Assembly: GCF_021538615.1 (NCBI RefSeq) | Contig: NZ_JAJHIZ010000003.1 | Location: 3,100,001 to 3,164,000, forward strand | Origin: Niabella agricola | Lineage (GTDB): Bacteria; Bacteroidota; Bacteroidia; Chitinophagales; Chitinophagaceae | Direction of reading: 5' to 3' | Length of the DNA stretch: 64,000 nucleotides | Shown here: positions 1 through 64,000 of the stretch, piece by piece | Layout of the letters: each line of letters starts with the position of its first letter | Position numbering within the stretch: the stretch's first letter is position 1 | Translations under genes and position numbers: made by a program | The notes under the pieces: model-generated | What the model was told of the DNA's origin: nothing | The model's database searches: none | Seen by the model: the letters and a program-made list of their open reading frames with translations, nothing else

Positions 1-53
1 GCAGAAACGCTGAACAGGCTTACGATTGCTGCAATTAAGATTGTTTTTTTCAT
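1..53 (-). CDS. Start of an exported protein, cut by the window edge
   Basis: Read on the minus strand, an ATG at 53-51 opens a frame that begins MKKTILIAAIVSLFSVSA and runs off the window. This is a typical Sec signal peptide: two lysines, a hydrophobic core, then small residues. Only about 17 codons are visible, so function cannot be assigned. It lies on the same strand as, and just downstream of, the LTXXQ-repeat protein (33-bp gap), so the two may be co-transcribed. Confidence 0.6.
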   Translation of the reverse strand, partial: MKKTILIAAIVSLFSVS

Positions 54-85
54 TTTTTGTTTTTTAAGTTTTAACAGATGCTTGT

Positions 86-778
86 TTATTGTTTAGAAAC
101 ATTCTTACGGGTATAACTCTTCCATTGCTGCCACTGGTCGGCAGTGAGCACATTTTTTTGTTTTTTCCGGAATGCTTTTCTCAGTTCGTCCAAACGGTTC
201 TTTTTTTCCGGATCGGACAGGGTGTGGTCCTGCCGGATGGACCGGGCTTGTTCTCTAAATGCGTGCTGCAGATCTTTCATTTTTTGCTGCTGATCGGCTG
301 AAAGCTTTAACTGAGGATCAGGCTTATCGGTTGTGCGGGACAGCTGATTATGATCCCTGTCAGGGCCATTGGCGGTATCACGCTGGTTGACAGTAATCAG
401 TTGTTGTTTTGAGTTTTTTCGTCCGGAGGCCTCGTTTTCCCAGATTTTCTGCTGTTCCGGTGTTAACAGGGCATTGCGTTTCTGACCCAACTGTTGCTTC
501 AGTGCCTGTAACTTTTTCTTTTTTTCTGCCGGGGTGAGGGCCTCGTCCTTGCGTACGGCAGCAACTGCCGCCTTCCCCTCTTTTTGTAAAGCGATCAGCT
601 GGCTTTTCTGATCCGCGGTCAATTTTAGTTTTTGATACACATCATACTGTTCCCGTTTGGTTTCAGTACGCTGAATCCCTTTATTGGGCCGGGATGGGAT
701 CTCCTGTGCGGCTGCAATTACTGTTACAAACAGCAAACCGGCAAAAAAAACGGGTTTTATGTTCAATGGCGGACGCAT
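86..778 (-). CDS. Exported protein with two LTXXQ/Spy-like repeats
   Basis: A 230-residue protein with an N-terminal signal peptide ending in a VIAAAQ-type cleavage site, so it is predicted to be periplasmic. The mature part contains two copies of a charged helical module of about 60 residues, at roughly 50-112 and 158-220. Each copy opens with an L(T/S)ADQ motif, has a central L(T/S)xxEKK segment, and ends with LT(P/A)(E/D)Q followed by a Trp. This resembles the LTXXQ motif of Spy/CpxP periplasmic chaperones, although here the module is duplicated and joined by a polar linker of about 45 residues rich in Asn, Asp and Gln. A role in envelope stress or chaperoning is inferred from family resemblance only. 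The following gene on the strand also begins with a signal peptide. Confidence 0.75.
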   Translation of the reverse strand: MRPPLNIKPVFFAGLLFVTVIAAAQEIPSRPNKGIQRTETKREQYDVYQKLKLTADQKSQLIALQKEGKAAVAAVRKDEALTPAEKKKKLQALKQQLGQKRNALLTPEQQKIWENEASGRKNSKQQLITVNQRDTANGPDRDHNQLSRTTDKPDPQLKLSADQQQKMKDLQHAFREQARSIRQDHTLSDPEKKNRLDELRKAFRKKQKNVLTADQWQQWKSYTRKNVSKQ

Positions 779-924
779 TTATTTTTTCTTAGATGGGTTT
801 TTGGAAAAATACCTTCTGGGGTGGCGTTAAAATTTTATAAACAGGTGTTGGACCGCATTTTTACACAAAAGTTTAATAGTTACGGAGTGGATTTTGAGGA
901 AGCGGAAGCTAAATTTGCGCACGC

Positions 925-1764
925 ATGAACCGGAGGAAATTTTTAAAATACGGGGGTATCCTGGGTGGGGCCGGACTGCTTACAGGATTGTATACCTGGC
1001 AGGTAGAGCCGTTCTGGCTGGAATTTACGCGGGTGCCCATGCGGGTCAAGAACCTGCCTCCGGCCCTGGCCGGCAAAACCCTGATGCAGATCAGCGATAT
1101 CCATATCGGGGAGCGCTCCCGGGATCGCTACCTGAAGGATGCATTTATAAAAGCCGCCGGCTATCAGCCCGACTTTGTTGTTTATACCGGTGATTTTGTC
1201 ACCTATAGCGAACCCCGCCAGATGGATCAGTTGCATAAGCTGATGCAGCATGCTCCCCGCGGCCGTTTGGGAACTGCGGCTATTTTGGGTAACCATGACT
1301 ATGGCGACAACTGGAAAGACAGTGCCCTGGCAAATAAGATTGAAGACTTGCTCAACAGCCACCAATTGCCGGTTTTGAGAAATGCGCAACAACATTTTTC
1401 CGGACTCAATTTTATTGGCATCGATGACAAGTGGGGTACCAACTTTTATCCGGAAAAGGCAATGCAGCATTGGAACCGGGAGGCTGCAACGGTGGTTTTA
1501 TGCCATAACCCCGATGTGCTGGATATGCCGGTCTGGAATGGCTACGATGGCTGGGTGATCAGCGGGCATACACACGGCGGGCAATGCAAACCGCCGTTTC
1601 TGCCGCCGCCGCTGCTGCCTGTGAAAAATAAACGGTATGCTTCCGGAAAAATTGATTTTGAGGATGGCCGGTCTCTTTATATTAACCGCGCCCTGGGCTT
1701 TACCTGGCAGGTGCGATTTAATGTGCGGCCGGAGATCACCATTTTCCAGCTGGAACCAGCTTGA
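925..1764 (+). CDS. Metallophosphoesterase, YaeI-like, with twin-arginine signal
   Basis: A 279-residue calcineurin-like phosphoesterase. The N-terminus carries a twin-arginine type leader (MNRRKFLKYGG followed by a hydrophobic glycine-rich stretch), so it is probably exported by Tat or anchored in the membrane. The dinuclear-metal motifs are in the normal order: SDIHIG near residue 58, a GDF motif near 91, GNHD near 127, a CHNPD segment near 193, and GHTHGGQ near 214. This arrangement matches the YaeI/YkuE group, which in other bacteria acts on UDP-2,3-diacylglucosamine or phospholipids. Substrate is not determined here. It stands alone, between a minus-strand gene and a 150-bp gap before the next plus-strand gene. 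Confidence 0.85.
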   Translation: MNRRKFLKYGGILGGAGLLTGLYTWQVEPFWLEFTRVPMRVKNLPPALAGKTLMQISDIHIGERSRDRYLKDAFIKAAGYQPDFVVYTGDFVTYSEPRQMDQLHKLMQHAPRGRLGTAAILGNHDYGDNWKDSALANKIEDLLNSHQLPVLRNAQQHFSGLNFIGIDDKWGTNFYPEKAMQHWNREAATVVLCHNPDVLDMPVWNGYDGWVISGHTHGGQCKPPFLPPPLLPVKNKRYASGKIDFEDGRSLYINRALGFTWQVRFNVRPEITIFQLEPA

Positions 1765-1915
1765 TCAGTAGTTACAGCCCTTGTAACCGGACCGGAGCAC
1801 GCAAAACAATTGCGCCTTGATCACAGCGTTCTTATTGATGGTCAGGTGTATAGATTTAAAACAATGTAATGTTACATTCCGAGGCCTTTTTACGTTAAAC
1901 GCATAAATAACGCGT

Positions 1916-2581
1916 ATGAAAATTGGCTGCTGTATGGTCCTGCTGCTTTTTTATATAACCGGCTTGGCCCAGGAGCGAACCGACCCAGGAACTGGTATAA
2001 AGCTCAACCTGACAGCGGCGGCATCAGTTTTTGATTTTCCAACCCTACAGCTGGGTGTTGAGCAATACCTGGCAAACGACTTTAGCCTTTTTGCAGAGGC
2101 AGGGTACCAGTGCTACTCGTTCTTACCGCGGGATACCGCGTTTATAAAAGAAAAAGGGCTTAGAACCAATATGGAGATACGTAAATATCTGAAAGAAAAA
2201 TCCCGTGGCAGAAAATTTTACGTGGGGGCTGCGCTATTTTACCGGGGTAATACGGCCAATGACTGGACCTATGACAGCATCATTCCGCGCCAAAGGAGTC
2301 GGCGGCAACCGGAGGTAGATGCTTTCTGGTTTAAGAAGCGCACATTTGGATGCAACATCATTACCGGGTTTGATTTCCTGTTTAAAAAATGGCTGCAGGT
2401 GGAACTGTATGCGGGCATCGGAATTAAAAAGACGGCCACAAAAGAGTTTGAACTGCAGGCAGGCCAGATCACGAATAAAGGAAAGGAAGATGTGATCGGG
2501 GCCATGCTTGCCCAGGACTATATGAGAAACGGATGGGGGCCTAATGCCACACTCGGAGTGCGGATCGGAAGATTTTTTTAG
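1916..2581 (+). CDS. Predicted outer-membrane beta-barrel protein (paralogue 1)
   Basis: A 221-residue protein with a signal peptide ending near GLAQ, followed by alternating amphipathic strands and ending in the aromatic LGVRIGRFF segment typical of a barrel closing strand. A recognisable stretch, KLNLTAAASVFDFPTLQLG, is shared with the next gene (KLNLAAAADEISFPTIRLA), as are the following EYGL/EQYL strand, a KEKGLRTNMEIRKY-like segment, and the C-terminal strand. The two genes are therefore tandem paralogues. No enzymatic motif is visible. It belongs to the broad class of small Bacteroidota outer-membrane barrels of unknown function; the 120-bp gap to its paralogue allows either shared or separate transcription. 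Confidence 0.7.
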   Translation: MKIGCCMVLLLFYITGLAQERTDPGTGIKLNLTAAASVFDFPTLQLGVEQYLANDFSLFAEAGYQCYSFLPRDTAFIKEKGLRTNMEIRKYLKEKSRGRKFYVGAALFYRGNTANDWTYDSIIPRQRSRRQPEVDAFWFKKRTFGCNIITGFDFLFKKWLQVELYAGIGIKKTATKEFELQAGQITNKGKEDVIGAMLAQDYMRNGWGPNATLGVRIGRFF

Positions 2582-2701
2582 TCTTACAAAGGAAAATATT
2601 TTAAAATTTGATACTTGTTCCTTACATGCTGCGGCTGTACGTATAAAGAACAATGCCGGATTTGCTGTTTAAAGCTGGGATGATTTCCAAAAAAACTGTT
2701 T

Positions 2702-3445
2702 ATGAAAAAACTTGCCTGTTTATTATTTGTTGTCGTTTGTTGTTCCTTAAAGAGTGTGAGCGCCCAGGAGGTACCACAAAAGTACCGGACCGCGCTAAAA
2801 TTGAATTTGGCCGCAGCTGCTGATGAAATTTCTTTTCCAACGATCCGACTGGCGCTGGAGTACGCAATGAGCCGGAGGGTATCACTTTCGGGGGAATTGG
2901 GGTACCAGTTTTATTCAATTGAGGGCTATGCTGCCGATCCTGGATTTGCAAAAGAAAAAGGAATAAAGGCCAATATTGAGCTGCGACGGTATGCCCGCAG
3001 ATCCCGTAGCGGGAATATATATCCCTCGCTTGCCGGTTTTTATACCGGGTTGAATTTTTTGTATGCGCAAAACCGGCGCAATTTTACAGCATACTATTAT
3101 AAGAAAAGCAGCAGTGAGGAATATACAGACCGGTTTTATGCCCGGAAAACCATCACGGGATTAAATTTCGTTTTAGGGTATCAACTGCTGGTCAGCTACC
3201 CTACTTCATTAAAACCGGGTAAAACCCGTAAGTCTGAGCGGCTGCTTTTGGATCTTTATGGAAGCCTGGGACCGGCCTACCGGAATAATAAAAATTATAA
3301 CCGGGAGTACAATGCCGCGTCTGACTCGTTACTGCGGTCAAGGCATCCGAATGTTTTTGACGGAATACGGAACTCGTATCTCGAAGAAAACAGCCACGTC
3401 ACGTTTCGCCCGGCATTGGGTATCCGGATCGGGTACCGGTTATAG
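2702..3445 (+). CDS. Predicted outer-membrane beta-barrel protein (paralogue 2)
   Basis: A 247-residue protein with signal peptide (cleavage near SVSAQE) and a C-terminal strand ending in GIRIGYRL, both features of an outer-membrane barrel. It is a diverged tandem paralogue of the preceding gene: the N-terminal strand pair, the KEKGIKANIELRRY segment and the C-terminal closing strand correspond, whereas the central loops differ in length and sequence. Its stop lies 11 bp from the stop of the convergent minus-strand nucleotidase gene. Function unknown. Confidence 0.7.
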   Translation: MKKLACLLFVVVCCSLKSVSAQEVPQKYRTALKLNLAAAADEISFPTIRLALEYAMSRRVSLSGELGYQFYSIEGYAADPGFAKEKGIKANIELRRYARRSRSGNIYPSLAGFYTGLNFLYAQNRRNFTAYYYKKSSSEEYTDRFYARKTITGLNFVLGYQLLVSYPTSLKPGKTRKSERLLLDLYGSLGPAYRNNKNYNREYNAASDSLLRSRHPNVFDGIRNSYLEENSHVTFRPALGIRIGYRL

Positions 3446-3456
3446 TTAGGCCGATA

Positions 3457-4152
3457 TTAGAAAATAGCTTCCAGTTCCTTTAACGCGTAAACAGTATAGG
3501 TGGGTTTAAAATCCGGAAATTTATTGACATGGTTGATGTATACCTGGTCCAATCCCGCATTGGCAGCGCCCATAATATCGGCCTCCAGGTCATCACCCAG
3601 CATGATGCTTTCGTTTCTCCCTGCCCCGGTTGCCGCCAGTGCAAAATCAAAGATGGCTTTATTGGGCTTTAAACTGTTGGAGCCTTCGGAAGTGACCACT
3701 TTATCAAAATAGTGATTGATCTTCGAATTGTTGATCTTATGATGCTGTACATCTTCAAACCCGTTGGTGATCAGGTGGAGCCGGTAATTTTTGGATGTAA
3801 GGTATTCCAGGATTTCCACGGCATGGGGAAAGAGCATGTTGCGGGTAGGCAGCATTTCTAAAAAACGCTGACTCATTTCCTTGGCCAGTACTTCATCCCC
3901 TATTTTAAAATCGAGCAGCGACAACTGCATCCGCTTTACACGAAGGTCGGCCTGTTTGATAAAACCGTTCCGGTACCGGGCCCACAGCTTTGTATTATGC
4001 CCCAGGTACTGCCGGTAGAAGCGTTCGAAATCGTCAACGCCTCTGTCTTCAAGCTTTAATGTTTCATACAGGTCCTGCAAGGTCAGTTTCGCATTGGCAT
4101 CAAAATCCCACAAAGTATGATCCAGGTCGAAAAAAAGATGTTTGTACTTCAT
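3457..4152 (-). CDS. YjjG-family noncanonical pyrimidine nucleotidase (HAD superfamily)
   Basis: A 231-residue HAD hydrolase. The ATG at 4152 is preferred because the conserved nucleophile motif FFDLDHTLWDFDAN follows only five residues later; a longer frame upstream adds residues without family likeness. Motif I is DLDHT (nucleophile and acid/base Asp), motif II lies in ITNG near residue 125, and motif IV is GDDLEADIMGA near residue 188. The WDFDAN segment and the VVTSEGSNSLKPNKAIF region match the YjjG/YfnB group, which dephosphorylates noncanonical pyrimidine nucleotides such as dUMP and 5-halo derivatives and thereby keeps them out of DNA. Cytoplasmic; no operon partner is apparent. Confidence 0.85.
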   Translation of the reverse strand: MKYKHLFFDLDHTLWDFDANAKLTLQDLYETLKLEDRGVDDFERFYRQYLGHNTKLWARYRNGFIKQADLRVKRMQLSLLDFKIGDEVLAKEMSQRFLEMLPTRNMLFPHAVEILEYLTSKNYRLHLITNGFEDVQHHKINNSKINHYFDKVVTSEGSNSLKPNKAIFDFALAATGAGRNESIMLGDDLEADIMGAANAGLDQVYINHVNKFPDFKPTYTVYALKELEAIF

Positions 4153-4296
4153 GCCTGCAAGATACGAAAATGACCATCGCCGTTCGGCCGGCATCTATGT
4201 CATTCACATGAACTTCCAAACAGGAACAGACCCCGGTAATGGGTTACATCTTGCCAATGACAGATTGTATTGTTTATTGAAAACCAATTATAGTTT

Positions 4297-4394
4297 CGTC
4301 ATGCCGAGCGCATCCCGCAACAGCGGGAGTAGTCGAGGCATCTCTGTGATACCGGACTGCCCGAAGGGACCTTTCGGCTTCCCTGCCAATGACG
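4297..4394. repeat. Palindromic REP/MITE-like dispersed repeat next to IS110
   Basis: About 98 bp bounded by the short inverted ends CGTCAT (4297) and ATGACG (4394). Inside are further hairpins: CCCGC-AACA-GCGGG and a CCGAAGG/CCTTTCGG palindrome, plus an ATGCCGAGCG...GAGGCAT arrangement. A related sequence in the opposite orientation (GGCATGACG end) occurs at 30717-30785. It carries no open frame. The sequence type resembles the short palindromic repeats scattered between genes in Bacteroidota genomes. Its right end sits 2 bp before the stop codon of the IS110 transposase. Confidence 0.65.
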
Positions 4395-4396
4395 TA

Positions 4397-5719
4397 TTAT
4401 TTAAGCGATTGTATTTCAACGAACTTCATTCCATATTTTAAAGCCATTTTTTGTAAATATTTCTGTTCTCTTTCTTTGAGTTGTTGTTCATACTTATGAA
4501 TGCCTTGCTCTATATATTGAGCTCCTTTTGTTAATAAATTATAGAATGCAGTAGCTATTTTTCTTGCCCCGGCTTTTATTGCTATGCGCGCCTCTTTTCT
4601 ACTCTTTAGTTTCCTGATAAAGGCTCCAATAGCTATATACTTACTATTAAGCAAGGCCTGAGCTACTTCGCGGAAGGTTTGGCCTGCATTGGAGTGATTC
4701 TTCATTTTCGACTTCCTGCTTTTAGAACCGCTCTGGTTATGACCGGGACAAAGACCGCACCAGCTCACAAAATGCTTTACCGTTGGAAACCGGCTCATAT
4801 CTGCCCCCACTTCTCCCAGTAGCTTTAGTAGTGTATAATCAGTGATGCCAGGAATGCAATTGGCATCTACGCCATAAATATTTAGTAATTTCTGGTGCAA
4901 ATCGGTTATCATGGGTTTATGATGCCGTACCGGTTTGGCTTTATACTCACTTGCTACAAACTGTCTACCCTGCTCCAAATCACCTAGCAATGCTTCAATA
5001 CGCTTATCAATACGCAGGAGTTGTTTTTGGTGCACCTTCCAAAGAATTAAATTTTGTTCCAGCAGGAATAACCAACTTTCATTGTAATGCCCTTCAAGTG
5101 CGTTTAAAACCGCATCTGCCTTCTTTTCCCGGATGCTTACATGGCAAAGTGCCAGTAATTTTTCTTTATTACGCTCTCCATTGATGATCGCCTCTATCAT
5201 CCGTATACCGCTGGCACCATTAATTTGACAGATTACTTCTGTGAGTTTAATATTCATTAACTCCAATGCCTTTTGCATCTTATTCACATAGGTACTTCCC
5301 ATACCAATAATATCTTCCCGCTCCCGAATCATCATTCGTAACTCTTTTAACTTGCCGGCAGGAATATAACTCTGGCGCACCAGACCGGCACTAAACATTT
5401 TTTGTATCCAACAGGCATCTTTTACATCTGTCTTTCTACCCTTTACCTGCTTTACTTCTTTGGGATTAACCAGGCATACTTCCATGCCCGCTTCTTCCAG
5501 CATCTGGTGCAGGGCTATCCAGTAAATGCCTGTGGCCTCCATACACACCCGCTGTACACCGTTAGCCCTAAGCTCATCGATACATTGCTTATAGCTGCCC
5601 GTAAAAGTCTCATAACTTTTTACGGTAATCCCATCCCAGCAAACAAAGATCTTTTTTGAGCCAATATCTATGGCGGCTGCATTTGCATTTTGTTGCTCAA
5701 ACTCAATTACCTTTGACAT
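4397..5719 (-). CDS. IS110-family DEDD transposase
   Basis: A 440-residue transposase. The N-terminal RuvC-like DEDD domain shows D18 in AIDIGSKK, E61 in CMEATGIYW, and D98 and D101 in KTDVKDA, the four metal-binding acidic positions of the family. A helical, lysine-rich middle follows (about 110-260), then the C-terminal Transposase_20 domain with the IPGI(T) segment near 288 and the conserved serine-containing region SGSKSRKSKMKNHSNAGQ near 340, which supplies the proposed nucleophilic Ser. The gene looks complete, with no stops or missing catalytic residue, so the element may be active. Known relatives (IS621) act as recombinases guided by an RNA encoded in the element's own non-coding end. 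Confidence 0.93.
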   Translation of the reverse strand: MSKVIEFEQQNANAAAIDIGSKKIFVCWDGITVKSYETFTGSYKQCIDELRANGVQRVCMEATGIYWIALHQMLEEAGMEVCLVNPKEVKQVKGRKTDVKDACWIQKMFSAGLVRQSYIPAGKLKELRMMIREREDIIGMGSTYVNKMQKALELMNIKLTEVICQINGASGIRMIEAIINGERNKEKLLALCHVSIREKKADAVLNALEGHYNESWLFLLEQNLILWKVHQKQLLRIDKRIEALLGDLEQGRQFVASEYKAKPVRHHKPMITDLHQKLLNIYGVDANCIPGITDYTLLKLLGEVGADMSRFPTVKHFVSWCGLCPGHNQSGSKSRKSKMKNHSNAGQTFREVAQALLNSKYIAIGAFIRKLKSRKEARIAIKAGARKIATAFYNLLTKGAQYIEQGIHKYEQQLKEREQKYLQKMALKYGMKFVEIQSLK

Positions 5720-5737
5720 AACTATTATCTTTAAAAG

Positions 5738-5912
5738 TTAGAAAATAGCAGGCTACAGCTCAAAGAGGTTCTGAAAAAAGGCAAGCTGCCAAACGGGAAT
5801 ACTGCCTCAACAGTATCACCAAACAATAATGGACCGTTCTTTGAAGCAAAACTCAGGGACAGGTACTTAGACACTAACCGATGTTACTGCTACACTGCTG
5901 TAGCCTGCTTTA
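5738..5912 (-). ncRNA. Candidate IS110 bridge RNA (structured upstream region)
   Basis: The region upstream of the transposase start holds a long-range inverted repeat: GCAGGCTACAGC at 5748-5759 pairs perfectly with GCTGTAGCCTGC at 5897-5908. A second pair, ATTATCTTT (5724-5732) and AAAGATAAT (5916-5924), extends it outward with unequal gaps. The roughly 137 nt between the arms contain smaller hairpins, for example GGCA/TGCC at 5780-5790 and ACTG/CAGT near 5801-5814. Position (upstream, same strand as transposase), size and structure fit the bridge RNA described for IS621. Family knowledge suggests this assignment; the transcript, its loops and its guides are not proven from sequence, and exact ends are estimates. 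Confidence 0.45.
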
Positions 5913-5964
5913 ATCAAAGATAATCCACGTCATAGACCCCAATAATTTTGATCCGCTAATGGTT

Positions 5965-6094
5965 AACTCAAGGTGACGAATGGGTATTTTGTCATTGCCT
6001 CATCGATTTTGTGCTCACAAATAGAGAACTCAGGGTAACTCAGCGCATGTTTGTCATTCCTCATTCGTGGTGCAGCCTGCCTTACATAGATAAT
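5965..6094. repeat. Degenerate direct repeats flanking the IS110 left end
   Basis: Two diverged copies of a 40-45 bp unit lie 62 bp apart: 5965-6005 and 6027-6067, each with AACTCA(A/G)GGT and TTTGTCATT(G)CCTCAT(T)CG. Directly after them, TGCAGCCTGC followed by ATAGATAAT at 6071-6094 repeats the IS-internal TGTAGCCTGC...AAAGATAAT at 5899-5924 in the same orientation. No open frame of note is present between 5934 and 6161. The stretch may hold decayed repeat units or the remnant of an earlier insertion. Confidence 0.45.
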
Positions 6095-6161
6095 ATTATT
6101 ATAACATTAAGGTAATAGTTCTGTTACATGGAATATGGAAATTTGAGAAACATAAATCAGA

Positions 6162-7037
6162 ATGGCCCAACGCCGCATTGAAATAGCTGTTGTATCGGAT
6201 CTGCATCTGGGCACTTATGCAAGCCGGGCAAGAGAGTTTACTGCTTATCTAAAGAGTATTGATCCGCGGGTGCTGATCTTAAACGGTGATATTATTGACG
6301 GATGGCAATTTAGTAAACGGTATTTTCCTCCCGATCATATTTCTGCGATCAAGGAGGTGTTTAACAAACTTTCGACGGGAACCCGGGTGATCTATATCAC
6401 AGGTAATCACGATGATTGCATGCGCCGTTACTCCGACCTGGAACTTGGTAATTTTTTGCTTACTGATAAAGTGGTGATCGAGATCAATGGTAAAAAAGTA
6501 TGGATCTTTCACGGGGACGTGTTTGATCATACCACCACGCGGCAGGCCCGCTTCTGGGGAAAGCTTGGAAGCAACGGTTATGCCACGTTATTGGTGTTTA
6601 ACAAATGTATGAATGCGGTGTCTCATTTTTTTGGAAAAGAAAAGCTGTCGCTTTCCCGTAAGATCATGGAGCAGTTTAATAAGCGCATTGTAAACATTGA
6701 TGCATTCGAAACTAAAATAGCAGCCCTGGCGATTGAGAAAAAATTTGATACGGTTATTTGCGGCCACATTCACCAGCCACAGAAAAAAGAAATGCGCACG
6801 GAAAAAGGGAAGGTCGATTATCTCAATTCCGGCGACTGGATGGAGCATATGACTGCGCTCGAATACTACGATAATCAATGGCGCTTGTATACCTATGATG
6901 AAAAAGAAATGAAAACAGAGCGCGCTGTAAAGGAGAAACCCAATGCAACCGTGCTGACCAACGAGATCGCTTTTTATTTACACGCATTATCCGATACGAA
7001 CAATGAAAATTTTCTACGCCGTTCAGGCTACCGGTAA
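6162..7037 (+). CDS. UDP-2,3-diacylglucosamine diphosphatase-like metallophosphatase
   Basis: A 291-residue cytoplasmic calcineurin-like phosphoesterase. Metal-binding motifs appear in order: SDLHLG near residue 12, GDIIDGW near 43, GNHDD near 81, HGDVFDH near 113 and CGHIHQP near 203. The spacing and the FGK/NKR helical insert between the fourth and fifth motifs match the LpxH-like proteins of Bacteroidota annotated as UDP-2,3-diacylglucosamine diphosphatases, which cleave the pyrophosphate in lipid A synthesis. Whether this copy is the housekeeping LpxH is not shown. The last 35 bp overlap the start of the downstream glycosyltransferase gene, so the two are almost certainly translationally coupled, which suggests a joint envelope-glycolipid role. 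Confidence 0.8.
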   Translation: MAQRRIEIAVVSDLHLGTYASRAREFTAYLKSIDPRVLILNGDIIDGWQFSKRYFPPDHISAIKEVFNKLSTGTRVIYITGNHDDCMRRYSDLELGNFLLTDKVVIEINGKKVWIFHGDVFDHTTTRQARFWGKLGSNGYATLLVFNKCMNAVSHFFGKEKLSLSRKIMEQFNKRIVNIDAFETKIAALAIEKKFDTVICGHIHQPQKKEMRTEKGKVDYLNSGDWMEHMTALEYYDNQWRLYTYDEKEMKTERAVKEKPNATVLTNEIAFYLHALSDTNNENFLRRSGYR

Positions 7038-7980
7038 CGGTCATATCAGCCGCGCAATGGAGTTGTTGCCTTACTTAACACAATATGGAACAGTTGATAT
7101 TTTTTTGAGCGGTAATAACAGCAACCTGAAACTGGATGCGCCTGTAAAATACCGGAGTAAGGGTCTGAGCCTTTACTATACCTGTAACGGCGGACTCAAT
7201 TACTGGAAGATCGCCCGGCACGTAAATCCTCTGGCCTTAAAAAAAGAGGTCCATGCGCTTCCGGTGGAAGATTATGATTTTGTGATCAACGATTATGAGT
7301 ATATCACGGCTGCTGCCTGCAGATTAAAAAAGGTACCGTCTGTAAATTTCGGGCACCAGGCCAGCTTTCAAAGCAATAAAGTACCCCGGCCGGAGCAGGT
7401 AAGCCGATCCGGTGAATGGATGCTGAAAAACTATGCCCGCGGAGAACGCTACCTGGGATTGCATTTTAAGGCTTATGACGATTTTATTCTTACACCCGTT
7501 ATCAAAAAGGAAATCCTGAAAAGCACGCCGGTTGATAAAGGGCATATCACCGTATACCTTCCCTCCTATTGCGACCAGGAGCTGCGTCAGATCTTTTCAA
7601 AATTTAAAGACCACCGGTTCGAAATATTCAGCCGGCAATCCGGCTCGGAGCGGAATGAAGGGCATCTGCGGTTTATTCCGGTGAACCGGCTTTTGTTCAA
7701 CAAAAGTTTGATTTCTTGCCGGGAGATCATTACCGGCGGCGGTTTTGAAACACCTTCAGAAGCCCTGCACCTGGGTAAAAAAATAATGGCGGTTCCCATC
7801 CGCGGGCAATATGAGCAATGTTGTAATGCTGCAGCATTAAAGGAAATGGGAGTAATGACCCTCTCAAAGATCGGGGCAGACTTTGAACAGCAATTTGAAA
7901 AATGGCAACAGCAATACAAGCCGGTACAAATGGATTATAGCAGCACCATTCCGCAAAGCATGGAACGGTTGTTTGATTAA
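7003..7980 (+). CDS. MurG/GT28-like glycosyltransferase family protein
   Basis: A 325-residue protein that overlaps the upstream phosphatase gene by 35 bp. The N-terminus MKIFYAVQATGNGHISRA is a GT-B donor-independent loop (GxGH) like that of MurG and GT1/GT28 enzymes. The C-terminal half has the nucleotide-sugar binding pattern ITGGGFETPSEALHLGKK followed by a VPIRGQYEQCCNA segment, corresponding to the GGxxTxxExLxxGkPxxxxPxxxeQ motif. There is no signal peptide or membrane span, so it likely works at the inner face of the cytoplasmic membrane. The acceptor is unknown; the neighbouring LpxH-like phosphatase suggests a lipid or glycolipid acceptor. Confidence 0.78.
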   Translation: MKIFYAVQATGNGHISRAMELLPYLTQYGTVDIFLSGNNSNLKLDAPVKYRSKGLSLYYTCNGGLNYWKIARHVNPLALKKEVHALPVEDYDFVINDYEYITAAACRLKKVPSVNFGHQASFQSNKVPRPEQVSRSGEWMLKNYARGERYLGLHFKAYDDFILTPVIKKEILKSTPVDKGHITVYLPSYCDQELRQIFSKFKDHRFEIFSRQSGSERNEGHLRFIPVNRLLFNKSLISCREIITGGGFETPSEALHLGKKIMAVPIRGQYEQCCNAAALKEMGVMTLSKIGADFEQQFEKWQQQYKPVQMDYSSTIPQSMERLFD

Positions 7981-8070
7981 TGAACGAATGTTAGTGGCCT
8001 GCTGCCGGCTTTTTTGAAAAATGACCTGCTGCTTTCTGTAACATTTTTCTGGTTACTGCGTGTAGTAGTT

Positions 8071-10902
8071 ATGCAAACCTTTTTCAGGTCCTCATCTTAT
8101 AGCCGGGCCATCCTATTTGTAGTATTATGTTTTTGCGCATTGAGTATTCATGCGCAACATTCGATCTCGGGAAAACTGATAGACTCTGCTACGGGAAAGC
8201 CTTTGTATATGGCCACCGTTACGGTGTTTAAAGCGTCGGATACCACAGTGGTCACTTACCGGTTGAGTGGGGAAGACGGCGCCTTTCGCATCCCGGGACT
8301 TGTGGCAGACCTACCCTACCGTGTTATTGTTTCGTTTACCGGCTATGCCGTATACCGAAAGGAATTCCAGCTGTCTGCTGAATCCAATCTAAACCTTGGA
8401 ACGATTGCATTGCTGCCGGATGCAAAAGACCTGGATGAGGTACTGGTTGTTTCAGAACGGCCGCCGATGGTGATCCGGAAAGATACTGTTGAATTTAATG
8501 CCAATGCCTTTAAAACCTTGCCCAATGCACTGGTAGAAGACCTGCTGAAAAAACTTCCGGGTGTACAGGTAGATAAGCAAGGCAATATTATGGTAAACGG
8601 TAAACGGGTTAACCGGATCCTTGTAGATGGAAAGAATTTTTTTGGAAGTGATCCCAAAATGGCTTCCAGGAACCTGCCCTCCAATGTAATCGATAAAATA
8701 CAGGTAACGGATGATAAAGACGAGCTGCTGGAAAACGGTGATGACAACCTGAACAATGTGGGTAAAGTAATCAACCTTACATTTAAAAAGGGGGTGAAAA
8801 AAGGGGTGTTTGGAAAGGCTTATGCCGGCGGCGGCGGCGGTATCAACGGAGGACGGTTTGAAGCGGGTGCGATCGCTAATATCTTCCGTGATACCTTGCA
8901 GGTAAGCTTGCTGGGATACAGTAATAACCTGAACCGGCCGGGTTTTGGCTGGAACGATCTGATGCAGACCGGTGGTTTGCGGCGCAACCGCGATGTTTCG
9001 GGCGGAGGCAATAACAGCAGCAACAACAGTAATTTTGGTTCTAATATTTCCATTAACGGCATCAATTTCGGTGGCATGTCGCGTCTGGGTGGCGTTACCG
9101 CCAGCAATGGCCTCGGGTTTAATCTGAATCACTCACCCAATAATAAAAAGGCCTTTTTTGCCCAATATTATTTCGGAAAAGTGCATACAGATGTGGAAAC
9201 GGATAACAACACACGGATCTTTAACGGTGATACGGTTATTACCAACAAATCGCTTTACAATACTGTTCTTCGGGGCAATACACACACGTTTGGAGTGGGG
9301 ATGAACTTAAAACCGGATACATTGACCACCATTACCGGAAATGCCAATTACATTATTGGCGGAGAAGACAACAGGAGCTGGAACAGCCAAAGTGGCATCA
9401 GTAATGTACTGGGCAACCTGAACAATGGAAATGTGGGGATCAATGGTGATACACGTAATCATATCCTGAGAGAGAACTTTTCGCTGACCCGCTTATCCCA
9501 AAGCAAGGCCGGACGTCGCATTTCTTTTGCGCAGGGACTCGTATGGAACCGGAAGACCTCAGACAGTTATACTGATGCGCTGATCCGCTATGCGTATCCG
9601 CGGCAGTTTGATAGTGTTACCAACCAACTAAGAACCGAGCGCATTCCTACCTGGTTTGCCTACGCCGGGATCAACTACCGGGAGCCGCTGGGCAAAAAAT
9701 GGTTCCTGCGTGCCGGAACACGGTATGAGTACGAAAACCTGAAAAATAATGTGGCTACCTTTGATAAAGATGGCGCCATGTACGATCAGCGGAATAATGA
9801 GCTGAGCAGCCAGTTTTTACGCAACAGTAATAAATACCTGGTTAGTACCGGGCTTGAGTTTAAACACAATGGACTTGCAATCACTCCTGGTCTCCGTTAC
9901 CAGTATCAGCGCTTTGAAAACAGTGTGTCCTATATTCCAGATCCACTGATCCAGAAACAAAGCAATGTGTTGCCGCAATTGGAAATTACCTATAAAAAAT
10001 TGACCGTTAACTTTTCCAGAGATGTACAACTGCCCGATTATAATTATTTGATTCCGGTTCGCAATAATACCAATCCTTATGTGGTTAACCTTGGTAACAC
10101 CCGGCTTTTACCGGCGATCATGAACCTGGTTTCGGTTAATCTGAATACGTTTAATCCTAAGAACAACCTCAATGTATGGAGTTGGGGCGAAGCATATATT
10201 GCCGATAATGATGTAGTGCAAAGCATTACTGTGGATGAAAGCGGTATCCAGACCATACAACCGGTAAATGCGAACGGAAGCAAACGGGTGGCCGCAAATT
10301 TTGGACTTAACCAGGACATCAAATACAAAAACAGTTTTACCTTCTCCTGGAACGTGGGCACCTGGACCGAGTATCGCATAAGCCCGTTCTTTTATAACCA
10401 GGCAGCCAGTACACAGCAGCGGCTGAACAGCAATATATGGAGCAATATCGGGTTTAACTGGAACGACAAGCTGGAAATAAACCCGGCCTATTCTTTTTCC
10501 TATATGAGTGTAAAGAATACCAATCCCCGGTTTACTCCTGCCCGTAGTTTTGATCAAACAATAGGCACAGAGCTGGTGATGCGGTATATAAAGCACGTGA
10601 TCTTTGACACCGAGCTGCGGTATCTGAATAATAATGCCTTTGCAGATCCGCAATACCGGAGAATGTTTATGTGGAATGCTGGCGTGAATTTTACTTTCTT
10701 TAAAGATGAACGTGCAGTGCTGCGGTTATACGCCAACGACCTGCTGAACCAGACCCGCAATACCGATATTATTCCTTATCAAAATACGGTACGAACTACT
10801 TACAGCAATATTCTGGGACAATATTTCCTGGCGACGTTTACCTATAATTTGCGCCCGGCTGGTGCCAAGAGTAAAGTAGGAGGTGGCTGGTCGCTGTGGT
10901 AG
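8071..10902 (+). CDS. TonB-type outer-membrane beta-barrel protein with CarboxypepD_reg domain
   Basis: A large outer-membrane protein of 943 residues from the ATG at 8071; an upstream in-frame TTG at 8014 is less likely because the signal peptide (ending LSIHAQ) follows the ATG directly. Order of domains: signal peptide; a CarboxypepD_reg-like fold at about 30-115 (ISGKLIDSATGKPL); a plug-like segment at about 125-230 with VRKDT and VEDLLKKLPGVQVDKQG motifs; a glycine- and asparagine-rich stretch; then an outer-membrane barrel (OMP_b-brl_3 type) to the C-terminus. Such proteins are related to TonB-dependent receptors but usually lack a SusD partner, as here. Substrate unknown. It stands alone after the glycosyltransferase, 90 bp downstream. 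Confidence 0.82.
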   Translation: MQTFFRSSSYSRAILFVVLCFCALSIHAQHSISGKLIDSATGKPLYMATVTVFKASDTTVVTYRLSGEDGAFRIPGLVADLPYRVIVSFTGYAVYRKEFQLSAESNLNLGTIALLPDAKDLDEVLVVSERPPMVIRKDTVEFNANAFKTLPNALVEDLLKKLPGVQVDKQGNIMVNGKRVNRILVDGKNFFGSDPKMASRNLPSNVIDKIQVTDDKDELLENGDDNLNNVGKVINLTFKKGVKKGVFGKAYAGGGGGINGGRFEAGAIANIFRDTLQVSLLGYSNNLNRPGFGWNDLMQTGGLRRNRDVSGGGNNSSNNSNFGSNISINGINFGGMSRLGGVTASNGLGFNLNHSPNNKKAFFAQYYFGKVHTDVETDNNTRIFNGDTVITNKSLYNTVLRGNTHTFGVGMNLKPDTLTTITGNANYIIGGEDNRSWNSQSGISNVLGNLNNGNVGINGDTRNHILRENFSLTRLSQSKAGRRISFAQGLVWNRKTSDSYTDALIRYAYPRQFDSVTNQLRTERIPTWFAYAGINYREPLGKKWFLRAGTRYEYENLKNNVATFDKDGAMYDQRNNELSSQFLRNSNKYLVSTGLEFKHNGLAITPGLRYQYQRFENSVSYIPDPLIQKQSNVLPQLEITYKKLTVNFSRDVQLPDYNYLIPVRNNTNPYVVNLGNTRLLPAIMNLVSVNLNTFNPKNNLNVWSWGEAYIADNDVVQSITVDESGIQTIQPVNANGSKRVAANFGLNQDIKYKNSFTFSWNVGTWTEYRISPFFYNQAASTQQRLNSNIWSNIGFNWNDKLEINPAYSFSYMSVKNTNPRFTPARSFDQTIGTELVMRYIKHVIFDTELRYLNNNAFADPQYRRMFMWNAGVNFTFFKDERAVLRLYANDLLNQTRNTDIIPYQNTVRTTYSNILGQYFLATFTYNLRPAGAKSKVGGGWSLW

Positions 10903-11105
10903 GGATAAAAGATGAACTGTTCAATTTAAAATATAAAGTGATGATTGGCTTTATCCTGGGAATTATAAAGTTTCACTGAAATCATTTCTTCCGCATCCAG
11001 TATTTGGGGCTATGGAGGCCTCCGGTTTTATTTGGAGAAGAGAGAGGTGTCCACCACCGGACTCCCTGCTTTTACATTCAAAATTTTACATTGATTATTT
11101 TAAAT

Positions 11106-11139
11106 ACAAAAGGGCTGCTCTCCGGAGCAACCCCTTTGT
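11106..11139 (-). terminator. Intrinsic terminator between convergent genes
   Basis: On the minus strand, ACAAAGGGGTTGCTC, loop CGGA, GAGCAGCCCTTTTGT form a strong imperfect hairpin 19 bp after the SIMPL gene stop, followed by an A/T-rich run (ATTTAAAAT). It lies in the 255-bp gap between the convergent barrel gene (plus) and the SIMPL gene (minus) and may serve both. Nothing else was seen in this gap. Confidence 0.65.
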
Positions 11140-11157
11140 AAATCGGACTTATACGTC

Positions 11158-11859
11158 CTATTTTATTTCAAAAACCGTATTTACTGTAAAGTTTAATTTG
11201 ATCTTTTTAAAATCCAGGTCGGCGTCGCCTCCGGCCATATCAGCAGCTTCCGCCTTCATCGCATAGTTCCGGTACATTACGGGTTGCATCGGACCATCGC
11301 CCCCATCCTGTATTTCCAGTACATTACCCAAAGTGCCGCCCAATGCTTCTACCATATAAGTTGCTTTATCTTTTGCGGCTTTCAGCGCTTTTATTTTCAA
11401 CTCTTTTTTCAGGTCCTCCATTTTGGAATAGTCATAACTTTGAATGCCCGTACTCTGAACGCCTTTGGAATCAACACTGCCCAGGATCTGGTCCAGCTTG
11501 TTCAGATCGCTGACTTTTAAAAGATACTGACGGCTTGCAAGAAAATCAGGACTCTTTTTCTTGCCGGTGGTATTAGCCCAGCTGTTCAGGTTACTGATGG
11601 TTAAATGTTCTTTGGAGAAGCCGGCTTTCTGAACTGCGGCAAACAGCTGGTTTTCCAATGAGGAAATATCTACTCTTTTTTTACTGTTACCGTTTTCAAA
11701 ATACTCCTTTAGGGAAATGCTTACGTAGATAATATCCGGTGTAATCTCTGTTTCTGCGGTGCCGCTTACAGTAATCTTTCTTCTCAGGTCGGTGCTTTGT
11801 GCAGTTGCAGTTCCAAAAGCAACCATCGACAATAATGCGAATGCGAATAATTTTTTCAT
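11158..11859 (-). CDS. SIMPL domain-containing (DUF541) periplasmic protein
   Basis: A 233-residue exported protein. The ATG at 11859 is chosen because MKKLFAFALLSMVAFG begins a clean signal peptide ending in GTATAQ; nine further upstream codons add a charged stretch that would spoil it. The mature protein begins with ITVSGTAETEITPDIIYVSISL, the hallmark of the SIMPL/DUF541 fold, and includes LKxxLKIKALKAAKDKATYM, the conserved helix that repeats in the family. SIMPL proteins (human SIMPL, bacterial BP26/OMP28, YggE) are periplasmic or outer-membrane-associated and linked to stress tolerance; no enzymatic activity is established. A terminator follows. The gene starts 128 bp after the TIGR02757 gene's stop on the same strand. 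Confidence 0.85.
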   Translation of the reverse strand: MKKLFAFALLSMVAFGTATAQSTDLRRKITVSGTAETEITPDIIYVSISLKEYFENGNSKKRVDISSLENQLFAAVQKAGFSKEHLTISNLNSWANTTGKKKSPDFLASRQYLLKVSDLNKLDQILGSVDSKGVQSTGIQSYDYSKMEDLKKELKIKALKAAKDKATYMVEALGGTLGNVLEIQDGGDGPMQPVMYRNYAMKAEAADMAGGDADLDFKKIKLNFTVNTVFEIK

Positions 11860-11986
11860 GTGTTTAAATTTTAATGAATCATTCAATGAATAAGGTTAAT
11901 CATCTTAATGATGTAAAATGTTTTTGCGTTACACAAAGTGCTCTTTTCTTTAACGTTCTTTTTACAACTAAGTTGATACTGGTCAA

Positions 11987-12784
11987 TCAGAATTTTTCGA
12001 TAACGCCTAATCCGAACAATGCAAAATCATATCTAACCGGGTCTTCCGGATCAAGAAGCCTTAGCTGCCCCGATAACTCCAGGGCCGCCTGCCAGTCGTT
12101 ATTCGGACGGTGCAGCAGGTTAAAATGACGCGCTACCCGCGCCACATGGAGGTCCAGCGGACATACCAACTGTGCGGGGCGGATCTTTTTCCATAATCCA
12201 AAATCCACCCCTTTTTCATTGCTGCGCACCATCCAGCGCAAATACATATTCAGCCTTTTGCAGGCGGATTTACGTTCGGGGGTGGCAATATGCTTTTGTG
12301 TACGCGCCGGGTAATGCGGGAAAGTCTTGGCATCAAAAAAAGACCGGCGAAAACCCACAAGTGCATTTTCCACGGTTGTATCTCCCGGTTGCAAATGTTT
12401 GCTGAACGCGGTTTGCAGCGATGGTTGTTTTTGGGTTTTATATTGATATTGTAAAAAGTCGAGAAAGTGGAACAGATCGGTTGCATTAAATGTTCGGTGC
12501 ACGAAATGCACAAAGGGCTTCAGGTCGGTTTCCTCGAAGTTCATTACAAAATCGTACGGTGCCTGGTCCATTAGCTGCAACAAGCGTTTGCAGGAATTAA
12601 TGATACTTTTCCGGTTGCCCCAGGCCAGTATTGCAGCAAAGAACCCGGCGATCTCAATGTCTTGCGAGGCCGAAAACAGATGCGGAATGGAAATGGGATC
12701 ATCTGTAATAAAATCCGGCTGCTCATACAGGGCGGCCTTGGTATTTAGAAATTGTGCAAGGTTATCCTTGGACGAGTTTTTCAT
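11987..12784 (-). CDS. TIGR02757 family (DUF2400) conserved protein
   Basis: A 265-residue cytoplasmic protein with the features of TIGR02757/DUF2400: an N-terminal FLNTKAALY segment, ISIPHLFS and EIAGFFAAILAWGNRKSI blocks (residues about 30-60), a central conserved RLNMYLRWMVR near 178, and a C-terminal LVCPLDLHVARVARHFNLL block near 210. The family is widespread in Bacteroidota and some other bacteria and archaea; it shows a distant helix-hairpin-like DNA-glycosylase flavour, but its function is not established. Its ATG overlaps the end of the Fic gene by 23 bp, so it is probably translated from the Fic transcript. Confidence 0.83.
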   Translation of the reverse strand: MKNSSKDNLAQFLNTKAALYEQPDFITDDPISIPHLFSASQDIEIAGFFAAILAWGNRKSIINSCKRLLQLMDQAPYDFVMNFEETDLKPFVHFVHRTFNATDLFHFLDFLQYQYKTQKQPSLQTAFSKHLQPGDTTVENALVGFRRSFFDAKTFPHYPARTQKHIATPERKSACKRLNMYLRWMVRSNEKGVDFGLWKKIRPAQLVCPLDLHVARVARHFNLLHRPNNDWQAALELSGQLRLLDPEDPVRYDFALFGLGVIEKF

Positions 12785-14039
12785 GCATCAGTTGTTCAAA
12801 GGAGTCGCCTTTTACAAAGGCGTATGTCTTCTTATTTAAATGATAAAATTTTAACCAGCCATTTTCGGTTAAGGCTGTAAGATCTGTACGTGCCGTTTCT
12901 TTTGATACACCAAAGCCGGACCGAAGTTCACGTATAGTAACAATTTTTTCAGGATCTTCTTTTATCCATTGGAGCGCGGCGGCTTGCCGGATATTCAGCC
13001 CTTCGATCCTGATAAAAGGATTGCTTTCTTTTTCTTTGTTCGTGCGTTGGAGGCTTTCCTTTAGCGACCTGTCGGCCATGCGCAGCGCCTGTATCGTAAA
13101 ATGAATAAAATAACCAATATCGGCATTGGCTTGCGCCTGCAGGAAGGATTTTTGATACTGGGATCTTAACTTGACGATGATATTGGAAACAGCCGTATAC
13201 TGCAACGCCCAATAGCCTTTCCGAAGCAGGTACCAGTACAGGAGCAGCCGGGCCATTCGCCCGTTCCCGTCTTTGAACGGGCGGATATACGTGACCAGGT
13301 ACGCAATGATGCTGGCTTTAATTACGGGATGGATATAGAACGGTTTCCTGTCTTCATTTATAAACGCCTCCAGCCACTGCATCCAGTCCCCGATCGCCTT
13401 TGCATCAACCACTTTGGTAGCGGCGGCATCTTCAATACCGGAAATATCGTACTTATTATTGGTGCGGTACCGGCCGATACCCTTAAGTTTGATCGTATCC
13501 TTTGTAAGCTGCTGGTGCAGTTCCAGCAGCCTTTCCTCCGAAAAAGGTTCCTGCTCCCACTCGTTAATTTTTTGCAGGCACCTGTAAATGTTTACAACAA
13601 CCTGTTCGGTTTCATTGGCCGTTGTTTTCTTTTTTAACAACAGCTCTTTTACCATTTTTTTTGTGACAGTGTACCCGGCCAGCTGGGCAGATGCCATGGC
13701 CTCATCCAGCAATGCGCTTACCAGGTAGCGGTGATCGTTTTTCTGATCCATTACTGCTACAAGGTCTTTACCTCCGGCGAGATGCACATCCAGATCGTGC
13801 AAAACGGCTTCCATATCATTGGATACAGACCAGGTGAAAATGGTACTGTGAACAGCAAGGGTTCGGGTAAATCCCTGGTCTCTGGCCTTCCTGGCTGCTT
13901 CCCATATTTCAGCATTGGAGAGGGTGTCCGGCTTCAGCGACATGTGCTGTACTTTTTCCCAATCGAGGTAGCTGTTGTTGATCTGAAGGATGGTTTGCAA
14001 TAGCATTGTTTGTTCTGCTTCCGGTAATTCCCTGTTCAT
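12762..14039 (-). CDS. Fic-domain protein with substituted active site and C-terminal winged helix
   Basis: A 425-residue protein: an N-terminal DUF4172-like region (about 1-100), a Fic core (about 105-340), and a C-terminal winged-helix DNA-binding segment (about 370-415, IRELRSGFGVSKETARTDL). Fic enzymes transfer AMP or other nucleotide moieties to proteins using HPFx(D/E)GNGR. Here the motif reads RPFKDGNGR: the catalytic His position, R253, is encoded by CGC (codon at 13281-13283). The autoinhibitory motif (S/T)xxxE(G/N) reads SAQLAG, with Ala121 (GCC, 13677-13679) in place of the inhibitory Glu. The phosphate-binding GNGR and the helix around it are otherwise kept. Canonical AMP transfer is therefore unlikely; a regulatory or altered-chemistry role is inferred. 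It leads a probable two-gene operon with TIGR02757. Confidence 0.85.
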   Translation of the reverse strand: MNRELPEAEQTMLLQTILQINNSYLDWEKVQHMSLKPDTLSNAEIWEAARKARDQGFTRTLAVHSTIFTWSVSNDMEAVLHDLDVHLAGGKDLVAVMDQKNDHRYLVSALLDEAMASAQLAGYTVTKKMVKELLLKKKTTANETEQVVVNIYRCLQKINEWEQEPFSEERLLELHQQLTKDTIKLKGIGRYRTNNKYDISGIEDAAATKVVDAKAIGDWMQWLEAFINEDRKPFYIHPVIKASIIAYLVTYIRPFKDGNGRMARLLLYWYLLRKGYWALQYTAVSNIIVKLRSQYQKSFLQAQANADIGYFIHFTIQALRMADRSLKESLQRTNKEKESNPFIRIEGLNIRQAAALQWIKEDPEKIVTIRELRSGFGVSKETARTDLTALTENGWLKFYHLNKKTYAFVKGDSFEQLMHEKLVQG

Positions 14040-14356
14040 AAAATGATCTTTAATTGACCAATTGGCTGCAAGATAGTTGGTTTGGAGGAGAGAATGCTAA
14101 TTTCGAGAGGATCTGAATGAAAAATTAATACAAGGTCTGTTCTGTTGAATCGTTCCGGAAACACGCGCGCCGGCGATATGCGTGATGCCTGGAATTTACA
14201 ATAAATGAAAGGGCGCGGGAACTGTTCACTGCCTCCGGCGGGTCACGGGATTCCAACAAGCAGGAACGACCCCCGGTGCCAATGCTCCCCGGGCAGATCT
14301 CTGGTTCATCTTTGAAATCGGCAATATTGCCTCCGGCACATATCTGTAGCAGGTAT
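14040..14356. other. Intergenic stretch without recognised feature
   Basis: The 317 bp between the Fic gene start and the cystathionine gamma-synthase stop contain no convincing gene, hairpin with T-run, or repeat of the kinds seen elsewhere in the window. The Fic promoter presumably lies in 14040-14150, but no clear TAnnTTTG element was identified on the minus strand. Confidence 0.4.
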
Positions 14357-15496
14357 TTAGCCGATGGCCTGCCGCAGGTCTTCGATCAGGTCGTCCACAT
14401 CTTCAATGCCCACACTCAAACGGATCAGGGAGTCGCTCAATCCGTTCTTGATCCGCTCTTCCCTGGGAATGGAGGCATGCGTCATGGTGGCCGGGTGGTT
14501 GATGAGGGATTCTACGCCGCCCAAGCTCTCTGCCAGCGCAAAGACTTTTGTAGCGGTCAATACAGCTGTTGCAGCTTCCATGGAATCGTCTTTTAGCTCA
14601 AAGCTCATCATTCCGCCAAAATCGCGCATCTGCTTTTTTGCCACAATGTATCCCGGCTGATCTTCAAAACCACACCAGTATACTTTTTTCACCTTTTCAT
14701 GGGCTGACAGGAATGCCGCTACCTTCCGCCCGTTTTCACAGTGCCGCTGTAATCGCACGTGAAGGGTTTTAATACCGCGGAGCACCAGAAAGCAATCCAT
14801 CGGGCCGGGCACAGCTCCGCTGCTTTTCTGGATAAAGAATAAACGTTCGCGCAGCGCATCGCCGTTAAACATCAACGTTCCCATAACCACATCACTGTGT
14901 CCGCCCAGGTATTTTGTGGCCGAATGCATTACGATATCAGCTCCCAGGTCGATAGGATTTTGCAGGTAGGGAGAAGCAAAGGTATTGTCCACACAAAGCA
15001 GGGCGCCGGCTTTGTGTGCGATCTCCGCCACCGCCGCAATATCTGTAATATTCATCAGCGGATTGGTAGGTGTTTCAATCCAGATCAGCCTGGTACGGCC
15101 AGTTACGGCACGGGCTACCTGTGCTGTTTGCGTGGTATCGGTATATATAAATTTAATGCCGAAGTTTTCCCAGATCTTGGAGAACAGCCGGTAAGTGCCT
15201 CCATACATATCGTTAGCGGCAATAACTTCGTCCCCGGGTTTTAAAAGCTTGATTACAGTTTCGGTGGCGGCAACCCCGCTGCTGAAAGCCAGGCCATATT
15301 GTGCATTTTCCAGTGCGGCCAGCGATTTTTCCAACGCCGTGCGGGTGGGATTCCCTGCTCTTGAGTAATCATAGCCCTGGTGCTGGTTAGGGCCGGATTG
15401 TACAAACGTAGACGTTTGAAAGATAGGGGTCATAATGGCCCCGGTAGAAGGATCCGGTTCTACACCCGCATGGATAATCTTTGTATTCAGCTTCAT
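14357..15496 (-). CDS. Cystathionine gamma-synthase/lyase-type PLP enzyme
   Basis: A 379-residue member of the Cys/Met metabolism PLP family. Visible landmarks: the YSRAGNPTRTALE motif near residue 45, the AFSSGVAA phosphate-binding segment near 70, the EVIAANDMYGGTYR region near 90, the cofactor Asp in VDNTF near 169, and the Schiff-base lysine in SATKYLGGHSD near 194. The C-terminal SLGGVESLINHPATMTHASI block and the LIRLSVGIEDVDDLIEDL helix are complete, so the protein appears full-length. Such enzymes make cystathionine from an activated homoserine and cysteine, or cleave it; sequence alone does not separate synthase from lyase. It is cytoplasmic, transcribed alone, and has a paralogue at 45384-46616. 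Confidence 0.88.
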   Translation of the reverse strand: MKLNTKIIHAGVEPDPSTGAIMTPIFQTSTFVQSGPNQHQGYDYSRAGNPTRTALEKSLAALENAQYGLAFSSGVAATETVIKLLKPGDEVIAANDMYGGTYRLFSKIWENFGIKFIYTDTTQTAQVARAVTGRTRLIWIETPTNPLMNITDIAAVAEIAHKAGALLCVDNTFASPYLQNPIDLGADIVMHSATKYLGGHSDVVMGTLMFNGDALRERLFFIQKSSGAVPGPMDCFLVLRGIKTLHVRLQRHCENGRKVAAFLSAHEKVKKVYWCGFEDQPGYIVAKKQMRDFGGMMSFELKDDSMEAATAVLTATKVFALAESLGGVESLINHPATMTHASIPREERIKNGLSDSLIRLSVGIEDVDDLIEDLRQAIG

Positions 15497-15901
15497 GTTG
15501 ATTTTTTATGACCCACAAAGGTAGGCATTGCGGTGGCTGAAACCATACAGCCGGCGTTCCGATTGATGCTTAATACTACGGAACGTTCGTAAATGCGCGT
15601 CCCGTCTAATTAAGAAAGACTTAACATTTTTTTTATGTGCCGGCTGTAACATCTGGAGAATTGTTGCGATTTATATATAGAAACGCGTTTTAATGATTCC
15701 GGAAGGGATCGAAAAAGTTAAAGAATGAGTTACGGTCACGAGAAAATTGGAGGTTTTACCCGGAGAAATCCGCCATTCACCCCGTTTCTTTGGTATTCTG
15801 CCACATACTGCTTGGCTGATGGTGCAACCCGATACTATTTTTGACTGAACAAACTGATAAAAGAACTTAAACCACCTCTAAGAGGTATAAAACTTTTAAA
15901 A
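15497..15901. other. Divergent intergenic region
   Basis: The 405 bp between the divergent cystathionine enzyme gene and the small secreted protein gene. A candidate promoter for the plus-strand gene is listed separately. A short palindrome, ACCTCTAAGAGGT, lies at about 15872-15884, just upstream of the plus-strand start. No SAM riboswitch could be recognised upstream of the minus-strand gene, although none can be excluded by eye. Confidence 0.4.
15811..15843 (+). promoter_or_regulatory. Candidate Bacteroidota promoter for the small secreted protein
   Basis: TATTTTTG at 15836-15843 matches the TAnnTTTG -7 element of Bacteroidota sigma-ABfr promoters exactly. CTTG at 15811-15814, 21 bp upstream, is a one-mismatch version of the TTTG -33 element. 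The start codon follows 58 bp downstream. This is sequence matching only, and such short motifs also occur by chance. Confidence 0.4.
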
Positions 15902-16351
15902 ATGAAACTCTTTATTCTTACTGCCGCGCTTTCACTGGGTTTAAACGCAATGGCTGCTGTTACTGTAAACCCAACTGTAAATGAAAAAGCATTAAAAACA
16001 TTTAAAGCAGTATTCTCCAATGCCCGGGACGTGCAGTGGAGTACTACTGCAGACTACAGTGAAGCTAGTTTCCGTTCAGGCTCTGTAACGACCCGTGCGG
16101 TGATCGACAATAACGGAGCGCTGATCCGTACTATCCGTTACTATAAAGAAAATAATCTGCCTTCGAATATCCTTTATAAGATTAAAAAGAAATATGACGG
16201 TAAAGAAATATACGGTATTACTGAAGTAACCAATAGCGAAGGAACCAATTATCATATTATAGTACGTGATAACCGGAGCATCTATAGTGTTATTGCTGAC
16301 AATAGCGGAAGCCTTTCGCAAACAGCAAAATACAAGAGGGGCGACATTTAA
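15902..16351 (+). CDS. Small secreted PepSY-like protein
   Basis: A 149-residue exported protein with signal peptide (hydrophobic core, then NAMAAV). The mature part has the pattern FSNARDVQWSTTADYSEASF, which recurs in many short secreted Bacteroidota proteins: an Asn or Asp before VxW, then a DYxxAxF strand, then an (A/V)I(D/Y)NNGxLI strand. These are usually annotated as PepSY-like or hypothetical. Two repeats of this beta-alpha-beta fold are suggested by a second I(Y/T)GITEV...GTNYHIIV segment. No metal-binding or catalytic residues are visible; it might bind peptides or act as an inhibitor. It is monocistronic, with its own candidate promoter. Confidence 0.72.
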   Translation: MKLFILTAALSLGLNAMAAVTVNPTVNEKALKTFKAVFSNARDVQWSTTADYSEASFRSGSVTTRAVIDNNGALIRTIRYYKENNLPSNILYKIKKKYDGKEIYGITEVTNSEGTNYHIIVRDNRSIYSVIADNSGSLSQTAKYKRGDI

Positions 16352-16508
16352 TCCCTCTTCTCAGATTTAACATTTCTCATGTATAATACGGAGTGGAACA
16401 TTCTTGTTCTCTCCCTTTTTTTTTATAAGCGTCACTGATTAAACCAGGCATAAACATTTTACTGAGTGGACCTGGTGGTGGGGGAACTCCGTCCAAGCAT
16501 CAAAAAAA

Positions 16509-18906
16509 TTATTTCCCTTTCTTTACATATTTTTCCAGCCACTGGTACTCCTCCCAAAGCAGGTGCAGAAGGTTTTCTTTGGCGGTATAACCATGTGATT
16601 CGAAAGGAAGCTGCACAAAGCGCACTGTACCGCCATGCCCCTTGATGGCGTTAAAGAGCCGCTCGCTCTGGATGGGGAAGGTACCGGGGTTGTTATCGGC
16701 CTCCCCGTGAATGAGCAACAGCGGTGTTTTTATTTTATCGGCGTAGCTAAAGGGGCTCATGCGGTTGTACACCTGGGGCGCCTGCCAGTAAGTACGCTCT
16801 TCGTTCTGAAATCCAAACGGGGTAAGGGTTCGGTTGTAGGCCCCGCTGCGCGCGATGCCGGCCTTAAACAGGCGGGTATGCGCCAGTAAATTGGCCGTCA
16901 TAAAGGCGCCATAGCTATGACCTGCAACTGCTACCCGGGTACTATCACCGATACCCATGGAAGCAATTTTGTTGATGGCGGCTTTGGCGTTCCATTCCAG
17001 CTGTGCTACAAAATTATCATTAGGGTAGTTACTGCCTTCGCCCACTATGGGAAACTCGGCATTGTCCATCACCGCATAGCCTTCCAAAGCAAAGAAAACA
17101 AAGCTGCCGTAGCTGATCTGCGTAAACGTGTTCTTACTGCCGCGCACCTGGGCTGCATCGGAAGCCTGTTTGTACTCCCGTGGGTAGGCCACAATGATCA
17201 CCGGCAGCTGGCCATCCTTTGCCGGATCGTAGTTTTTTGACACATATACATTGGCTGTAAGCTGGATGCCATCCCTGCGGGTATAGGTGACTTTTTCTTT
17301 TTTAAGATCGCGCAGCTCCGGTTGCGGATCGGGGAAATTGGTGAGCGGGGTTTCTTTTTTACCGTTTATGATAAAATAGTTGGGCGGCTGAGCGGCACTC
17401 TGGCGGCTGGCTACAAAAGATAGTCCTTTTTGCTGCGACAGTAATTTAACCGGCACTTCATAATACGGATCTTTTGCCTGCCACAGTTTTTCCTTTTTTA
17501 AGGAGGTGAAATCAAAACTGCCCACGAAGGGATAATCGCCTTTGGGAGAAGCGCCCTGACCGTTCATGATGAATTTTGTTTTCTGGTAGATGAGCGGCAC
17601 TAACCGGCCGTATTCATTTCTGATGGTAAAGGGTGTACCAGGATCATTATAGGCATCGTTCGTGCTGCGGTCGTCCAGGGTAGCAAGTGTTTTAGTAGAC
17701 AGGTCCAGTCGTTGCCAAATGCGTTTTTGCCGGGCAAAAGAGCCCTGGGTAACCAACGCCATATCTTTATTAACGAAGCTCACATTATACATTCGCATAG
17801 GCGTGGCTACCACGGTTTCCGGGGTGGCGGCAAATGGTGCATCCAGGATTATATACTGATCGTGATTGGGTACATCGCGTTTGATAAAGCCACTATCCAG
17901 CGGCTCGATCCAGCCCAGCGTGGCGGGTTTGGTGGCGATCCAGCTATGACCGCGCGGGGCGTTCAATACATTGTCAAAGCCGCTGGGTGCCAGTTCCGCG
18001 GAGGGAATCTTTGCAATGGTTTTTACAGGCATGCCTTTGGCATCCCACACTTCAACGGTTGAGGCAAAGCCATAAGAAGGTACCAGGTAGGAAAGATCGC
18101 CAGTAAGACGCTCCACCAACAAATAATTTTTATCGGGCGAAAGCTGGATGGAGGTGTAGAGATCCGGCTTACCGATGGACGTTTCCATATCACCGTTATT
18201 AAGAATAGGTTGTGATATTGCAAAAAAGCGGAACAGCGCTTCATCGTATTTGTTTTTAATAAGATCCTGGTAAGTGCGGGAGGCAGCTACCTTACCCAGG
18301 TTTTGTTGAATAACCGGTCCGTCCGGCGCAACGGGCTTTTGGGGCATGGCTGAAGGGGCGGCTGTGGTGGCCAGGTAAAGCAATTGATCATTATCCCACC
18401 AGCTGAAATCGTTGCCTGTGGCCGTGTTGAGCGGCGTGCGGTTGATTTTAACGGCCTGTGCGGTTTTAACGTTTACCGTATAAAGATCCACCGCCGTACG
18501 TGTTTCCTGAAGGAAGGCCAGCTTATCACCTGCACGATTCCAGGAAACGGAGGAGGCCCTTAGGGGCTCTGGCAGTCCGCTGATGGGCACCTCTTTGCCT
18601 GTGAGCACGTTTTTTAATGCAAGTCCGGTGTAATAGGAGCCCCTGCTCGGACTGAAGTTAGCAGGGTTGATGCGCAGTCCGGCGATCCTGAGTTCTGGTT
18701 GAGCCAGGTCCTCTATAGTAGGACCGGCACTGCGCTGTATGAGCACCATCCAGGAGCCGTCATCATTGAAACTTACACCCGGGTTGAAGGTGGCAAGAAG
18801 TAATTTTTCAATAACAGCGGGGGGCTTCTGGTAAGAGCTGCCCTCCTGGGCAGTTACGGTAAAAAAAAAAGATCAAGCCAAGGGATAGGAACAGACTACG
18901 TTTCAT
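16509..18906 (-). pseudogene. S9D glutamyl-type peptidase, frameshifted in the signal-peptide region
   Basis: A prolyl-oligopeptidase-fold exopeptidase. From an ATG at 18906 the frame begins MKRSLFLSLGLIFFF, a signal peptide, then fails within 33 codons. One base fewer in the ten-A tract at 18861-18870 joins it to TVTAQEGSSYQKPPAV and on to the full 746-codon downstream frame; the intact protein would be 798 residues. The beta-propeller domain precedes a C-terminal hydrolase domain with GHSYGAF (catalytic Ser), GEADN (Asp) and ESHGY (His). The SYGAFMTANLLAHTRLF and RSGAYNRTLTPFGF segments match plant chloroplast glutamyl endopeptidases (S9D). The body is otherwise intact. A sequencing error, transcriptional slippage or a true null allele are all possible. 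Confidence 0.82.
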
Positions 18907-18991
18907 GTTGAAGATTTGGTATTTCTTCAGTCGAATGTAGTGAAATTCCGGGGAACGGGGTCTTTATTGCTGCAGATGCACAGATTTTTGA

Positions 18992-19013
18992 TGGCTCGCG
19001 GGGAAACGAGCCA
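18992..19013. other. Isolated hairpin
   Basis: TGGCTCG and CGAGCCA form a perfect 7-bp stem around an 8-nt loop in the gap between the S9D peptidase start and the small membrane protein stop. No T-run follows on either strand, so it is a weak terminator candidate at most; it could mark the end of the small gene's transcript. Confidence 0.3.
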
Positions 19014-19065
19014 GGAAATACATTTGTTCAGTTAAGAACGGGGCTGCAATATGTAAAACATTATA

Positions 19066-19200
19066 TTATCTCAGCAGGCTAAGCAACACATAAACAAATA
19101 AAACAATGGTTACTATGGTACCACAGATAAAAAAACCGGCCAGGAATTCCATGTATCCGGCTTTTTTGTGCTTTAAAGGGAGTTCATGTTTAAGGGACAT
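19066..19200 (-). CDS. Small single-span membrane protein
   Basis: A 44-residue frame from the ATG at 19200. The N-terminus is basic (SLKHELPLKHKKAG) and the C-terminal part is one long hydrophobic span, FLAGFFICGTIVTIVLFVYVLL, ending near the stop. A longer version starting at 19266 adds 22 codons without likeness to a signal. The basic-then-hydrophobic layout suggests a real small membrane protein with its N-terminus in the cytoplasm, but no family is recognised and coding status is inferred from composition alone. It is not obviously co-transcribed with the peptidase gene, which starts 160 bp downstream. Confidence 0.4.
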   Translation of the reverse strand: MSLKHELPLKHKKAGYMEFLAGFFICGTIVTIVLFVYVLLSLLR

Positions 19201-19482
19201 ATGCTTTCGTTTTGTTTCGGCTATAAAGTTCGCACAATGAATAAGCCTTCCGAAGCGTAAAAGCACGGATTTTTTATAGGGTTTTTACGGTAGGCCGGTG
19301 TTGTGCAAAGGAGCTTATTACGGGAGCCGGTTTCCGGGCCAGGATCTTTATTGCCGGCCGGGCCTGGAGCAGCCTGTAAAAGAAGGCAAACTCAGCAACC
19401 CATTCCCGGTAAATCTGTTATAAAAAGGGTTGATGTAAGGATTCCGACTAAATAACGATCTTTGCCGTTTAAAACAGTGTGT

Positions 19483-20898
19483 ATGAAAGTAGAGCAGATT
19501 TATACCGGATGCCTGGCGCAGGGAGCCTATTATATATCTTCAAAGGGTGAAGCAGCCATTATTGACCCCCTGCGGGAAGTACAGCCTTATATCGACCGTG
19601 CGGCAAGAGACGGGGTAACGATCAAATATATTTTCGAAACACATTTTCATGCTGATTTTGTAAGCGGCCATGTTGATCTTGCTGCCAAAACTGGTGCGCA
19701 GATCGTTCTGGGGCCAACAGACGCGCATTTGGGATACGATGCTCATATTGCGAAAGACGGAGAGCAGTTTAAAATAGGTGATGCGATCATAAAGGTATTG
19801 CACACACCCGGGCATACCCTGGAAAGCGCTGTTTATTTACTGATGGATGGAGCCGGGAAAGAGACCGCTATTTTTACCGGCGACACGTTGTTTATCGGGG
19901 ATGTAGGCCGGCCGGATCTGGCACAGAAAATAGTGGGAGATCTGACCAAAGAAAAACTGGCGGGATTGCTTTATGATTCGCTCCGCAATAAAATTATGCC
20001 GTTGCCGGATGAACTGATCGTTTATCCGGCGCATGGTGCAGGAAGCGCCTGCGGCAAAAACATGAGCCGCGAAACTTCAGATACCCTGGGTCATCAGAAA
20101 AAAGTGAACTACGCCTTGAATGCTGAGCTGACCCGGGAACAATTTATTACGGCAGTTACGGACGGTTTGACAGAACCTCCCCAATATTTTCCCAAGAATG
20201 TGATGATGAATATCGAAGGGTATGACAGCATCAATGAGGTGCTGGAGCGCGGCAATCGAGAGCTGGATCCGGATGCTTTTGAAGAGGCTGCCAACCATAC
20301 CGGCGCGATCATGCTCGATACCCGCGCACCCGGGGATTTTGCAAAGGCCTTTATTCCCAATTCGATCAATATCGGCATTGATGGGAGTTTTGCCGTTTGG
20401 GTGGGCACCCTGATCCCCGATCTGAAACAGGAGATCCTGATCGTTGCTGATGAGGGACGCGAAGAAGAGGTGGTGACCCGCCTGGCACGTGTGGGTTATG
20501 ATTACGCCATCGGTTACCTGAAGGGTGGCATCGAAGCCTGGAAAAAGGCCGGCAAGGAGACCGACCATATTGAAAGTATTGACCCGGAAGCGCTGGCTGC
20601 CGTTCCTCAGCCGCATATCCTGGACGTACGCAAGGAAAGCGAATACCAGGCGGAGCATATTGAAGGTGCCGAGAATATGCCACTCGACTATATCAATAAC
20701 CATATTGCAGACATTGACCGGAGCAAACCGGTGTATGTGCACTGCGCCGGCGGATACCGTTCCATGATCTTTTCTTCCATTCTAAAAGCCCGTGGATTTG
20801 ATCATGTGATCGATATACAGGGTGGGTTTAAGGCGATCAAGGACTCGGGTAAATTTACAATTACAGATTTTGTTTGTCCTACGGCAGTGAAAAAGTAA
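19483..20898 (+). CDS. MBL-fold hydrolase with two rhodanese domains (persulfide dioxygenase-like)
   Basis: A 471-residue protein from the ATG at 19483 (an in-frame TTG 21 bp earlier is less likely). The N-terminal metallo-beta-lactamase domain (about 1-240) has ETHFHADFVSGH (metal ligands), HTPGHT and GDTLFIGDVGRPDL, the signature of the ETHE1/PDO-like group that oxidises glutathione or protein persulfides. Two rhodanese domains follow: about 265-365 and 370-468. The second has the catalytic cysteine loop VHCAGGYRS; the first has VADEGREE at that place and no cysteine, so it is likely structural. Such fusions handle reactive sulfane sulfur during cysteine or thiosulfate breakdown. It is cytoplasmic and transcribed alone; the adjacent gene remnant is unrelated. 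Confidence 0.88.
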   Translation: MKVEQIYTGCLAQGAYYISSKGEAAIIDPLREVQPYIDRAARDGVTIKYIFETHFHADFVSGHVDLAAKTGAQIVLGPTDAHLGYDAHIAKDGEQFKIGDAIIKVLHTPGHTLESAVYLLMDGAGKETAIFTGDTLFIGDVGRPDLAQKIVGDLTKEKLAGLLYDSLRNKIMPLPDELIVYPAHGAGSACGKNMSRETSDTLGHQKKVNYALNAELTREQFITAVTDGLTEPPQYFPKNVMMNIEGYDSINEVLERGNRELDPDAFEEAANHTGAIMLDTRAPGDFAKAFIPNSINIGIDGSFAVWVGTLIPDLKQEILIVADEGREEEVVTRLARVGYDYAIGYLKGGIEAWKKAGKETDHIESIDPEALAAVPQPHILDVRKESEYQAEHIEGAENMPLDYINNHIADIDRSKPVYVHCAGGYRSMIFSSILKARGFDHVIDIQGGFKAIKDSGKFTITDFVCPTAVKK

Positions 20899-21124
20899 CG
20901 GATGCTATTTGCGCTGCGTTATTCGGGCAGTGCTTTAAAGTATTCATTTACGAAGGGCTTCATAGCTTTTGTAATATTGCCTGTATAAAAGTTGATCAGT
21001 AGTCCCTGGGGGTTTTTGTAACTGCTTCATATAGGTAAGCAGCTGCGCTTCATGGACATGTAAGTATCCCTAAAAACCAGACAGTTTAAAATTAGAGAGA
21101 TTTACTAAATTTAAACTGTAAAAA

Positions 21125-21415
21125 ATGAAAAAGACAAGATTCACAGAGACACAGATTGTTTCAGTCTTAAAGCGCCAGGAAGGCGGTATACCGACCAAAG
21201 AACTCTGTCGTGAACTGGGTATATCCGAAGCCACTTTCTACAATTGGAAGAGTAAGTATGGCGGCATGGAAGCCTCAGATGTGAAGCGCATGAAAGAGTT
21301 GGAAGAAGAGAATGCCCGGTTAAAACGCATGTATGCGAACCTGGCAATGGATAACGAGATATTAAGGGATTTGTTCTCAAAAAAAGGCTGGGCCCTGCCA
21401 CCAAAAGGCAATTAA
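21125..21415 (+). CDS. IS3-family transposase OrfA
   Basis: A 96-residue protein with an N-terminal helix-turn-helix (KELCRELGISEATFYNWKSKYGG, about 27-50) followed by a leucine-zipper-like coiled coil (KELEEENARLKRMYANLAMDNEIL, about 57-82). The FTETQIVSVLKRQEGG beginning and YNWKSKYGGM segment match IS407-group OrfA proteins. OrfA binds the inverted repeats and, when fused by frameshifting to OrfB, gives the full transposase. The A7 run at 21379-21385 near its 3' end is the probable frameshift site; unshifted translation ends ten codons later. Confidence 0.92.
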   Translation: MKKTRFTETQIVSVLKRQEGGIPTKELCRELGISEATFYNWKSKYGGMEASDVKRMKELEEENARLKRMYANLAMDNEILRDLFSKKGWALPPKGN

Positions 21416-22233
21416 GCAAGGAGCTTGTAAAGGAGCGAAAGATACCGGTGAGCCGGGCCTGTAAGATAATCTCATTACCACGATCCCAATATTATTATGC
21501 GTCAGTCAAGGACGACTCAGCAGTAATAGAAGCCTTGCAGGAGTTGGCATTTGCCCATCCATCGTATGGCTTCAGGAAGCTCTTTGCATATTTACGGCGC
21601 TCAGGAAAAAACTGGAACCATAAAAAGGTTTATCGTGTGTATAAGCAGTTAAAACTTAACAAAAAGCGCAAGGGTAAAAGAAGACTCCCGGCACGTATAA
21701 AACATCCCCTGCAACAACCCGAAACGGTAAATAAAGTATGGAGTATGGATTTTATGAGCGATAGCATGACAGGTAACCGGAAGTTCAGAACCTTCAATGT
21801 AATCGATGATTGCAGTCGGGAGGCATTGGCTATTGAAGTGGATACCTCAATATCTTCAAGGCGGGTGATCAGGACACTCAACAGGGTTATCGAAAGCAAT
21901 GGTAAGCCCATGGCCGTAAGAGTGGATAATGGTCCGGAGTTTACCTCAAAGGATTTTGAACTGTGGGCGAAGGGACAAGGGATTAGTATCCTGTATATCC
22001 AACCCGGAAGACCTATGCAAAACGGCTACATTGAACGATTTAACCGACTTTACAGGGAAGCTGTATTGGATGCATATTTGTTTTTTGATCTCTACCAGGT
22101 AAGGGTACTAACACAGGAATGGATGGAAGAATACAATCACAAAAGACCACACGAGTCACTGGACAACCTGACACCGCTTGAATACAAAAAGTTGGCTGGT
22201 GAAAAGAAAAATACTCAACTTATAGCTGTCTGA
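21379..22233 (+). CDS. IS3-family transposase OrfB (made by -1 frameshift from OrfA)
   Basis: The frame is open from the A7 run at 21379 to the stop at 22233 (285 codons); the first in-frame ATG is within it, but orfB is normally expressed as an OrfAB fusion by -1 slippage. An HTH_21-like region (about 55-95, SYGFRKLFAYLRRSG) precedes the DDE integrase core: D in VWSMDFMSD, D in VRVDNGPEFTS, and E in GYIERFNRLYREAV, with the usual 35-residue D-E spacing. The C-terminal YNHKRPHESLDNLTPLEYKK is the standard IS3 tail. It lies in the -1 frame relative to orfA and looks complete, so the element could be active. Confidence 0.93.
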   Translation, partial: KKRLGPATKRQLSKELVKERKIPVSRACKIISLPRSQYYYASVKDDSAVIEALQELAFAHPSYGFRKLFAYLRRSGKNWNHKKVYRVYKQLKLNKKRKGKRRLPARIKHPLQQPETVNKVWSMDFMSDSMTGNRKFRTFNVIDDCSREALAIEVDTSISSRRVIRTLNRVIESNGKPMAVRVDNGPEFTSKDFELWAKGQGISILYIQPGRPMQNGYIERFNRLYREAVLDAYLFFDLYQVRVLTQEWMEEYNHKRPHESLDNLTPLEYKKLAGEKKNTQLIAV

Positions 22234-22665
22234 AAAAGGGGGTACTTACAGACAGGCAACAAGTGCTCTACCGCTTTTAGTTCTACTACAACGCAATTAT
22301 TCACCAACAGATCCAGGCGAAGGTCTGCATCAATTGCAATATTCTCATAAACAACCGGCACTAAAACCTGCCGTATGACAGTAAAATGATTCCTGGAAAG
22401 CTCATACTCCAGGCATCTTTGATAAACGCTTTCTAACAGGCCTGGACCTAATACCTTGTGTACTTTAATTGCACATCCCGTAATTTCATAGGAAAGCTGG
22501 GTTACTTCTTTCTTTGTCACAGGTTTTTTAATAGGTGTTATATAAACCATTGAGATATTAAGGGTCATTAAGAGGCGGCATTATATATCTTAACTTCTTA
22601 ATGGTTCAAAAAAACTCAGAGGTATTTATAAAGGTACATGAGTTTTAATTAATATGGTTTATTTT

Positions 22666-24447
22666 TTAACTCGCCCGCTTATGCTGCAGCAGCATATTCA
22701 TGGCATGTTCCAGGGTTCCGGCAAGGATCACTTCCCCGGCATTGACAAAGAAAATTTCGTCGGCATTTTCGATCGTATTCAACCGGTGTGCAATGATGAT
22801 CTTTGTAGTGGTTGCCGGCAGCCGCTCCAGTATATCCTCCAGGATCTTTTCGGTTACCGTATCGATATTGGCCGTGGCTTCATCCAGGATTACGATCCGG
22901 GGCTTGCGCAGTACAGCTCTGATAAAAGCAATCAGTTGTTTTTGACCCAGGCTGACCGAATCCGAACTGGTAACCAGCTGCGTATTTAAACCGGCATCAA
23001 ACCGGGATAGCAGGTCGCTTAATCCTGCGTCGGTGATGGCCGTTAATAATTGTTCATCATTGAGTTGCCGTAGTTCGGTATTTCCGTAAAGGATGCTTTC
23101 CCGGAGTGTACCGGTAAATAAAAACGGCTCCTGTAAAATAAACCCGATCTCCCGGGTACGTTCTTCGGCGGTATAAGTACGGATATCCTGTCCGTTTAAT
23201 AATACCATTCCCTCAGTAGGATCATATAACCGTGCGATCAATGCCGCTGTGGTGCTCTTGCCGCCGCCGGTGGGGCCTACCAGGGCATAGGTCTTCCCTC
23301 GTTGCAGCTTAAAGTTAATATCGTGTAATACGCTTTTACCATCCGGGTAACTAAAGGATACATGCTGAAATGCCAGTACTGTATCTGATGCGGATACGGC
23401 CGTACCTGTTTTGCTCAGCACCGGCAGGTTCGATTGCCGGGAAAGGATTACGGAGATCCGGTCCCAGGCCGCCAGCGCTGTTTGAAAGCTCGCCCATAGC
23501 GCCGCCAGTTCCCGCAGTGGCCGGTAAAAATATTGCACATAACTCATAAAACTGATCAGCAAGCCCAATGTGAACTGCCCTTCAAGAATGAGGTAAATGC
23601 CAAAGCCCAGTACGATCAGCTGCGCCAGGTTGGAGAAGAATCCAAATACCGGAGTAAACAGGTTGTTGGCGATACCTGCTGTGATGGATGTTTTATAGTT
23701 GTTGTCATTGGCCTTTGAAAAACGGGCCCGGAAATAATCACGCCGGTTAAAAGCGATAATGGTTTTAAAATTGTGCAGTCCTTCCTGAATATTGGCGCTG
23801 AGATCTCCATTGGCCTTCAGGCTGATGGCATTCTTTTTCTTTACCCATGGCGCAACCAACAGTGCAAATAACAGGATGAAAACGGCCGGTACCAGCGATG
23901 CGGCGCCCAGCTCCCAGTTAATGGATAACACAAATATGGCAACACCGATCATCGAAAAGATACTGTCCATAAACCGCATCAGCGACTGCGAGAAGAACTG
24001 GTTTACCGTATCGGTGTCGTTGTTGATCCGCGAGATCAGGTCACCGGAACGGTTGCTGTTAAAGAAAGCAACCGGTAGTTGCTGCAGTTTATTAAATACT
24101 TCGTTCCGCAGCGCATATAGCATGCGTTGTCCAACACCGCCCATCAGTTTGGCCTGCAGGTACTCTGTGCCGGCCCAAACGATATAAATACCCAGCAGAA
24201 GCGCGCTGTACTGTATTAAAAGGCCATATTGCTTTTGGAGTATAAAATGATCCACAATATAACCAATCAGGTAAGGCGTAAGCATGGTAAGACCAGCGTT
24301 CAGCATCATTACAAAAAAAGCGATGCCGAGATTTCTTTTTTCGCCTTTCATAAACCGGAACATCTTGCGCAGGGCTGCACCTGCCGGACTTTTCTGCTCC
24401 CGGCTCAGGTTATAATCTGTTTGATGGTTACCGTGTTGCTCCTGCAT
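22666..24447 (-). CDS. ABC exporter, second half of a heterodimer (intact ATP-site motifs, altered signature)
   Basis: A 593-residue type IV (MsbA/BmrCD-like) half transporter: a soluble lead of about 35 residues, six predicted membrane helices within about 40-330, and an ATPase domain (about 355-585). Walker A is GPTGGGKST, Walker B IVILDEATANID and the switch His is in IIIAHRLNTI, so its own ATP-site residues are complete. The signature is SVSLGQKQ, not the usual LSGGQ (about 22943-22957). It starts 4 bp after the stop of the partner gene, so the two form an operon and presumably a heterodimer in the inner membrane. Substrate (lipid, peptide or drug) cannot be told from sequence. Confidence 0.88.
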   Translation of the reverse strand: MQEQHGNHQTDYNLSREQKSPAGAALRKMFRFMKGEKRNLGIAFFVMMLNAGLTMLTPYLIGYIVDHFILQKQYGLLIQYSALLLGIYIVWAGTEYLQAKLMGGVGQRMLYALRNEVFNKLQQLPVAFFNSNRSGDLISRINNDTDTVNQFFSQSLMRFMDSIFSMIGVAIFVLSINWELGAASLVPAVFILLFALLVAPWVKKKNAISLKANGDLSANIQEGLHNFKTIIAFNRRDYFRARFSKANDNNYKTSITAGIANNLFTPVFGFFSNLAQLIVLGFGIYLILEGQFTLGLLISFMSYVQYFYRPLRELAALWASFQTALAAWDRISVILSRQSNLPVLSKTGTAVSASDTVLAFQHVSFSYPDGKSVLHDINFKLQRGKTYALVGPTGGGKSTTAALIARLYDPTEGMVLLNGQDIRTYTAEERTREIGFILQEPFLFTGTLRESILYGNTELRQLNDEQLLTAITDAGLSDLLSRFDAGLNTQLVTSSDSVSLGQKQLIAFIRAVLRKPRIVILDEATANIDTVTEKILEDILERLPATTTKIIIAHRLNTIENADEIFFVNAGEVILAGTLEHAMNMLLQHKRAS

Positions 24448-24451
24448 ATTG

Positions 24452-26200
24452 TTAGGCTTCTGTGGTTTGATAATTGTTCAGGCTTTGCTGGCTTTGCAAG
24501 ATCTGGTTGTATTCGGGATTCGAACGTAACAACTCTTCATGGGTGCCTTTGGCCACCAGTTCACCTTCCATTAATAGAATGATCTGCTCATATTCCTTTA
24601 CCGGTTCCAGGTTCTGGGTAATGGAAACAATGGTGATACCGGGATAATTTTCGGCCACATTTTTCCAGATGCGTTGTTCGGTAGTGCGATCTACACGGGC
24701 AGTAAACTCATCCAGTAATAAAATTTTGGGGTTGCCGGCCAATGCCCGAGCCAGCATGACGCGTTGCTTCTGCCCCCCGGATAGGCTGAGTCCCCGCTCA
24801 GATACTTCCGTATTCAGTCCGTTGGGAAGGTTTGTCACAAAATCTGCGAGTTCCGCCGTCTGTACTGCTTTTTGCAGGGCCTCTTCCGAAACATCTGCGT
24901 TGAAGGCGATATTCTCCCGGAGGCTCATATTGAAAATAATGGCATCCTGGAATACCAGGCCGATCTGTCGCAGCAACACTTCCTGGTTATAGGTCTCTAT
25001 CGGAACACCATCATAATAAATAGCACCGGATTGTGGTTTGATCAACGTGGTTAAGGCATAAAACAGCTGGGTTTTTCCCGCCGCTGTAGGTCCGATAATG
25101 GCAGTACGGGAACCGGCCTGTACATGAAATGACACGTGATCCAGCGCCTTTTTTTCGCCAAAAGCCACTGTAAGTTCTTTTACCTCGATAGCTCCTTCCA
25201 GTTGTTTTTCAAAGTCGCCCCCCTCTTCTGTATCCGGGGCGGTGAGCACCTGGTGAATGCGCGCATAGGAGGCTGAAGCCCTTGCGATCAGGTTGCTCAT
25301 AAACCCGATGAGCAAAATAGGAAAGATTAATATGGCAATATAGCTGTTAAAGGCCGCAAAGGCTCCCATGGTCATGGATCCGGTAATGGCGAAACGTCCA
25401 CCAATCACCACCACTGCTAATACCGCCAAATTGGCTGTAAACACAATAATGGGAATCAATGTGGCGAATAATTTAAGAATGGATAAGCCCAGGTGCTTAG
25501 CCTCGCCGCTGGCGTCCATAAATTTATTGTATTCCTGGAACTGCGCGTTCAGCACCCGGATGAGTGCCGCACCAAGAATGGATTCATTAATGGTTTTATT
25601 CAGCTTGTCGATCACCTCCTGCGAACGTTTGAAGAGTGTTTTTACTTTTTTAAACACCAGCATAAACGTAAGTGCAATGATGGGGATCACGCAGAGCACT
25701 ATGAGACCCAGCCGCCAGTTGATACTGAGCAAAAGGACGGCGGTACCCACAATCAGGACGATTGATGAAATAATATTGACAATAGCTTGCGAAACAAAGG
25801 TCTTGACAGCATTAACATCGGAGGTGATATTGGTCAGCAGTTTATCCGGGCTCGTTTCCTGGATGAAAGCGTGCGTCTGGCGGGAGATTTTGCCCGCAAG
25901 CTGTTCCCGCAAATCCCGCGCTACTTTTTCCGAGGCATAGGTTTGCACCAGGCTTTGGAAATAGGTTAGGATAAGGATCAGCACCGAAGTTCCCAAGAAA
26001 TTCAGCATCAACCGTTGTGCCTGGAACCGGTGCTGCGAAAAATCATCAATGGCCGACTGGATGAGTTTTGGAATGACCAGGTTCAGGCCATTACTGAACA
26101 AAGCCAGCAACAATAATATGATGATAAGCCCCCTATAAGGCTTTAACATGGCAAGCATATTGGGCTTTGCTGCTTTACGGGCGTTTGTTCTTTCCTGCAT
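24452..26200 (-). CDS. ABC exporter, first half of a heterodimer (switch His replaced by Gln)
   Basis: A 582-residue half transporter from the ATG at 26200, preferred over an upstream extension because MQERTNARKAA precedes the first membrane segment normally. Six helices are predicted between about 25 and 310, followed by an ATPase domain. Walker A is GPTAAGKT, the signature is canonical LSLSGGQKQ, and Walker B is ILLLDEFTARVD with its catalytic Glu. The H-loop, however, reads SITQNLEPV: the expected His is Gln (CAG, 24614-24616). In a dimer this Walker A/B/H set pairs with the altered SLGQ signature of the partner, so both odd motifs fall in one composite site. Such one-degenerate-site exporters are known in bacteria. 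Confidence 0.88.
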   Translation of the reverse strand: MQERTNARKAAKPNMLAMLKPYRGLIIILLLLALFSNGLNLVIPKLIQSAIDDFSQHRFQAQRLMLNFLGTSVLILILTYFQSLVQTYASEKVARDLREQLAGKISRQTHAFIQETSPDKLLTNITSDVNAVKTFVSQAIVNIISSIVLIVGTAVLLLSINWRLGLIVLCVIPIIALTFMLVFKKVKTLFKRSQEVIDKLNKTINESILGAALIRVLNAQFQEYNKFMDASGEAKHLGLSILKLFATLIPIIVFTANLAVLAVVVIGGRFAITGSMTMGAFAAFNSYIAILIFPILLIGFMSNLIARASASYARIHQVLTAPDTEEGGDFEKQLEGAIEVKELTVAFGEKKALDHVSFHVQAGSRTAIIGPTAAGKTQLFYALTTLIKPQSGAIYYDGVPIETYNQEVLLRQIGLVFQDAIIFNMSLRENIAFNADVSEEALQKAVQTAELADFVTNLPNGLNTEVSERGLSLSGGQKQRVMLARALAGNPKILLLDEFTARVDRTTEQRIWKNVAENYPGITIVSITQNLEPVKEYEQIILLMEGELVAKGTHEELLRSNPEYNQILQSQQSLNNYQTTEA

Positions 26201-26313
26201 GATATACTTTATACACGATGAGTGGCCGTTGCCGGGTTTGATCACTGCTATGGAAGACGCACTGCACGCTGTTTTACTTTAAATTTTTTTAAACAGTACA
26301 ACCGCCCACTTAT

Positions 26314-26436
26314 TCAACGAAGCTTGCCCGGAATTGCGAAATTAGATATAATGCCCAGAAACACCGCGGTAACCTGTATAAAAATCAATACGCCGATGAG
26401 GAATATAAATGTTTCGTAAAGCAGATCCGGCGCTAT
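26314..26436 (-). other. Hydrophobic open frame directly after the permease stop
   Basis: The reading frame continues past the permease TAA (26437) for 40 codons as IAPDLLYETFIFLIGVLIF and further hydrophobic residues, ending in AIPGKLR and a TGA at 26314. It contains one clear membrane span and a charged tail, unlike random sequence. There is no ATG; the first codons are ATA GCG CCG, and a CTG is the fifth. It may be a small protein with an unusual start, a stop-codon read-through extension, a sequencing miscall of ATG as ATA, or the decayed end of a once longer permease. Confidence 0.3.
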
Positions 26437-27471
26437 TTAGTTCCGTACTTCTCTTCTCATAAACCGGTAATAGGCCAGTGCAAAGCATACCAATGTAGCT
26501 GCCAGCAACCCGCAAAGCTGCGGCCACACGATCATAATACTCTCCCGGAGTGAAAGGGGCGTAGGAATCGCTCCTGCCATCTGCTCCATCGACAGGGGGC
26601 CGAGGCTTCTTACGGAGGGCATGAGCAGGGTAGTGGTTCCATCTGCATAAAGCTGACTGGGTGCCATCCTCAGGAAGGTTGTGATAAGGCTGTTATAACC
26701 GGCTACCTCATCCGGCGAAAGCAGGGCCGGATCCGGCAAGGCCGCCTTAATCACCAGGCTCATGACCATCTGGTAAAAAATAGTAAAAAACAGCCAGATA
26801 CCGATGGCCGTTAACGCCGAAGTAGCTGCCTGTTTAAAAATAACTGAAAGTAAAATAGACAGGTTGAGCCAGAAACCTACATATACAATGGTAAGTACAA
26901 TAAAACAAAGGATGCGCAAGAACTCCTGTGGTTCCATATGTACGCCGGTAATGATGAGTCCGCCGCCTATCATGAGCAATCCCAATGATAAAAAAAGTGC
27001 GCTGATCACAATAAGCGCCCCTGTAAATTTAGCCAGCAACAGATTGTCGCGGTATACCGGCTGGGCCAGCAGGCGAATGAGGGTGCCATTATTCTGTTCT
27101 GCATTTATTGCATCAAACCCAAGCCCAATACCCAGCAGCGGTCCCAGGAACCCTACAAAAATGTGAAAGGGTGGCAGGCTGTTATCAGTAATTGTTAACA
27201 GTTTCAGGTATAAGAACCAACGGTCCGGATCTTCTGTATTTCCCACTGCCCTGGAAATATTGGACAAGGATACATACATCGAACCTAAAAAGGTCAGCAG
27301 CATAATGGCCAATAATATGATAAACCGCCAGCTGCGGATATGGTCTGCTACTTCCTTGCGGACCATTACCGAAAACGGCTGTTCGCCTGCCGGCTTTTTT
27401 CTGCTATTTACGTTTTCTGAAAAAAGACCTTTGAAATAAACCACTGGATTTTTCACTGGGACTGTTTTCAT
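26437..27471 (-). CDS. ABC-2 type transporter permease
   Basis: A 344-residue integral membrane protein with about six spans: one near 50-70 (FIILLAIMLLTFLGSMYVS), a cluster near 105-250, and a last pair near 310-335. The arrangement of a large extracytoplasmic loop after the first helix and a GxxGLGFDAINAEQNNGTL segment matches the NosY/ABC-2 permease class. Its start overlaps the ATPase gene by 68 bp; an internal ATG at 27366 is an alternative with less overlap. Together with the ATPase and the NEW3 protein upstream it forms a three-gene operon. Substrate unknown. Confidence 0.85.
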   Translation of the reverse strand: MKTVPVKNPVVYFKGLFSENVNSRKKPAGEQPFSVMVRKEVADHIRSWRFIILLAIMLLTFLGSMYVSLSNISRAVGNTEDPDRWFLYLKLLTITDNSLPPFHIFVGFLGPLLGIGLGFDAINAEQNNGTLIRLLAQPVYRDNLLLAKFTGALIVISALFLSLGLLMIGGGLIITGVHMEPQEFLRILCFIVLTIVYVGFWLNLSILLSVIFKQAATSALTAIGIWLFFTIFYQMVMSLVIKAALPDPALLSPDEVAGYNSLITTFLRMAPSQLYADGTTTLLMPSVRSLGPLSMEQMAGAIPTPLSLRESIMIVWPQLCGLLAATLVCFALAYYRFMRREVRN

Positions 27472-28411
27472 TTAAATTGGTTTCAAAATAACGTTCATAA
27501 ATTTCATCCAAGCCATAAGAGCGCCGCTGCACTCCTGTAATGTCCATGCCTTTTTGAACAAGAAGCCGTACCAGGCCGGGTGTAATATCGGAGCCTCCGG
27601 ATATCTGCAGCAGCTGATCCTTTACAAGCACCTTTTTCACACCATCCATTTTCATGAGATCCGCTTCCAGGGTTTCGGGTGCCGGGTTTTTAACCATTAC
27701 TTCTACAACAAACGGCTCACTGGCAAACAGGTTGCCGGCCAGGGTGTCAATATTCCCTTCAGCCAATAGTTTTCCGCCCACAAAGATCCCCACCCGGTCG
27801 CAGACCTGCTGTACCTGGTGCAGGTGATGGGAGGAAAGCAAGACGGTAAGCCCTTGCTGCCGGCTCAGCTGTTTTATTAGCACAAGGAAATCCTTTACCC
27901 CGCTGGGGTCGATGCCCAGGGTGGGTTCATCCAGAATGATCACTTCCGGGCGCTTGATGAGTACATCGGCCAGACCCAGCCGTTGTTTCATTCCCCGGGA
28001 AAAGGTAGCTGTACGTTTGTCCATGGCACCGGCCAGACCTACTTCTTCCAATGTATCGCAGGCGCGTTCTTTTACCTCACTTTCCGGGATGCCATTCAGC
28101 CGCCCGATATACATCAGGTTTTCCAATGCGGTCATGTTGTTGTAAAAACCCACGTTATCCGGCATATAGCCCACCTTCCGTTTTACCGGTATGGGATTTC
28201 TTGTGGCATTGAAGCCGCAAACCATTGCCGTACCGGAAGTGGGCTCTGTGAGGCCCAGCATCATGAGTATGGTAGTGGATTTGCCGGCACCATTGGGACC
28301 CAATAATCCGAAAATTTCACCTTTACGAATGGTCAGATCCAGGTTGTCGACCGCCCGAAGTGAGCGGTAACATTTCGTTAACCCCTTCAGTTCAATGATC
28401 GGAGCTTCCAT
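27404..28411 (-). CDS. ABC transporter ATP-binding protein
   Basis: A 335-residue ATPase. Walker A is GPNGAGKST (about 38), the Q-loop lies near VGYMPDN, the signature is FSRGMKQRLG (a known variant of LSGGQ in ABC-2 transporters), Walker B is VIILDEPTLGIDP, and the switch His is in LSSHHLHQV. After about 220 a C-terminal extension follows, typical of CcmA/NosF-like ATPases (regulatory domain), ending in a basic tail. It starts 4 bp after the NEW3 gene's stop and overlaps the permease gene, so the three proteins likely work together at the inner membrane. Confidence 0.9.
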   Translation of the reverse strand: MEAPIIELKGLTKCYRSLRAVDNLDLTIRKGEIFGLLGPNGAGKSTTILMMLGLTEPTSGTAMVCGFNATRNPIPVKRKVGYMPDNVGFYNNMTALENLMYIGRLNGIPESEVKERACDTLEEVGLAGAMDKRTATFSRGMKQRLGLADVLIKRPEVIILDEPTLGIDPSGVKDFLVLIKQLSRQQGLTVLLSSHHLHQVQQVCDRVGIFVGGKLLAEGNIDTLAGNLFASEPFVVEVMVKNPAPETLEADLMKMDGVKKVLVKDQLLQISGGSDITPGLVRLLVQKGMDITGVQRRSYGLDEIYERYFETNLNENSPSEKSSGLFQRSFFRKRK

Positions 28412-28414
28412 AAT

Positions 28415-29266
28415 TTATCTCCTTCCGTATTTGCGGACCAGGTAATAGATAATTGCCATAGCCAGCAGTATTACCAACAGTCCGATCCAGCCGGAGAGGA
28501 AAGATGTTTTTACCGTTATGCGGAAAGCAGCGCTGGCATTGGCATTTGGATTTTTTACGCTGAAATTAGAAACATAATCGCCTGCAATGGTTTTATCCGG
28601 CACCTTGAGGTTTACGGTTACATCCATGGTTTTGCCGGGTTCCAGCCTGCTGATTTTTGACGGATCAAAAGCAGCATCCCATTGCGACGGGGCCTGTGCG
28701 GAAAGTTCGAGGTTGTCCAGTGCAATGGTGCCGGTATTCCGAACAACCAGGTGCAGTTGTGCGGAAGATCCTTCCGTAACCTCATCGCTCAGTCTGCCGG
28801 TGGGCGTTGTCAGTTCTACTGCATACGATCCTTTTACTACTGCTTCAATAGTTAAGGCAGCTGTATCTGCCCCGGATATGGCTTTTAGGGGAATACTGTA
28901 CTTGCCGGGTTTGGCTGCAGGAGCGGGAAGCACCTCTATGGATATGTCCTGCGTCCGGTTCGAATCGAGCCGGAAGGAGGCTACCTGGCTACCCTCTATT
29001 TTGAATGCGACGTTCCAGCCGATGGGCGCTTCAGATTTCAGCTCATAGATTTTAGCCTGCCGCGCTTCATTGTGAAGGGTCGCATTATAACGGAAGGTTT
29101 CATTAACGGCCGCTTCCAGGTTCATTAGCCGCGCGGTAAATGCGGAGCCCGGTGATTGGGACAAGACCCGCCCGGGATAAAAAATAATTACTGACAAAAA
29201 CAGCAGGCAGCAGAATACCCTTTTCTTTCCGCTCTGCAACGAAACTAGACTTTGTTGTGCTAACAT
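28415..29266 (-). CDS. NEW3-domain exported protein, partner of an ABC transporter
   Basis: A 283-residue protein with a signal-like N-terminal helix (VFCCLLFLSVIIFYPG), a beta-rich mature part and a C-terminal span (WIGLLVILLAMAIIYYLV) with a basic RKYGRR tail, so it is anchored in the membrane with its body outside. Two immunoglobulin-like NEW3 repeats are seen, near 50-145 and 150-250, each with an N(T/A)GTIALDNLEL-type strand and a V(P)DKT-(I/A)AGDY strand. In Bacteroidota this protein commonly heads operons with an ABC ATPase and permease, as here. Its role may be to hand over or sense a periplasmic ligand, but no activity is established. Confidence 0.83.
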   Translation of the reverse strand: MLAQQSLVSLQSGKKRVFCCLLFLSVIIFYPGRVLSQSPGSAFTARLMNLEAAVNETFRYNATLHNEARQAKIYELKSEAPIGWNVAFKIEGSQVASFRLDSNRTQDISIEVLPAPAAKPGKYSIPLKAISGADTAALTIEAVVKGSYAVELTTPTGRLSDEVTEGSSAQLHLVVRNTGTIALDNLELSAQAPSQWDAAFDPSKISRLEPGKTMDVTVNLKVPDKTIAGDYVSNFSVKNPNANASAAFRITVKTSFLSGWIGLLVILLAMAIIYYLVRKYGRR

Positions 29267-29427
29267 AACATTAATAAATAATAAAATTCATTAATAAAAT
29301 AATAGCGCCTCAAATATGGGATTACCTTTTTTGAGTGCAAACGTTACTTGTTCTTGAATAAAAGGTGCGCTAATTTATAAAAAGATTTTTTTCTGCAAAA
29401 AAAATTATATGAGCGGTTTTCCTCCGG

Positions 29428-30342
29428 CTATGATTGGTTTTTATCCTTACTGAACTGGCTTAGGGCCAGGCCCGCCAATACCATTAGCACTCCGGCGATG
29501 GTATAGATGCTTACGGAGTCGTGTACCCAAAGGGCTGCGATGATGATGCCGAAGACCGGGCAGATAAACAGCCACATGCCTGCTTTAACTGCATCCTGTT
29601 TCAGCAGGTGGAGCCATAATGCAACGGCACCGATGGAAACCGGCAGGGCAAGCCAAAGAGTGCCTCCCCAGAATGCGGCGGTGTAGTGATTGGCCGCTCC
29701 TTTATAAGTGTAGAGGGCGATGGGCAGCATCAGCAACCCACCAAAAAAGGTTTGCCAGCCGTTGAGCACAAACAGGTGCATTTGTCCCCAGCTTCTCGAC
29801 GAAAAATAAATGGTGCCGATGGAATATGAAAGCATACTAGCCAGCAACAAAACCAACCCCAGTGGTGTAACCGAAGCCCCGCCCAGTAAGGGCCAGGCTA
29901 CTACCAGGATGCCCAACAGGCAAATACATATAGCAAAGAAAATACGGAGCGGCAATGGCTTTTTTAAAAAGAATACCGAGATAAAGCTGATGAACACGGG
30001 GCTGACGGCCACTGTTAATGCGCCAACGCTGGCTGTTACCTGCTGCATGGCGATCACATACAATCCCAGGTAAATAGTGATGTTCAGCATCCCGTAAATG
30101 AACAGCGGCTTCCATTCCTTTTTACGGGGCAGCGGCTTGCGAAGCACCAGGTGTGCAATAACCAGCATAATCAGCGATGCTACACCAAAGCGCATCACGG
30201 CGATCACCAATGGCTGGGATACAGCCAACGCTATCTTGGTTGCAGTAGACGCAGACGACCATAATACAGCAAATACCAATCCCGCCAGTATCCACTTTAA
30301 CCCGGTATGTTTTTTTTGTGTATGCACGAAAGAATCCGGCAA
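29428..30342 (-). CDS. EamA/DMT-family permease
   Basis: A protein of about 300 residues with ten predicted membrane spans in two EamA repeats (about 15-150 and 165-295); landmarks are the ASTATKIALAVSQP segment early on, the VTASVGALTVAVSPVFISFIS region near 105, and the second-repeat VSIGAVALWLHLL segment near 215. The family exports amino acids, nucleotides or other metabolites. The start is uncertain: the frame opens with TTG at 30342, GTG at 30327 is also possible, and no ATG is in frame. An upstream ATG (30373) exists in a frame one base off, separated by a T8 run at 30310-30317 (plus strand), so an indel there would matter. Confidence 0.8.
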   Translation of the reverse strand: MPDSFVHTQKKHTGLKWILAGLVFAVLWSSASTATKIALAVSQPLVIAVMRFGVASLIMLVIAHLVLRKPLPRKKEWKPLFIYGMLNITIYLGLYVIAMQQVTASVGALTVAVSPVFISFISVFFLKKPLPLRIFFAICICLLGILVVAWPLLGGASVTPLGLVLLLASMLSYSIGTIYFSSRSWGQMHLFVLNGWQTFFGGLLMLPIALYTYKGAANHYTAAFWGGTLWLALPVSIGAVALWLHLLKQDAVKAGMWLFICPVFGIIIAALWVHDSVSIYTIAGVLMVLAGLALSQFSKDKNQS

Positions 30343-30874
30343 AAATACGGGGTTGTTGGCGAATAATGTTCATACAGCGGGCGATGGTATCGTAAGTTCA
30401 GATCACTTTCCCGCAGGTTAAAATTGGGGGACTCTAAAAATATCAATCCCGGTTTCTTCTTCTGTCAGTCCTACATAGTGCAGGCATTTACCCGAACAAG
30501 GCATTCAGGAGGTAAGCAGCAGGTTTTTATGAGCCTCCGAACCAAATATCCGTTTAACCCAAAATCAGTTAGCAGGTCGATGTATCTGCCCAACGGTATA
30601 ACCATCGTGTTTTTATAGTAGCCATAGTTAAGGATACAATTTGTTTAAAACATCACTCCTCCCGCGCTGGTTGCGGGTACATTTCAAATTTTCGCCTAAA
30701 AAGATTATTCTTTCAACGTCACTTCGAGTATCATCGAGAAGCCCCCCTGTTTTTTGTAGATGCCTTCACTTCGGTCGGCATGACGGTAACGAAAATTTGA
30801 AGTGCCCCTGGTTACCGAAAGTTTGTCATCCTTTTCCAATTGGTTATATTTACTGTTTACCAATAGCATCTTCA
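30343..30874. other. Non-coding stretch containing a dispersed repeat
   Basis: The 532 bp between the EamA transporter gene and the acetyltransferase gene contain the palindromic repeat listed at 30717-30785 but no convincing gene. Short plus-strand frames here lack family likeness and start signals. Promoters for both flanking genes must lie in it (divergent arrangement), but none was identified with confidence. Confidence 0.45.
30717..30785. repeat. Palindromic REP/MITE-like dispersed repeat, second copy
   Basis: A 69-bp unit bounded by CGTCA (30717) and TGACG (30785). The right arm, ATGCC...GGTCGGCATGACG, is the reverse complement of the CGTCATGCCGAGCG left arm of the repeat at 4297-4394, so the two are related copies in opposite orientations. 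The middle parts differ. Non-coding. Confidence 0.6.
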
Positions 30875-31429
30875 ATGATCACCGAAAAGGAAAAAATGCT
30901 TTCAGGGGCACTTTATTCCCCCGCAGATCCTGAGCTACGGGCGATGAGTGACCGGGCGCACCGCCTTTGCCAGGAGTATAACCAATGCCATGCGACGGAA
31001 CATGACGCCAAAGCCTCTATTCTTAGAAAGCTGATCCCCAGCCAGGGAAAGGGACTTTATATTGAAGGCCCTTTCTTCTGTGATTACGGCGTTAATATAT
31101 ACATAGGGAATCATGTATTTTTTAACTTCAATTGCACCATCCTCGATACAATGCCGGTAACCATCGGCAATCATTGCATGTTTGGGCCTGGTGTGCAGAT
31201 CTATACACCCTTGCATCCAATGAATGCTGCTGAGCGGAACACTGGTCTCGAATATGCAAAGGAAGTAGTTATCGGCAATAGTGTTTGGGTAGGCGGCAAT
31301 GTTACCATATTGCCCGGGGTACACATTGGCGATAACTGCGTGATTGGCGCCGGCAGCGTGGTAAAACGGGATGTGCCGGCAAATAGCTTTGCTGCAGGCA
31401 ATCCTGCCCGGGTCATTAAAAATGTGTAG
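30875..31429 (+). CDS. Maltose O-acetyltransferase-like hexapeptide acyltransferase
   Basis: A 184-residue protein from the ATG at 30875; a much longer upstream extension crosses the palindromic repeat and has no family likeness. The N-terminal helical cap (MLSGALYSPADPELRAMS) matches the Maa domain, and the rest is a left-handed beta helix of hexapeptide repeats: (V)IGNSVWVGGNVTILPGVHIGDNC and similar turns. The catalytic His lies in YTPLHPMNAAERN. Family members (Maa, LacA, NodL) move an acetyl group from acetyl-CoA to a sugar hydroxyl in the cytoplasm. It stands alone; the actual sugar is unknown. Confidence 0.87.
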   Translation: MITEKEKMLSGALYSPADPELRAMSDRAHRLCQEYNQCHATEHDAKASILRKLIPSQGKGLYIEGPFFCDYGVNIYIGNHVFFNFNCTILDTMPVTIGNHCMFGPGVQIYTPLHPMNAAERNTGLEYAKEVVIGNSVWVGGNVTILPGVHIGDNCVIGAGSVVKRDVPANSFAAGNPARVIKNV

Positions 31430-31478
31430 CCTGAAACCTTCGCTTCGTTCCGGGACAGTGCCTTTGCTGACGGGGTGC

Positions 31479-31512
31479 CTGCAATGGTTTGTTTCTTAAC
31501 AAACCATTGCAG
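31479..31512. terminator. Perfect 15-bp stem-loop between convergent genes
   Basis: CTGCAATGGTTTGTT and AACAAACCATTGCAG pair without mismatch around a TCTT loop, 50 bp after the acetyltransferase stop and 42 bp before the alpha-galactosidase stop. A modest T-rich run (ATTTTAAT) follows on the plus strand. Most likely a bidirectional transcription terminator, though the weak T-run leaves room for a decayed mobile-element end. Confidence 0.5.
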
Positions 31513-31553
31513 ACGCAGATTTTAATAGAATGGATCCGGCTTATCATGAAATC

Positions 31554-33755
31554 TTACAATGCTTCTATACTTAACACCACGCTGGTGCGGCTCAGGGTTA
31601 CATTGGGATTAAGCCCGATGGTCATTAAAAAATCGCCGCTGTACGTTTTGCTTTCGTCGATACCGGGCTTTTGATTGTTGTAGAGATTGAGTTCCCTGAT
31701 CCGGTATTTTTTTGCGGCATCAAGGCCCTGCAGGCGAATGGGGTTTACAGCAGCTTCGCTGATATATCTCGAATTGGTAAGATAGTTGAACATAACGGCC
31801 TTGCTCCGGTCTTTATTAACGAATATAAGCGACGCCAGATCGTTTTCGTAGGGATTTACCAGCCGGAACAGATCACCATGCCATACAATGTCTTTAAAGC
31901 CATTGTAATTGTTAACCGCTTGCTGACAGAAAGATCGGTCCTCCGGTTTGAGCTCGTTGGCGCGGATATCAAATCCAAGCTTGCCCATCGAAGCCACATC
32001 TACCCGGTATTTTAGCGGCTGTTTGCCCCAATCGGTTACATGGTTACACATGGCAATAGCCGGGTAATAATAGGAGTAATTCCATTGAATGAATACACGC
32101 TCCAGCGGATCGGTATCATCGCTCAGCCAGAACTCGGTAAAATATTTCAGGGAATTGTAGTCCGAGCGGCCTCCGCCACCGGAGCAAAGCATCATGGGCA
32201 CTTTGGGATATTTAGCGCGGATACGCTGTAATACTTTTTCCAGCCCCCGTGTATACTCCACGTATAAATGGGATTGCGGGATCTTATTTTTCTCCAGGTA
32301 TTGAGAGTGCCCGTTAAAAATCGGAGCATTGCAATCCCACTTGATAAAGGCCAGGTCAGGGTTCTTTTGAAATAAGCCATCTACCACCCCAAACACAAAG
32401 TCCTGCACCTGGGGATTGGTAAGGTCCAGTACCAGCTGATTGCGGTAATAGATCTCCGGGCGCTGCGGCTCCCGCAGTACCCAATCAAGATGCTTTTCAT
32501 ACAATTCACTTTTAGGATTTATCATTTCCGGTTCTATCCAGATACCAAATTTGACGCCCTGTTTGCCAGCTTCGTTAACCAGGTAAGGAAGGCCATCCGG
32601 AAGCTTTTTTTTATTCTCCTGCCAGTCGCCCAGTCCTGCCTTATCTCCATTCCTGGGATATTTATTACCAAACCAGCCATCGTCCAGCAGGAACAGGTCT
32701 ACGCCCAGGTCCCTGGCTCCCTTAAAAAGACCTACCAGCTTTTCCTGGTCAAAGTCAAAATAAGTGGCCTCCCAGTTGTTCAGCAGGGTAAGCCGCTGGC
32801 CGTTGCCATCCAGCAGCTGGTGGTTGCGCAGCCAGGTTTGCAGATTGCGGCTGCCGGTACCAGTTCCGGCAAACGACAGGGTATAGGTAAACCGAGGGGT
32901 TTCAAATGTGGTTCCCGGTTTAAGGCTATAGGCAGACTGGTAGGGGTTGATACCTGCTACCAGGTGCATTTTTTTATTGATATCCGTTTCAAATTGGATG
33001 GAATAATTTCCGTTCCAGGCGATCTGTCCGAGCATTACTGTACCGCTGGTTTCTGTAGCTGGTGCGTCCAGTGCCAGCATAAAATTGGGTGAGCCGATGA
33101 GGTTCTCGCGGGTGCCCAGTCGCGACTGAATGGTATGCATGCCCTGCCTGAGTTGTGTATGCTCCGGCTGCATTTCTTTTGCCCAGTTGCCATTATAGCT
33201 GGTAAGATAATAATCCTTATTATAAAAATAAAGATTGGCCGAGGCATATTTGTTGAGGGTTACAATTCCTTTTTCTGAATGCCGGATCGTGCTCCATTGC
33301 TCAATAACATCTTCTTCCTTCCAGGCTTTGAAGAAAAGGTCTACATAAAAAGGGTATACCGCATCCTTTAAAGTGATTTTTGTAAGGATGGCACCGTCTT
33401 CATTGGCGATGGTTTTGTTCTCATAACGGAGATCGAGCGAATGATTGCCGTCTGCGTGCACCACCGCAATAGCCGGTTCGGAAAAATTATTATCGATCCC
33501 TGCCACTGCAAAAGCGCTGTTGTTGGAGCTGCCGCCATCGCCGGTAAGATGGTACATCCGGTCTAACATCGCATATTCTTCGGGCTCCTGTAATTTTTTC
33601 CCGGTATGAATAATCTTTAGATGATTGTTTTTATCCGTTTGCAGTACCACGGCTACATTCCTGGTTTCAACAGGAATGATGATCTGTGCGGCGATGGTTC
33701 CCGATAGGTGGCTGAGGACAACAAGACCGATGATTAATAAGCCAATTTTTTTCAT
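31554..33755 (-). CDS. GH36 alpha-galactosidase, exported
   Basis: A 733-residue enzyme with signal peptide (hydrophobic core then GTIAAQ), so probably periplasmic or surface-exposed. An N-terminal beta-sandwich (about 30-290) precedes the catalytic barrel. The family motifs are present: LLDDGWFG near 358, the IWIEPEM segment near 410, the nucleophile Asp in FIKWDCN near 472, and the acid/base Asp in WLSDDTDP near 543. A short C-terminal beta domain follows. GH36 enzymes release terminal alpha-galactose from oligosaccharides or galactomannan. The gene lies 235 bp downstream of the cyclic glucan synthase-like gene on the same strand; a shared transcript is possible but not evident. Confidence 0.92.
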   Translation of the reverse strand: MKKIGLLIIGLVVLSHLSGTIAAQIIIPVETRNVAVVLQTDKNNHLKIIHTGKKLQEPEEYAMLDRMYHLTGDGGSSNNSAFAVAGIDNNFSEPAIAVVHADGNHSLDLRYENKTIANEDGAILTKITLKDAVYPFYVDLFFKAWKEEDVIEQWSTIRHSEKGIVTLNKYASANLYFYNKDYYLTSYNGNWAKEMQPEHTQLRQGMHTIQSRLGTRENLIGSPNFMLALDAPATETSGTVMLGQIAWNGNYSIQFETDINKKMHLVAGINPYQSAYSLKPGTTFETPRFTYTLSFAGTGTGSRNLQTWLRNHQLLDGNGQRLTLLNNWEATYFDFDQEKLVGLFKGARDLGVDLFLLDDGWFGNKYPRNGDKAGLGDWQENKKKLPDGLPYLVNEAGKQGVKFGIWIEPEMINPKSELYEKHLDWVLREPQRPEIYYRNQLVLDLTNPQVQDFVFGVVDGLFQKNPDLAFIKWDCNAPIFNGHSQYLEKNKIPQSHLYVEYTRGLEKVLQRIRAKYPKVPMMLCSGGGGRSDYNSLKYFTEFWLSDDTDPLERVFIQWNYSYYYPAIAMCNHVTDWGKQPLKYRVDVASMGKLGFDIRANELKPEDRSFCQQAVNNYNGFKDIVWHGDLFRLVNPYENDLASLIFVNKDRSKAVMFNYLTNSRYISEAAVNPIRLQGLDAAKKYRIRELNLYNNQKPGIDESKTYSGDFLMTIGLNPNVTLSRTSVVLSIEAL

Positions 33756-33990
33756 ATGAATGAGTGCTGTATTTCTGTACAGAGCGAAAATACTTCATTC
33801 GTGATGATTTTGCTGCAAACCACTAAAACAGGCAGATGAATTTGCCTGGCCGGCGGTAGGCATATGTTGAATGCCTCAGCATGTACATAAGCACTTACGG
33901 CGCTTATCTTCATTTTAATCCATCAGCAATGGCCAGACAGTTATATGCACCCGTGCCAAAGGATCTTAATGATCCAGATGGACCGGAGGT

Positions 33991-36900
33991 CTACAGCCCC
34001 ACTGTTATATGATGTTCATTCCCGTCATCCTGCAATGTGATAAACGGCTCGTTCAGCGGTTGCCCGTTTTCACGAAACAGGATACGGCCTTCTTTTTTTT
34101 CATTCTTAACATTAAGATTATAATAGGTATTACCAAACCGGTACCGGATCTCATAACCTTCCCATGTATCCGGAATGCAGGGGTTGATGTAAAGACGATT
34201 ACCTTCCCGGTGCAATCCCAGGATAGAACCAATCGCCAACTGATAAGTCCACCCGGCAGAACCCGTGTACCAGGTCCAGCCACCCCGGCCTTCATGCGGC
34301 GGCGCCCCATAAACATCTGCGGCCATTACATAGGGCTCCACTTTGTATTTTTCAACATCCTGTGGTGTGCGTGCGTGGTTGACAGGGTTTACCATTGAAA
34401 ATAGTTCCCATACCCGCTCTTTATCTTTCAGTGCTGCGAATGCCATAATGGTCCAGATGGCGGCGTGGGTATACTGGCCGCCATTTTCCCGGACGCCTGG
34501 CACGTACCCTTTGATGTATCCGGGGTAAAGGTCGGATTTATCGAAGGGAGGTGTAAGCAGTTTAATGATCTGATTCCTGCGGTCTACCAGGTATTCGTTC
34601 AATGCATGCATTCCCTGCAGGCTCCGCTCTGGTTCTCCCCCGCCGGATAGCAAGGACCAGCTTTGGGAAATGGAATCAATCCTGCATTCTTCGTTGGACG
34701 CAGATCCCAACGGGGTACCATCGTCAAAATAGGCGCGCCGGTACCATTTGCCATCCCAGGCGTTATCGTGAATATGTACCTTTAATTTTTCGGCTTCCGC
34801 TTTACAAAGCGTGGTAAAATCTTCATCGCCATAGTCTTCCGCAATGGCAGCGAAATGCGTAAGTATATCGTAAAGGAAAAATGCCAGCCATACACTTTCG
34901 CCCTTTCCGTGTTCGCCTACTTTATCCATACCATCATTCCAGTCGCCCGAACCGATCAGCGGCAGTCCATGCTGTCCGAATCTTAATCCATGGCGAATGG
35001 CGTGCTTACAGTGATTGTACAGGGTCTCCCAATGGTTCAGGAACACCGGCAGATCGTAATATGACTCCTCATCGGGCTGGAGCGGACGTCCGTCGATAAA
35101 AGATACGTATTCATTTAATATTTCTTTGTCGCCTGTGGCGGTAATATACCTTGCCGTAACATACGGAAGCCAGAGATAATCGTCTGAGCAGGTGGTGCGT
35201 ACTCCGCGACCCGTGGGTGGGTGCCACCAGTGCTGTACATCCCCTTCTTTAAATTGCCTGGAAGCGGCGAGGAGTATCTGCTCTTTTGTAATTTCGGGCG
35301 TGGTATGCATCAAAGCCAGCACATCCTGAAGCTGATCACGGAATCCAAAAGCACCGCCAGATTGATAAAAACCGCTTCTTCCCCACACCCGGCAGGCCAG
35401 TGCCTGGTACAGCCACCAGCCATTGGTCATTACATTCATCGCTTCATCCGGAGTTTTTACAACAATGGCGCCAAGGATCCGGTTCCATTGATCATGTACC
35501 TTTAACCGGGCTTCGCGGGCAAATGCCAATCCTTTTATTTTTTGTACCAGTTCGCGGGTTTCCTGCTCGTTCTTTCCTGCACCAAGGCGAAATACAACTT
35601 CCTGTTCTTCTTCCGGTGCGAGCTGCAGCATGGCCTGCAACGCAGTACAGGGATCGAGACCGGCGCCGGCCCGCCCGGACAGGTTTTTTCTCAAAAGCGC
35701 CTCAGGTCGGGTGCGTGTACCGTTCCTCCCGATAAATTCGGTACGATCGCAGGTAAACGTTTTTTCGCGGGCATCGGTATCAAAAAAAGCCACTTTTTCT
35801 GAAAAGGCTGAATTGTAACGATTGCGCGCAAACAACACATTTGTCTGCGGATCCTTGTCGGCTACCACAAACATTTTGTTTTTATGTGCCAGATCACCCA
35901 GCACCCATTCCACGTACCCGGTTACCGACAGCTTACGTTCCTGTCCTGTAAGGTTCCGCAGCTTTAAGACCATATATTTCACGGGCAGGGCTTCGTCAAC
36001 ATAAACCCACAATTCGGAAGCGATTCCGTAGTGTATATGTTCGTAAACCGAGTACCCGAAGCCATGCCGGGTAATATAGGCATGCTTACCGGGGGCAGGC
36101 AGCGGGGTGGGCGACCAGTAAATACCGGTTTCTTCGTCCCGTATGTAATAGGCTTCGCCGCAGGTATCGGTTACCGGGTCGTTTTGCCAGGGTGTGAGCC
36201 GGAATGCCTGGGCATTATCAACCCAGGTATAAGCGGATCCGCTTTCGGAGAGAATGGACCCGATCTCTTTATTGGCAATGATATTGCACCAGGGGGCAGG
36301 CGATTTTTTCTGCTGGCCCGATTCCAGGATGTATTCTTTACCATCTTGTGTAAATCCGCCGGTTTTATTGTTGAAGAGAAGATGACTGGGCAGGGCAACG
36401 CTTTGCTGTAGGTCTGTTTTGGGATGCCGCAATTGTACGGCAAGCGGTTCCGGTAATCCTTTTGCCGGTGTTTTTCTGAGCACCTGTTCAGCCAGGGTGC
36501 CTTTGTCATCGTCAAAAATAACGCGGGCTACGGTTTGGAACAGGATACGGTCTTCGCTGGAGATCTGGTCACCCGCTCTTACAAAAATACCGCCCGGCTG
36601 ATCCAGTACCCCGCCACTGGTGGCGGTGATAAACCCGATCACCTGGTCCTGGAATACCTGGCGATAAGACCCAAAATCATCATTCCAGATCACAAGATCC
36701 ACCCGTAGCGCTTTCAGCGACCAGTAGGAATGTGCTTTGATTAACTGTTTTACCAGGTCGATATTGTTGCTGTCTTTTACGCGGACCAGCACAATGGGCA
36801 GATCGCCGGAGATCGCATAGCTCCAGAGGCCAGGCTGTCCTTTTAAGTTACTTTCAATAACTGAAGGTGCTGTCCGGAAATTGTTGTTGGCGTAAATAAT

Positions 36901-39900
36901 TGAGCCGGCAATGGCATTGAAAAGCTGGGCTTCTACCTCTGTAGCGTTGATCTGGCGCAGCAGCACCTGGCTATGTGTCCAGGCTAGTTCAAATACCCTG
37001 TTTTTAATGTACCGGTCCTGGTATTTTGCCAACAGACCCATACAAAGCTCTTTTGATTCGCCAACCCCCAATACCAGGTCGAAGGTTACCGTTTGCCGGG
37101 CTTTGAGTGTAACGCGGTGCCGGATGGCTATAATGGGGTCCAGCACCGAGCCGGCTGTACCAGAGAGCGGGCCATCCTGGAGGATGGCTGCTGGTGCTGC
37201 AATGGAGCGGCCGCGTCCAATAAACCGCATCCGGTCCGTTTCATAGGATACCTGGTCGCTGGTTGCACCATTCACCATAAATGTGTGAAACATCCAGGGA
37301 GGTGTATCCTTCCGGGCCCTGGGTCTGCGGGTGCAGAGAATGGCGCTGGCATCCTTTTCTATTTCCGTTTGTACAAATAAATTGCTGAAGGCCGGATGTG
37401 CTTCATCTGCTGCCTGGTCGGCCAGGACTACTTCTCCAAAACTCGTAACCTCTATGGTTTTGGTGGAGGCCGACCGGTTGGTAATCCGGATGCGACGGAT
37501 CTCTACATCGTCTTCGGGGGAAACAACAATATCCGTTTTCGTTTCAAAGCCATCATCTACACGCCGGAATACGATATGCCCCTGGGAAAAAACCGTTTCA
37601 TAAGCCTTGCTTTTCCGGAGCGTGGGCTGATAGGTATTGGACCAGAAATGGCCGGTGCTCATGTCTTTTATATAACAGAACACGCCCCAGTTATCTAATG
37701 TGGTGTCTTCCCTCCAGCGGTTTAACGCAATACCTTTCCAGCGACTGTAGCCGCCACCGCCGTTGCTGATCATAAGTGCATATCTTCCGTTGGAGAGCAG
37801 CTGTACTTCCGGAATGGGGGTGTTTGGAGTTGTGAGCACCCGCATATGCGATTCATGGGAGATGGTTTGCCGGACACTGTTATCTTCTGTATGCTCATAA
37901 AAGTTGGTAGAGCGCGGTGCCTTTTCCTGAAGCAAAAGCAGGGCAGACTGGAACTGCGGGTCGCGTATAAACCGCTCCTGCATTTTTTTGTCTAACAGGA
38001 GGTTGGCCATGGATAGAAAACTCATTCCCTGATGGTGCACCATAAAGGATTTGATAATAGTATATGACTGGCCCCGTGGCATCCGGGAAGGTGTATAGTC
38101 GATGGCTTCATAAAACCCGTAACGACCTTCAAACCCTTTTTGAGAAAGGGTCCGGAGGTTATCCATCGCTTCCGCCGGATCAATCATTAACGCCATCATG
38201 GTGGCATACGGAGCAATGACCAGGTCATTAGCCAGGCCCCTTTTCAGGCCCAGGCCGGGTATGCCGAACGACTGGTACTGATAATGCAGGCTGGTATCTA
38301 CCAGGTTATAACCCGATTCGGAAATACCCCATGGAATATTGTTTTTATTGCCGTACTCGATCTGGTTTTTTACAGCGCCTTTATTACTGCGGTCCAGCAA
38401 TGTATTTTCGTAAGAAGGCATCAGCAACTGGGGCATCAGGTATTCGAACATGGATCCGCTCCAGGACAGGAGCACCGGGTTGTTTCCCAGGTTGGTTACC
38501 AGTCGTCCCAGTGTAAACCAGGCGGTTTGCGGGATCTTACCCTGCGCGATAGCTGTAAAAATACCCAGGCGGGCTTCGGAGGCCAGCATATCATAGTAGC
38601 TTTTATCAGCAGCATCCTCGCTTACATTGTAGCCGATATGGAAAAGATGCTGAGATTTATTATACAGGAAATCATAATCTGCCGTTGAAAAATCAACACA
38701 ACTATCTTTTATCTTTTCAAGTCCTGACAGGAACCGGGTGGCGGAAGCTGCTCCTGTTTCCAGTGCCTTTAGCAGATGGTCTAGGTGTTCTTTCTCAGTA
38801 CTGCTTCCGGCTTCTTTAATGAATGCATTGATATAATCGGGCAATATACGTTGCAATTCCAGGATATTATTAATGGAGGGCACTTCTTCCAGTATTTGTA
38901 ACCGGGAATAGGCATCCGGAACGGGTAAATGGAGCACCCAGGGACAGAAAGTGCGGATGCAGGTAACCAGGTCCGTTAACTGGGTTTCCAAACGTGCTGC
39001 CCAGTCCTGCGCTTCCGTGTTTTCAGCCATATGGGGATGGTTTTTTAAAAGATCCGCCTGTTCCTGCAATGCATTCAGCTGAGCTACCAGCTCATGCAAT
39101 GAAAGTGGAAAAGAACCTTTCAGGTTGTTTAGGAGCTTGCCCGTTGGTGCCAGTAGCTCCGTCTGAGTTTTTTTATCACAAACGCTTTTTAAAACGGCAA
39201 AGACATCCAGAAGGCCGTTGATATGTTGTTGTTTAAAGAGTTTTTCCTGGCGGATCTCTTCAAGTCCCTGCCGTAGCAGGATGAGACTGGCGATAAGGTT
39301 GCCGCTGTCTACGGAAGAAACATACTTGGGTTGCAGGGGTACCAGTGAAACGGTATCGTACCAGTTGTAGAAATGCCCGCGATAGCGTTCCAGTGCAGCA
39401 AGGGATTCGAAGGTTTTATACGTTCGTTCTGCCAGTTTGTTAACAGACAGATATCCAAAATCGTAGGCAGATAAATTAGAGAGCAATGCGAGGCCGATAT
39501 TGGTGGGAGAGGTGCGGTGTGCCAGCGATGCTATGGGGTGTTCCTGGTAATTATCCGGCGCCAGCCAATTATCTTCCTGGGCTATAAAATCTTCAAAATA
39601 TGCCCAGGTTTTGCGGGCATAAAAATGGAGCCGGTCTCTGTCTTTTGAAGACAGATCAACGGCTCTTCTTGCTGATGGATTACTGATCTGCCAGGCGATG
39701 GCTGGTGCCAGCAGCCATCCTGCAAGTATGGGGCTGGCCATCCAAAGGACCGTTGGGTTGATGATGATCAGCAACGCAAGGATAACCGCCGGAACCAGTA
39801 CGGAGGCCCACATATAAATATATGCCTGAAGCAGGGTCTTTTGTTTTCCGTTCGACATCCCGGAAGGGGTCCATTGCAGCAGCCGGCGGTGAGAGACCAA

Positions 39901-42687
39901 CAAGCGCCAGTTAGCCCGGAAAATGGCGTCCAGGTTTTGGATGGCCTCAAAAGGAAGACAAAGGATATTAAACAGGATGTGGGCAAGACTGCTGATAATA
40001 GTGCCTCTTATTTCCAGAAGATGCGCCCGCCAGTGCATACTTTCCGGCTTGTGAAATAATTGCCAGACGGAACTGGCGATTAAGGGAAGCAACCAGGCTG
40101 TAAAAAAAAGAAGGGTCCATAATTGTGGATGAGGTACAAAGGCCCATCCCATTACTAAAAACACCATCATGGCCGGTGCCACCAGGCTTCTGCGGATATT
40201 ATCCCATATCTTCCACCGGGAGAGGCTGGATATAAAATTCCGGCGGAGTTTGCGCTCTTTGCCTGGCACAAAGGGGGTTCCCCAGCTGGCAATCTGCCAG
40301 TCGCCCCGTATCCAGCGGTGGCGGCGGCTGGCATCTGCCCAGTAAGTTTCAGGGTGTTCCTCAAACAATTCCACATCGGTTACAAGTCCGGAGCGGACAT
40401 AAGATCCTTCCAGCAGGTCGTGACTTAGAATGCGGTTGGGAGGAAAGGTATCGCCCAGTACGGTTTCAAAAACGTCGATATCATAGATGCCTTTTCCTAC
40501 AAAGGAACCTTCGGAAAAGAGGTCCTGGTACACGTCCGACACCAGGCGTGTATAGGGGTCGAGCCCGGAATCATTACTGTGCATTTTTGCATAATAACTG
40601 CTGTTACTCCTAGGAATGCTTACAGAGGTACGCGGTTGTAAAATGCCATACCCGTCTACCACCCGCGTCTGCTGGGTATTAAGCACCGGTTGGTTCAAAG
40701 GGTGGGCCATGGTGGCTACCAGTTTCCAGGCTGCTTCGCGTGGCAGCTGGGTATCTGCGTCGAGGGTGATCACATACCGGACCGCTTTCAGGGAAGAGGT
40801 GTCTCCGGTGATTTCCATAAAATCATAATGCCCCGTGGCTCTTAAAAAACTGTTCAATTCTGCCAGTTTGCCCCGTTTGCGCTCCTGTCCCATCCATTTT
40901 TTTTCGCAGTGATTCCATTTCCGCGGCCGGTGAAAAAGGAAGAACCGGCTACCGGTATTGCCTTCTTTTACATACCGGTGGTTCAGGGCTTCTATGCGCT
41001 TGCGGGCATAAGCCAGCAATGCATCATCCTCCGGCATTGTTTCCTCCGGTGCATCTGTAAAATCTGTCAGTAAGGCAAAATAGAGCTGTTCTTCAGGATT
41101 GGCAAGGTAGCGTACTTCCAGTTCATCTGCCAGTTCTTCGATGGCTTTTTCACTGGACAGCATGCTGGGTACAGCTACCACGGTACGAGCGGAATCAGGA
41201 ATCCCGTCGGAGTAATCCATCTTGGGAAGCGGACGCGGCTTTACGATCAGCGTGGCGATCCAGTTGATGAGAATAACAATGGCCTGGCTGCATGCGATAA
41301 AAGAAGCGAAGCCTATTATAAGTGCAGTGTAGATGCCGCTTTCCTGTCTGTAAGCATAAAACGCAATCCAGATACTGAGCAGGAGCGAAAGAAAGAGGGC
41401 CGAACCGGCATATGAAAGCAGCCGGTTGTGTTTCAGCATGTTTTTAAACCGGTGTCTTAAAGAGATCCGCATACCCGATTTCCGGATCAATACTTGTTGG
41501 CCTTTTTCATCTACCAGATAATAACCTACGTGATGCTGTCGTTGCGGTGCTCCTTTACCGGCGCTTTCTTTGGCAAGATCAATAGCGAGCTGCGCCACCT
41601 GATATTCTTCCAGTTTGCTGTGCTTTCCTACCCATTCTACAACATGCCGGTACCGGTCTCGGGTTACAAAATCCATCTGACCGTAAATGCCATCAACATC
41701 GGTGTTTAATATCTTTTCAACAATGCTTACTTGTTCCACAAAACTGCGCCAATCGGTGCTCCGGATCAACCGGATGCTTTCGATGGAGTTGCGGATGGAG
41801 ACCTGGTCGGTGGCTTGTTTCTGGTTCTCAATATTAACCAGTTCAACTGAAGAGCTGCCGGTTTCTGCCAGCCGTTCTTCCAGCCAGGTGAGCGGCAGGG
41901 CCAGCCCCTGACCTCTGCCTTGTAACCGCCGGATAAATTCAGCTACGAAAGCACTGTCCAGCCGCAGGTTGGACTTGGCCATTTCTGCAATAATAATGAT
42001 AATATTGCGCGGATGTTTTTGGGCCGTTTCAAGCAGTTGTTCTGACCAGTACACCGCCACATTTTTCTCCAGCCGATCCAGCGCTACCCGTGAAGCAATG
42101 CGGCGGATGTTTTCAATAATGGCCAGGCGTAGCATGATGGGAATGGCCCAAAGCTCACCCAGTGTTAAGCGGGTTATGGTCTGATAGGCATCAATGAAGG
42201 CGGTAAGAGTGGCGATACTGATGTGCCCGTCGCTGTGGGCGATCAGTTCCAGGGCGATATCGTACACCCGGGGAAAACCTGCAGACCTTCCTTTTGCCAG
42301 TATGGGGAGCGTTTCGCTATATCCCTTGGGTAAATGAGTTCTTCCAAGCGCTATTTGTTCCTTGATTAGGTAATAGTTGTCCAGGAACCATTCACTGGCA
42401 GGGGCAATAGGCTGCTTGGAACTCACAGAATCGTTGAGCAGATCGTAAACCTTTGCAATTACCGCCTCATTGTCATCCAGCCGGGGTAACACTTTATCCG
42501 GCGGATGCCCGCCTGCCACTACGTGCGAACGGGCAACGGTAATGCCATGTTGTTGCATCTGGTCATGGCTGAACAATTCCAGTCGGAAGGGTTCTTCTTT
42601 TTTGAACTCAGGAGTAGCATCTCCTGTAAGGAACTCGCGCATGCGCACTACGAAATCATCAACGGGCTTCGAAATTTTCATAGTCAT
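33991..42687 (-). CDS. Cyclic beta-1,2-glucan synthase-like giant enzyme (GT84 + GH94)
   Basis: A 2898-residue inner-membrane protein of the NdvB/ChvB class, whose known members are about 2830-2870 residues, so it is full length. Order: an N-terminal helical region (1-420); membrane spans near 430-485; a processive glycosyltransferase (GT84) with ITLDADTQL near 639 and the RHRWIRGDWQ motif near 789; more spans near 840-890 and 970-1020; a glucoamylase-like domain with GISESGYN near 1452; beta-sandwich linkers; and a C-terminal GH94 phosphorylase-like domain with GSGDWNDGMD near 2579, which in the rhizobial enzyme controls chain length. The product is predicted to be a periplasmic beta-1,2-glucan. 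Whether it is cyclised here is unknown. The gene is monocistronic or leads to the alpha-galactosidase. Confidence 0.9.
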   Translation of the reverse strand: MTMKISKPVDDFVVRMREFLTGDATPEFKKEEPFRLELFSHDQMQQHGITVARSHVVAGGHPPDKVLPRLDDNEAVIAKVYDLLNDSVSSKQPIAPASEWFLDNYYLIKEQIALGRTHLPKGYSETLPILAKGRSAGFPRVYDIALELIAHSDGHISIATLTAFIDAYQTITRLTLGELWAIPIMLRLAIIENIRRIASRVALDRLEKNVAVYWSEQLLETAQKHPRNIIIIIAEMAKSNLRLDSAFVAEFIRRLQGRGQGLALPLTWLEERLAETGSSSVELVNIENQKQATDQVSIRNSIESIRLIRSTDWRSFVEQVSIVEKILNTDVDGIYGQMDFVTRDRYRHVVEWVGKHSKLEEYQVAQLAIDLAKESAGKGAPQRQHHVGYYLVDEKGQQVLIRKSGMRISLRHRFKNMLKHNRLLSYAGSALFLSLLLSIWIAFYAYRQESGIYTALIIGFASFIACSQAIVILINWIATLIVKPRPLPKMDYSDGIPDSARTVVAVPSMLSSEKAIEELADELEVRYLANPEEQLYFALLTDFTDAPEETMPEDDALLAYARKRIEALNHRYVKEGNTGSRFFLFHRPRKWNHCEKKWMGQERKRGKLAELNSFLRATGHYDFMEITGDTSSLKAVRYVITLDADTQLPREAAWKLVATMAHPLNQPVLNTQQTRVVDGYGILQPRTSVSIPRSNSSYYAKMHSNDSGLDPYTRLVSDVYQDLFSEGSFVGKGIYDIDVFETVLGDTFPPNRILSHDLLEGSYVRSGLVTDVELFEEHPETYWADASRRHRWIRGDWQIASWGTPFVPGKERKLRRNFISSLSRWKIWDNIRRSLVAPAMMVFLVMGWAFVPHPQLWTLLFFTAWLLPLIASSVWQLFHKPESMHWRAHLLEIRGTIISSLAHILFNILCLPFEAIQNLDAIFRANWRLLVSHRRLLQWTPSGMSNGKQKTLLQAYIYMWASVLVPAVILALLIIINPTVLWMASPILAGWLLAPAIAWQISNPSARRAVDLSSKDRDRLHFYARKTWAYFEDFIAQEDNWLAPDNYQEHPIASLAHRTSPTNIGLALLSNLSAYDFGYLSVNKLAERTYKTFESLAALERYRGHFYNWYDTVSLVPLQPKYVSSVDSGNLIASLILLRQGLEEIRQEKLFKQQHINGLLDVFAVLKSVCDKKTQTELLAPTGKLLNNLKGSFPLSLHELVAQLNALQEQADLLKNHPHMAENTEAQDWAARLETQLTDLVTCIRTFCPWVLHLPVPDAYSRLQILEEVPSINNILELQRILPDYINAFIKEAGSSTEKEHLDHLLKALETGAASATRFLSGLEKIKDSCVDFSTADYDFLYNKSQHLFHIGYNVSEDAADKSYYDMLASEARLGIFTAIAQGKIPQTAWFTLGRLVTNLGNNPVLLSWSGSMFEYLMPQLLMPSYENTLLDRSNKGAVKNQIEYGNKNNIPWGISESGYNLVDTSLHYQYQSFGIPGLGLKRGLANDLVIAPYATMMALMIDPAEAMDNLRTLSQKGFEGRYGFYEAIDYTPSRMPRGQSYTIIKSFMVHHQGMSFLSMANLLLDKKMQERFIRDPQFQSALLLLQEKAPRSTNFYEHTEDNSVRQTISHESHMRVLTTPNTPIPEVQLLSNGRYALMISNGGGGYSRWKGIALNRWREDTTLDNWGVFCYIKDMSTGHFWSNTYQPTLRKSKAYETVFSQGHIVFRRVDDGFETKTDIVVSPEDDVEIRRIRITNRSASTKTIEVTSFGEVVLADQAADEAHPAFSNLFVQTEIEKDASAILCTRRPRARKDTPPWMFHTFMVNGATSDQVSYETDRMRFIGRGRSIAAPAAILQDGPLSGTAGSVLDPIIAIRHRVTLKARQTVTFDLVLGVGESKELCMGLLAKYQDRYIKNRVFELAWTHSQVLLRQINATEVEAQLFNAIAGSIIYANNNFRTAPSVIESNLKGQPGLWSYAISGDLPIVLVRVKDSNNIDLVKQLIKAHSYWSLKALRVDLVIWNDDFGSYRQVFQDQVIGFITATSGGVLDQPGGIFVRAGDQISSEDRILFQTVARVIFDDDKGTLAEQVLRKTPAKGLPEPLAVQLRHPKTDLQQSVALPSHLLFNNKTGGFTQDGKEYILESGQQKKSPAPWCNIIANKEIGSILSESGSAYTWVDNAQAFRLTPWQNDPVTDTCGEAYYIRDEETGIYWSPTPLPAPGKHAYITRHGFGYSVYEHIHYGIASELWVYVDEALPVKYMVLKLRNLTGQERKLSVTGYVEWVLGDLAHKNKMFVVADKDPQTNVLFARNRYNSAFSEKVAFFDTDAREKTFTCDRTEFIGRNGTRTRPEALLRKNLSGRAGAGLDPCTALQAMLQLAPEEEQEVVFRLGAGKNEQETRELVQKIKGLAFAREARLKVHDQWNRILGAIVVKTPDEAMNVMTNGWWLYQALACRVWGRSGFYQSGGAFGFRDQLQDVLALMHTTPEITKEQILLAASRQFKEGDVQHWWHPPTGRGVRTTCSDDYLWLPYVTARYITATGDKEILNEYVSFIDGRPLQPDEESYYDLPVFLNHWETLYNHCKHAIRHGLRFGQHGLPLIGSGDWNDGMDKVGEHGKGESVWLAFFLYDILTHFAAIAEDYGDEDFTTLCKAEAEKLKVHIHDNAWDGKWYRRAYFDDGTPLGSASNEECRIDSISQSWSLLSGGGEPERSLQGMHALNEYLVDRRNQIIKLLTPPFDKSDLYPGYIKGYVPGVRENGGQYTHAAIWTIMAFAALKDKERVWELFSMVNPVNHARTPQDVEKYKVEPYVMAADVYGAPPHEGRGGWTWYTGSAGWTYQLAIGSILGLHREGNRLYINPCIPDTWEGYEIRYRFGNTYYNLNVKNEKKEGRILFRENGQPLNEPFITLQDDGNEHHITVGL

Positions 42688-43007
42688 TTACCAATAAAAA
42701 ATTACAGAATTCCGATTGTATCTATAAAGTTAATTCTTATCCTGTAGAAGCAAAGAATAACACCGGCGCATCCTTCCGGTTTCGGATCTGATCATATGCG
42801 GTCTGTTGAAATACGTTGGATCTCCTCCAAGAAACATGCCATGTAAAATGATGTTTTATTGATATTTATAAGGTATGTTTTTTTTTACTATGGATGGTGT
42901 CGGCGGCCGACGGGAGAAAATGCAGCGCTTTTTTTTAACATCGACATGAAACCGGTGAACGGTTCTTTTTGATGAAAAATGATTATTTTACCGGTGAATT
43001 ATAAAGT
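42688..43007. other. Divergent intergenic region
   Basis: The 320 bp between the divergent glucan synthase and AraC-regulator genes hold no gene. The region is A/T-rich, with runs of T near 42880 and 42929, and must contain both promoters; no exact TAnnTTTG element was found by eye. Confidence 0.4.
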
Positions 43008-44162
43008 ATGGAGCGTTTTCTGCAAACCATTATTTTGCTGGGTGCGATGCAGGGGTTTATCGTGAGCTGCCTGTTGTTTTTTTCCAGGCGTCTGCGTATG
43101 CCGAATCGTCTGCTGGCACTGTTGATTTTTTTGTTGACGCTTGCAAGTTTTTGTTTATATGGATCTTATATTGGCTGGTTTGATTCAAAATGGCTCAATT
43201 TTCTATCAAATCTTATTCCGTTGATCGTGGTTATGCCGGTGGGGCCACTGCTCTATTTCTATGTACGGTCATTTCTTGAACCGGAATTTAAAATCGGAAG
43301 AAAAGAGTGGATGCAATTCTTACCGGTTATTGTAGACCTGGGTAGCCCGCTGATGGCCTGGTTATTTGTAGCGGGTGTATGGACCGGGCTGCTTAAAAAC
43401 GATCCGCGCCCCTGGGGTATAGCCATCGATACCTATAATGTATATTCTGATATTCCCAGATGGATATCACTTGCCTTCTATACCGTACTTACCCTGCGGT
43501 ATCTTGCCGCCGGAAAACAAAAAAATCCGGCAGGTTTCAGGTGGTTACAGCAGGTTGCAACCGTTTTTGGCGTGTTCCTGTGTATCTGGTTTGTGTATTT
43601 AGTGCCCTATGTGATTCCCCGGTACACCGGCTGGATGTTGGACAACCTGGACTGGTACCCCCTCTATATACCCATTACCCTGCTGATCTACTGGCTGGGC
43701 ATCAAGGGATATTTGGTTTCCTGGCAGCAACAGGTTACAGAAAAAAAACAGGATGCTGCATTGTTGCCGGAGCCGGTGGTAGATGCCGCCATCGGCCTTT
43801 TAAAAAATACCATGGAACAGGACCGGTTGTTCCTGAATACGGAACTTACTCTGCAAATGGTAGCACGGCATACGGGCCTGGCTGCTAAAACCATTTCGGC
43901 AGTGCTAAACCAGCACCTTCAAATTAATTTTAACGAGTTTGTAAACAGATACAGGGTGGCCTTATTTAAGGAAAAATTGCTGGCGGATGATGCGGCGCAA
44001 TTGACCTTTGCAGGAATGGCGTATGACTGTGGATTTAATTCCCCTGCAACTTTTCAACGGGTATTTAAACAAACAACCGGTATGTCGCCCTCGGAATTCC
44101 GGAAAAATAATACGGGATCACATGCCGCATATAACTCAAATCGCGATTTGAGCAGCATTTGA
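43008..44162 (+). CDS. AraC-family regulator with N-terminal membrane domain
   Basis: A 384-residue protein. The first about 235 residues contain seven or so hydrophobic spans, beginning with TIILLGAMQGFIVSCLLFF and including the LIPLIVVMPVGPLLYFYV segment; a charged linker follows, then an AraC/XylS HTH pair (about 275-370) with LTLQMVARHTGLAAKTISAVLN and the second helix pattern FAGMAYDCGFNSPATFQRVFKQTTGMSPSEFR. This 7TM-AraC layout is common in Bacteroidota; the membrane part may sense a ligand and the HTH part controls nearby genes. The serine hydrolase gene begins 50 bp downstream and is a plausible target or partner. Confidence 0.88.
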   Translation: MERFLQTIILLGAMQGFIVSCLLFFSRRLRMPNRLLALLIFLLTLASFCLYGSYIGWFDSKWLNFLSNLIPLIVVMPVGPLLYFYVRSFLEPEFKIGRKEWMQFLPVIVDLGSPLMAWLFVAGVWTGLLKNDPRPWGIAIDTYNVYSDIPRWISLAFYTVLTLRYLAAGKQKNPAGFRWLQQVATVFGVFLCIWFVYLVPYVIPRYTGWMLDNLDWYPLYIPITLLIYWLGIKGYLVSWQQQVTEKKQDAALLPEPVVDAAIGLLKNTMEQDRLFLNTELTLQMVARHTGLAAKTISAVLNQHLQINFNEFVNRYRVALFKEKLLADDAAQLTFAGMAYDCGFNSPATFQRVFKQTTGMSPSEFRKNNTGSHAAYNSNRDLSSI

Positions 44163-44211
44163 ATTGGCGCATATACACATACTGGGGAGTTTTGCGGAAA
44201 ACAACCCAATA

Positions 44212-45378
44212 ATGTTAAAATGCTACTTCATTGTCATGGCAGGGACGACGTTGCTCTTTTCCTGCTGTACCCATCGCACTATATCACAGACTGTTTCCGT
44301 AAAAGCAGCGGATAGTATCTTCCTGAACACCGGGAAACTGGCTGCTTTTGAAGCAAGGCTGGAACAGCTGCGGCAACGCTATCACATCCCCGGCATTTCG
44401 GCCGGAATTGTAAATAAACAACAACTGGTTTGGAAAAAGGGTTTTGGCTATACAGATGTGGGCCGCCGGATACGGCCGGACGAACATACCGTATACCATA
44501 TTGCTTCTGTTACCAAAACTTTCGGATCGATTATTTTTATGCAGCAGGTGGCCGCAGGAAGGCTGCTGCTCAGTGACCCCATTGGTAAATATGGAATCAA
44601 TCTGGGTGCCCGGTGGGGCAGTGATCCACGCATCCGTTTACAGCACCTCATGACGCACACGGCAATGGGGAACACGTTTAACGGGTTTAAGCCCGGTTAT
44701 GTGTTCCGGTATAATGGTGGTTGGTATGGAGAAATCGGGAAGGCCATTGCCCGGGCTTCCGGGCATTCGTTTGGCGAATTGCTGATGCAGGAGATCGTGC
44801 TGCCTTTGCATATGAAAGAAACGGCACCCAGCACAGACGACAGCACCGCTTTCGCATTAACAGGGTATAACAAGGCCGCCTTTCTTGAAAAAGTAGCCCG
44901 GCCTTACGACTGGAAATATGGGAAACTGGAGCCGGTACGCTTTCAATATGGATTTAATCCCGCTGCCGGTATTATGAGCAGCGTTTCTGACCTGGCCTTA
45001 TACACGGTTGCCATTGATGAAAAACGGTTCCTCTCAGACAACAGCTGGCAACAGATTACTACCCCCTATGTAACACCCAGGGGGAAAACCATCCAGTATG
45101 GACTGGGTTGGTTTGTAAAAAAATACAAGGGCATGAAGCTGTTATGGCATACAGGCTGGTGGTTGGGTTATTCTGCACTTTTTGTAAAGATTCCGCAGAA
45201 GGGCCTGACCTTTATCATACTGGCTAATTCGCAGGATTTAAGCCGGCCATTTTATCACCTTGTAAAGCCCATTCCGGGGCTTGGTTTCGGATTCTTTAAC
45301 CCTTTTCGCCGTAACCTGAATAAAACATTGAGCGCTTCCGGATTTGCAGTAGCATTCCTGGATCTGTGTGCAGACTAA
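44212..45378 (+). CDS. Serine hydrolase lipoprotein (class C beta-lactamase/DD-peptidase fold)
   Basis: A 388-residue protein from the ATG at 44212 (the frame is open to 44164 but a leader starting MLKCYFIVMAG fits better). The N-terminus ends in TLLFSCC, a lipobox, so it is probably a membrane lipoprotein. The catalytic SxxK is SVTK in HIASVTKTFGS, the tyrosine motif YxN is represented by YNGGWY near residue 165, and HTGWWLG near 320 takes the place of the K(S/T)G box. These proteins include esterases, D-amino-acid peptidases and true beta-lactamases; resistance is not implied. It lies 50 bp after the AraC-type regulator, likely in one operon. Confidence 0.83.
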   Translation: MLKCYFIVMAGTTLLFSCCTHRTISQTVSVKAADSIFLNTGKLAAFEARLEQLRQRYHIPGISAGIVNKQQLVWKKGFGYTDVGRRIRPDEHTVYHIASVTKTFGSIIFMQQVAAGRLLLSDPIGKYGINLGARWGSDPRIRLQHLMTHTAMGNTFNGFKPGYVFRYNGGWYGEIGKAIARASGHSFGELLMQEIVLPLHMKETAPSTDDSTAFALTGYNKAAFLEKVARPYDWKYGKLEPVRFQYGFNPAAGIMSSVSDLALYTVAIDEKRFLSDNSWQQITTPYVTPRGKTIQYGLGWFVKKYKGMKLLWHTGWWLGYSALFVKIPQKGLTFIILANSQDLSRPFYHLVKPIPGLGFGFFNPFRRNLNKTLSASGFAVAFLDLCAD

Positions 45379-45383
45379 CCAGG

Positions 45384-46616
45384 CTACCCGGAAAGCGCCT
45401 GCTCAAGATCTGCCAGAATATCTTCCACTGCTTCAATGCCCACACTCATGCGGATCAATCCGTCGGTGATGCCGGCCTTTAACCGTTCCTCCGGTTTCAT
45501 AATGGCATGCGACATGGATGCCGGATGGGAGATCAGCGTATCTACGGTACCCAGTGAAACGGCCCGGGTACACATCCGCAGCCGGTTGATAAAATGTTTT
45601 CCTGCTTCAATGCCGCCTTTTAATTCAAAACTAAGTACGGCGCCGGGGTGCCGCATCTGCCGGGCACTTAAGGCATAATCCGGGTGTGTTTTCAGCCCGT
45701 TATAGTTTACGTTGGCTACAGCAGGATGTGCATTCAGCCACTCCGCCACGTGTTGGGCGTTGGCGCTGTGCTGCTGCATCCTCAGGGGTAATGTTTTAAT
45801 GCCGTTGATAAGTAAGAATGCATCAAAAGCATTGGCATTAGCTCCCAGCAATTTAAAAGTTTTTGTAGCGGTAGTGCGCATAAATTCAATGTCTTTCCCA
45901 ACCAGTACACCGCCGATAGCGGTGCCATGACCGTTTAGAAATTTTGTAGTGGAGTGATACACAAAATCAACGCCCAAAGCAAAGGGCTGCTGCAGGTATG
46001 GTGTGGCAAAGGTATTGTCAACACTTACTTTTATTCCGTAAGGGGCTGCCAGCTTGCAGATGGCTTCCATATCGGTACAGCCCATCAGCGGGTTTGTGGG
46101 CGATTCGATATGAATCAGCCGGATCTGCGGATATTGGTGCAGCGCCTGTTCCACGGCATTCAGGTCCGAGAGATCAATAAATAATGTCTGGATACCTGAT
46201 CGGTTCAGGAGGTAGGCAAAGAATTCATGTGTGCCGCCATACAGGGCGGTATTGGTAAGCACCATATCGCCGCTTTTTAGTAAGGAAAAGCAAAGGGTAG
46301 ACAGTGCGCCTTGTCCGCTGGCGTGCAGCAATGCTTTTAATTGTAATGCTGTTCCCTGCTCATCTTTCAGGCCAAACGCTTCCAACGCAGCAATCAGCTT
46401 TTCAGCGGCTGTGGTGGTGGGGTTGGCAAAACGGGAGTAAATATATCCGGGCTCTGTAGCGGCAAACCGGTTCATGCCCTGCTCGGCACTGTCAAACACA
46501 AAGGTAGATGTAGCATAGATAGGAATGGCATGACTATGCAGGCTTCCTTCGTCATGAATGCTATGAATAGCTGCGGAACAGATATCTTCGAAACGTTGCG
46601 GTTGATCGCGTGTCAT
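45384..46616 (-). CDS. Methionine gamma-lyase-like PLP enzyme
   Basis: A 410-residue member of the Cys/Met metabolism PLP family. Landmarks are YSRFANPTTTAAE near 60, the ASGQGALSTL phosphate-binding segment near 98, TNTALYGGTHEFF near 120, the cofactor Asp in VDNTFATP near 200, and the Schiff-base Lys in HSTTKFLNGHG near 224. It differs from the cystathionine gamma-synthase-type paralogue at 14357-15496 by a short insertion near 75-95 and the FNGHG loop, features seen more often in methionine gamma-lyases and O-acetylhomoserine sulfhydrylases. The exact reaction is not decided by sequence. Its stop is 6 bp from that of the convergent serine hydrolase gene. Confidence 0.82.
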   Translation of the reverse strand: MTRDQPQRFEDICSAAIHSIHDEGSLHSHAIPIYATSTFVFDSAEQGMNRFAATEPGYIYSRFANPTTTAAEKLIAALEAFGLKDEQGTALQLKALLHASGQGALSTLCFSLLKSGDMVLTNTALYGGTHEFFAYLLNRSGIQTLFIDLSDLNAVEQALHQYPQIRLIHIESPTNPLMGCTDMEAICKLAAPYGIKVSVDNTFATPYLQQPFALGVDFVYHSTTKFLNGHGTAIGGVLVGKDIEFMRTTATKTFKLLGANANAFDAFLLINGIKTLPLRMQQHSANAQHVAEWLNAHPAVANVNYNGLKTHPDYALSARQMRHPGAVLSFELKGGIEAGKHFINRLRMCTRAVSLGTVDTLISHPASMSHAIMKPEERLKAGITDGLIRMSVGIEAVEDILADLEQALSG

Positions 46617-46747
46617 TTTGATGATGCTTGTTTAAATTCAGAGCGCGTTTTGTCAACGATCCTTCTTTTTTAAATCTGCGCAAACGATTGTTCCAAACTT
46701 GCGCACAGTTCTTGCGGAAGTATCCTTGTAAAAAGCGACATTGTTAT

Positions 46748-48148
46748 ATGAAATTACCGGTATTTATGAAGCCCTGGTTAGTGGCCAGCCTTTTAATGTT
46801 TATGATCTTTGGCTGTCAAAAAACAGCACCAGTTAAAACAGAAGAGCGTCCGGCTCCGGGCGTGGAACCAGGCAATGCAAAAAATCCGGATTCGCCGGTG
46901 AAGGTAGCAAAAAATGCAATTGGCTCCGAAGTGCAGGAGTTTAGCGAAAAAACAGATGCTTTTAAGGAATCGGTAGACCGGCTGCGGCAGGGCAACCCCT
47001 GGTCTGATTTTGAGCCCACCGGTTTTTATCTTCCACCCAATACAACGCTTACTTTAAAGGTAGAACAGTTGGAAGGTACCCGGCTTCCCAAACTGTTGAT
47101 CGGAACATATTCATTTGATACACTTCGCTGGGATCCCTTGTCTGTACAACTTACCGCGGGCTTAAATACCATTAGTGCGGAGCCGCTGGGCGGACTGCTT
47201 TGGATCCGTTATACCACTACTGCTGTACCAGGAGCCAAAGTGCGGATCACATTTCAAACGGGCGCCGTACGGGCACCGGTATTTATAAAGGATCAAACCA
47301 CCGACTGGCAGGCGCAGCTGAGTGCTTATACCAGGTCGCCGGCAGCTTTGTTGCTGAATAAAAATGTATACCTCGTTTTTAAGAGAAGCCGGGCACTCAA
47401 TACCGGCAGCGATGCTGCCAATTTTATATTACAAACAATTGATAAAGGCGTTGATAACGGTGAAAACTACATCAGCGGGTTGGATGGTTCTGCACCGGAA
47501 CACCAGTTACCCACTCATAAGATCCTGATGACGGAATCGAATAAGCGCGATCTGTGGGGAGCTGCGAGTTATTACCGTACCTGGTTTGCGCCCGGCCTGA
47601 TGGATGAGGCACTGACCGCTTCAAAGATCATTGCAAGTGGCTGGGGCGCCTGGCATGAATTGGGACATATGCGGCAGCAACAGGCCTGGAAATGGTCAAC
47701 GCTGGGAGAGGTAACAGTTAACATTTATACAATGGCTGCGGAACGGGCCATCAACGGCGGCGGTGCAACCCGACTAAAAGGAACGCCAACAACCAATGCG
47801 ATGAATTTCCTGGCGCTTGCAGATCCTAATAAAGATTTTAATTCGAATGCACAAATGGCCGATGGAAATTTTACCCGTTTATTTATGTTTCATCAGCTAT
47901 GGTTGGCATTTGGCGATCAATTTTATATAAATCTCCATAAACAAACGCGACTGGAAAAACCGAATTTGTCTGCTGATGCAGATAAGATGCGCTATTTTAT
48001 GTTAAAAGCCTGTACCATTTCCGGAAAAAATCTAACGGATTTCTTTCGAAAATGGGGCTTCAGGGCAAATGAATCTGTTTATACAGAAATGGCCAACATG
48101 GGATTGCCGGAGCCGGATATCGATCCAAGTACATTAAAAGATGAATAG
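46748..48148 (+). CDS. M60-family metallopeptidase lipoprotein
   Basis: A 466-residue protein from the ATG at 46748; 40 further upstream codons are in frame but lack signal character. The leader ends in a lipobox (MIFGC). A linker rich in Pro, Lys and Glu precedes a beta-sandwich-like part (about 90-190). The peptidase domain has the zinc motif HELGH in GWGAWHELGHMRQQQAW near 303-307 and the third ligand Glu in LGEVTVNIY. This matches M60/enhancin-like peptidases; related Bacteroides proteins cleave mucin-type O-glycoproteins. It lies 551 bp upstream of the SusC gene on the same strand, suggesting joint action in glycoprotein use. Confidence 0.87.
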   Translation: MKLPVFMKPWLVASLLMFMIFGCQKTAPVKTEERPAPGVEPGNAKNPDSPVKVAKNAIGSEVQEFSEKTDAFKESVDRLRQGNPWSDFEPTGFYLPPNTTLTLKVEQLEGTRLPKLLIGTYSFDTLRWDPLSVQLTAGLNTISAEPLGGLLWIRYTTTAVPGAKVRITFQTGAVRAPVFIKDQTTDWQAQLSAYTRSPAALLLNKNVYLVFKRSRALNTGSDAANFILQTIDKGVDNGENYISGLDGSAPEHQLPTHKILMTESNKRDLWGAASYYRTWFAPGLMDEALTASKIIASGWGAWHELGHMRQQQAWKWSTLGEVTVNIYTMAAERAINGGGATRLKGTPTTNAMNFLALADPNKDFNSNAQMADGNFTRLFMFHQLWLAFGDQFYINLHKQTRLEKPNLSADADKMRYFMLKACTISGKNLTDFFRKWGFRANESVYTEMANMGLPEPDIDPSTLKDE

Positions 48149-48596
48149 CTGAATGAAGAACATCGCAAATCTTCATTAAAAAAAGAAATGCAACTCCGTG
48201 GCGGATCTGTTGATCGAATCGGGGCTCCAACGGCTTGCTGGCGGCGTCTTTAGAAGTGGGTTTTAAACAAAGAATAAATAGGAATGTATTCGGGTTGTTG
48301 CTGCCAATAATATGTTAAAATATGGTCAGCCATTGTTGCAAAAACGTTTCAGTAATAGATATTTAACAATTTATTAACGTTATTAAAGTTTAAACGTTTA
48401 AGGAAAAAAATAGCGTTACTTAAAAATTCTTTATATATTTTTTTTATAAAGAAACTATATGTTTTAAATAAATTGATTCAATCAGGTTTAATTCTATAAA
48501 TAATAATAGTATGCTATGCATAATTGATAAGATCCTTATTTTTTAAAATTGAAGCATTAAAACGGAAATGATTATTGAATTACTGCTATCATTTTC

Positions 48597-48628
48597 TTTG
48601 TAAAAGATTGTACTAAACCAAGTATTTG
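48597..48628 (+). promoter_or_regulatory. Candidate promoter of the SusC/SusD operon in a 551-bp A/T-rich gap
   Basis: TTTG at 48597-48600 and TTTG at 48625-48628 are separated so that the -33 and the eight-base -7 box are 20 bp apart, the preferred spacing in Bacteroidota. The -7 box reads AGTATTTG, one or two mismatches from TAnnTTTG. The start codon is 72 bp downstream. The rest of 48149-48699 is strongly A/T-rich with no gene; an AATGAAGA/TCTTCATT hairpin lies at 48152-48177 without a following T-run. The long leader suggests regulated expression. Confidence 0.35.
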
Positions 48629-48699
48629 CCATATTGGTTTTGCTGTTTTCTGGATACATCGATTTATAAATTTATTGGACGAAATCAAACTATTATTGT

Positions 48700-51600
48700 A
48701 TGAGATTGCTATTGGTAGCTCTACTTGTATTTAGTTACGTGGTCGGGCATGCCCAAACCAAAAGCGTAACAGGAGTTGTAAAGAATGCTGAAGACGGCCT
48801 TGCGCTCGGGGGCGTTACCGTAAGTATCGCCAATAAGCCGGTTCAAAAAATTACGGACAAAAACGGGGAGTTTAAAATCGACGCCGCCGTTGGGGACTCG
48901 CTTATTTTTTCGTTTGTTGGAAAAAAGGAGTACACCGAAGTAGTGGGTGATAAAAGCATTCTTGAAGTGCTACTCTACAATGCCAAGAACGACATGGATG
49001 AGGTAACAGTGGTTGCCTTTGGTAAACAGAAAAAAGCTACGGTTGTGGGAGCCATCACAACGGTGAACGCAAAAGATCTGCGGATACCGGCTTCCAACCT
49101 TACCAGTGCATTTGCCGGCAGGATTCCGGGGATGATTTCTTACTCGCTTTCCGGTGAACCCGGCGCGGATAATGCCCAGTTCTTTGTACGTGGTGTTACT
49201 ACCTTTGGCTATCAGTCGGCACCGCTGATACTTATCGACGGATTCGAATCTACTATGGACAATCTGGCCAGACTGCAGCCGGATGACATCGAGTCTTTTT
49301 CCATTATGAAGGATGCCTTGGCTACCGGAATGTATGGGGCTCGTGGCGCTAATGGCATTGTGATGATAACCACTAAGGCCGGAAGAGAGGGCCCTGTAGG
49401 TTTTAATATGCGGTTTGACGTAAATGTGGCCAGCCCGGTACGCACACCAAAAATGCTGGATGGCCCTACCTATATGAGGCTGTATAACGAGGCCCGCATT
49501 ACCCGGGATCCCAATTTGGGGCCTTATTATTCCGAGCAAAAGATACAATCTACCATCGATAATGAAAACCCCATGATCTACCCGAATATCGATTGGTACA
49601 AAACCATGTTCAAACCTACGGCTACCAACCTGAAGGCTAATGTGAATATTTCCGGTGGCGGACAGGTAGGCACTTATTATGTATCCATGGGGATGGATAA
49701 GGAGGTTGGCTATCTGAGAACAGATCAAACCAACCGGTATAATAACAATATTAACATTGAACGGTATTTTATCCGTTCCAATGTGATTTTTAAATTATCG
49801 CCTACTACAAAATTGGATACGCGCATTCAGGGGCGTTTTGAAGGATATAATGGCCCTTATGTTTCTGCTTCAGATCTGTTCAGGATGGTAATGTTCAGCA
49901 ATCCGGTAGATTTCCCGGCAGTATATGAACCGGATTCTGCGAACCAGTACACTCAGCATGTTTTGTTTGGCGGCAGCTTTGTTGACGGAGCATTAAAGGT
50001 CAATCCATATGCCCAGATGGTTCGGGGCTATCAGGATAAGAATACATCCGATATCACGGCACAGGCCACATTGATGCAGGACCTGGGGGTGATTTTAAAA
50101 GGACTGAGAGCACAGCTAAAAGCTTCAGCTTCTACCTGGAGTGAGAATTCCGGTCTACGCGGATATTCGCCTTATTATTACGACATAGAGTCGTACAACC
50201 AGGTTACTGGAGCGTATAAATTATTTCCGCTAAATCCTACTTCCGGGCAGCCCTACCTGGGCAATATTATCCCGGTAAGAGATGCCTCCGGCCGTTATTA
50301 TTACGAGTTGTTATTTAACTGGGAACGTACATTTGGCCCGCACAGCCTGGCAGCAACAACGGTAGGTACCATGGAGAAAAAACTGCTTACCTCTGGAAGT
50401 ACTTCAATTTTTGAAGCGCTTCCCGAAAAAAATGTGCGGAATTCCGGTCGGGCCAATTATACCTATGACCGGCGTTACCTGATGGAGTTTGGTTATTCGT
50501 ATATGGGATCCGAGAAATTTACCGGAAGCAAACGCTGGGGCTTCTTCCCCTCTGTGGGTGCCGGCTGGTCTGTTTCCAACGAAAAATTCTGGGAGCCGTT
50601 GAAAGACCTTATCAGCACGCTTAAGCTGAGAGGATCCTGGGGATTGGTAGGTAACGATGCCATTGCCGCACGCCGAGACCGTTTCTTTTTCCTTTCTGAT
50701 ATTACATTGTACAATGGGGCTACGGTTGTGGACAACGGCTATCGCTGGGGTACATCGTTCATGAACTCGTATGGCGGATACCGGGTAAATCGCTACGCCA
50801 ACCCCGATATTACATGGGAGCAGTCTGAGAAATGGAATGCAGGACTGGATCTGAATCTTTTCAACGAGGCCTTAAAACTGCAGGCTGATTTTTACCGGGA
50901 CCGAAGAAGTAAAATATATATGCCGCGCCAGAATTTTCCGGCTTCCGCCGGGCTGGAAGCTTCTGTGAGCGCTAACGTGGGGGAGGTACTGTCAAAAGGA
51001 TTTGAAGCTTCTTTAAGTTACGAAAAGAGCATGAACAAGGATTTCTGGTTTTCTGCAAGGGCCAATTTTACATACGCTACAAACAAACTGGTAAAAATTG
51101 ACGAAAAAAACTTTCCGGATGCATACCTAAAACGGCTGGGCAGTAATATTAACCAGGAGTGGGGGTTGATTGCTGAACGACTTTTTGTGGATTCTGCTGA
51201 AATTGCCAACTCACCAAGACAGGATTTTGGGGATTATATGGCCGGGGATATCAAGTATAAAGATGTGAACGGAGACGGGGTCGTAAATGGCAATGACCGT
51301 GTAGCCCTTGGATTTCCTACCGTACCCGAAGTTCAATACGGGTTTGGTGCTTCAATGACCTATAAGATGTTTGACTTTGGGTTTTTCTTCAATGGAAGCG
51401 CCCGTACTTCTTTTTTTATTGATGCGACGGCATCCAGCTCCGACTCGCGGGCAGGGATTGCTCCTTTTGCATTCAGGAGAAACGCTCTGGCGATTATTGC
51501 GGACGACTACTGGAGTGAAACCAATCCGAATGTACATGCGTTCTGGCCCCGGTTATCCACCTTTCCGATTAACAACAATATTCAGCAATCCTCCTGGTGG

Positions 51601-51822
51601 GTAAGGGATGGGTCATTCCTGAAGCTGCAGTCTGTTGAACTGGGCTATAGCCTTCGGCAATTTAAAAAATGGGGTATAAAAGACGGCAGCCGCATTTATG
51701 TCAGCGGGCAGAACCTGTTTACATTTTCTTCCTTCAAACTCTGGGACCCGGAAATGCGTGATCGGGGACTTGGGTATCCAAATAATAAACGGATCAATGC
51801 CGGGATTCAATTGTCATTTTAA
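48700..51822 (+). CDS. SusC/RagA-type TonB-linked outer-membrane transporter
   Basis: A 1040-residue protein with signal peptide (ending VGHAQ), a CarboxypepD_reg domain (about 22-95, VTGVVKNAEDGLALGGVTV), a TonB-box-like stretch MDEVTVVAFG near 105, a plug (about 120-240) with FVRGVTTFGYQSAPLILID and KDALATGMYGARGANGIVMITTK, and a C-terminal barrel with NPDITWEQSEKWNAGLDL and a final GIQLSF strand. This is the import channel of a Sus-like nutrient-uptake complex energised by TonB. It is followed after 10 bp by its SusD partner. No ECF sigma or anti-sigma gene is adjacent, so control is probably by another route. Confidence 0.95.
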   Translation: MRLLLVALLVFSYVVGHAQTKSVTGVVKNAEDGLALGGVTVSIANKPVQKITDKNGEFKIDAAVGDSLIFSFVGKKEYTEVVGDKSILEVLLYNAKNDMDEVTVVAFGKQKKATVVGAITTVNAKDLRIPASNLTSAFAGRIPGMISYSLSGEPGADNAQFFVRGVTTFGYQSAPLILIDGFESTMDNLARLQPDDIESFSIMKDALATGMYGARGANGIVMITTKAGREGPVGFNMRFDVNVASPVRTPKMLDGPTYMRLYNEARITRDPNLGPYYSEQKIQSTIDNENPMIYPNIDWYKTMFKPTATNLKANVNISGGGQVGTYYVSMGMDKEVGYLRTDQTNRYNNNINIERYFIRSNVIFKLSPTTKLDTRIQGRFEGYNGPYVSASDLFRMVMFSNPVDFPAVYEPDSANQYTQHVLFGGSFVDGALKVNPYAQMVRGYQDKNTSDITAQATLMQDLGVILKGLRAQLKASASTWSENSGLRGYSPYYYDIESYNQVTGAYKLFPLNPTSGQPYLGNIIPVRDASGRYYYELLFNWERTFGPHSLAATTVGTMEKKLLTSGSTSIFEALPEKNVRNSGRANYTYDRRYLMEFGYSYMGSEKFTGSKRWGFFPSVGAGWSVSNEKFWEPLKDLISTLKLRGSWGLVGNDAIAARRDRFFFLSDITLYNGATVVDNGYRWGTSFMNSYGGYRVNRYANPDITWEQSEKWNAGLDLNLFNEALKLQADFYRDRRSKIYMPRQNFPASAGLEASVSANVGEVLSKGFEASLSYEKSMNKDFWFSARANFTYATNKLVKIDEKNFPDAYLKRLGSNINQEWGLIAERLFVDSAEIANSPRQDFGDYMAGDIKYKDVNGDGVVNGNDRVALGFPTVPEVQYGFGASMTYKMFDFGFFFNGSARTSFFIDATASSSDSRAGIAPFAFRRNALAIIADDYWSETNPNVHAFWPRLSTFPINNNIQQSSWWVRDGSFLKLQSVELGYSLRQFKKWGIKDGSRIYVSGQNLFTFSSFKLWDPEMRDRGLGYPNNKRINAGIQLSF

Positions 51823-51832
51823 AAAAAGGAAC

Positions 51833-53788
51833 ATGAAATTTTTTAACATTATTGTATCTGCACTTTTGCTGATTACCGTTGTTTCCTGCAAAAAATATCT
51901 GGATGTAGTACCGGATAATACACTGAAGCTGGAAGATATTTTTAATACAAAAACAGATGCCTGGAACGCCCTGGCAAAAGCCTACAATTATATTCCCAGG
52001 GATGATAATACTCATTTAACGTCCTGGACTCTTGGTGATGAGTGGATCGGCCGTCTGGATCTGAATAATAATACAGACCAGCTGCGAGCTATGCGTATTA
52101 TGCGTGGACTGCAATCTATGACTTCCCCGCAATTAGGCCTCTGGTCCGGCACACAGGGTGGTAAGCCGCTATACCAGGGCATCCGTCAAACGGATGTGTT
52201 CCTGGCCAATATTGATAAAGTTAGAGATATGCAGGATGGGGAAAAGAAAGAATGGAAGGCACAGGTGAAAATGCTGAGAGCCTATTACATGTTCCTGTTG
52301 GTGCAACATTATGGTCCCATTGTGATCCCAGACAAAATGGCTACACCGGAGTCGAAACCGGAAGACCTTTTCTTACCGCGCTCCAAAGTAGAAGATTGTT
52401 TCCAATACATACTAAATCTGATCAATGAGGCCATTCCGGATCTGAATGAACGGGCAGACGCCAACAATGCCGGGCAGATCGACCAGGTGGTGGCCAGGGC
52501 CATCAAGGCCCGGATCCTGCTTTTCAGGGCCAGTCCTTTCTTTAATGGCAACCAGGAATATTTTGGCGACTTTTTTGATCATGACGGGCAGCCTTTCTTT
52601 CCAATGGAATATAAGCAGGCAAAATGGCAGGAAGCGCTCAATGCCATCGATTCGGCTATAACCATTGCTGAAGCCAATGGCCATCGTTTATACCATTATA
52701 CCAGAGAACCCTATGCGTATGACCGAGATGCATTCAGCGTAAATAATGACAATATGAAAACGCTGTATGACCTCCGGATGCTGATCTGTGATCCATGGAA
52801 TGAAGAGGTGGTATGGGGCTATACAAATATTGACTACTATAACCAGGGCGAGCTGGGCCATGCATCCAATATACGCCTACCAAAAGGATTTGAAGGCGTT
52901 GTGGACAATACAGGATTCTCCTGGCAGTGGCTGGGAGCCTCCTACCAGATGGCAGAACGTTATTATACAAAGAACGGGTTGCCTATTGATGAGGATGCAA
53001 CTTTTGACAAGGGTAGTATGTACGAGATCCTGACGACTCCAGGAGCCGGCGCTGCGGAGTATCAGCCTCTTGCAGGGTACCTGCAGCCTGGTGCGCAAAC
53101 CATCCGACTCTATATGAACCGGGAACCCCGTTTTTATGCCAACCTGGGTATAACTGCTGGCTATTGGAGAGCGCATACGCAATTAATTCCGACCATGATG
53201 TTTTCCGGTACCGCTGGAGGATTCCTTTCTTCCATAAGCCAGACCGATTATCTGGCTACCGGTATCGGCGTTCAGAAATTTGTACATCCGGAATCGCAAT
53301 CCGGAGCCTGGCAGCGGACCATCAAATACCCCTTTCCGCTAATCCGTATGGCCGATCTGTACCTGATGAAGGCAGAAGCTCTGAATGAACTTAGTGGCCC
53401 GAGCTCCCAGGTATATGATGAGATCAACAAAGTACGCCGGCGTGCTGGCGTGCCTGATGTGCAGGCTGTATGGTCCGATCCAAGTCTTTGCCGGAATCCA
53501 GGTAAACACCTCACAAAAGAAGGAATGCGGGATATTATCTTACAGGAACGGTCTGTTGAATTTGCTTTCGAGGGACAGTATTTCTGGGATATGATCCGGT
53601 ATAAAAGAGCGGCATCCGTTTTTTCTGCACCCATCAGGGGCTGGACCTATACCGGAACTACCGCGCCTTCCTTCTTTATATTGGAAGATAAACAATCGCG
53701 CCGGTTTACAATTACCGATTGTTTGTGGCCGATTGATCTGAACGAAATGAATACAAACGGAAAATTGATCCAGAACCCGGGATGGTAA
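51833..53788 (+). CDS. SusD/RagB-type nutrient-binding surface lipoprotein
   Basis: A 651-residue protein from the ATG at 51833; the frame is open upstream inside susC, but MKFFNIIVSALLLITVVSCKKYLDV is a lipoprotein leader with the standard SC(K)K lipobox and the SusD start (LDVVPDNTLKLEDIF). TPR-like helices and the RagB/SusD C-terminal domain follow: MRAYYMFLLVQHYGPIVIP near 135, YPFPLIRMADLYLMKAEALNE near 515, and the LQERSVEFAFEGQYFWDMIRY segment near 570. It caps the SusC channel at the cell surface and binds the ligand. It starts 10 bp after susC; the next gene begins 35 bp downstream. Confidence 0.95.
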   Translation: MKFFNIIVSALLLITVVSCKKYLDVVPDNTLKLEDIFNTKTDAWNALAKAYNYIPRDDNTHLTSWTLGDEWIGRLDLNNNTDQLRAMRIMRGLQSMTSPQLGLWSGTQGGKPLYQGIRQTDVFLANIDKVRDMQDGEKKEWKAQVKMLRAYYMFLLVQHYGPIVIPDKMATPESKPEDLFLPRSKVEDCFQYILNLINEAIPDLNERADANNAGQIDQVVARAIKARILLFRASPFFNGNQEYFGDFFDHDGQPFFPMEYKQAKWQEALNAIDSAITIAEANGHRLYHYTREPYAYDRDAFSVNNDNMKTLYDLRMLICDPWNEEVVWGYTNIDYYNQGELGHASNIRLPKGFEGVVDNTGFSWQWLGASYQMAERYYTKNGLPIDEDATFDKGSMYEILTTPGAGAAEYQPLAGYLQPGAQTIRLYMNREPRFYANLGITAGYWRAHTQLIPTMMFSGTAGGFLSSISQTDYLATGIGVQKFVHPESQSGAWQRTIKYPFPLIRMADLYLMKAEALNELSGPSSQVYDEINKVRRRAGVPDVQAVWSDPSLCRNPGKHLTKEGMRDIILQERSVEFAFEGQYFWDMIRYKRAASVFSAPIRGWTYTGTTAPSFFILEDKQSRRFTITDCLWPIDLNEMNTNGKLIQNPGW

Positions 53789-53823
53789 GGCTTTTAAATG
53801 AAGTGCATTTAATAAAAAGAATT

Positions 53824-55089
53824 ATGAAAAATCAGCTGATTATACCCCTATTATTACTAATGCTGGTGGCGGCGTGCAAAAAACAGGACCGTTTTGAAAC
53901 GGAAAGTGGTGATAGCACCGCACCCGGCAAGGTTACGTTAAAGGACTATAAACCCTTGTATGGCGGAGCCCGCTTCTTTTACACCGTACCCAAGGATGAA
54001 GACCTGCTGGGCATTGAAGCCCTGTACACCAATAAGAACGGGCAGTCGTTTAAGTTTATGGCTTCCTATTTTGTGGATTCGCTGGATGTATACGGGTTTG
54101 GAAGTATTGATGAATACACCGTCCAGCTGTATGCAGTGGACCGGTCTGGAAACAAATCAGAAGCCCTGGATGTAAAAGTAACGCCCCTGGAACCGGCCTA
54201 CACAAGGGTGGCCAAAACAATACAGGCAAAGGCTGGTTTTAGCTCATTTTTCCTTGACTGGCAAAATGAGCTGAAACAAAACGTAAACGTATACGTGGAA
54301 TACGAGTTTCCGCAGGGGGGAACAAACCGTAAATTAACTACTGTGTTTTCTTCAAACCTGGCTACAGACAGAAGGTTTGTTAGCGACCTGTTCCTGAAAC
54401 CGGATGAAAAAGTGAACGTGAAAGTAAAAGTACAGGATGTCTATGGGAATGCGACCGAATTCGAGAATAAGGGCTCTTTCACTCTTTATGAGGACATGAA
54501 GATTCCCAAACAGGCCTGGACAATCCCTAATGCCAATGATTCCGTTGGCGGAGTGCCCATGATGTTTGGAAACGGGCTGGAAGGAAGATCCCTTAAGGTA
54601 ATTGATGACATTATCGACCGCGGTGATAATCTCAATTTCCTGCATACCCAAAGCCGCGGGCGCACCGGTAGAACTGCAGATGGGAATATGCCCTGGAACT
54701 TTATCATCGATCTGGGCGATTACTATGAAATCAGCCGGATCGTTACCACACAGCGGCATTCGGGAGGGCTGGCCAATGTAAGCAGGGGCCAGTACTACCG
54801 CACAGAAAATGTGGGTGTTTATCGCACATATATATGGGATGATGCCGGCAGCAAATGGGACACGGTGATGCAATATACAATACCTGTTCCTGTTGGTCTT
54901 ACGGAACTTGAATTTGTAAAAAAAGGAGAAGCCGGAGATATGGCCTATATGTATCCGGATAACCCAAAATACACGAAGCGCACCCGAAAATTCCGGTTTG
55001 AAGCACTGAAAGGGTTCTCAGGGAACTACACCCTGGATGATGCGAACTGTCTGTCTGAAATTACTCTTTATGGAAAAAAATCGCAATAG
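53824..55089 (+). CDS. Surface lipoprotein with DUF4959, DUF5126 and DUF5000 domains
   Basis: A 421-residue lipoprotein from the ATG at 53824 (leader ending in LVAACKK). The N-terminal domain (about 30-130) with PGKVTLKDYKPLYGGARFFY fits DUF4959; a middle Ig-like part (about 130-235) fits DUF5126; and the C-terminal part (about 260-420), with DLGDYYEISRIVTTQRH and a conserved LSEITLYG end, is a discoidin/F5-8-like DUF5000 domain. These proteins commonly follow SusC/SusD and probably bind glycans at the surface (SGBP-like). It lies between susD and the DUF4998 gene in a tight operon. No catalytic residues are visible. Confidence 0.85.
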   Translation: MKNQLIIPLLLLMLVAACKKQDRFETESGDSTAPGKVTLKDYKPLYGGARFFYTVPKDEDLLGIEALYTNKNGQSFKFMASYFVDSLDVYGFGSIDEYTVQLYAVDRSGNKSEALDVKVTPLEPAYTRVAKTIQAKAGFSSFFLDWQNELKQNVNVYVEYEFPQGGTNRKLTTVFSSNLATDRRFVSDLFLKPDEKVNVKVKVQDVYGNATEFENKGSFTLYEDMKIPKQAWTIPNANDSVGGVPMMFGNGLEGRSLKVIDDIIDRGDNLNFLHTQSRGRTGRTADGNMPWNFIIDLGDYYEISRIVTTQRHSGGLANVSRGQYYRTENVGVYRTYIWDDAGSKWDTVMQYTIPVPVGLTELEFVKKGEAGDMAYMYPDNPKYTKRTRKFRFEALKGFSGNYTLDDANCLSEITLYGKKSQ

Positions 55090-55112
55090 ATAAGAATCCA
55101 AATATCAGCGTT

Positions 55113-56771
55113 ATGAGCAATAAACTATATATACTCCTGTTCCTTTGTACAGTATTGATATTGTCCTGTGGCAAAATGTATGATAACCTCGAAAAATATG
55201 CCGGCGAAACGGTGTATCCCGGCAGGTTTGATACCATTATTGGCCGCGTGGGATTTGAACGCGTGGAGATTAACCTGATGAAGGCCGGCAGGATCCCAGC
55301 CAGTCAGATAAAGCTGGGAAAAGCCATGAAAACGATAGTGGAGTATGATGATAAAAAGATCACGATCGACACGCTTGCCTCATGGCTTAACATCAAAGAT
55401 CTTAAAGTATCTAAACTGTACCGGTTCAAGATATATACGATAGACGAAAATGGAAACAAATCCGTGCCGCAGCAAATCGGGTTGATCCCATATACTGAAA
55501 CGGATGTGGCTAACCTGGTAATCCCTTCACCCCAGGCGCTTACCTCACCAGCTGCCGCAATATTAACCTGGCCAACCGGGCTTTCCTCTGCCGTATTAAC
55601 TTACTATGGCCTTCAATATTCCTATAAGGATAAGACCGGGGCTGCAAAAGAAGGAGAACGTGCACAAAATCCAAGGGTATTGATGAGCAATCTGGCACCG
55701 GGAACTCCTGCAGCCATTGATATCAATTATAAGATTATTCCAAGGGTCAATGGAACGCCCATCCTGGATACGGTGTGGGTGCCGCGGAAGATCCAGATAA
55801 GTATACCTACTAGTTCCACTCCTTTTGCTCCGGCTGAAGCGGCAATATTAACGGCTAACGGGATTACCACGTTTACCGCAGATGGCGTGGCACCCGTACA
55901 GAAGCTGACATTCCCGGTGCATACTACTACTCTGCAGGATATTTTCTATTTCCCTAATTTAAAAGAACTGGACCTCACCGGCGGAACGATTTTTGAAATG
56001 ACAAAGAACAGTTATAACCGGAATGGAGTAACAGATGTCATTGGTGGCGGCCCCATTGTTCCATTTGCAAGACGGGTAGGTGATATGCCGCTGTCCAGTA
56101 CGCAATATCTGCTGGACCTGTTGGACCTGGGTACCCTGACGAAAGTAAAATATATTGCCAACTCTATGGGTATCGATAACCTGCTGGCGCCCTATGTGAG
56201 CAGCGGGGTGGTGGAAATCGTTGATAAACCTGATGAATTCCTTGTTCCGTTGCAGCCATTTTTGCTGGATGGCGTAATACAGGATGCAAACTGGAAGCTG
56301 GATGTACAGGCACCTGCAGCAACCTATCCGGCAGGCACCGACCTGCAGAATGTAGTAAAAGCAACCGTAAGAGCTAAGAATGGAACGCTCGTTATTCAGC
56401 TTCCGAAAGAATACGAGTTTGATATGACCCAGTACAAGAATTTAAAGTTCAAGGTATATGCTCCAAATAAGTCTGTATTGTCAGGAACGTATGCGCCCTA
56501 TCAGCGTCTCTGGTTGCGCATTATGAACTACCTGTGGGCGTTTGGTACAGAAAGCAGCTTCGGCCAGCAGTACTGGGAATATGGAAAGGATGCGAATAAG
56601 ATTAATGATTCGGAGCTTGAAAAATGGACAGATAAGACTATAGACCTTTCTCAGAGTGTGGGCAAGCACAACCGGGTAATCGTTATCAACATTGGAGGAG
56701 AGCCCTCGCTTACTTTTGCGCCTTCGCAGGATATTACCTATTATTTTGCCAACTTCCGGTTTAGTAAATAG
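55113..56771 (+). CDS. DUF4998-family surface lipoprotein
   Basis: A 552-residue lipoprotein (leader ending LILSCGK). The first about 215 residues have the DUF4998 pattern: KYAGETVYPGRFDTIIGRVG, then KLYRFKIYTIDENGNKS. A second beta domain covers about 230-330, followed by a 320-390 region with leucine-rich segments and a C-terminal beta domain (about 395-552) with LVIQLPKEYEFDMTQYKNLKFKVYAP, which resembles carbohydrate-binding folds. It is the last gene of the SusC/SusD operon, 23 bp after its neighbour, with a terminator downstream. No hydrolase motif is present. Confidence 0.82.
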   Translation: MSNKLYILLFLCTVLILSCGKMYDNLEKYAGETVYPGRFDTIIGRVGFERVEINLMKAGRIPASQIKLGKAMKTIVEYDDKKITIDTLASWLNIKDLKVSKLYRFKIYTIDENGNKSVPQQIGLIPYTETDVANLVIPSPQALTSPAAAILTWPTGLSSAVLTYYGLQYSYKDKTGAAKEGERAQNPRVLMSNLAPGTPAAIDINYKIIPRVNGTPILDTVWVPRKIQISIPTSSTPFAPAEAAILTANGITTFTADGVAPVQKLTFPVHTTTLQDIFYFPNLKELDLTGGTIFEMTKNSYNRNGVTDVIGGGPIVPFARRVGDMPLSSTQYLLDLLDLGTLTKVKYIANSMGIDNLLAPYVSSGVVEIVDKPDEFLVPLQPFLLDGVIQDANWKLDVQAPAATYPAGTDLQNVVKATVRAKNGTLVIQLPKEYEFDMTQYKNLKFKVYAPNKSVLSGTYAPYQRLWLRIMNYLWAFGTESSFGQQYWEYGKDANKINDSELEKWTDKTIDLSQSVGKHNRVIVINIGGEPSLTFAPSQDITYYFANFRFSK

Positions 56772-56798
56772 ATCACGAAACAACATAACTACATTTTC

Positions 56799-56830
56799 TG
56801 CCGCGGCCTGGGCTGCGGCAGGCTTATTTA
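56799..56830 (+). terminator. Terminator after the SusC/SusD operon
   Basis: CTGCCGC and GCGGCAG form a 7-bp GC-rich stem around a 10-nt loop 27 bp after the last operon gene, followed by GCTTATTT. Moderate stem and T-run, but placement between convergent genes supports it. Confidence 0.5.
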
Positions 56831-57196
56831 AGCCGGCGTATTACCCCAATCATTAGTTTTTGACGAGCGGGAAGTTTTGAACAACTCCAGCAGGGATGCT
56901 GTCTTAAGGTTTACCTCTGCCGTTTCCAATAACTGGAAAAGAGCTTCCAGTTCCTTCCGGTTCAAAATGATGCCATACCCTTCCAGGGGTGTTGGAATAT
57001 AGATGTTTTTACGTTCAGGATTTATATCGGCCGGGTTGTATTCCCGGTTCTCTTTTACCAGCGTGTGAAATACCTGCAGGTCCTGGGCGGTCATCGTCAA
57101 TAGTGTGGTTTGAAAAGCCAGCTGGAAATGTTGGCAGTCGCTGCACATGATCAGGTATCCTTCAGATGCATAATAGAGTGTTTTAAAGTTGCACAT
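56828..57196 (-). CDS. Small conserved Bacteroidota protein (DUF6686-like)
   Basis: A 122-residue cytoplasmic protein from the ATG at 57196; a 43-codon upstream extension would cross the recA terminator and is unlikely. It opens with MCNFKTLYYASEGYLIMCSDCQHFQLAFQTT: paired cysteines and His (CSDCQHF) and the LAFQ strand are the recognisable features of short Bacteroidota proteins tentatively grouped as DUF6686. A second half carries IYIPTPLEGYGIILNRKELEAL. The Cys/His residues could bind metal. Function unknown. It is separated from recA by the terminator, although on the same strand. Confidence 0.72.
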   Translation of the reverse strand: MCNFKTLYYASEGYLIMCSDCQHFQLAFQTTLLTMTAQDLQVFHTLVKENREYNPADINPERKNIYIPTPLEGYGIILNRKELEALFQLLETAEVNLKTASLLELFKTSRSSKTNDWGNTPA

Positions 57197-57269
57197 GGGC
57201 TTTTTCTTCAAAAGTATCAGACTGTTTGTTTCCGGTATTTCGAAAACAGGAAAAGAAATTACGCGATCC

Positions 57270-57301
57270 GGAAAAAGAAACGCCCCGGAGAGCCGGGGCG
57301 T
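57270..57301 (-). terminator. Intrinsic terminator of recA
   Basis: On the minus strand ACGCCCCGG, loop CTCT, CCGGGGCGT form a perfect 9-bp GC-rich stem followed by TTCTTTTTC, the classical hairpin plus U-run. It begins 28 bp after the recA stop and lies upstream of the small DUF6686-like gene. Confidence 0.88.
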
Positions 57302-57329
57302 ACTTACTAACCTGTTTATATTCAAAAAA

Positions 57330-58358
57330 TCATCCTTGCATTTCTTTAATCTTTTCCCGGATCTGCGTTTCCACTTCAGCAGCCATTTCGGGGTTATCCA
57401 GCAACAATGCTTTTACCGCATCCCGGCCCTGTCCCAGCTTATCGTTGTTATAACTGTACCAGGAGCCGCTTTTCTGCAAAATGCCCAGTTCTACACCCAT
57501 ATCAATGATCTCCCCGGTTTTGGAAATACCCTCTCCAAAGATGATGTCAAATTCGGCAGCGCGGAACGGCGGTGCCACTTTGTTCTTTACTACTTTAACC
57601 TTAACCCGGTTACCGATTGCGGCATCCCCGTCCTTGATCTGGGCAGAACGGCGGATATCCAGTCGCACGGAAGCATAGAATTTTAACGCATTTCCCCCTG
57701 TGGTTGTTTCCGGATTACCAAACATAACACCAATCTTTTCCCGCAACTGGTTAATGAAAATACAGATCGTATTGGTTTTTGAAATGGTGGCGGTCAGTTT
57801 CCGCAACGCCTGGCTCATCAGTCGGGCATGTAATCCCATTTTGCTATCGCCCATTTCGCCTTCCAACTCGCTTTTGGGCACAAGCGCTGCTACCGAGTCA
57901 ATCACCACTACATCCAATGCGCCGGAAAGGATCAGCCGGTCGGCGATTTCAAGGGCCTGTTCTCCGTAATCCGGTTGTGAAATCAACAGATTATCTACAT
58001 TCACACCCAGCTTTTTAGCATAGCTGCTGTCAAAAGCATGCTCGGCGTCAATGATTGCGCACATTCCGCCTTTTTTCTGTGCTTCTGCAATAACGTGGGT
58101 GGCTATGGTTGTTTTACCGGATGACTCCGGTCCGTAAATTTCAATGATCCGTCCCCGGGGCAGCCCGCCGATCCCAAGGGCTGTATCCAGGCCAATGGAT
58201 CCGGTAGAAACCACTTCCTGGGTTACTTCGGCTTTTTCATTCATTAGCATTACGCTGCCCTTTCCGTAGTCCTTATCAATCTTGTCCATTGTAAGGCGCA
58301 GCGCTTTCAGCTTCTCGCTGTTCATGTCTATTTCTGTTGTTTTATCTGTTTTTGCCAT
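57330..58358 (-). CDS. recA: RecA recombinase
   Basis: A 342-residue protein from the ATG at 58358 (two additional codons upstream begin with TTG). Complete bacterial RecA: N-terminal helix, Walker A GPESSGKT near 76-83, the Glu96-region EHAFD, Walker [15 protein letters not shown] near 148, loop L1 in [22 protein letters not shown], loop L2 in [25 protein letters not shown], and a C-terminal domain ending in a short acidic tail ([15 protein letters not shown]). It binds single-stranded DNA, drives homologous recombination and triggers the SOS response through LexA-type autocleavage where present. No nearby recX was found. A clear terminator follows. Confidence 0.98.
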
Positions 58359-58409
58359 AACCAAAATTACAATTTAGCCCAGTCCGTATAAATGAATTTA
58401 TCAACAACG

Positions 58410-58417
58410 CAAAGCTA
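58410..58417 (-). promoter_or_regulatory. Candidate recA promoter -7 element
   Basis: On the minus strand TAGCTTTG matches TAnnTTTG exactly, 52 bp before the recA start codon. No matching TTTG -33 element lies 19-21 bp further upstream. No SOS box is evident. Confidence 0.35.
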
Positions 58418-58597
58418 ATAAATTTAGCAATAAAACGCTAATATTTTTGGAGGTTTTTTTGACATGCTGCCATAGAGGTACAGATATGCAGGACTGTTTA
58501 TATATAAATTAGATCTGTCATCCGGTGTTCTGGTAATAAAAAGTAATGAGGATGCATCAGAAACGGTGCATGAACTTTGACGGCACGTTTCAGGCAA

Positions 58598-59278
58598 TTA
58601 CACCACCATTTGGGCGATCAGCAGTCCCAGGGTGCCGGCCATAAGCCCCCAATAGACTTCTTTGGCTGTATGATCCGATAAAAGCAACCGGGATGTGGAT
58701 ACCAGTCCGGCGATCAGGAGGGCTGTCATGATATAAATTCCCATTCCCTGACCGTATTCAAAACCAAGCAGGCATAAAAAGGAAACTGCGGTGCCGAGGG
58801 CAATTCCATGCATGCTCACTTTTATATAGATATTCATCAGCAGACCGATCGAGGATGCCATAAAGACACCCATGGCAAAAACCACCATTTCACGAGGCAT
58901 TCCCTCCAAATTACGCCATACATACCAGATCCAGAAATACCAGATATTACAAATAATAAAAGGAATAATCCGGTCTTTCCGCTCTTTAAGTTTTATCGAG
59001 GGAATAAATTTAAGACCTCTAAGCAGTAAAACGGAAACCAGGGGAAAGAACGTGTAGTTCACCAGACCCTGCAGCAGTACCATTAAACGGCCGTCCTCGG
59101 TTGTGCCGTAAAAAAGGAACGGTTCTATATACAATAAAAAGTAAATAACATAAATGGGTACAAATACCGGATGAAAGATATATGAAAGCAGGGAGGCAAT
59201 GATCTTCTGAAACCGGGGTTGCCGGTCTATTTTTTCCCGCAGTTCGTTGTCGCTGTCTAATACCATTCTGGAGTCCAT
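58598..59278 (-). CDS. PAP2-like integral membrane protein
   Basis: A 226-residue protein from the ATG at 59278 with about seven hydrophobic spans, the first near residue 40 (YIFHPVFVPIYVIYFLLY). Its C-terminal half echoes the three PAP2 (lipid phosphatase) motifs: a basic segment KERKDRIIPF near 100 for motif C1, SMHG near 160 for motif C2 (normally SGH), and SRLLLSDHTAKEVYWG near 202 for motif C3 (SRxxxxxHxxxD). The C1 and C2 residues are altered, so it may bind a lipid phosphate without classical catalysis. This type is common in Bacteroidota, usually annotated as hypothetical. It is divergently placed 62 bp from the next gene. Confidence 0.68.
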   Translation of the reverse strand: MDSRMVLDSDNELREKIDRQPRFQKIIASLLSYIFHPVFVPIYVIYFLLYIEPFLFYGTTEDGRLMVLLQGLVNYTFFPLVSVLLLRGLKFIPSIKLKERKDRIIPFIICNIWYFWIWYVWRNLEGMPREMVVFAMGVFMASSIGLLMNIYIKVSMHGIALGTAVSFLCLLGFEYGQGMGIYIMTALLIAGLVSTSRLLLSDHTAKEVYWGLMAGTLGLLIAQMVV

Positions 59279-59340
59279 ATTGCAAAGTAAGGAAATCCGG
59301 GGCCGAAAACCGTTTCTTTTCTGCATCTTTATCTTCTGGT

Positions 59341-60027
59341 ATGAAAATCATTAAAAAAATGCTTAAAGGGGCGCTCTGGATAACGGGTACATTGCTGGTA
59401 TTCATAGGCGGATACCTGCTTGCGGAGCGGGTGCTTTCCCGGAGTACGGTTGCGGAAATGCCGGATGGGCTGCCCCGGACCATTACAGCGTTTGTATTGT
59501 CCAACGGCGTCCATACAGACCTGGTGCTTCCGGTTGTTGCGGCCGGTAAAGACTGGAGCCGGACCTTTTCCTATGAACACACGCTTAGCAAGGATACCGG
59601 GTACCGGTGGGTCGCCATCGGGTGGGGCGATAAAGGATTTTACCTGAACACACCGGAATGGAAAGACCTGACAGTGTCCACCGCCTTTAAAGCGGTTACC
59701 GGGCTGGGAGAAACCGCCTTGCATGTTACCTATTACAGGCATCTTGCAGAAGGTCTCCGTTGCCGCAAACTGCTGCTTTCAGAGGCCCGGTACCGCAAGC
59801 TGGCCGGGTATGTAGAAGCATCGCTGGACCGGGATCCTTCGGGCCAGCCGGTTGCTATTGTTACCGAAGCCCGGTATAACCGGGATGATGCTTTTTATGA
59901 AGCAAAAGGCGCCTACAGCCTTTTTCATACCTGTAACAGCTGGACAAATAACGGGCTGAAGGCCGCCGGGGCAAAAGCCTGCAGATGGACCGCATTTGAT
60001 AGAGGGATTCTTTACCAGTACCGGTAG
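59341..60027 (+). CDS. TIGR02117/DUF2459 family protein
   Basis: A 228-residue protein with an N-terminal membrane helix (LWITGTLLVFIGGYLLAERV) that may act as an uncleaved anchor. Family landmarks: LSNGVHTDLVLPV near 53, the VAIGWGDKGFYLNTPEW block near 97, ALHVTYY near 127, and the C-terminal YSLFHTCNSWTNNGLKAAG near 195, with conserved His and Cys residues that could form a catalytic or metal site. First noted near urease genes in some species, but no urease gene is here. Function unknown; it is transcribed alone from the divergent gap. Confidence 0.83.
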   Translation: MKIIKKMLKGALWITGTLLVFIGGYLLAERVLSRSTVAEMPDGLPRTITAFVLSNGVHTDLVLPVVAAGKDWSRTFSYEHTLSKDTGYRWVAIGWGDKGFYLNTPEWKDLTVSTAFKAVTGLGETALHVTYYRHLAEGLRCRKLLLSEARYRKLAGYVEASLDRDPSGQPVAIVTEARYNRDDAFYEAKGAYSLFHTCNSWTNNGLKAAGAKACRWTAFDRGILYQYR

Positions 60028-60140
60028 AACTGTTGCGCGGCGATTGGGGAGGAACAAAACCTGCCGGATCGCAAATCCGGAACCGGAGTAATTTTACCGG
60101 TTAAACCACATAATTTCCAATGGCTTTGAGGGAAGCCTGT

Positions 60141-60148
60141 TATATTTG
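60141..60148 (+). promoter_or_regulatory. Candidate promoter -7 element of the DUF3127 gene
   Basis: TATATTTG matches TAnnTTTG exactly, 40 bp before the start codon at 60188. A TTTG at 60125-60128 is too close (12 bp) to serve as the -33 element. Confidence 0.4.
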
Positions 60149-60187
60149 TAGCATAAATTTTGTTTACTATTTAAATAAAGCAGTTTA

Positions 60188-60550
60188 ATGATGCAGTTGA
60201 CAGGTACGCTGGTTCAGATATTGCCCTTGCAAAAAGGGATGGGGAAAAATGGAGAATGGAAAAAACAGGATATCATTGTGGAGACACAGGCACAGTATCC
60301 GAAAAAGGTTTGTATTTCTATCTGGGGAGACAAGATCAATGAAAGCCTGCTGCAGGTGGGAAAATCGCTGACCATTTCATTTGATGTGGAAAGCCGTGAA
60401 TACAACGGCCGCTGGTACACCGATGTGAAGGCCTGGAAGCTGGAACCGGCGGGCGGAGCCGGCAGCAGCGGCGGTAATCAGTTTACTGATAACAATCCAT
60501 CAGACACCTATTCCGATTTGAATGAGGGTGCGGATGACCTTCCTTTTTAA
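60188..60550 (+). CDS. DUF3127 OB-fold-like protein with SSB-type acidic tail
   Basis: A 120-residue cytoplasmic protein. DUF3127 covers about 1-75 (LTGTLVQILPLQKGMGKNG, then IVETQAQYPKKVCISIWGDK), with strands resembling a small OB fold. A glycine-, serine- and asparagine-rich linker follows, and the C-terminus ends in DDLPF. Bacterial single-stranded DNA-binding proteins have the same layout: OB fold, flexible linker, and an acidic tip ending in (D/E)(D)(I/L)PF that recruits partner proteins. Sequence does not show DNA binding, but the tail makes interaction with replication or repair proteins plausible. ATG at 60188 or the adjacent ATG at 60191 can serve as start. Confidence 0.82.
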   Translation: MMQLTGTLVQILPLQKGMGKNGEWKKQDIIVETQAQYPKKVCISIWGDKINESLLQVGKSLTISFDVESREYNGRWYTDVKAWKLEPAGGAGSSGGNQFTDNNPSDTYSDLNEGADDLPF

Positions 60551-60611
60551 GTAGGTGTTGGTTTGGCCCGGTTAAGGGTGGGGATCCGGAGAATTAATAA
60601 AAGAACAGCAT

Positions 60612-61325
60612 ATGATGAAAAAACATTGGGTATGGTCCGTTGGTTTGAGCCTGGTGCTGGGGAGTATGATAGCCGGTTGCAACGGCTGTAAGAATAAAAG
60701 TACAAAGCCCGGGTCTGCGGATGATGATACCAGCGGGGTTGATATTTCGGAACGGCATGATTCCATGCAATTAGTAGGAACGGATACGGTTACCGAGTTC
60801 CGGGTAACGGCGGCCAACAAGGACAGCGTGCTGTCGGCCACCACCAAGGAGATCCTGACCCTGTTTAAAAACAAAGAGTACGCAAAACTGGACTCCTTTA
60901 TCCACCCGGAAGAAGGCGTCCGTTTTTCACCGTATGCGACGGTAGAACCCGGTTCTGATAAAAAATTTTCACGGGAAGCATTCCGGGAGCTGATGACGCG
61001 GGATAAATATAAAAAGATCAACTGGGGGACCTATGACGGCAGCGGAAATGCCATCATTCTTTCTCCCGCGGAATATTTTGGGAAGTTTGTTTATGACGGC
61101 AATTTCCTAAACGCCAAACAGGCGGGTGTAAATACAGTTTATGGAAAAGGGAATTCCATCAACAACCTGAAATCCATTTATCCCGGTGCGGAATTTACGG
61201 AGAACTACCTGGATGGAACCAGGAAGAATGGAGGTATGGACTGGAAGTCGGTGCGACTGGTATATAAGCTGGAGCATGGCCGGTACTACCTGGTGGCCAT
61301 CGTGCATGATCAATGGACTATTTAA
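60612..61325 (+). CDS. Bacteroidota lipoprotein of unknown function
   Basis: A 237-residue protein whose leader ends in the lipobox IAGC, followed by a polar, disordered stretch (CKNKSTKPGSADDDTSG), so it is a lipoprotein attached to the membrane or surface. From about 70 onward it has an NTF2-like layout: LTLFKNKEYAKLDSFIHPEEGVRFSPYATVEPG, a helix, then strands ending in YKLEHGRYYLVAIVHDQWTI. No catalytic site is visible. It starts 61 bp after the DUF3127 gene and stops 63 bp before the next start, so the three may share a transcript. Confidence 0.75.
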   Translation: MMKKHWVWSVGLSLVLGSMIAGCNGCKNKSTKPGSADDDTSGVDISERHDSMQLVGTDTVTEFRVTAANKDSVLSATTKEILTLFKNKEYAKLDSFIHPEEGVRFSPYATVEPGSDKKFSREAFRELMTRDKYKKINWGTYDGSGNAIILSPAEYFGKFVYDGNFLNAKQAGVNTVYGKGNSINNLKSIYPGAEFTENYLDGTRKNGGMDWKSVRLVYKLEHGRYYLVAIVHDQWTI

Positions 61326-61388
61326 TGCGTATTGATTAAAAGTATTAGTAGGGGAGCCACTTTACTGATCAAACAGTTTAATCTGCTT

Positions 61389-63050
61389 ATGGATAGTGCA
61401 CCCTCTTTACAGTTTGACGTGGTAATTATCGGCTCGGGGGTCGGAGGCCTCACCGCAGCGGCAATTCTGAGCAAATCCGGATTACAGGTGGCGGTGCTGG
61501 AGAAAGAACCCCGTATTGGTGGCTATCTTGCTGGTTTTAAGCGCAAAGGATTCCGTTTTGATACGGCCATCCATTGGCTTAACCAATGTTCTGCTAGCGG
61601 TAGTGTTTCCAGGATATTTGATTTCATAGGCAAGGATCACCCTTCGTTTAAATGCCTGGAAAAAATTCAGCGCTACAAAAGTGAGTCAATCGATTTTTTA
61701 CTGACCAACAACCCGGATGAGCTAAAGGAGCTGCTGATTCAAACCTATCCGGAAGACCAGCGGGGCATCACCCGCTTTTTCCAAAAGGCAAAAAAAATCG
61801 GCGCCTCCTTTAATAACTTTAAATCGGTAATGCTGTCAACGGAACTCATGGGGCCATGGTTGCGGATAAAGAATATCTGGAACCGGCTCCGGTTTGCCCT
61901 GCCGTTTATTCCGTTTATAACCTATACGGGAACAAGGATGAAGAAAGGCCTTAGAAAATTTTTTTCCAATGAAAGCATCCACCATATTTTTTCTTCAGAA
62001 ACAGACCTCTTGTCCTGTCTTGTTCCCATTGGCTGGGCTTATTATAACGATTATCAAACACCACCGTCCGGAGGTGGGCAGGTGGTTCCGGATTGGCTGG
62101 CATACGTGGTAAAACAATATGAGAATAAATTGTTTCTAAATACCACTGTAGGAAAAATAGTTATTGAAAAGGGAGCCGTCAAAGGAGTGGAAGCCCTTTA
62201 TAAAGGGAAAGAACATGTATTCCATGCAGATTATGTAATTGCAGCCTGTGATCTTGAAACCGTTTATTGCAAATTGCTACCGGATGGAGTGATTAGTAAA
62301 AAAGTAATCGACCGGTTGAATGCGGCGGAAATTTACGCATCATCGTTTACACTCAGCATCGCATTAAATTGCAGCGCTGCTTCGCTGGGTTTTGGGGAGG
62401 AGATGATCCATTTGTTTAAAGATGGCCTTCATAAAGACCTGCACAATAGCGGAGACCCCGATTGCTCGGCGCTTAGCATCCTGGCGCCATCACACAAAGA
62501 TGGTTTATTAGCTCCCGAAGGAAAAGGTACGCTGGTGGTATTTATGCCCGCCTATATGCATCAGTATAATCAATGGAATACAGGTCAGGGCCTGGAACGT
62601 GGAGAAGCTTATACAGCGCTGAAAAATCAGATAGCTGAAAAACTGATCAGGCGGCTGGCACTGGTCTACCCGGGCATAGAAGCCCATATTCTTTTTTACG
62701 AGGCAGCAACGCCCGTTACGCATTGGCGCTATACCGGCAATAAAAACGGTACGATGATGGGTACCCGTCCCAATAAAAAGAACATGCAATCAAAAGTAGC
62801 CCGTTATAAAACACCGGTAAAAAATTTGCTGATTGGTGGGCATTGGGCTGAGCTGGGCGGAGGGGTTCCCATTGCGGTAAAAGCGGGAACCAATGCTGCG
62901 CTGATTCTTCTTAAGGAGCGTATGCCCATAACCTGCCGGAAACTGATGGCCTATCTCAATGCAAAAATTACTCTTGAAGAAGCGAACCGTTTTCCGGAAT
63001 TCAAACCCTATGCGGAAAACTGGAGCCTGCGGTTAAAGCGGACGTCGTAA
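61389..63050 (+). CDS. CrtI/CRTISO-like FAD-dependent oxidoreductase
   Basis: A 553-residue protein from the ATG at 61389, chosen because the Rossmann motif follows at once: FDVVIIGSGVGGLTAAAILSKSG near 10-32, then VLEKEPRIGGYLAGF near 37. Further landmarks are the FDTAIHWL segment near 60, PPSGGGQVVPDWLA near 232, an ACDLET block near 293, and the C-terminal NLLIGGHWAELGGGVPIAVKAGTNA near 485, the second FAD-contact region of phytoene desaturase, carotene isomerase and related amine oxidases. No other carotenoid gene is nearby, so the substrate is uncertain: a carotenoid, retinol-like compound or another polyene. Cytoplasmic or peripheral to the membrane. Confidence 0.83.
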   Translation: MDSAPSLQFDVVIIGSGVGGLTAAAILSKSGLQVAVLEKEPRIGGYLAGFKRKGFRFDTAIHWLNQCSASGSVSRIFDFIGKDHPSFKCLEKIQRYKSESIDFLLTNNPDELKELLIQTYPEDQRGITRFFQKAKKIGASFNNFKSVMLSTELMGPWLRIKNIWNRLRFALPFIPFITYTGTRMKKGLRKFFSNESIHHIFSSETDLLSCLVPIGWAYYNDYQTPPSGGGQVVPDWLAYVVKQYENKLFLNTTVGKIVIEKGAVKGVEALYKGKEHVFHADYVIAACDLETVYCKLLPDGVISKKVIDRLNAAEIYASSFTLSIALNCSAASLGFGEEMIHLFKDGLHKDLHNSGDPDCSALSILAPSHKDGLLAPEGKGTLVVFMPAYMHQYNQWNTGQGLERGEAYTALKNQIAEKLIRRLALVYPGIEAHILFYEAATPVTHWRYTGNKNGTMMGTRPNKKNMQSKVARYKTPVKNLLIGGHWAELGGGVPIAVKAGTNAALILLKERMPITCRKLMAYLNAKITLEEANRFPEFKPYAENWSLRLKRTS

Positions 63051-63341
63051 GGTTAAACGCTCATGCCAGGCGCATGTTTAAAGCTTGAGGTTCAAAGTTT
63101 CAAGCCAGATCCGTTTTGATACTCCGATGATCTGTTGACTATTCACGATTGCCTATACCGCATCATCAAATTTTCAATTTCAATATTGAGTTTGGCGCCA
63201 TTCTTGCGCGCAAAGAGGGGTGGTGCTGACCTGCGTGAATGATTGCATTGTCCTCTATGCCCTGGTGTTTATTTACAGTTCCTTAATATTAAGGAGAACT
63301 GCCGGTAATACAGGAGCGCTTCTTTTGCAAAAACTTTCAGT

Positions 63342-64000
63342 ATGTATAAACCAATCCGGGCAGTTGTACTGCTACTAACCATTTTGTGGCTCCATACCAC
63401 AGTACTTAAGGCGCAAACCACCCAGGCCTCCATTTCTGGCCTGGTAACCGATTCGGAGAACAAACCGGTAGCAGGTGCAACGGTGCTGGTTTATAATCAA
63501 TCGACCGGGTTTAAGCAAACCACGCTGACCAATGGTAAGGGTATCTATATTTTTAATGAAATGCCACTGGGTGGTCCCTATTACGTGCAAATCACATCAA
63601 CCGGGTTTACCGATCAGAAAAAAGAAAACCTGTTTCTGAACCAGGGTGATGCGCTCCGGGTAAACATGCAAATGGAAACCAACGTACAAAACCTGGAAAA
63701 TGTTACGGTATCCTCCGGCCTCAAGGCAAAGGTCGAAAATATCGGGGCAGCCACCGCAATTGGCTCAAGGCTGATGACACAGCTGCCGGTGAATGGAAGA
63801 AATTTTGCAAATCTTACCGAGCTTTCTCCCCTTGCAGGTCGCAATGGAAGTATCTCCGGGCAGCTGAATACTTCCACCAATTATACCATTGACGGTATGA
63901 ATGCAAAAAACCCCACCTCGGCCGGACCTACCACCAGCCGCAGCGGAGCGCCCTATTCCATCTCCATTGAAGCCGTAAGGGAATTTAAAGTGGTAACGAA
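63342..64000 (+). CDS. TonB-dependent receptor, N-terminal part (cut by window end)
   Basis: The first 219 codons of a large outer-membrane protein that continues past the window. Signal peptide ends near VLKAQ; a CarboxypepD_reg domain (about 30-115) opens with ASISGLVTDSENKPVAGATV; a plug follows with LENVTVSSGL near 125, the MTQLPVNGRNFANLTELSP segment near 146, and YTIDGMNAKNPTSAG near 183. The N(G)RNFxxLxxLxP pattern is that of the TonB-dependent receptors with an OmpA-like relationship often called Oar-like. Ligand unknown, and no SusD is visible in the remaining sequence. The 290-bp upstream gap holds no gene. Confidence 0.85.
   Translation, partial: MYKPIRAVVLLLTILWLHTTVLKAQTTQASISGLVTDSENKPVAGATVLVYNQSTGFKQTTLTNGKGIYIFNEMPLGGPYYVQITSTGFTDQKKENLFLNQGDALRVNMQMETNVQNLENVTVSSGLKAKVENIGAATAIGSRLMTQLPVNGRNFANLTELSPLAGRNGSISGQLNTSTNYTIDGMNAKNPTSAGPTTSRSGAPYSISIEAVREFKVVT

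Follow-up and report, generated by a model that had tools for sequence, protein, structure and literature searches.

A predicted bridge RNA with a common closing helix upstream of a long IS110 transposase in Niabella agricola

The window, by which we mean the whole stretch of 64,000 nucleotides of Niabella agricola DNA that was analyzed, carries an IS110 element, and the best explanation of our results is that positions 5912 to 5743 (minus strand) encode its bridge RNA, a reading to which we give a probability of about 0.9. Judged from sequence comparison, this RNA is very probably a new structural variant of bridge RNA. The evidence computed here consists of helices held by covariation, of matches of the left-target and left-donor guides and, for the family, of a right-target match. 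A candidate bridge RNA had been proposed for this region in a sequence-only reading; the proposal holds up, with covariation in place and with two predicted guides whose sequences agree, over the elements compared, with the left target flank and with the element's right end.

The IS110 element and its ends

The element occupies positions 4385..5968 (minus strand). This span includes a single copy of the core, which reads AG (CT on the plus strand), and the other core copy is found at 4383-4384. These ends were fixed because the flanks of four copies diverge there and because an uninterrupted paralogous site (L006) is present in the same genome; they place the true left end at 5966-5968, further out than the end near 5933 presumed in the sequence-only reading. 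The left end of the element is 247 nt long and the right end 12 nt. In the sense of the transposase the left junction reads CGTCACCTTGAG/TTAACC and the right junction GTCATTGGCAG/target (the slash marks the junction), and the junctions of the four copies and the uninterrupted site have AG alone in common, with no long target duplication, so that the element shows the specific target around a short core that is expected of IS110. The genome holds four full copies, the other three being 99.7-99.8% identical to the window copy over ~1.6 kb; a search of the genome_contigs collection gave one distinct locus. The looser target pattern CGTCAYNNNGAGCG occurs at 51 genome sites and its reversed control at 0, and the strict target pattern has one genome site.

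The transposase, a DEDD/Ser recombinase of 440 aa (4397..5719, minus strand), was assigned from its open reading frame, domain matches and a motif alignment. It scores above the cut-off for PF01548, PF02371 and NF033542 (the NCBI model "IS110 family RNA-guided transposase"), which confirms the IS110 identity given in the sequence-only reading, and it combines PF01548 and PF02371 with the DEDD motif and conserved serine of that family. Its candidate catalytic residues are D18, E61, D98, D101 and S330, of which the E, DxxD and SG were placed by alignment to IS621 and D18 by inspection. A protein with 74% identity is named from Niabella ginsenosidivorans. In the window transposase the C-terminal domain (residues 289-370) also matched the TIGR-Tas endonuclease model weakly, with just 19.9 bits where the cut-off is 100.

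Structure of the predicted RNA

The predicted bridge RNA has ~170 nt (5743..5912, minus strand) and is matched at 187.8 bits by R1, the RNA model that we built on the structure of alignment A2, which comprises 8 sequences of 7 element types with transposase identities of 56-100%. Consensus folding of a wider alignment, A1, revealed a closing helix, P1, and a second conserved long-range helix, P2, the latter absent from the sequence-only reading. In P1 the 5' strand GCAGGCUACAGC (5897..5908) pairs with the 3' strand GCUGUAGCCUGC (5748..5759). In P2 the 5' strand UCAAAGAACGG (5834..5844, two bases unpaired) pairs with the 3' strand CCUCUUUGA (5760..5768), positions 5844-5838 and 5835-5834 being joined to 5768-5760. 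The structure also comprises a target-binding loop (5845..5891) with the closing pairs AGCA/UGCU, its apical stem-loop (5861..5875) and the apical stem-loop of the donor loop (5795..5820), all on the minus strand.

Under this structure 93.5% of the cells of A2 are paired, compared with 40-46% once the partners are slid by one to three columns. Changes on both sides of a pair were seen in A2 at 20 of 42 pairs overall, at 8/12 in P1 and at 8/9 in P2; on 36 distinct aligned RNAs they were seen at 41/42 pairs, the latter alignment being fitted to R1 and hence leaning towards the model. The check proposed beforehand, covariation among homologues, was therefore passed on A2 and also on the model-fitted alignment, and covariation places a predicted structured RNA in the long non-coding end of the element, as is expected of a bridge RNA. 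Single-sequence thermodynamic folding prefers another fold (-56.9 vs -41.8 kcal/mol for the proposed one), and a search against Rfam gave 0 matches in the window at the gathering score.

Both pairs of inverted arms described in the sequence-only reading are present, and they fared differently. The inner pair, GCAGGCTACAGC (5748-5759) with GCTGTAGCCTGC (5897-5908), is P1 itself; it extends to 13 bp with one more pair, is held by compensatory changes in relatives and lies beyond chance, a perfect inverted repeat of at least 12 bp arising in 2 of 2000 dinucleotide shuffles of 5720-5933. The outer pair, ATTATCTTT (5724-5732) with AAAGATAAT (5916-5924), had been taken as part of the same structure and we rejected it as such, since a perfect pair of at least 9 bp arises in 111 of the 2000 shuffles and none of six relatives in A1, which is gappy there, keeps all nine pairs (best 6/9). 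Its arm at 5916-5924 overlaps TATCTTTG (5922-5915), a promoter-like TAnnTTTG box on the minus strand just upstream of the RNA. We take TATCTTTG to be a match to the -7 box of Bacteroidota, consensus TAnnTTTG. Upstream of such RNAs (33 stretches) the best match to this box averages 4.61 of 6, against 3.99 in shuffles (0/1000), and it is complete in 5 of the 33.

Two predicted guides track the flank and the right end of each element

Both loops have the same arrangement 3' of the apical stem: a linker of two nucleotides, mostly G plus one base, and then a predicted guide of seven nucleotides. The left-target guide CCCUGAG (5852..5858, minus strand) faces the left-target half and core in the flank, CCTTGAG (5967..5973, minus strand), with 6/7 letters; among the left flanks of the four copies the match is 7/7 in L002 and 6/7 in the window copy, L003 and L004. 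The left-donor guide UUGGCAG (5786..5792, minus strand) matches the left-donor half and core at the right end of the element, TTGGCAG (4383..4389, minus strand). GCUUC, which follows CCCUGAG and was at first read as the right-target guide, is the 3' strand of the closing pairs of the target loop plus the start of P2, and was discarded.

The rule was applied to all 25 element types, many of the matches having been seen by eye before the permutation test; as L090 comes without a left region and L109 without a right region, each test covers 24 types. Left-target guides match the left flanks at 152/168 letters, against 121.1 (sd 3.3) with swapped guides, and left-donor guides match the right ends at 156/168, against 134.6 (sd 2.9); 0 of 20,000 permutations reach either score, and the crossed controls were null (12,202 and 2,295 of 20,000 permutations). 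Where the pattern offered several candidates for a guide, the one at RNA position 35-38 was taken, and, because the pattern failed there, guides were read by eye from the alignment for the target loop of L053, L107, L016, L078 and L023 and for the donor loop of L031 and L034; L092-L094 and L101 lie outside this test. The sixth guide nucleotide is A in 24/25 element types for either guide, the exceptions being L082 and L108, whose register is off by one nucleotide and was kept as read.

A window-free scan compared 27 elements over the left flank and 25 over the right end, with 1738 and 1749 window pairs in each orientation and with 400 permutations. Against the left flank the left-target guide ranked first (z 9.8), followed by four pairs on its own diagonal, and against the right end the donor guide ranked first (z 7.3), followed by three pairs on its diagonal; z values up to ~5 elsewhere were taken as relatedness. 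In a few regions the best guide match lies away from the junction, the case in the window being a target-like repeat in the flank, AACTCAGGG (6027-6035), which is a direct repeat of the stretch at 5850-5858, the complement of the left-target guide.

The right halves of target and donor

The 5' side of the target loop (5876..5887, minus strand) is the presumed right-target guide. At one fixed register its match was marginal (p 0.05 to 0.12 at the best offset). With a linker of 0-3 nt between guide and stem, brought in together with six added elements after that result and after matches seen by eye, 30 elements scored 4.61 vs 3.90 of 7 when a G-U pair was given half a point (z 5.0, 0/20,000), and 25 elements without close kin gave z 5.2. 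The match is 7/7 in two elements (of genomes G121 and G191); in the window element it is weak, 4 to 5 of 7 compared with 3.8 with the targets of other elements. A loop that would pair with the target, as in bridge RNAs, is present, strongly so for the left target half and at the level of the family for the right one.

Tests of the right-target segment against the left end, and of the donor-loop segment against either, gave no signal (p 0.23 to 0.95). In donor pairing, then, the left half is matched by a guide across elements, and a right-half match was not found with the donor-loop segment that was compared across elements; GGUUAG, tried as right-donor guide, had zero signal across elements.

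Other explanations of the conserved structure

The predicted RNA has the same sense as the gene and directly precedes it, with the end of P1 28 nt before the start codon, a position equally suited to an untranslated leader that regulates the transposase by attenuation or masking of the ribosome site and contains no guide RNA. Such a role would likewise conserve the helices. It would need no tracking of flanking DNA, though, and two unpaired 7-nt segments do track that of each element; we therefore regard a leader in place of a guide RNA as improbable. A regulatory role in addition to guiding would not go against the evidence.

Still less probable is that the inverted repeats act as DNA, without RNA, as transposase binding sites or cruciforms at the element end. 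Subterminal inverted repeats are known from IS1111 elements (PMC11187229), and the window element has a covarying one too: its right arm ACGTCAT (4389..4395) and left arm ATGACGT (5927..5933), both given on the minus strand, form a repeat of 7 bp whose left arm begins 33 bp inside. Among 23 elements such repeats measure 5-10 bp in 22, with the left arm beginning 29-39 bp inside in 22, and the perfect inverted repeat between the ends averages 7.2 bp, compared with 5.3 with ends swapped (0/5000); within a close group of 9 the same test gave 7.3 vs 6.5 bp (35/5000). Both arms of P1, however, lie on one side of the gene, the sequence of P1 changes freely so long as pairing stays, and a role as DNA would leave the matches between guides and DNA unexplained. 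Chance inverted repeats in a non-coding end, which do fit the behaviour of the outer arms, are very improbable for P1 and P2, both of which pair in diverged relatives and lose their pairing when the partners are slid by one to three columns.

The RNA in related elements

Searching 394 genomes of the host's family with R1 returned 18 matches in 9 genomes, one of which (G258, E 0.001) is a 64-nt fragment only. Counted over distinct elements with enough upstream DNA and with default filters, R1 matched 9/9 at a transposase identity of at least 50%, most of these being training sequences or close copies; outside the training set it matched 9/9 at 40-50% and 11/14 at 36-40%, and just 4/23 at 30-36%, so that 3/14 and 19/23 were missed in the two lower ranges. 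Of the three missed at 36-40%, L092 has E 0.022, and L024 reaches 5.5e-5 without filters. A related transposase fragment (70% identity over 132 residues) lies at 582545-582893 of contig 3 of genome G000 (L005, L059), and the R1 search gave no RNA match above it. On contig 380 of genome G535 (L044), from a different family within the order, lies an element with 59% identity and the same right-end guide, a distribution suggestive of horizontal spread.

In one genome the guides and the DNA that they would read have changed together. Genome G309 holds two types of element: in type 1 (5 RNA copies) guides and left flanks end in AG, an ending also present at the right end in the 4 copies for which one was seen, and in type 2 (2 copies) the left flanks end in CGAC, the right ends in GGCAC and the guides are UGUCGAC and UUGGCAC. 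AC thus stands in place of AG at four sites together: the left flank, the right end and both guides.

Plasmids gave 378 records with a distant match, all below 60% identity, and 3 records were taken from 20 among the matches listed. In these held-out elements R1 was found upstream of the transposase with filters off, in Nostoc (E 1.3e-9), Caballeronia (5.4e-9) and Bradyrhizobium (0.0084). Their guides, UUAGGAG and UUGAAAG in Nostoc, ACCACAG and UGGAAAG in Caballeronia, and UAAAAAA and UUAGGAA in Bradyrhizobium, have 7/7 matches on both sides, the first of each pair in the left flank and the second at the right end, in three elements from two other phyla; the Bradyrhizobium pair was seen by eye in the match output, and its left guide is a low-complexity run of A. 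The guides of this element (L113) and of L101 and L092 share such an A run (TAAAAAA), and their left flanks end in an A run. Translated by eye, this flank resembles what we take to be the end of an IS3-type orfA, so that other insertion sequences may be the targets of these elements, as they are for ISEc21.

Neighbouring copies were also observed. On the Nostoc plasmid pC052_C (L111, 1060-3100) IS110 elements stand in a head-to-tail train, in which the left guide of the middle element, TTAGGAG, equals the right end of the preceding element and the left guide of the next RNA, TTGAAAG, equals the right end of the middle one, as if each element were aimed at the end of the previous one. More neighbouring IS110 pairs occur at L100 and L088 (genome G957) and on contig 1 of genome G672 (2523775-2526652); in G957 the guide CGGAAAG compares with the right end TGGAAAG of the preceding copy, 6/7 letters.

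Comparison with IS621, ISEc21 and IS1111

For IS621 we compared the RNA with the descriptions in PMC11208160 and PMC11208158. As in IS621, the RNA lies upstream of a DEDD/Ser recombinase and has a target loop and a donor loop, both of them provided with guides and an apical stem-loop. Between the stem-loop and the 3' guide stand two linker nucleotides (GU in IS621), and one core base is nearly invariant, the T of the CT core in IS621 (PMC11208158) and its complement A here. The IS621 layout, in which a 5' stem-loop precedes two separate consecutive loops and the stem-loops have left guides on their 5' and right guides on their 3' side, is absent: here one closing helix spans both loops, the left guides are on the 3' side and the core is AG in the sense of the transposase, which in addition has 440 aa compared with 326 residues in the IS621 domain description. 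The sequence-only reading had supposed a closing-stem layout unlike that of IS621, and the common closing helix and the 3' position of the left guides bear this out. Read on the other strand, the core becomes CT, with the near-invariant A corresponding to the T of IS621 and the 3' guides to its right guides; the RNA would thus work like a bridge RNA, in an element of the IS110 family and outside the IS621 layout.

The seekRNAs were compared through PMC11187229. Like that of ISEc21, the non-coding region is upstream of the transposase, although in ISEc21 the top-strand match is 3' of the bottom-strand match and here the bottom-strand (left-target) match is 3'. The order of the guides is that of the IS1111 members tested there, which have the top-strand match 5' of the bottom-strand match and the RNA downstream of the gene: in our element the left-target guide is 3' and, at the level of the family, the right-target match is 5'. 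Subterminal inverted repeats are shared with IS1111 as well (PMC11187229, PMC11208160). Unlike in IS1111, where the RNA is usually downstream and transposases have 330-350 aa, the RNA here is upstream of a 440-aa transposase, with 12 nt of right end; and the repeats, usually 11-13 bp with extensions of 7 and 3 bp in IS1111 (PMC11187229), here have 7 bp, with the left arm 33 bp inside. An upstream RNA with the guide order of IS1111 is not described in the bridge RNA and seekRNA literature as far as the parts of it drawn on here extend, PMC11208160, PMC11208158, PMC11187229 and PMC11806352 included; a relative may be among the six diverse RNAs shown in PMC11208160, Fig. 6d.

Proposed mechanism and significance

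In the mechanism that we propose, transcription probably starts at a promoter directly before P1 and proceeds towards the transposase gene, and the RNA would form a three-way junction in which P1 encloses the target-binding loop and the donor-binding loop, the latter closed by P2. CCCUGAG would guide to the left half of the genomic target plus the core, UUGGCAG to the left donor half, at the right end of the element, plus the core, and the right target half would pair with the 5' side of the target loop. Through these pairings the recombinase would deliver the circle, once excised, to dispersed CGTCAYNNNGAG/CG repeats and exchange strands at the core AG, which reads CT on the opposite strand. 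Transcription, transposase binding, circle formation and the chemistry are inferred from homology to IS621. Tentatively, the branch of IS110 with long transposases might use a third kind of bridge RNA, upstream, of polarity flipped as in IS1111, with a three-way junction and only three RNA guides, the right donor half going unread by RNA and being replaced by the subterminal repeat, seen by the protein or as a DNA structure; we hold this to be possible rather than probable.

Bridge recombinases are under development as tools for inserting DNA at sites programmed by RNA. The structural rules that we could draw on come from IS621, which has a short transposase. In the long-transposase branch the sequence itself reveals the guide positions, for Bacteroidota and for one case each from Nostoc, Caballeronia and Bradyrhizobium; since the guides are readable, in a different order, this branch should allow predictions, open to test, of element ends, of targets and of the sites to reprogram. 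The guide order found here also bears on the origin of the IS110 and IS1111 layouts.
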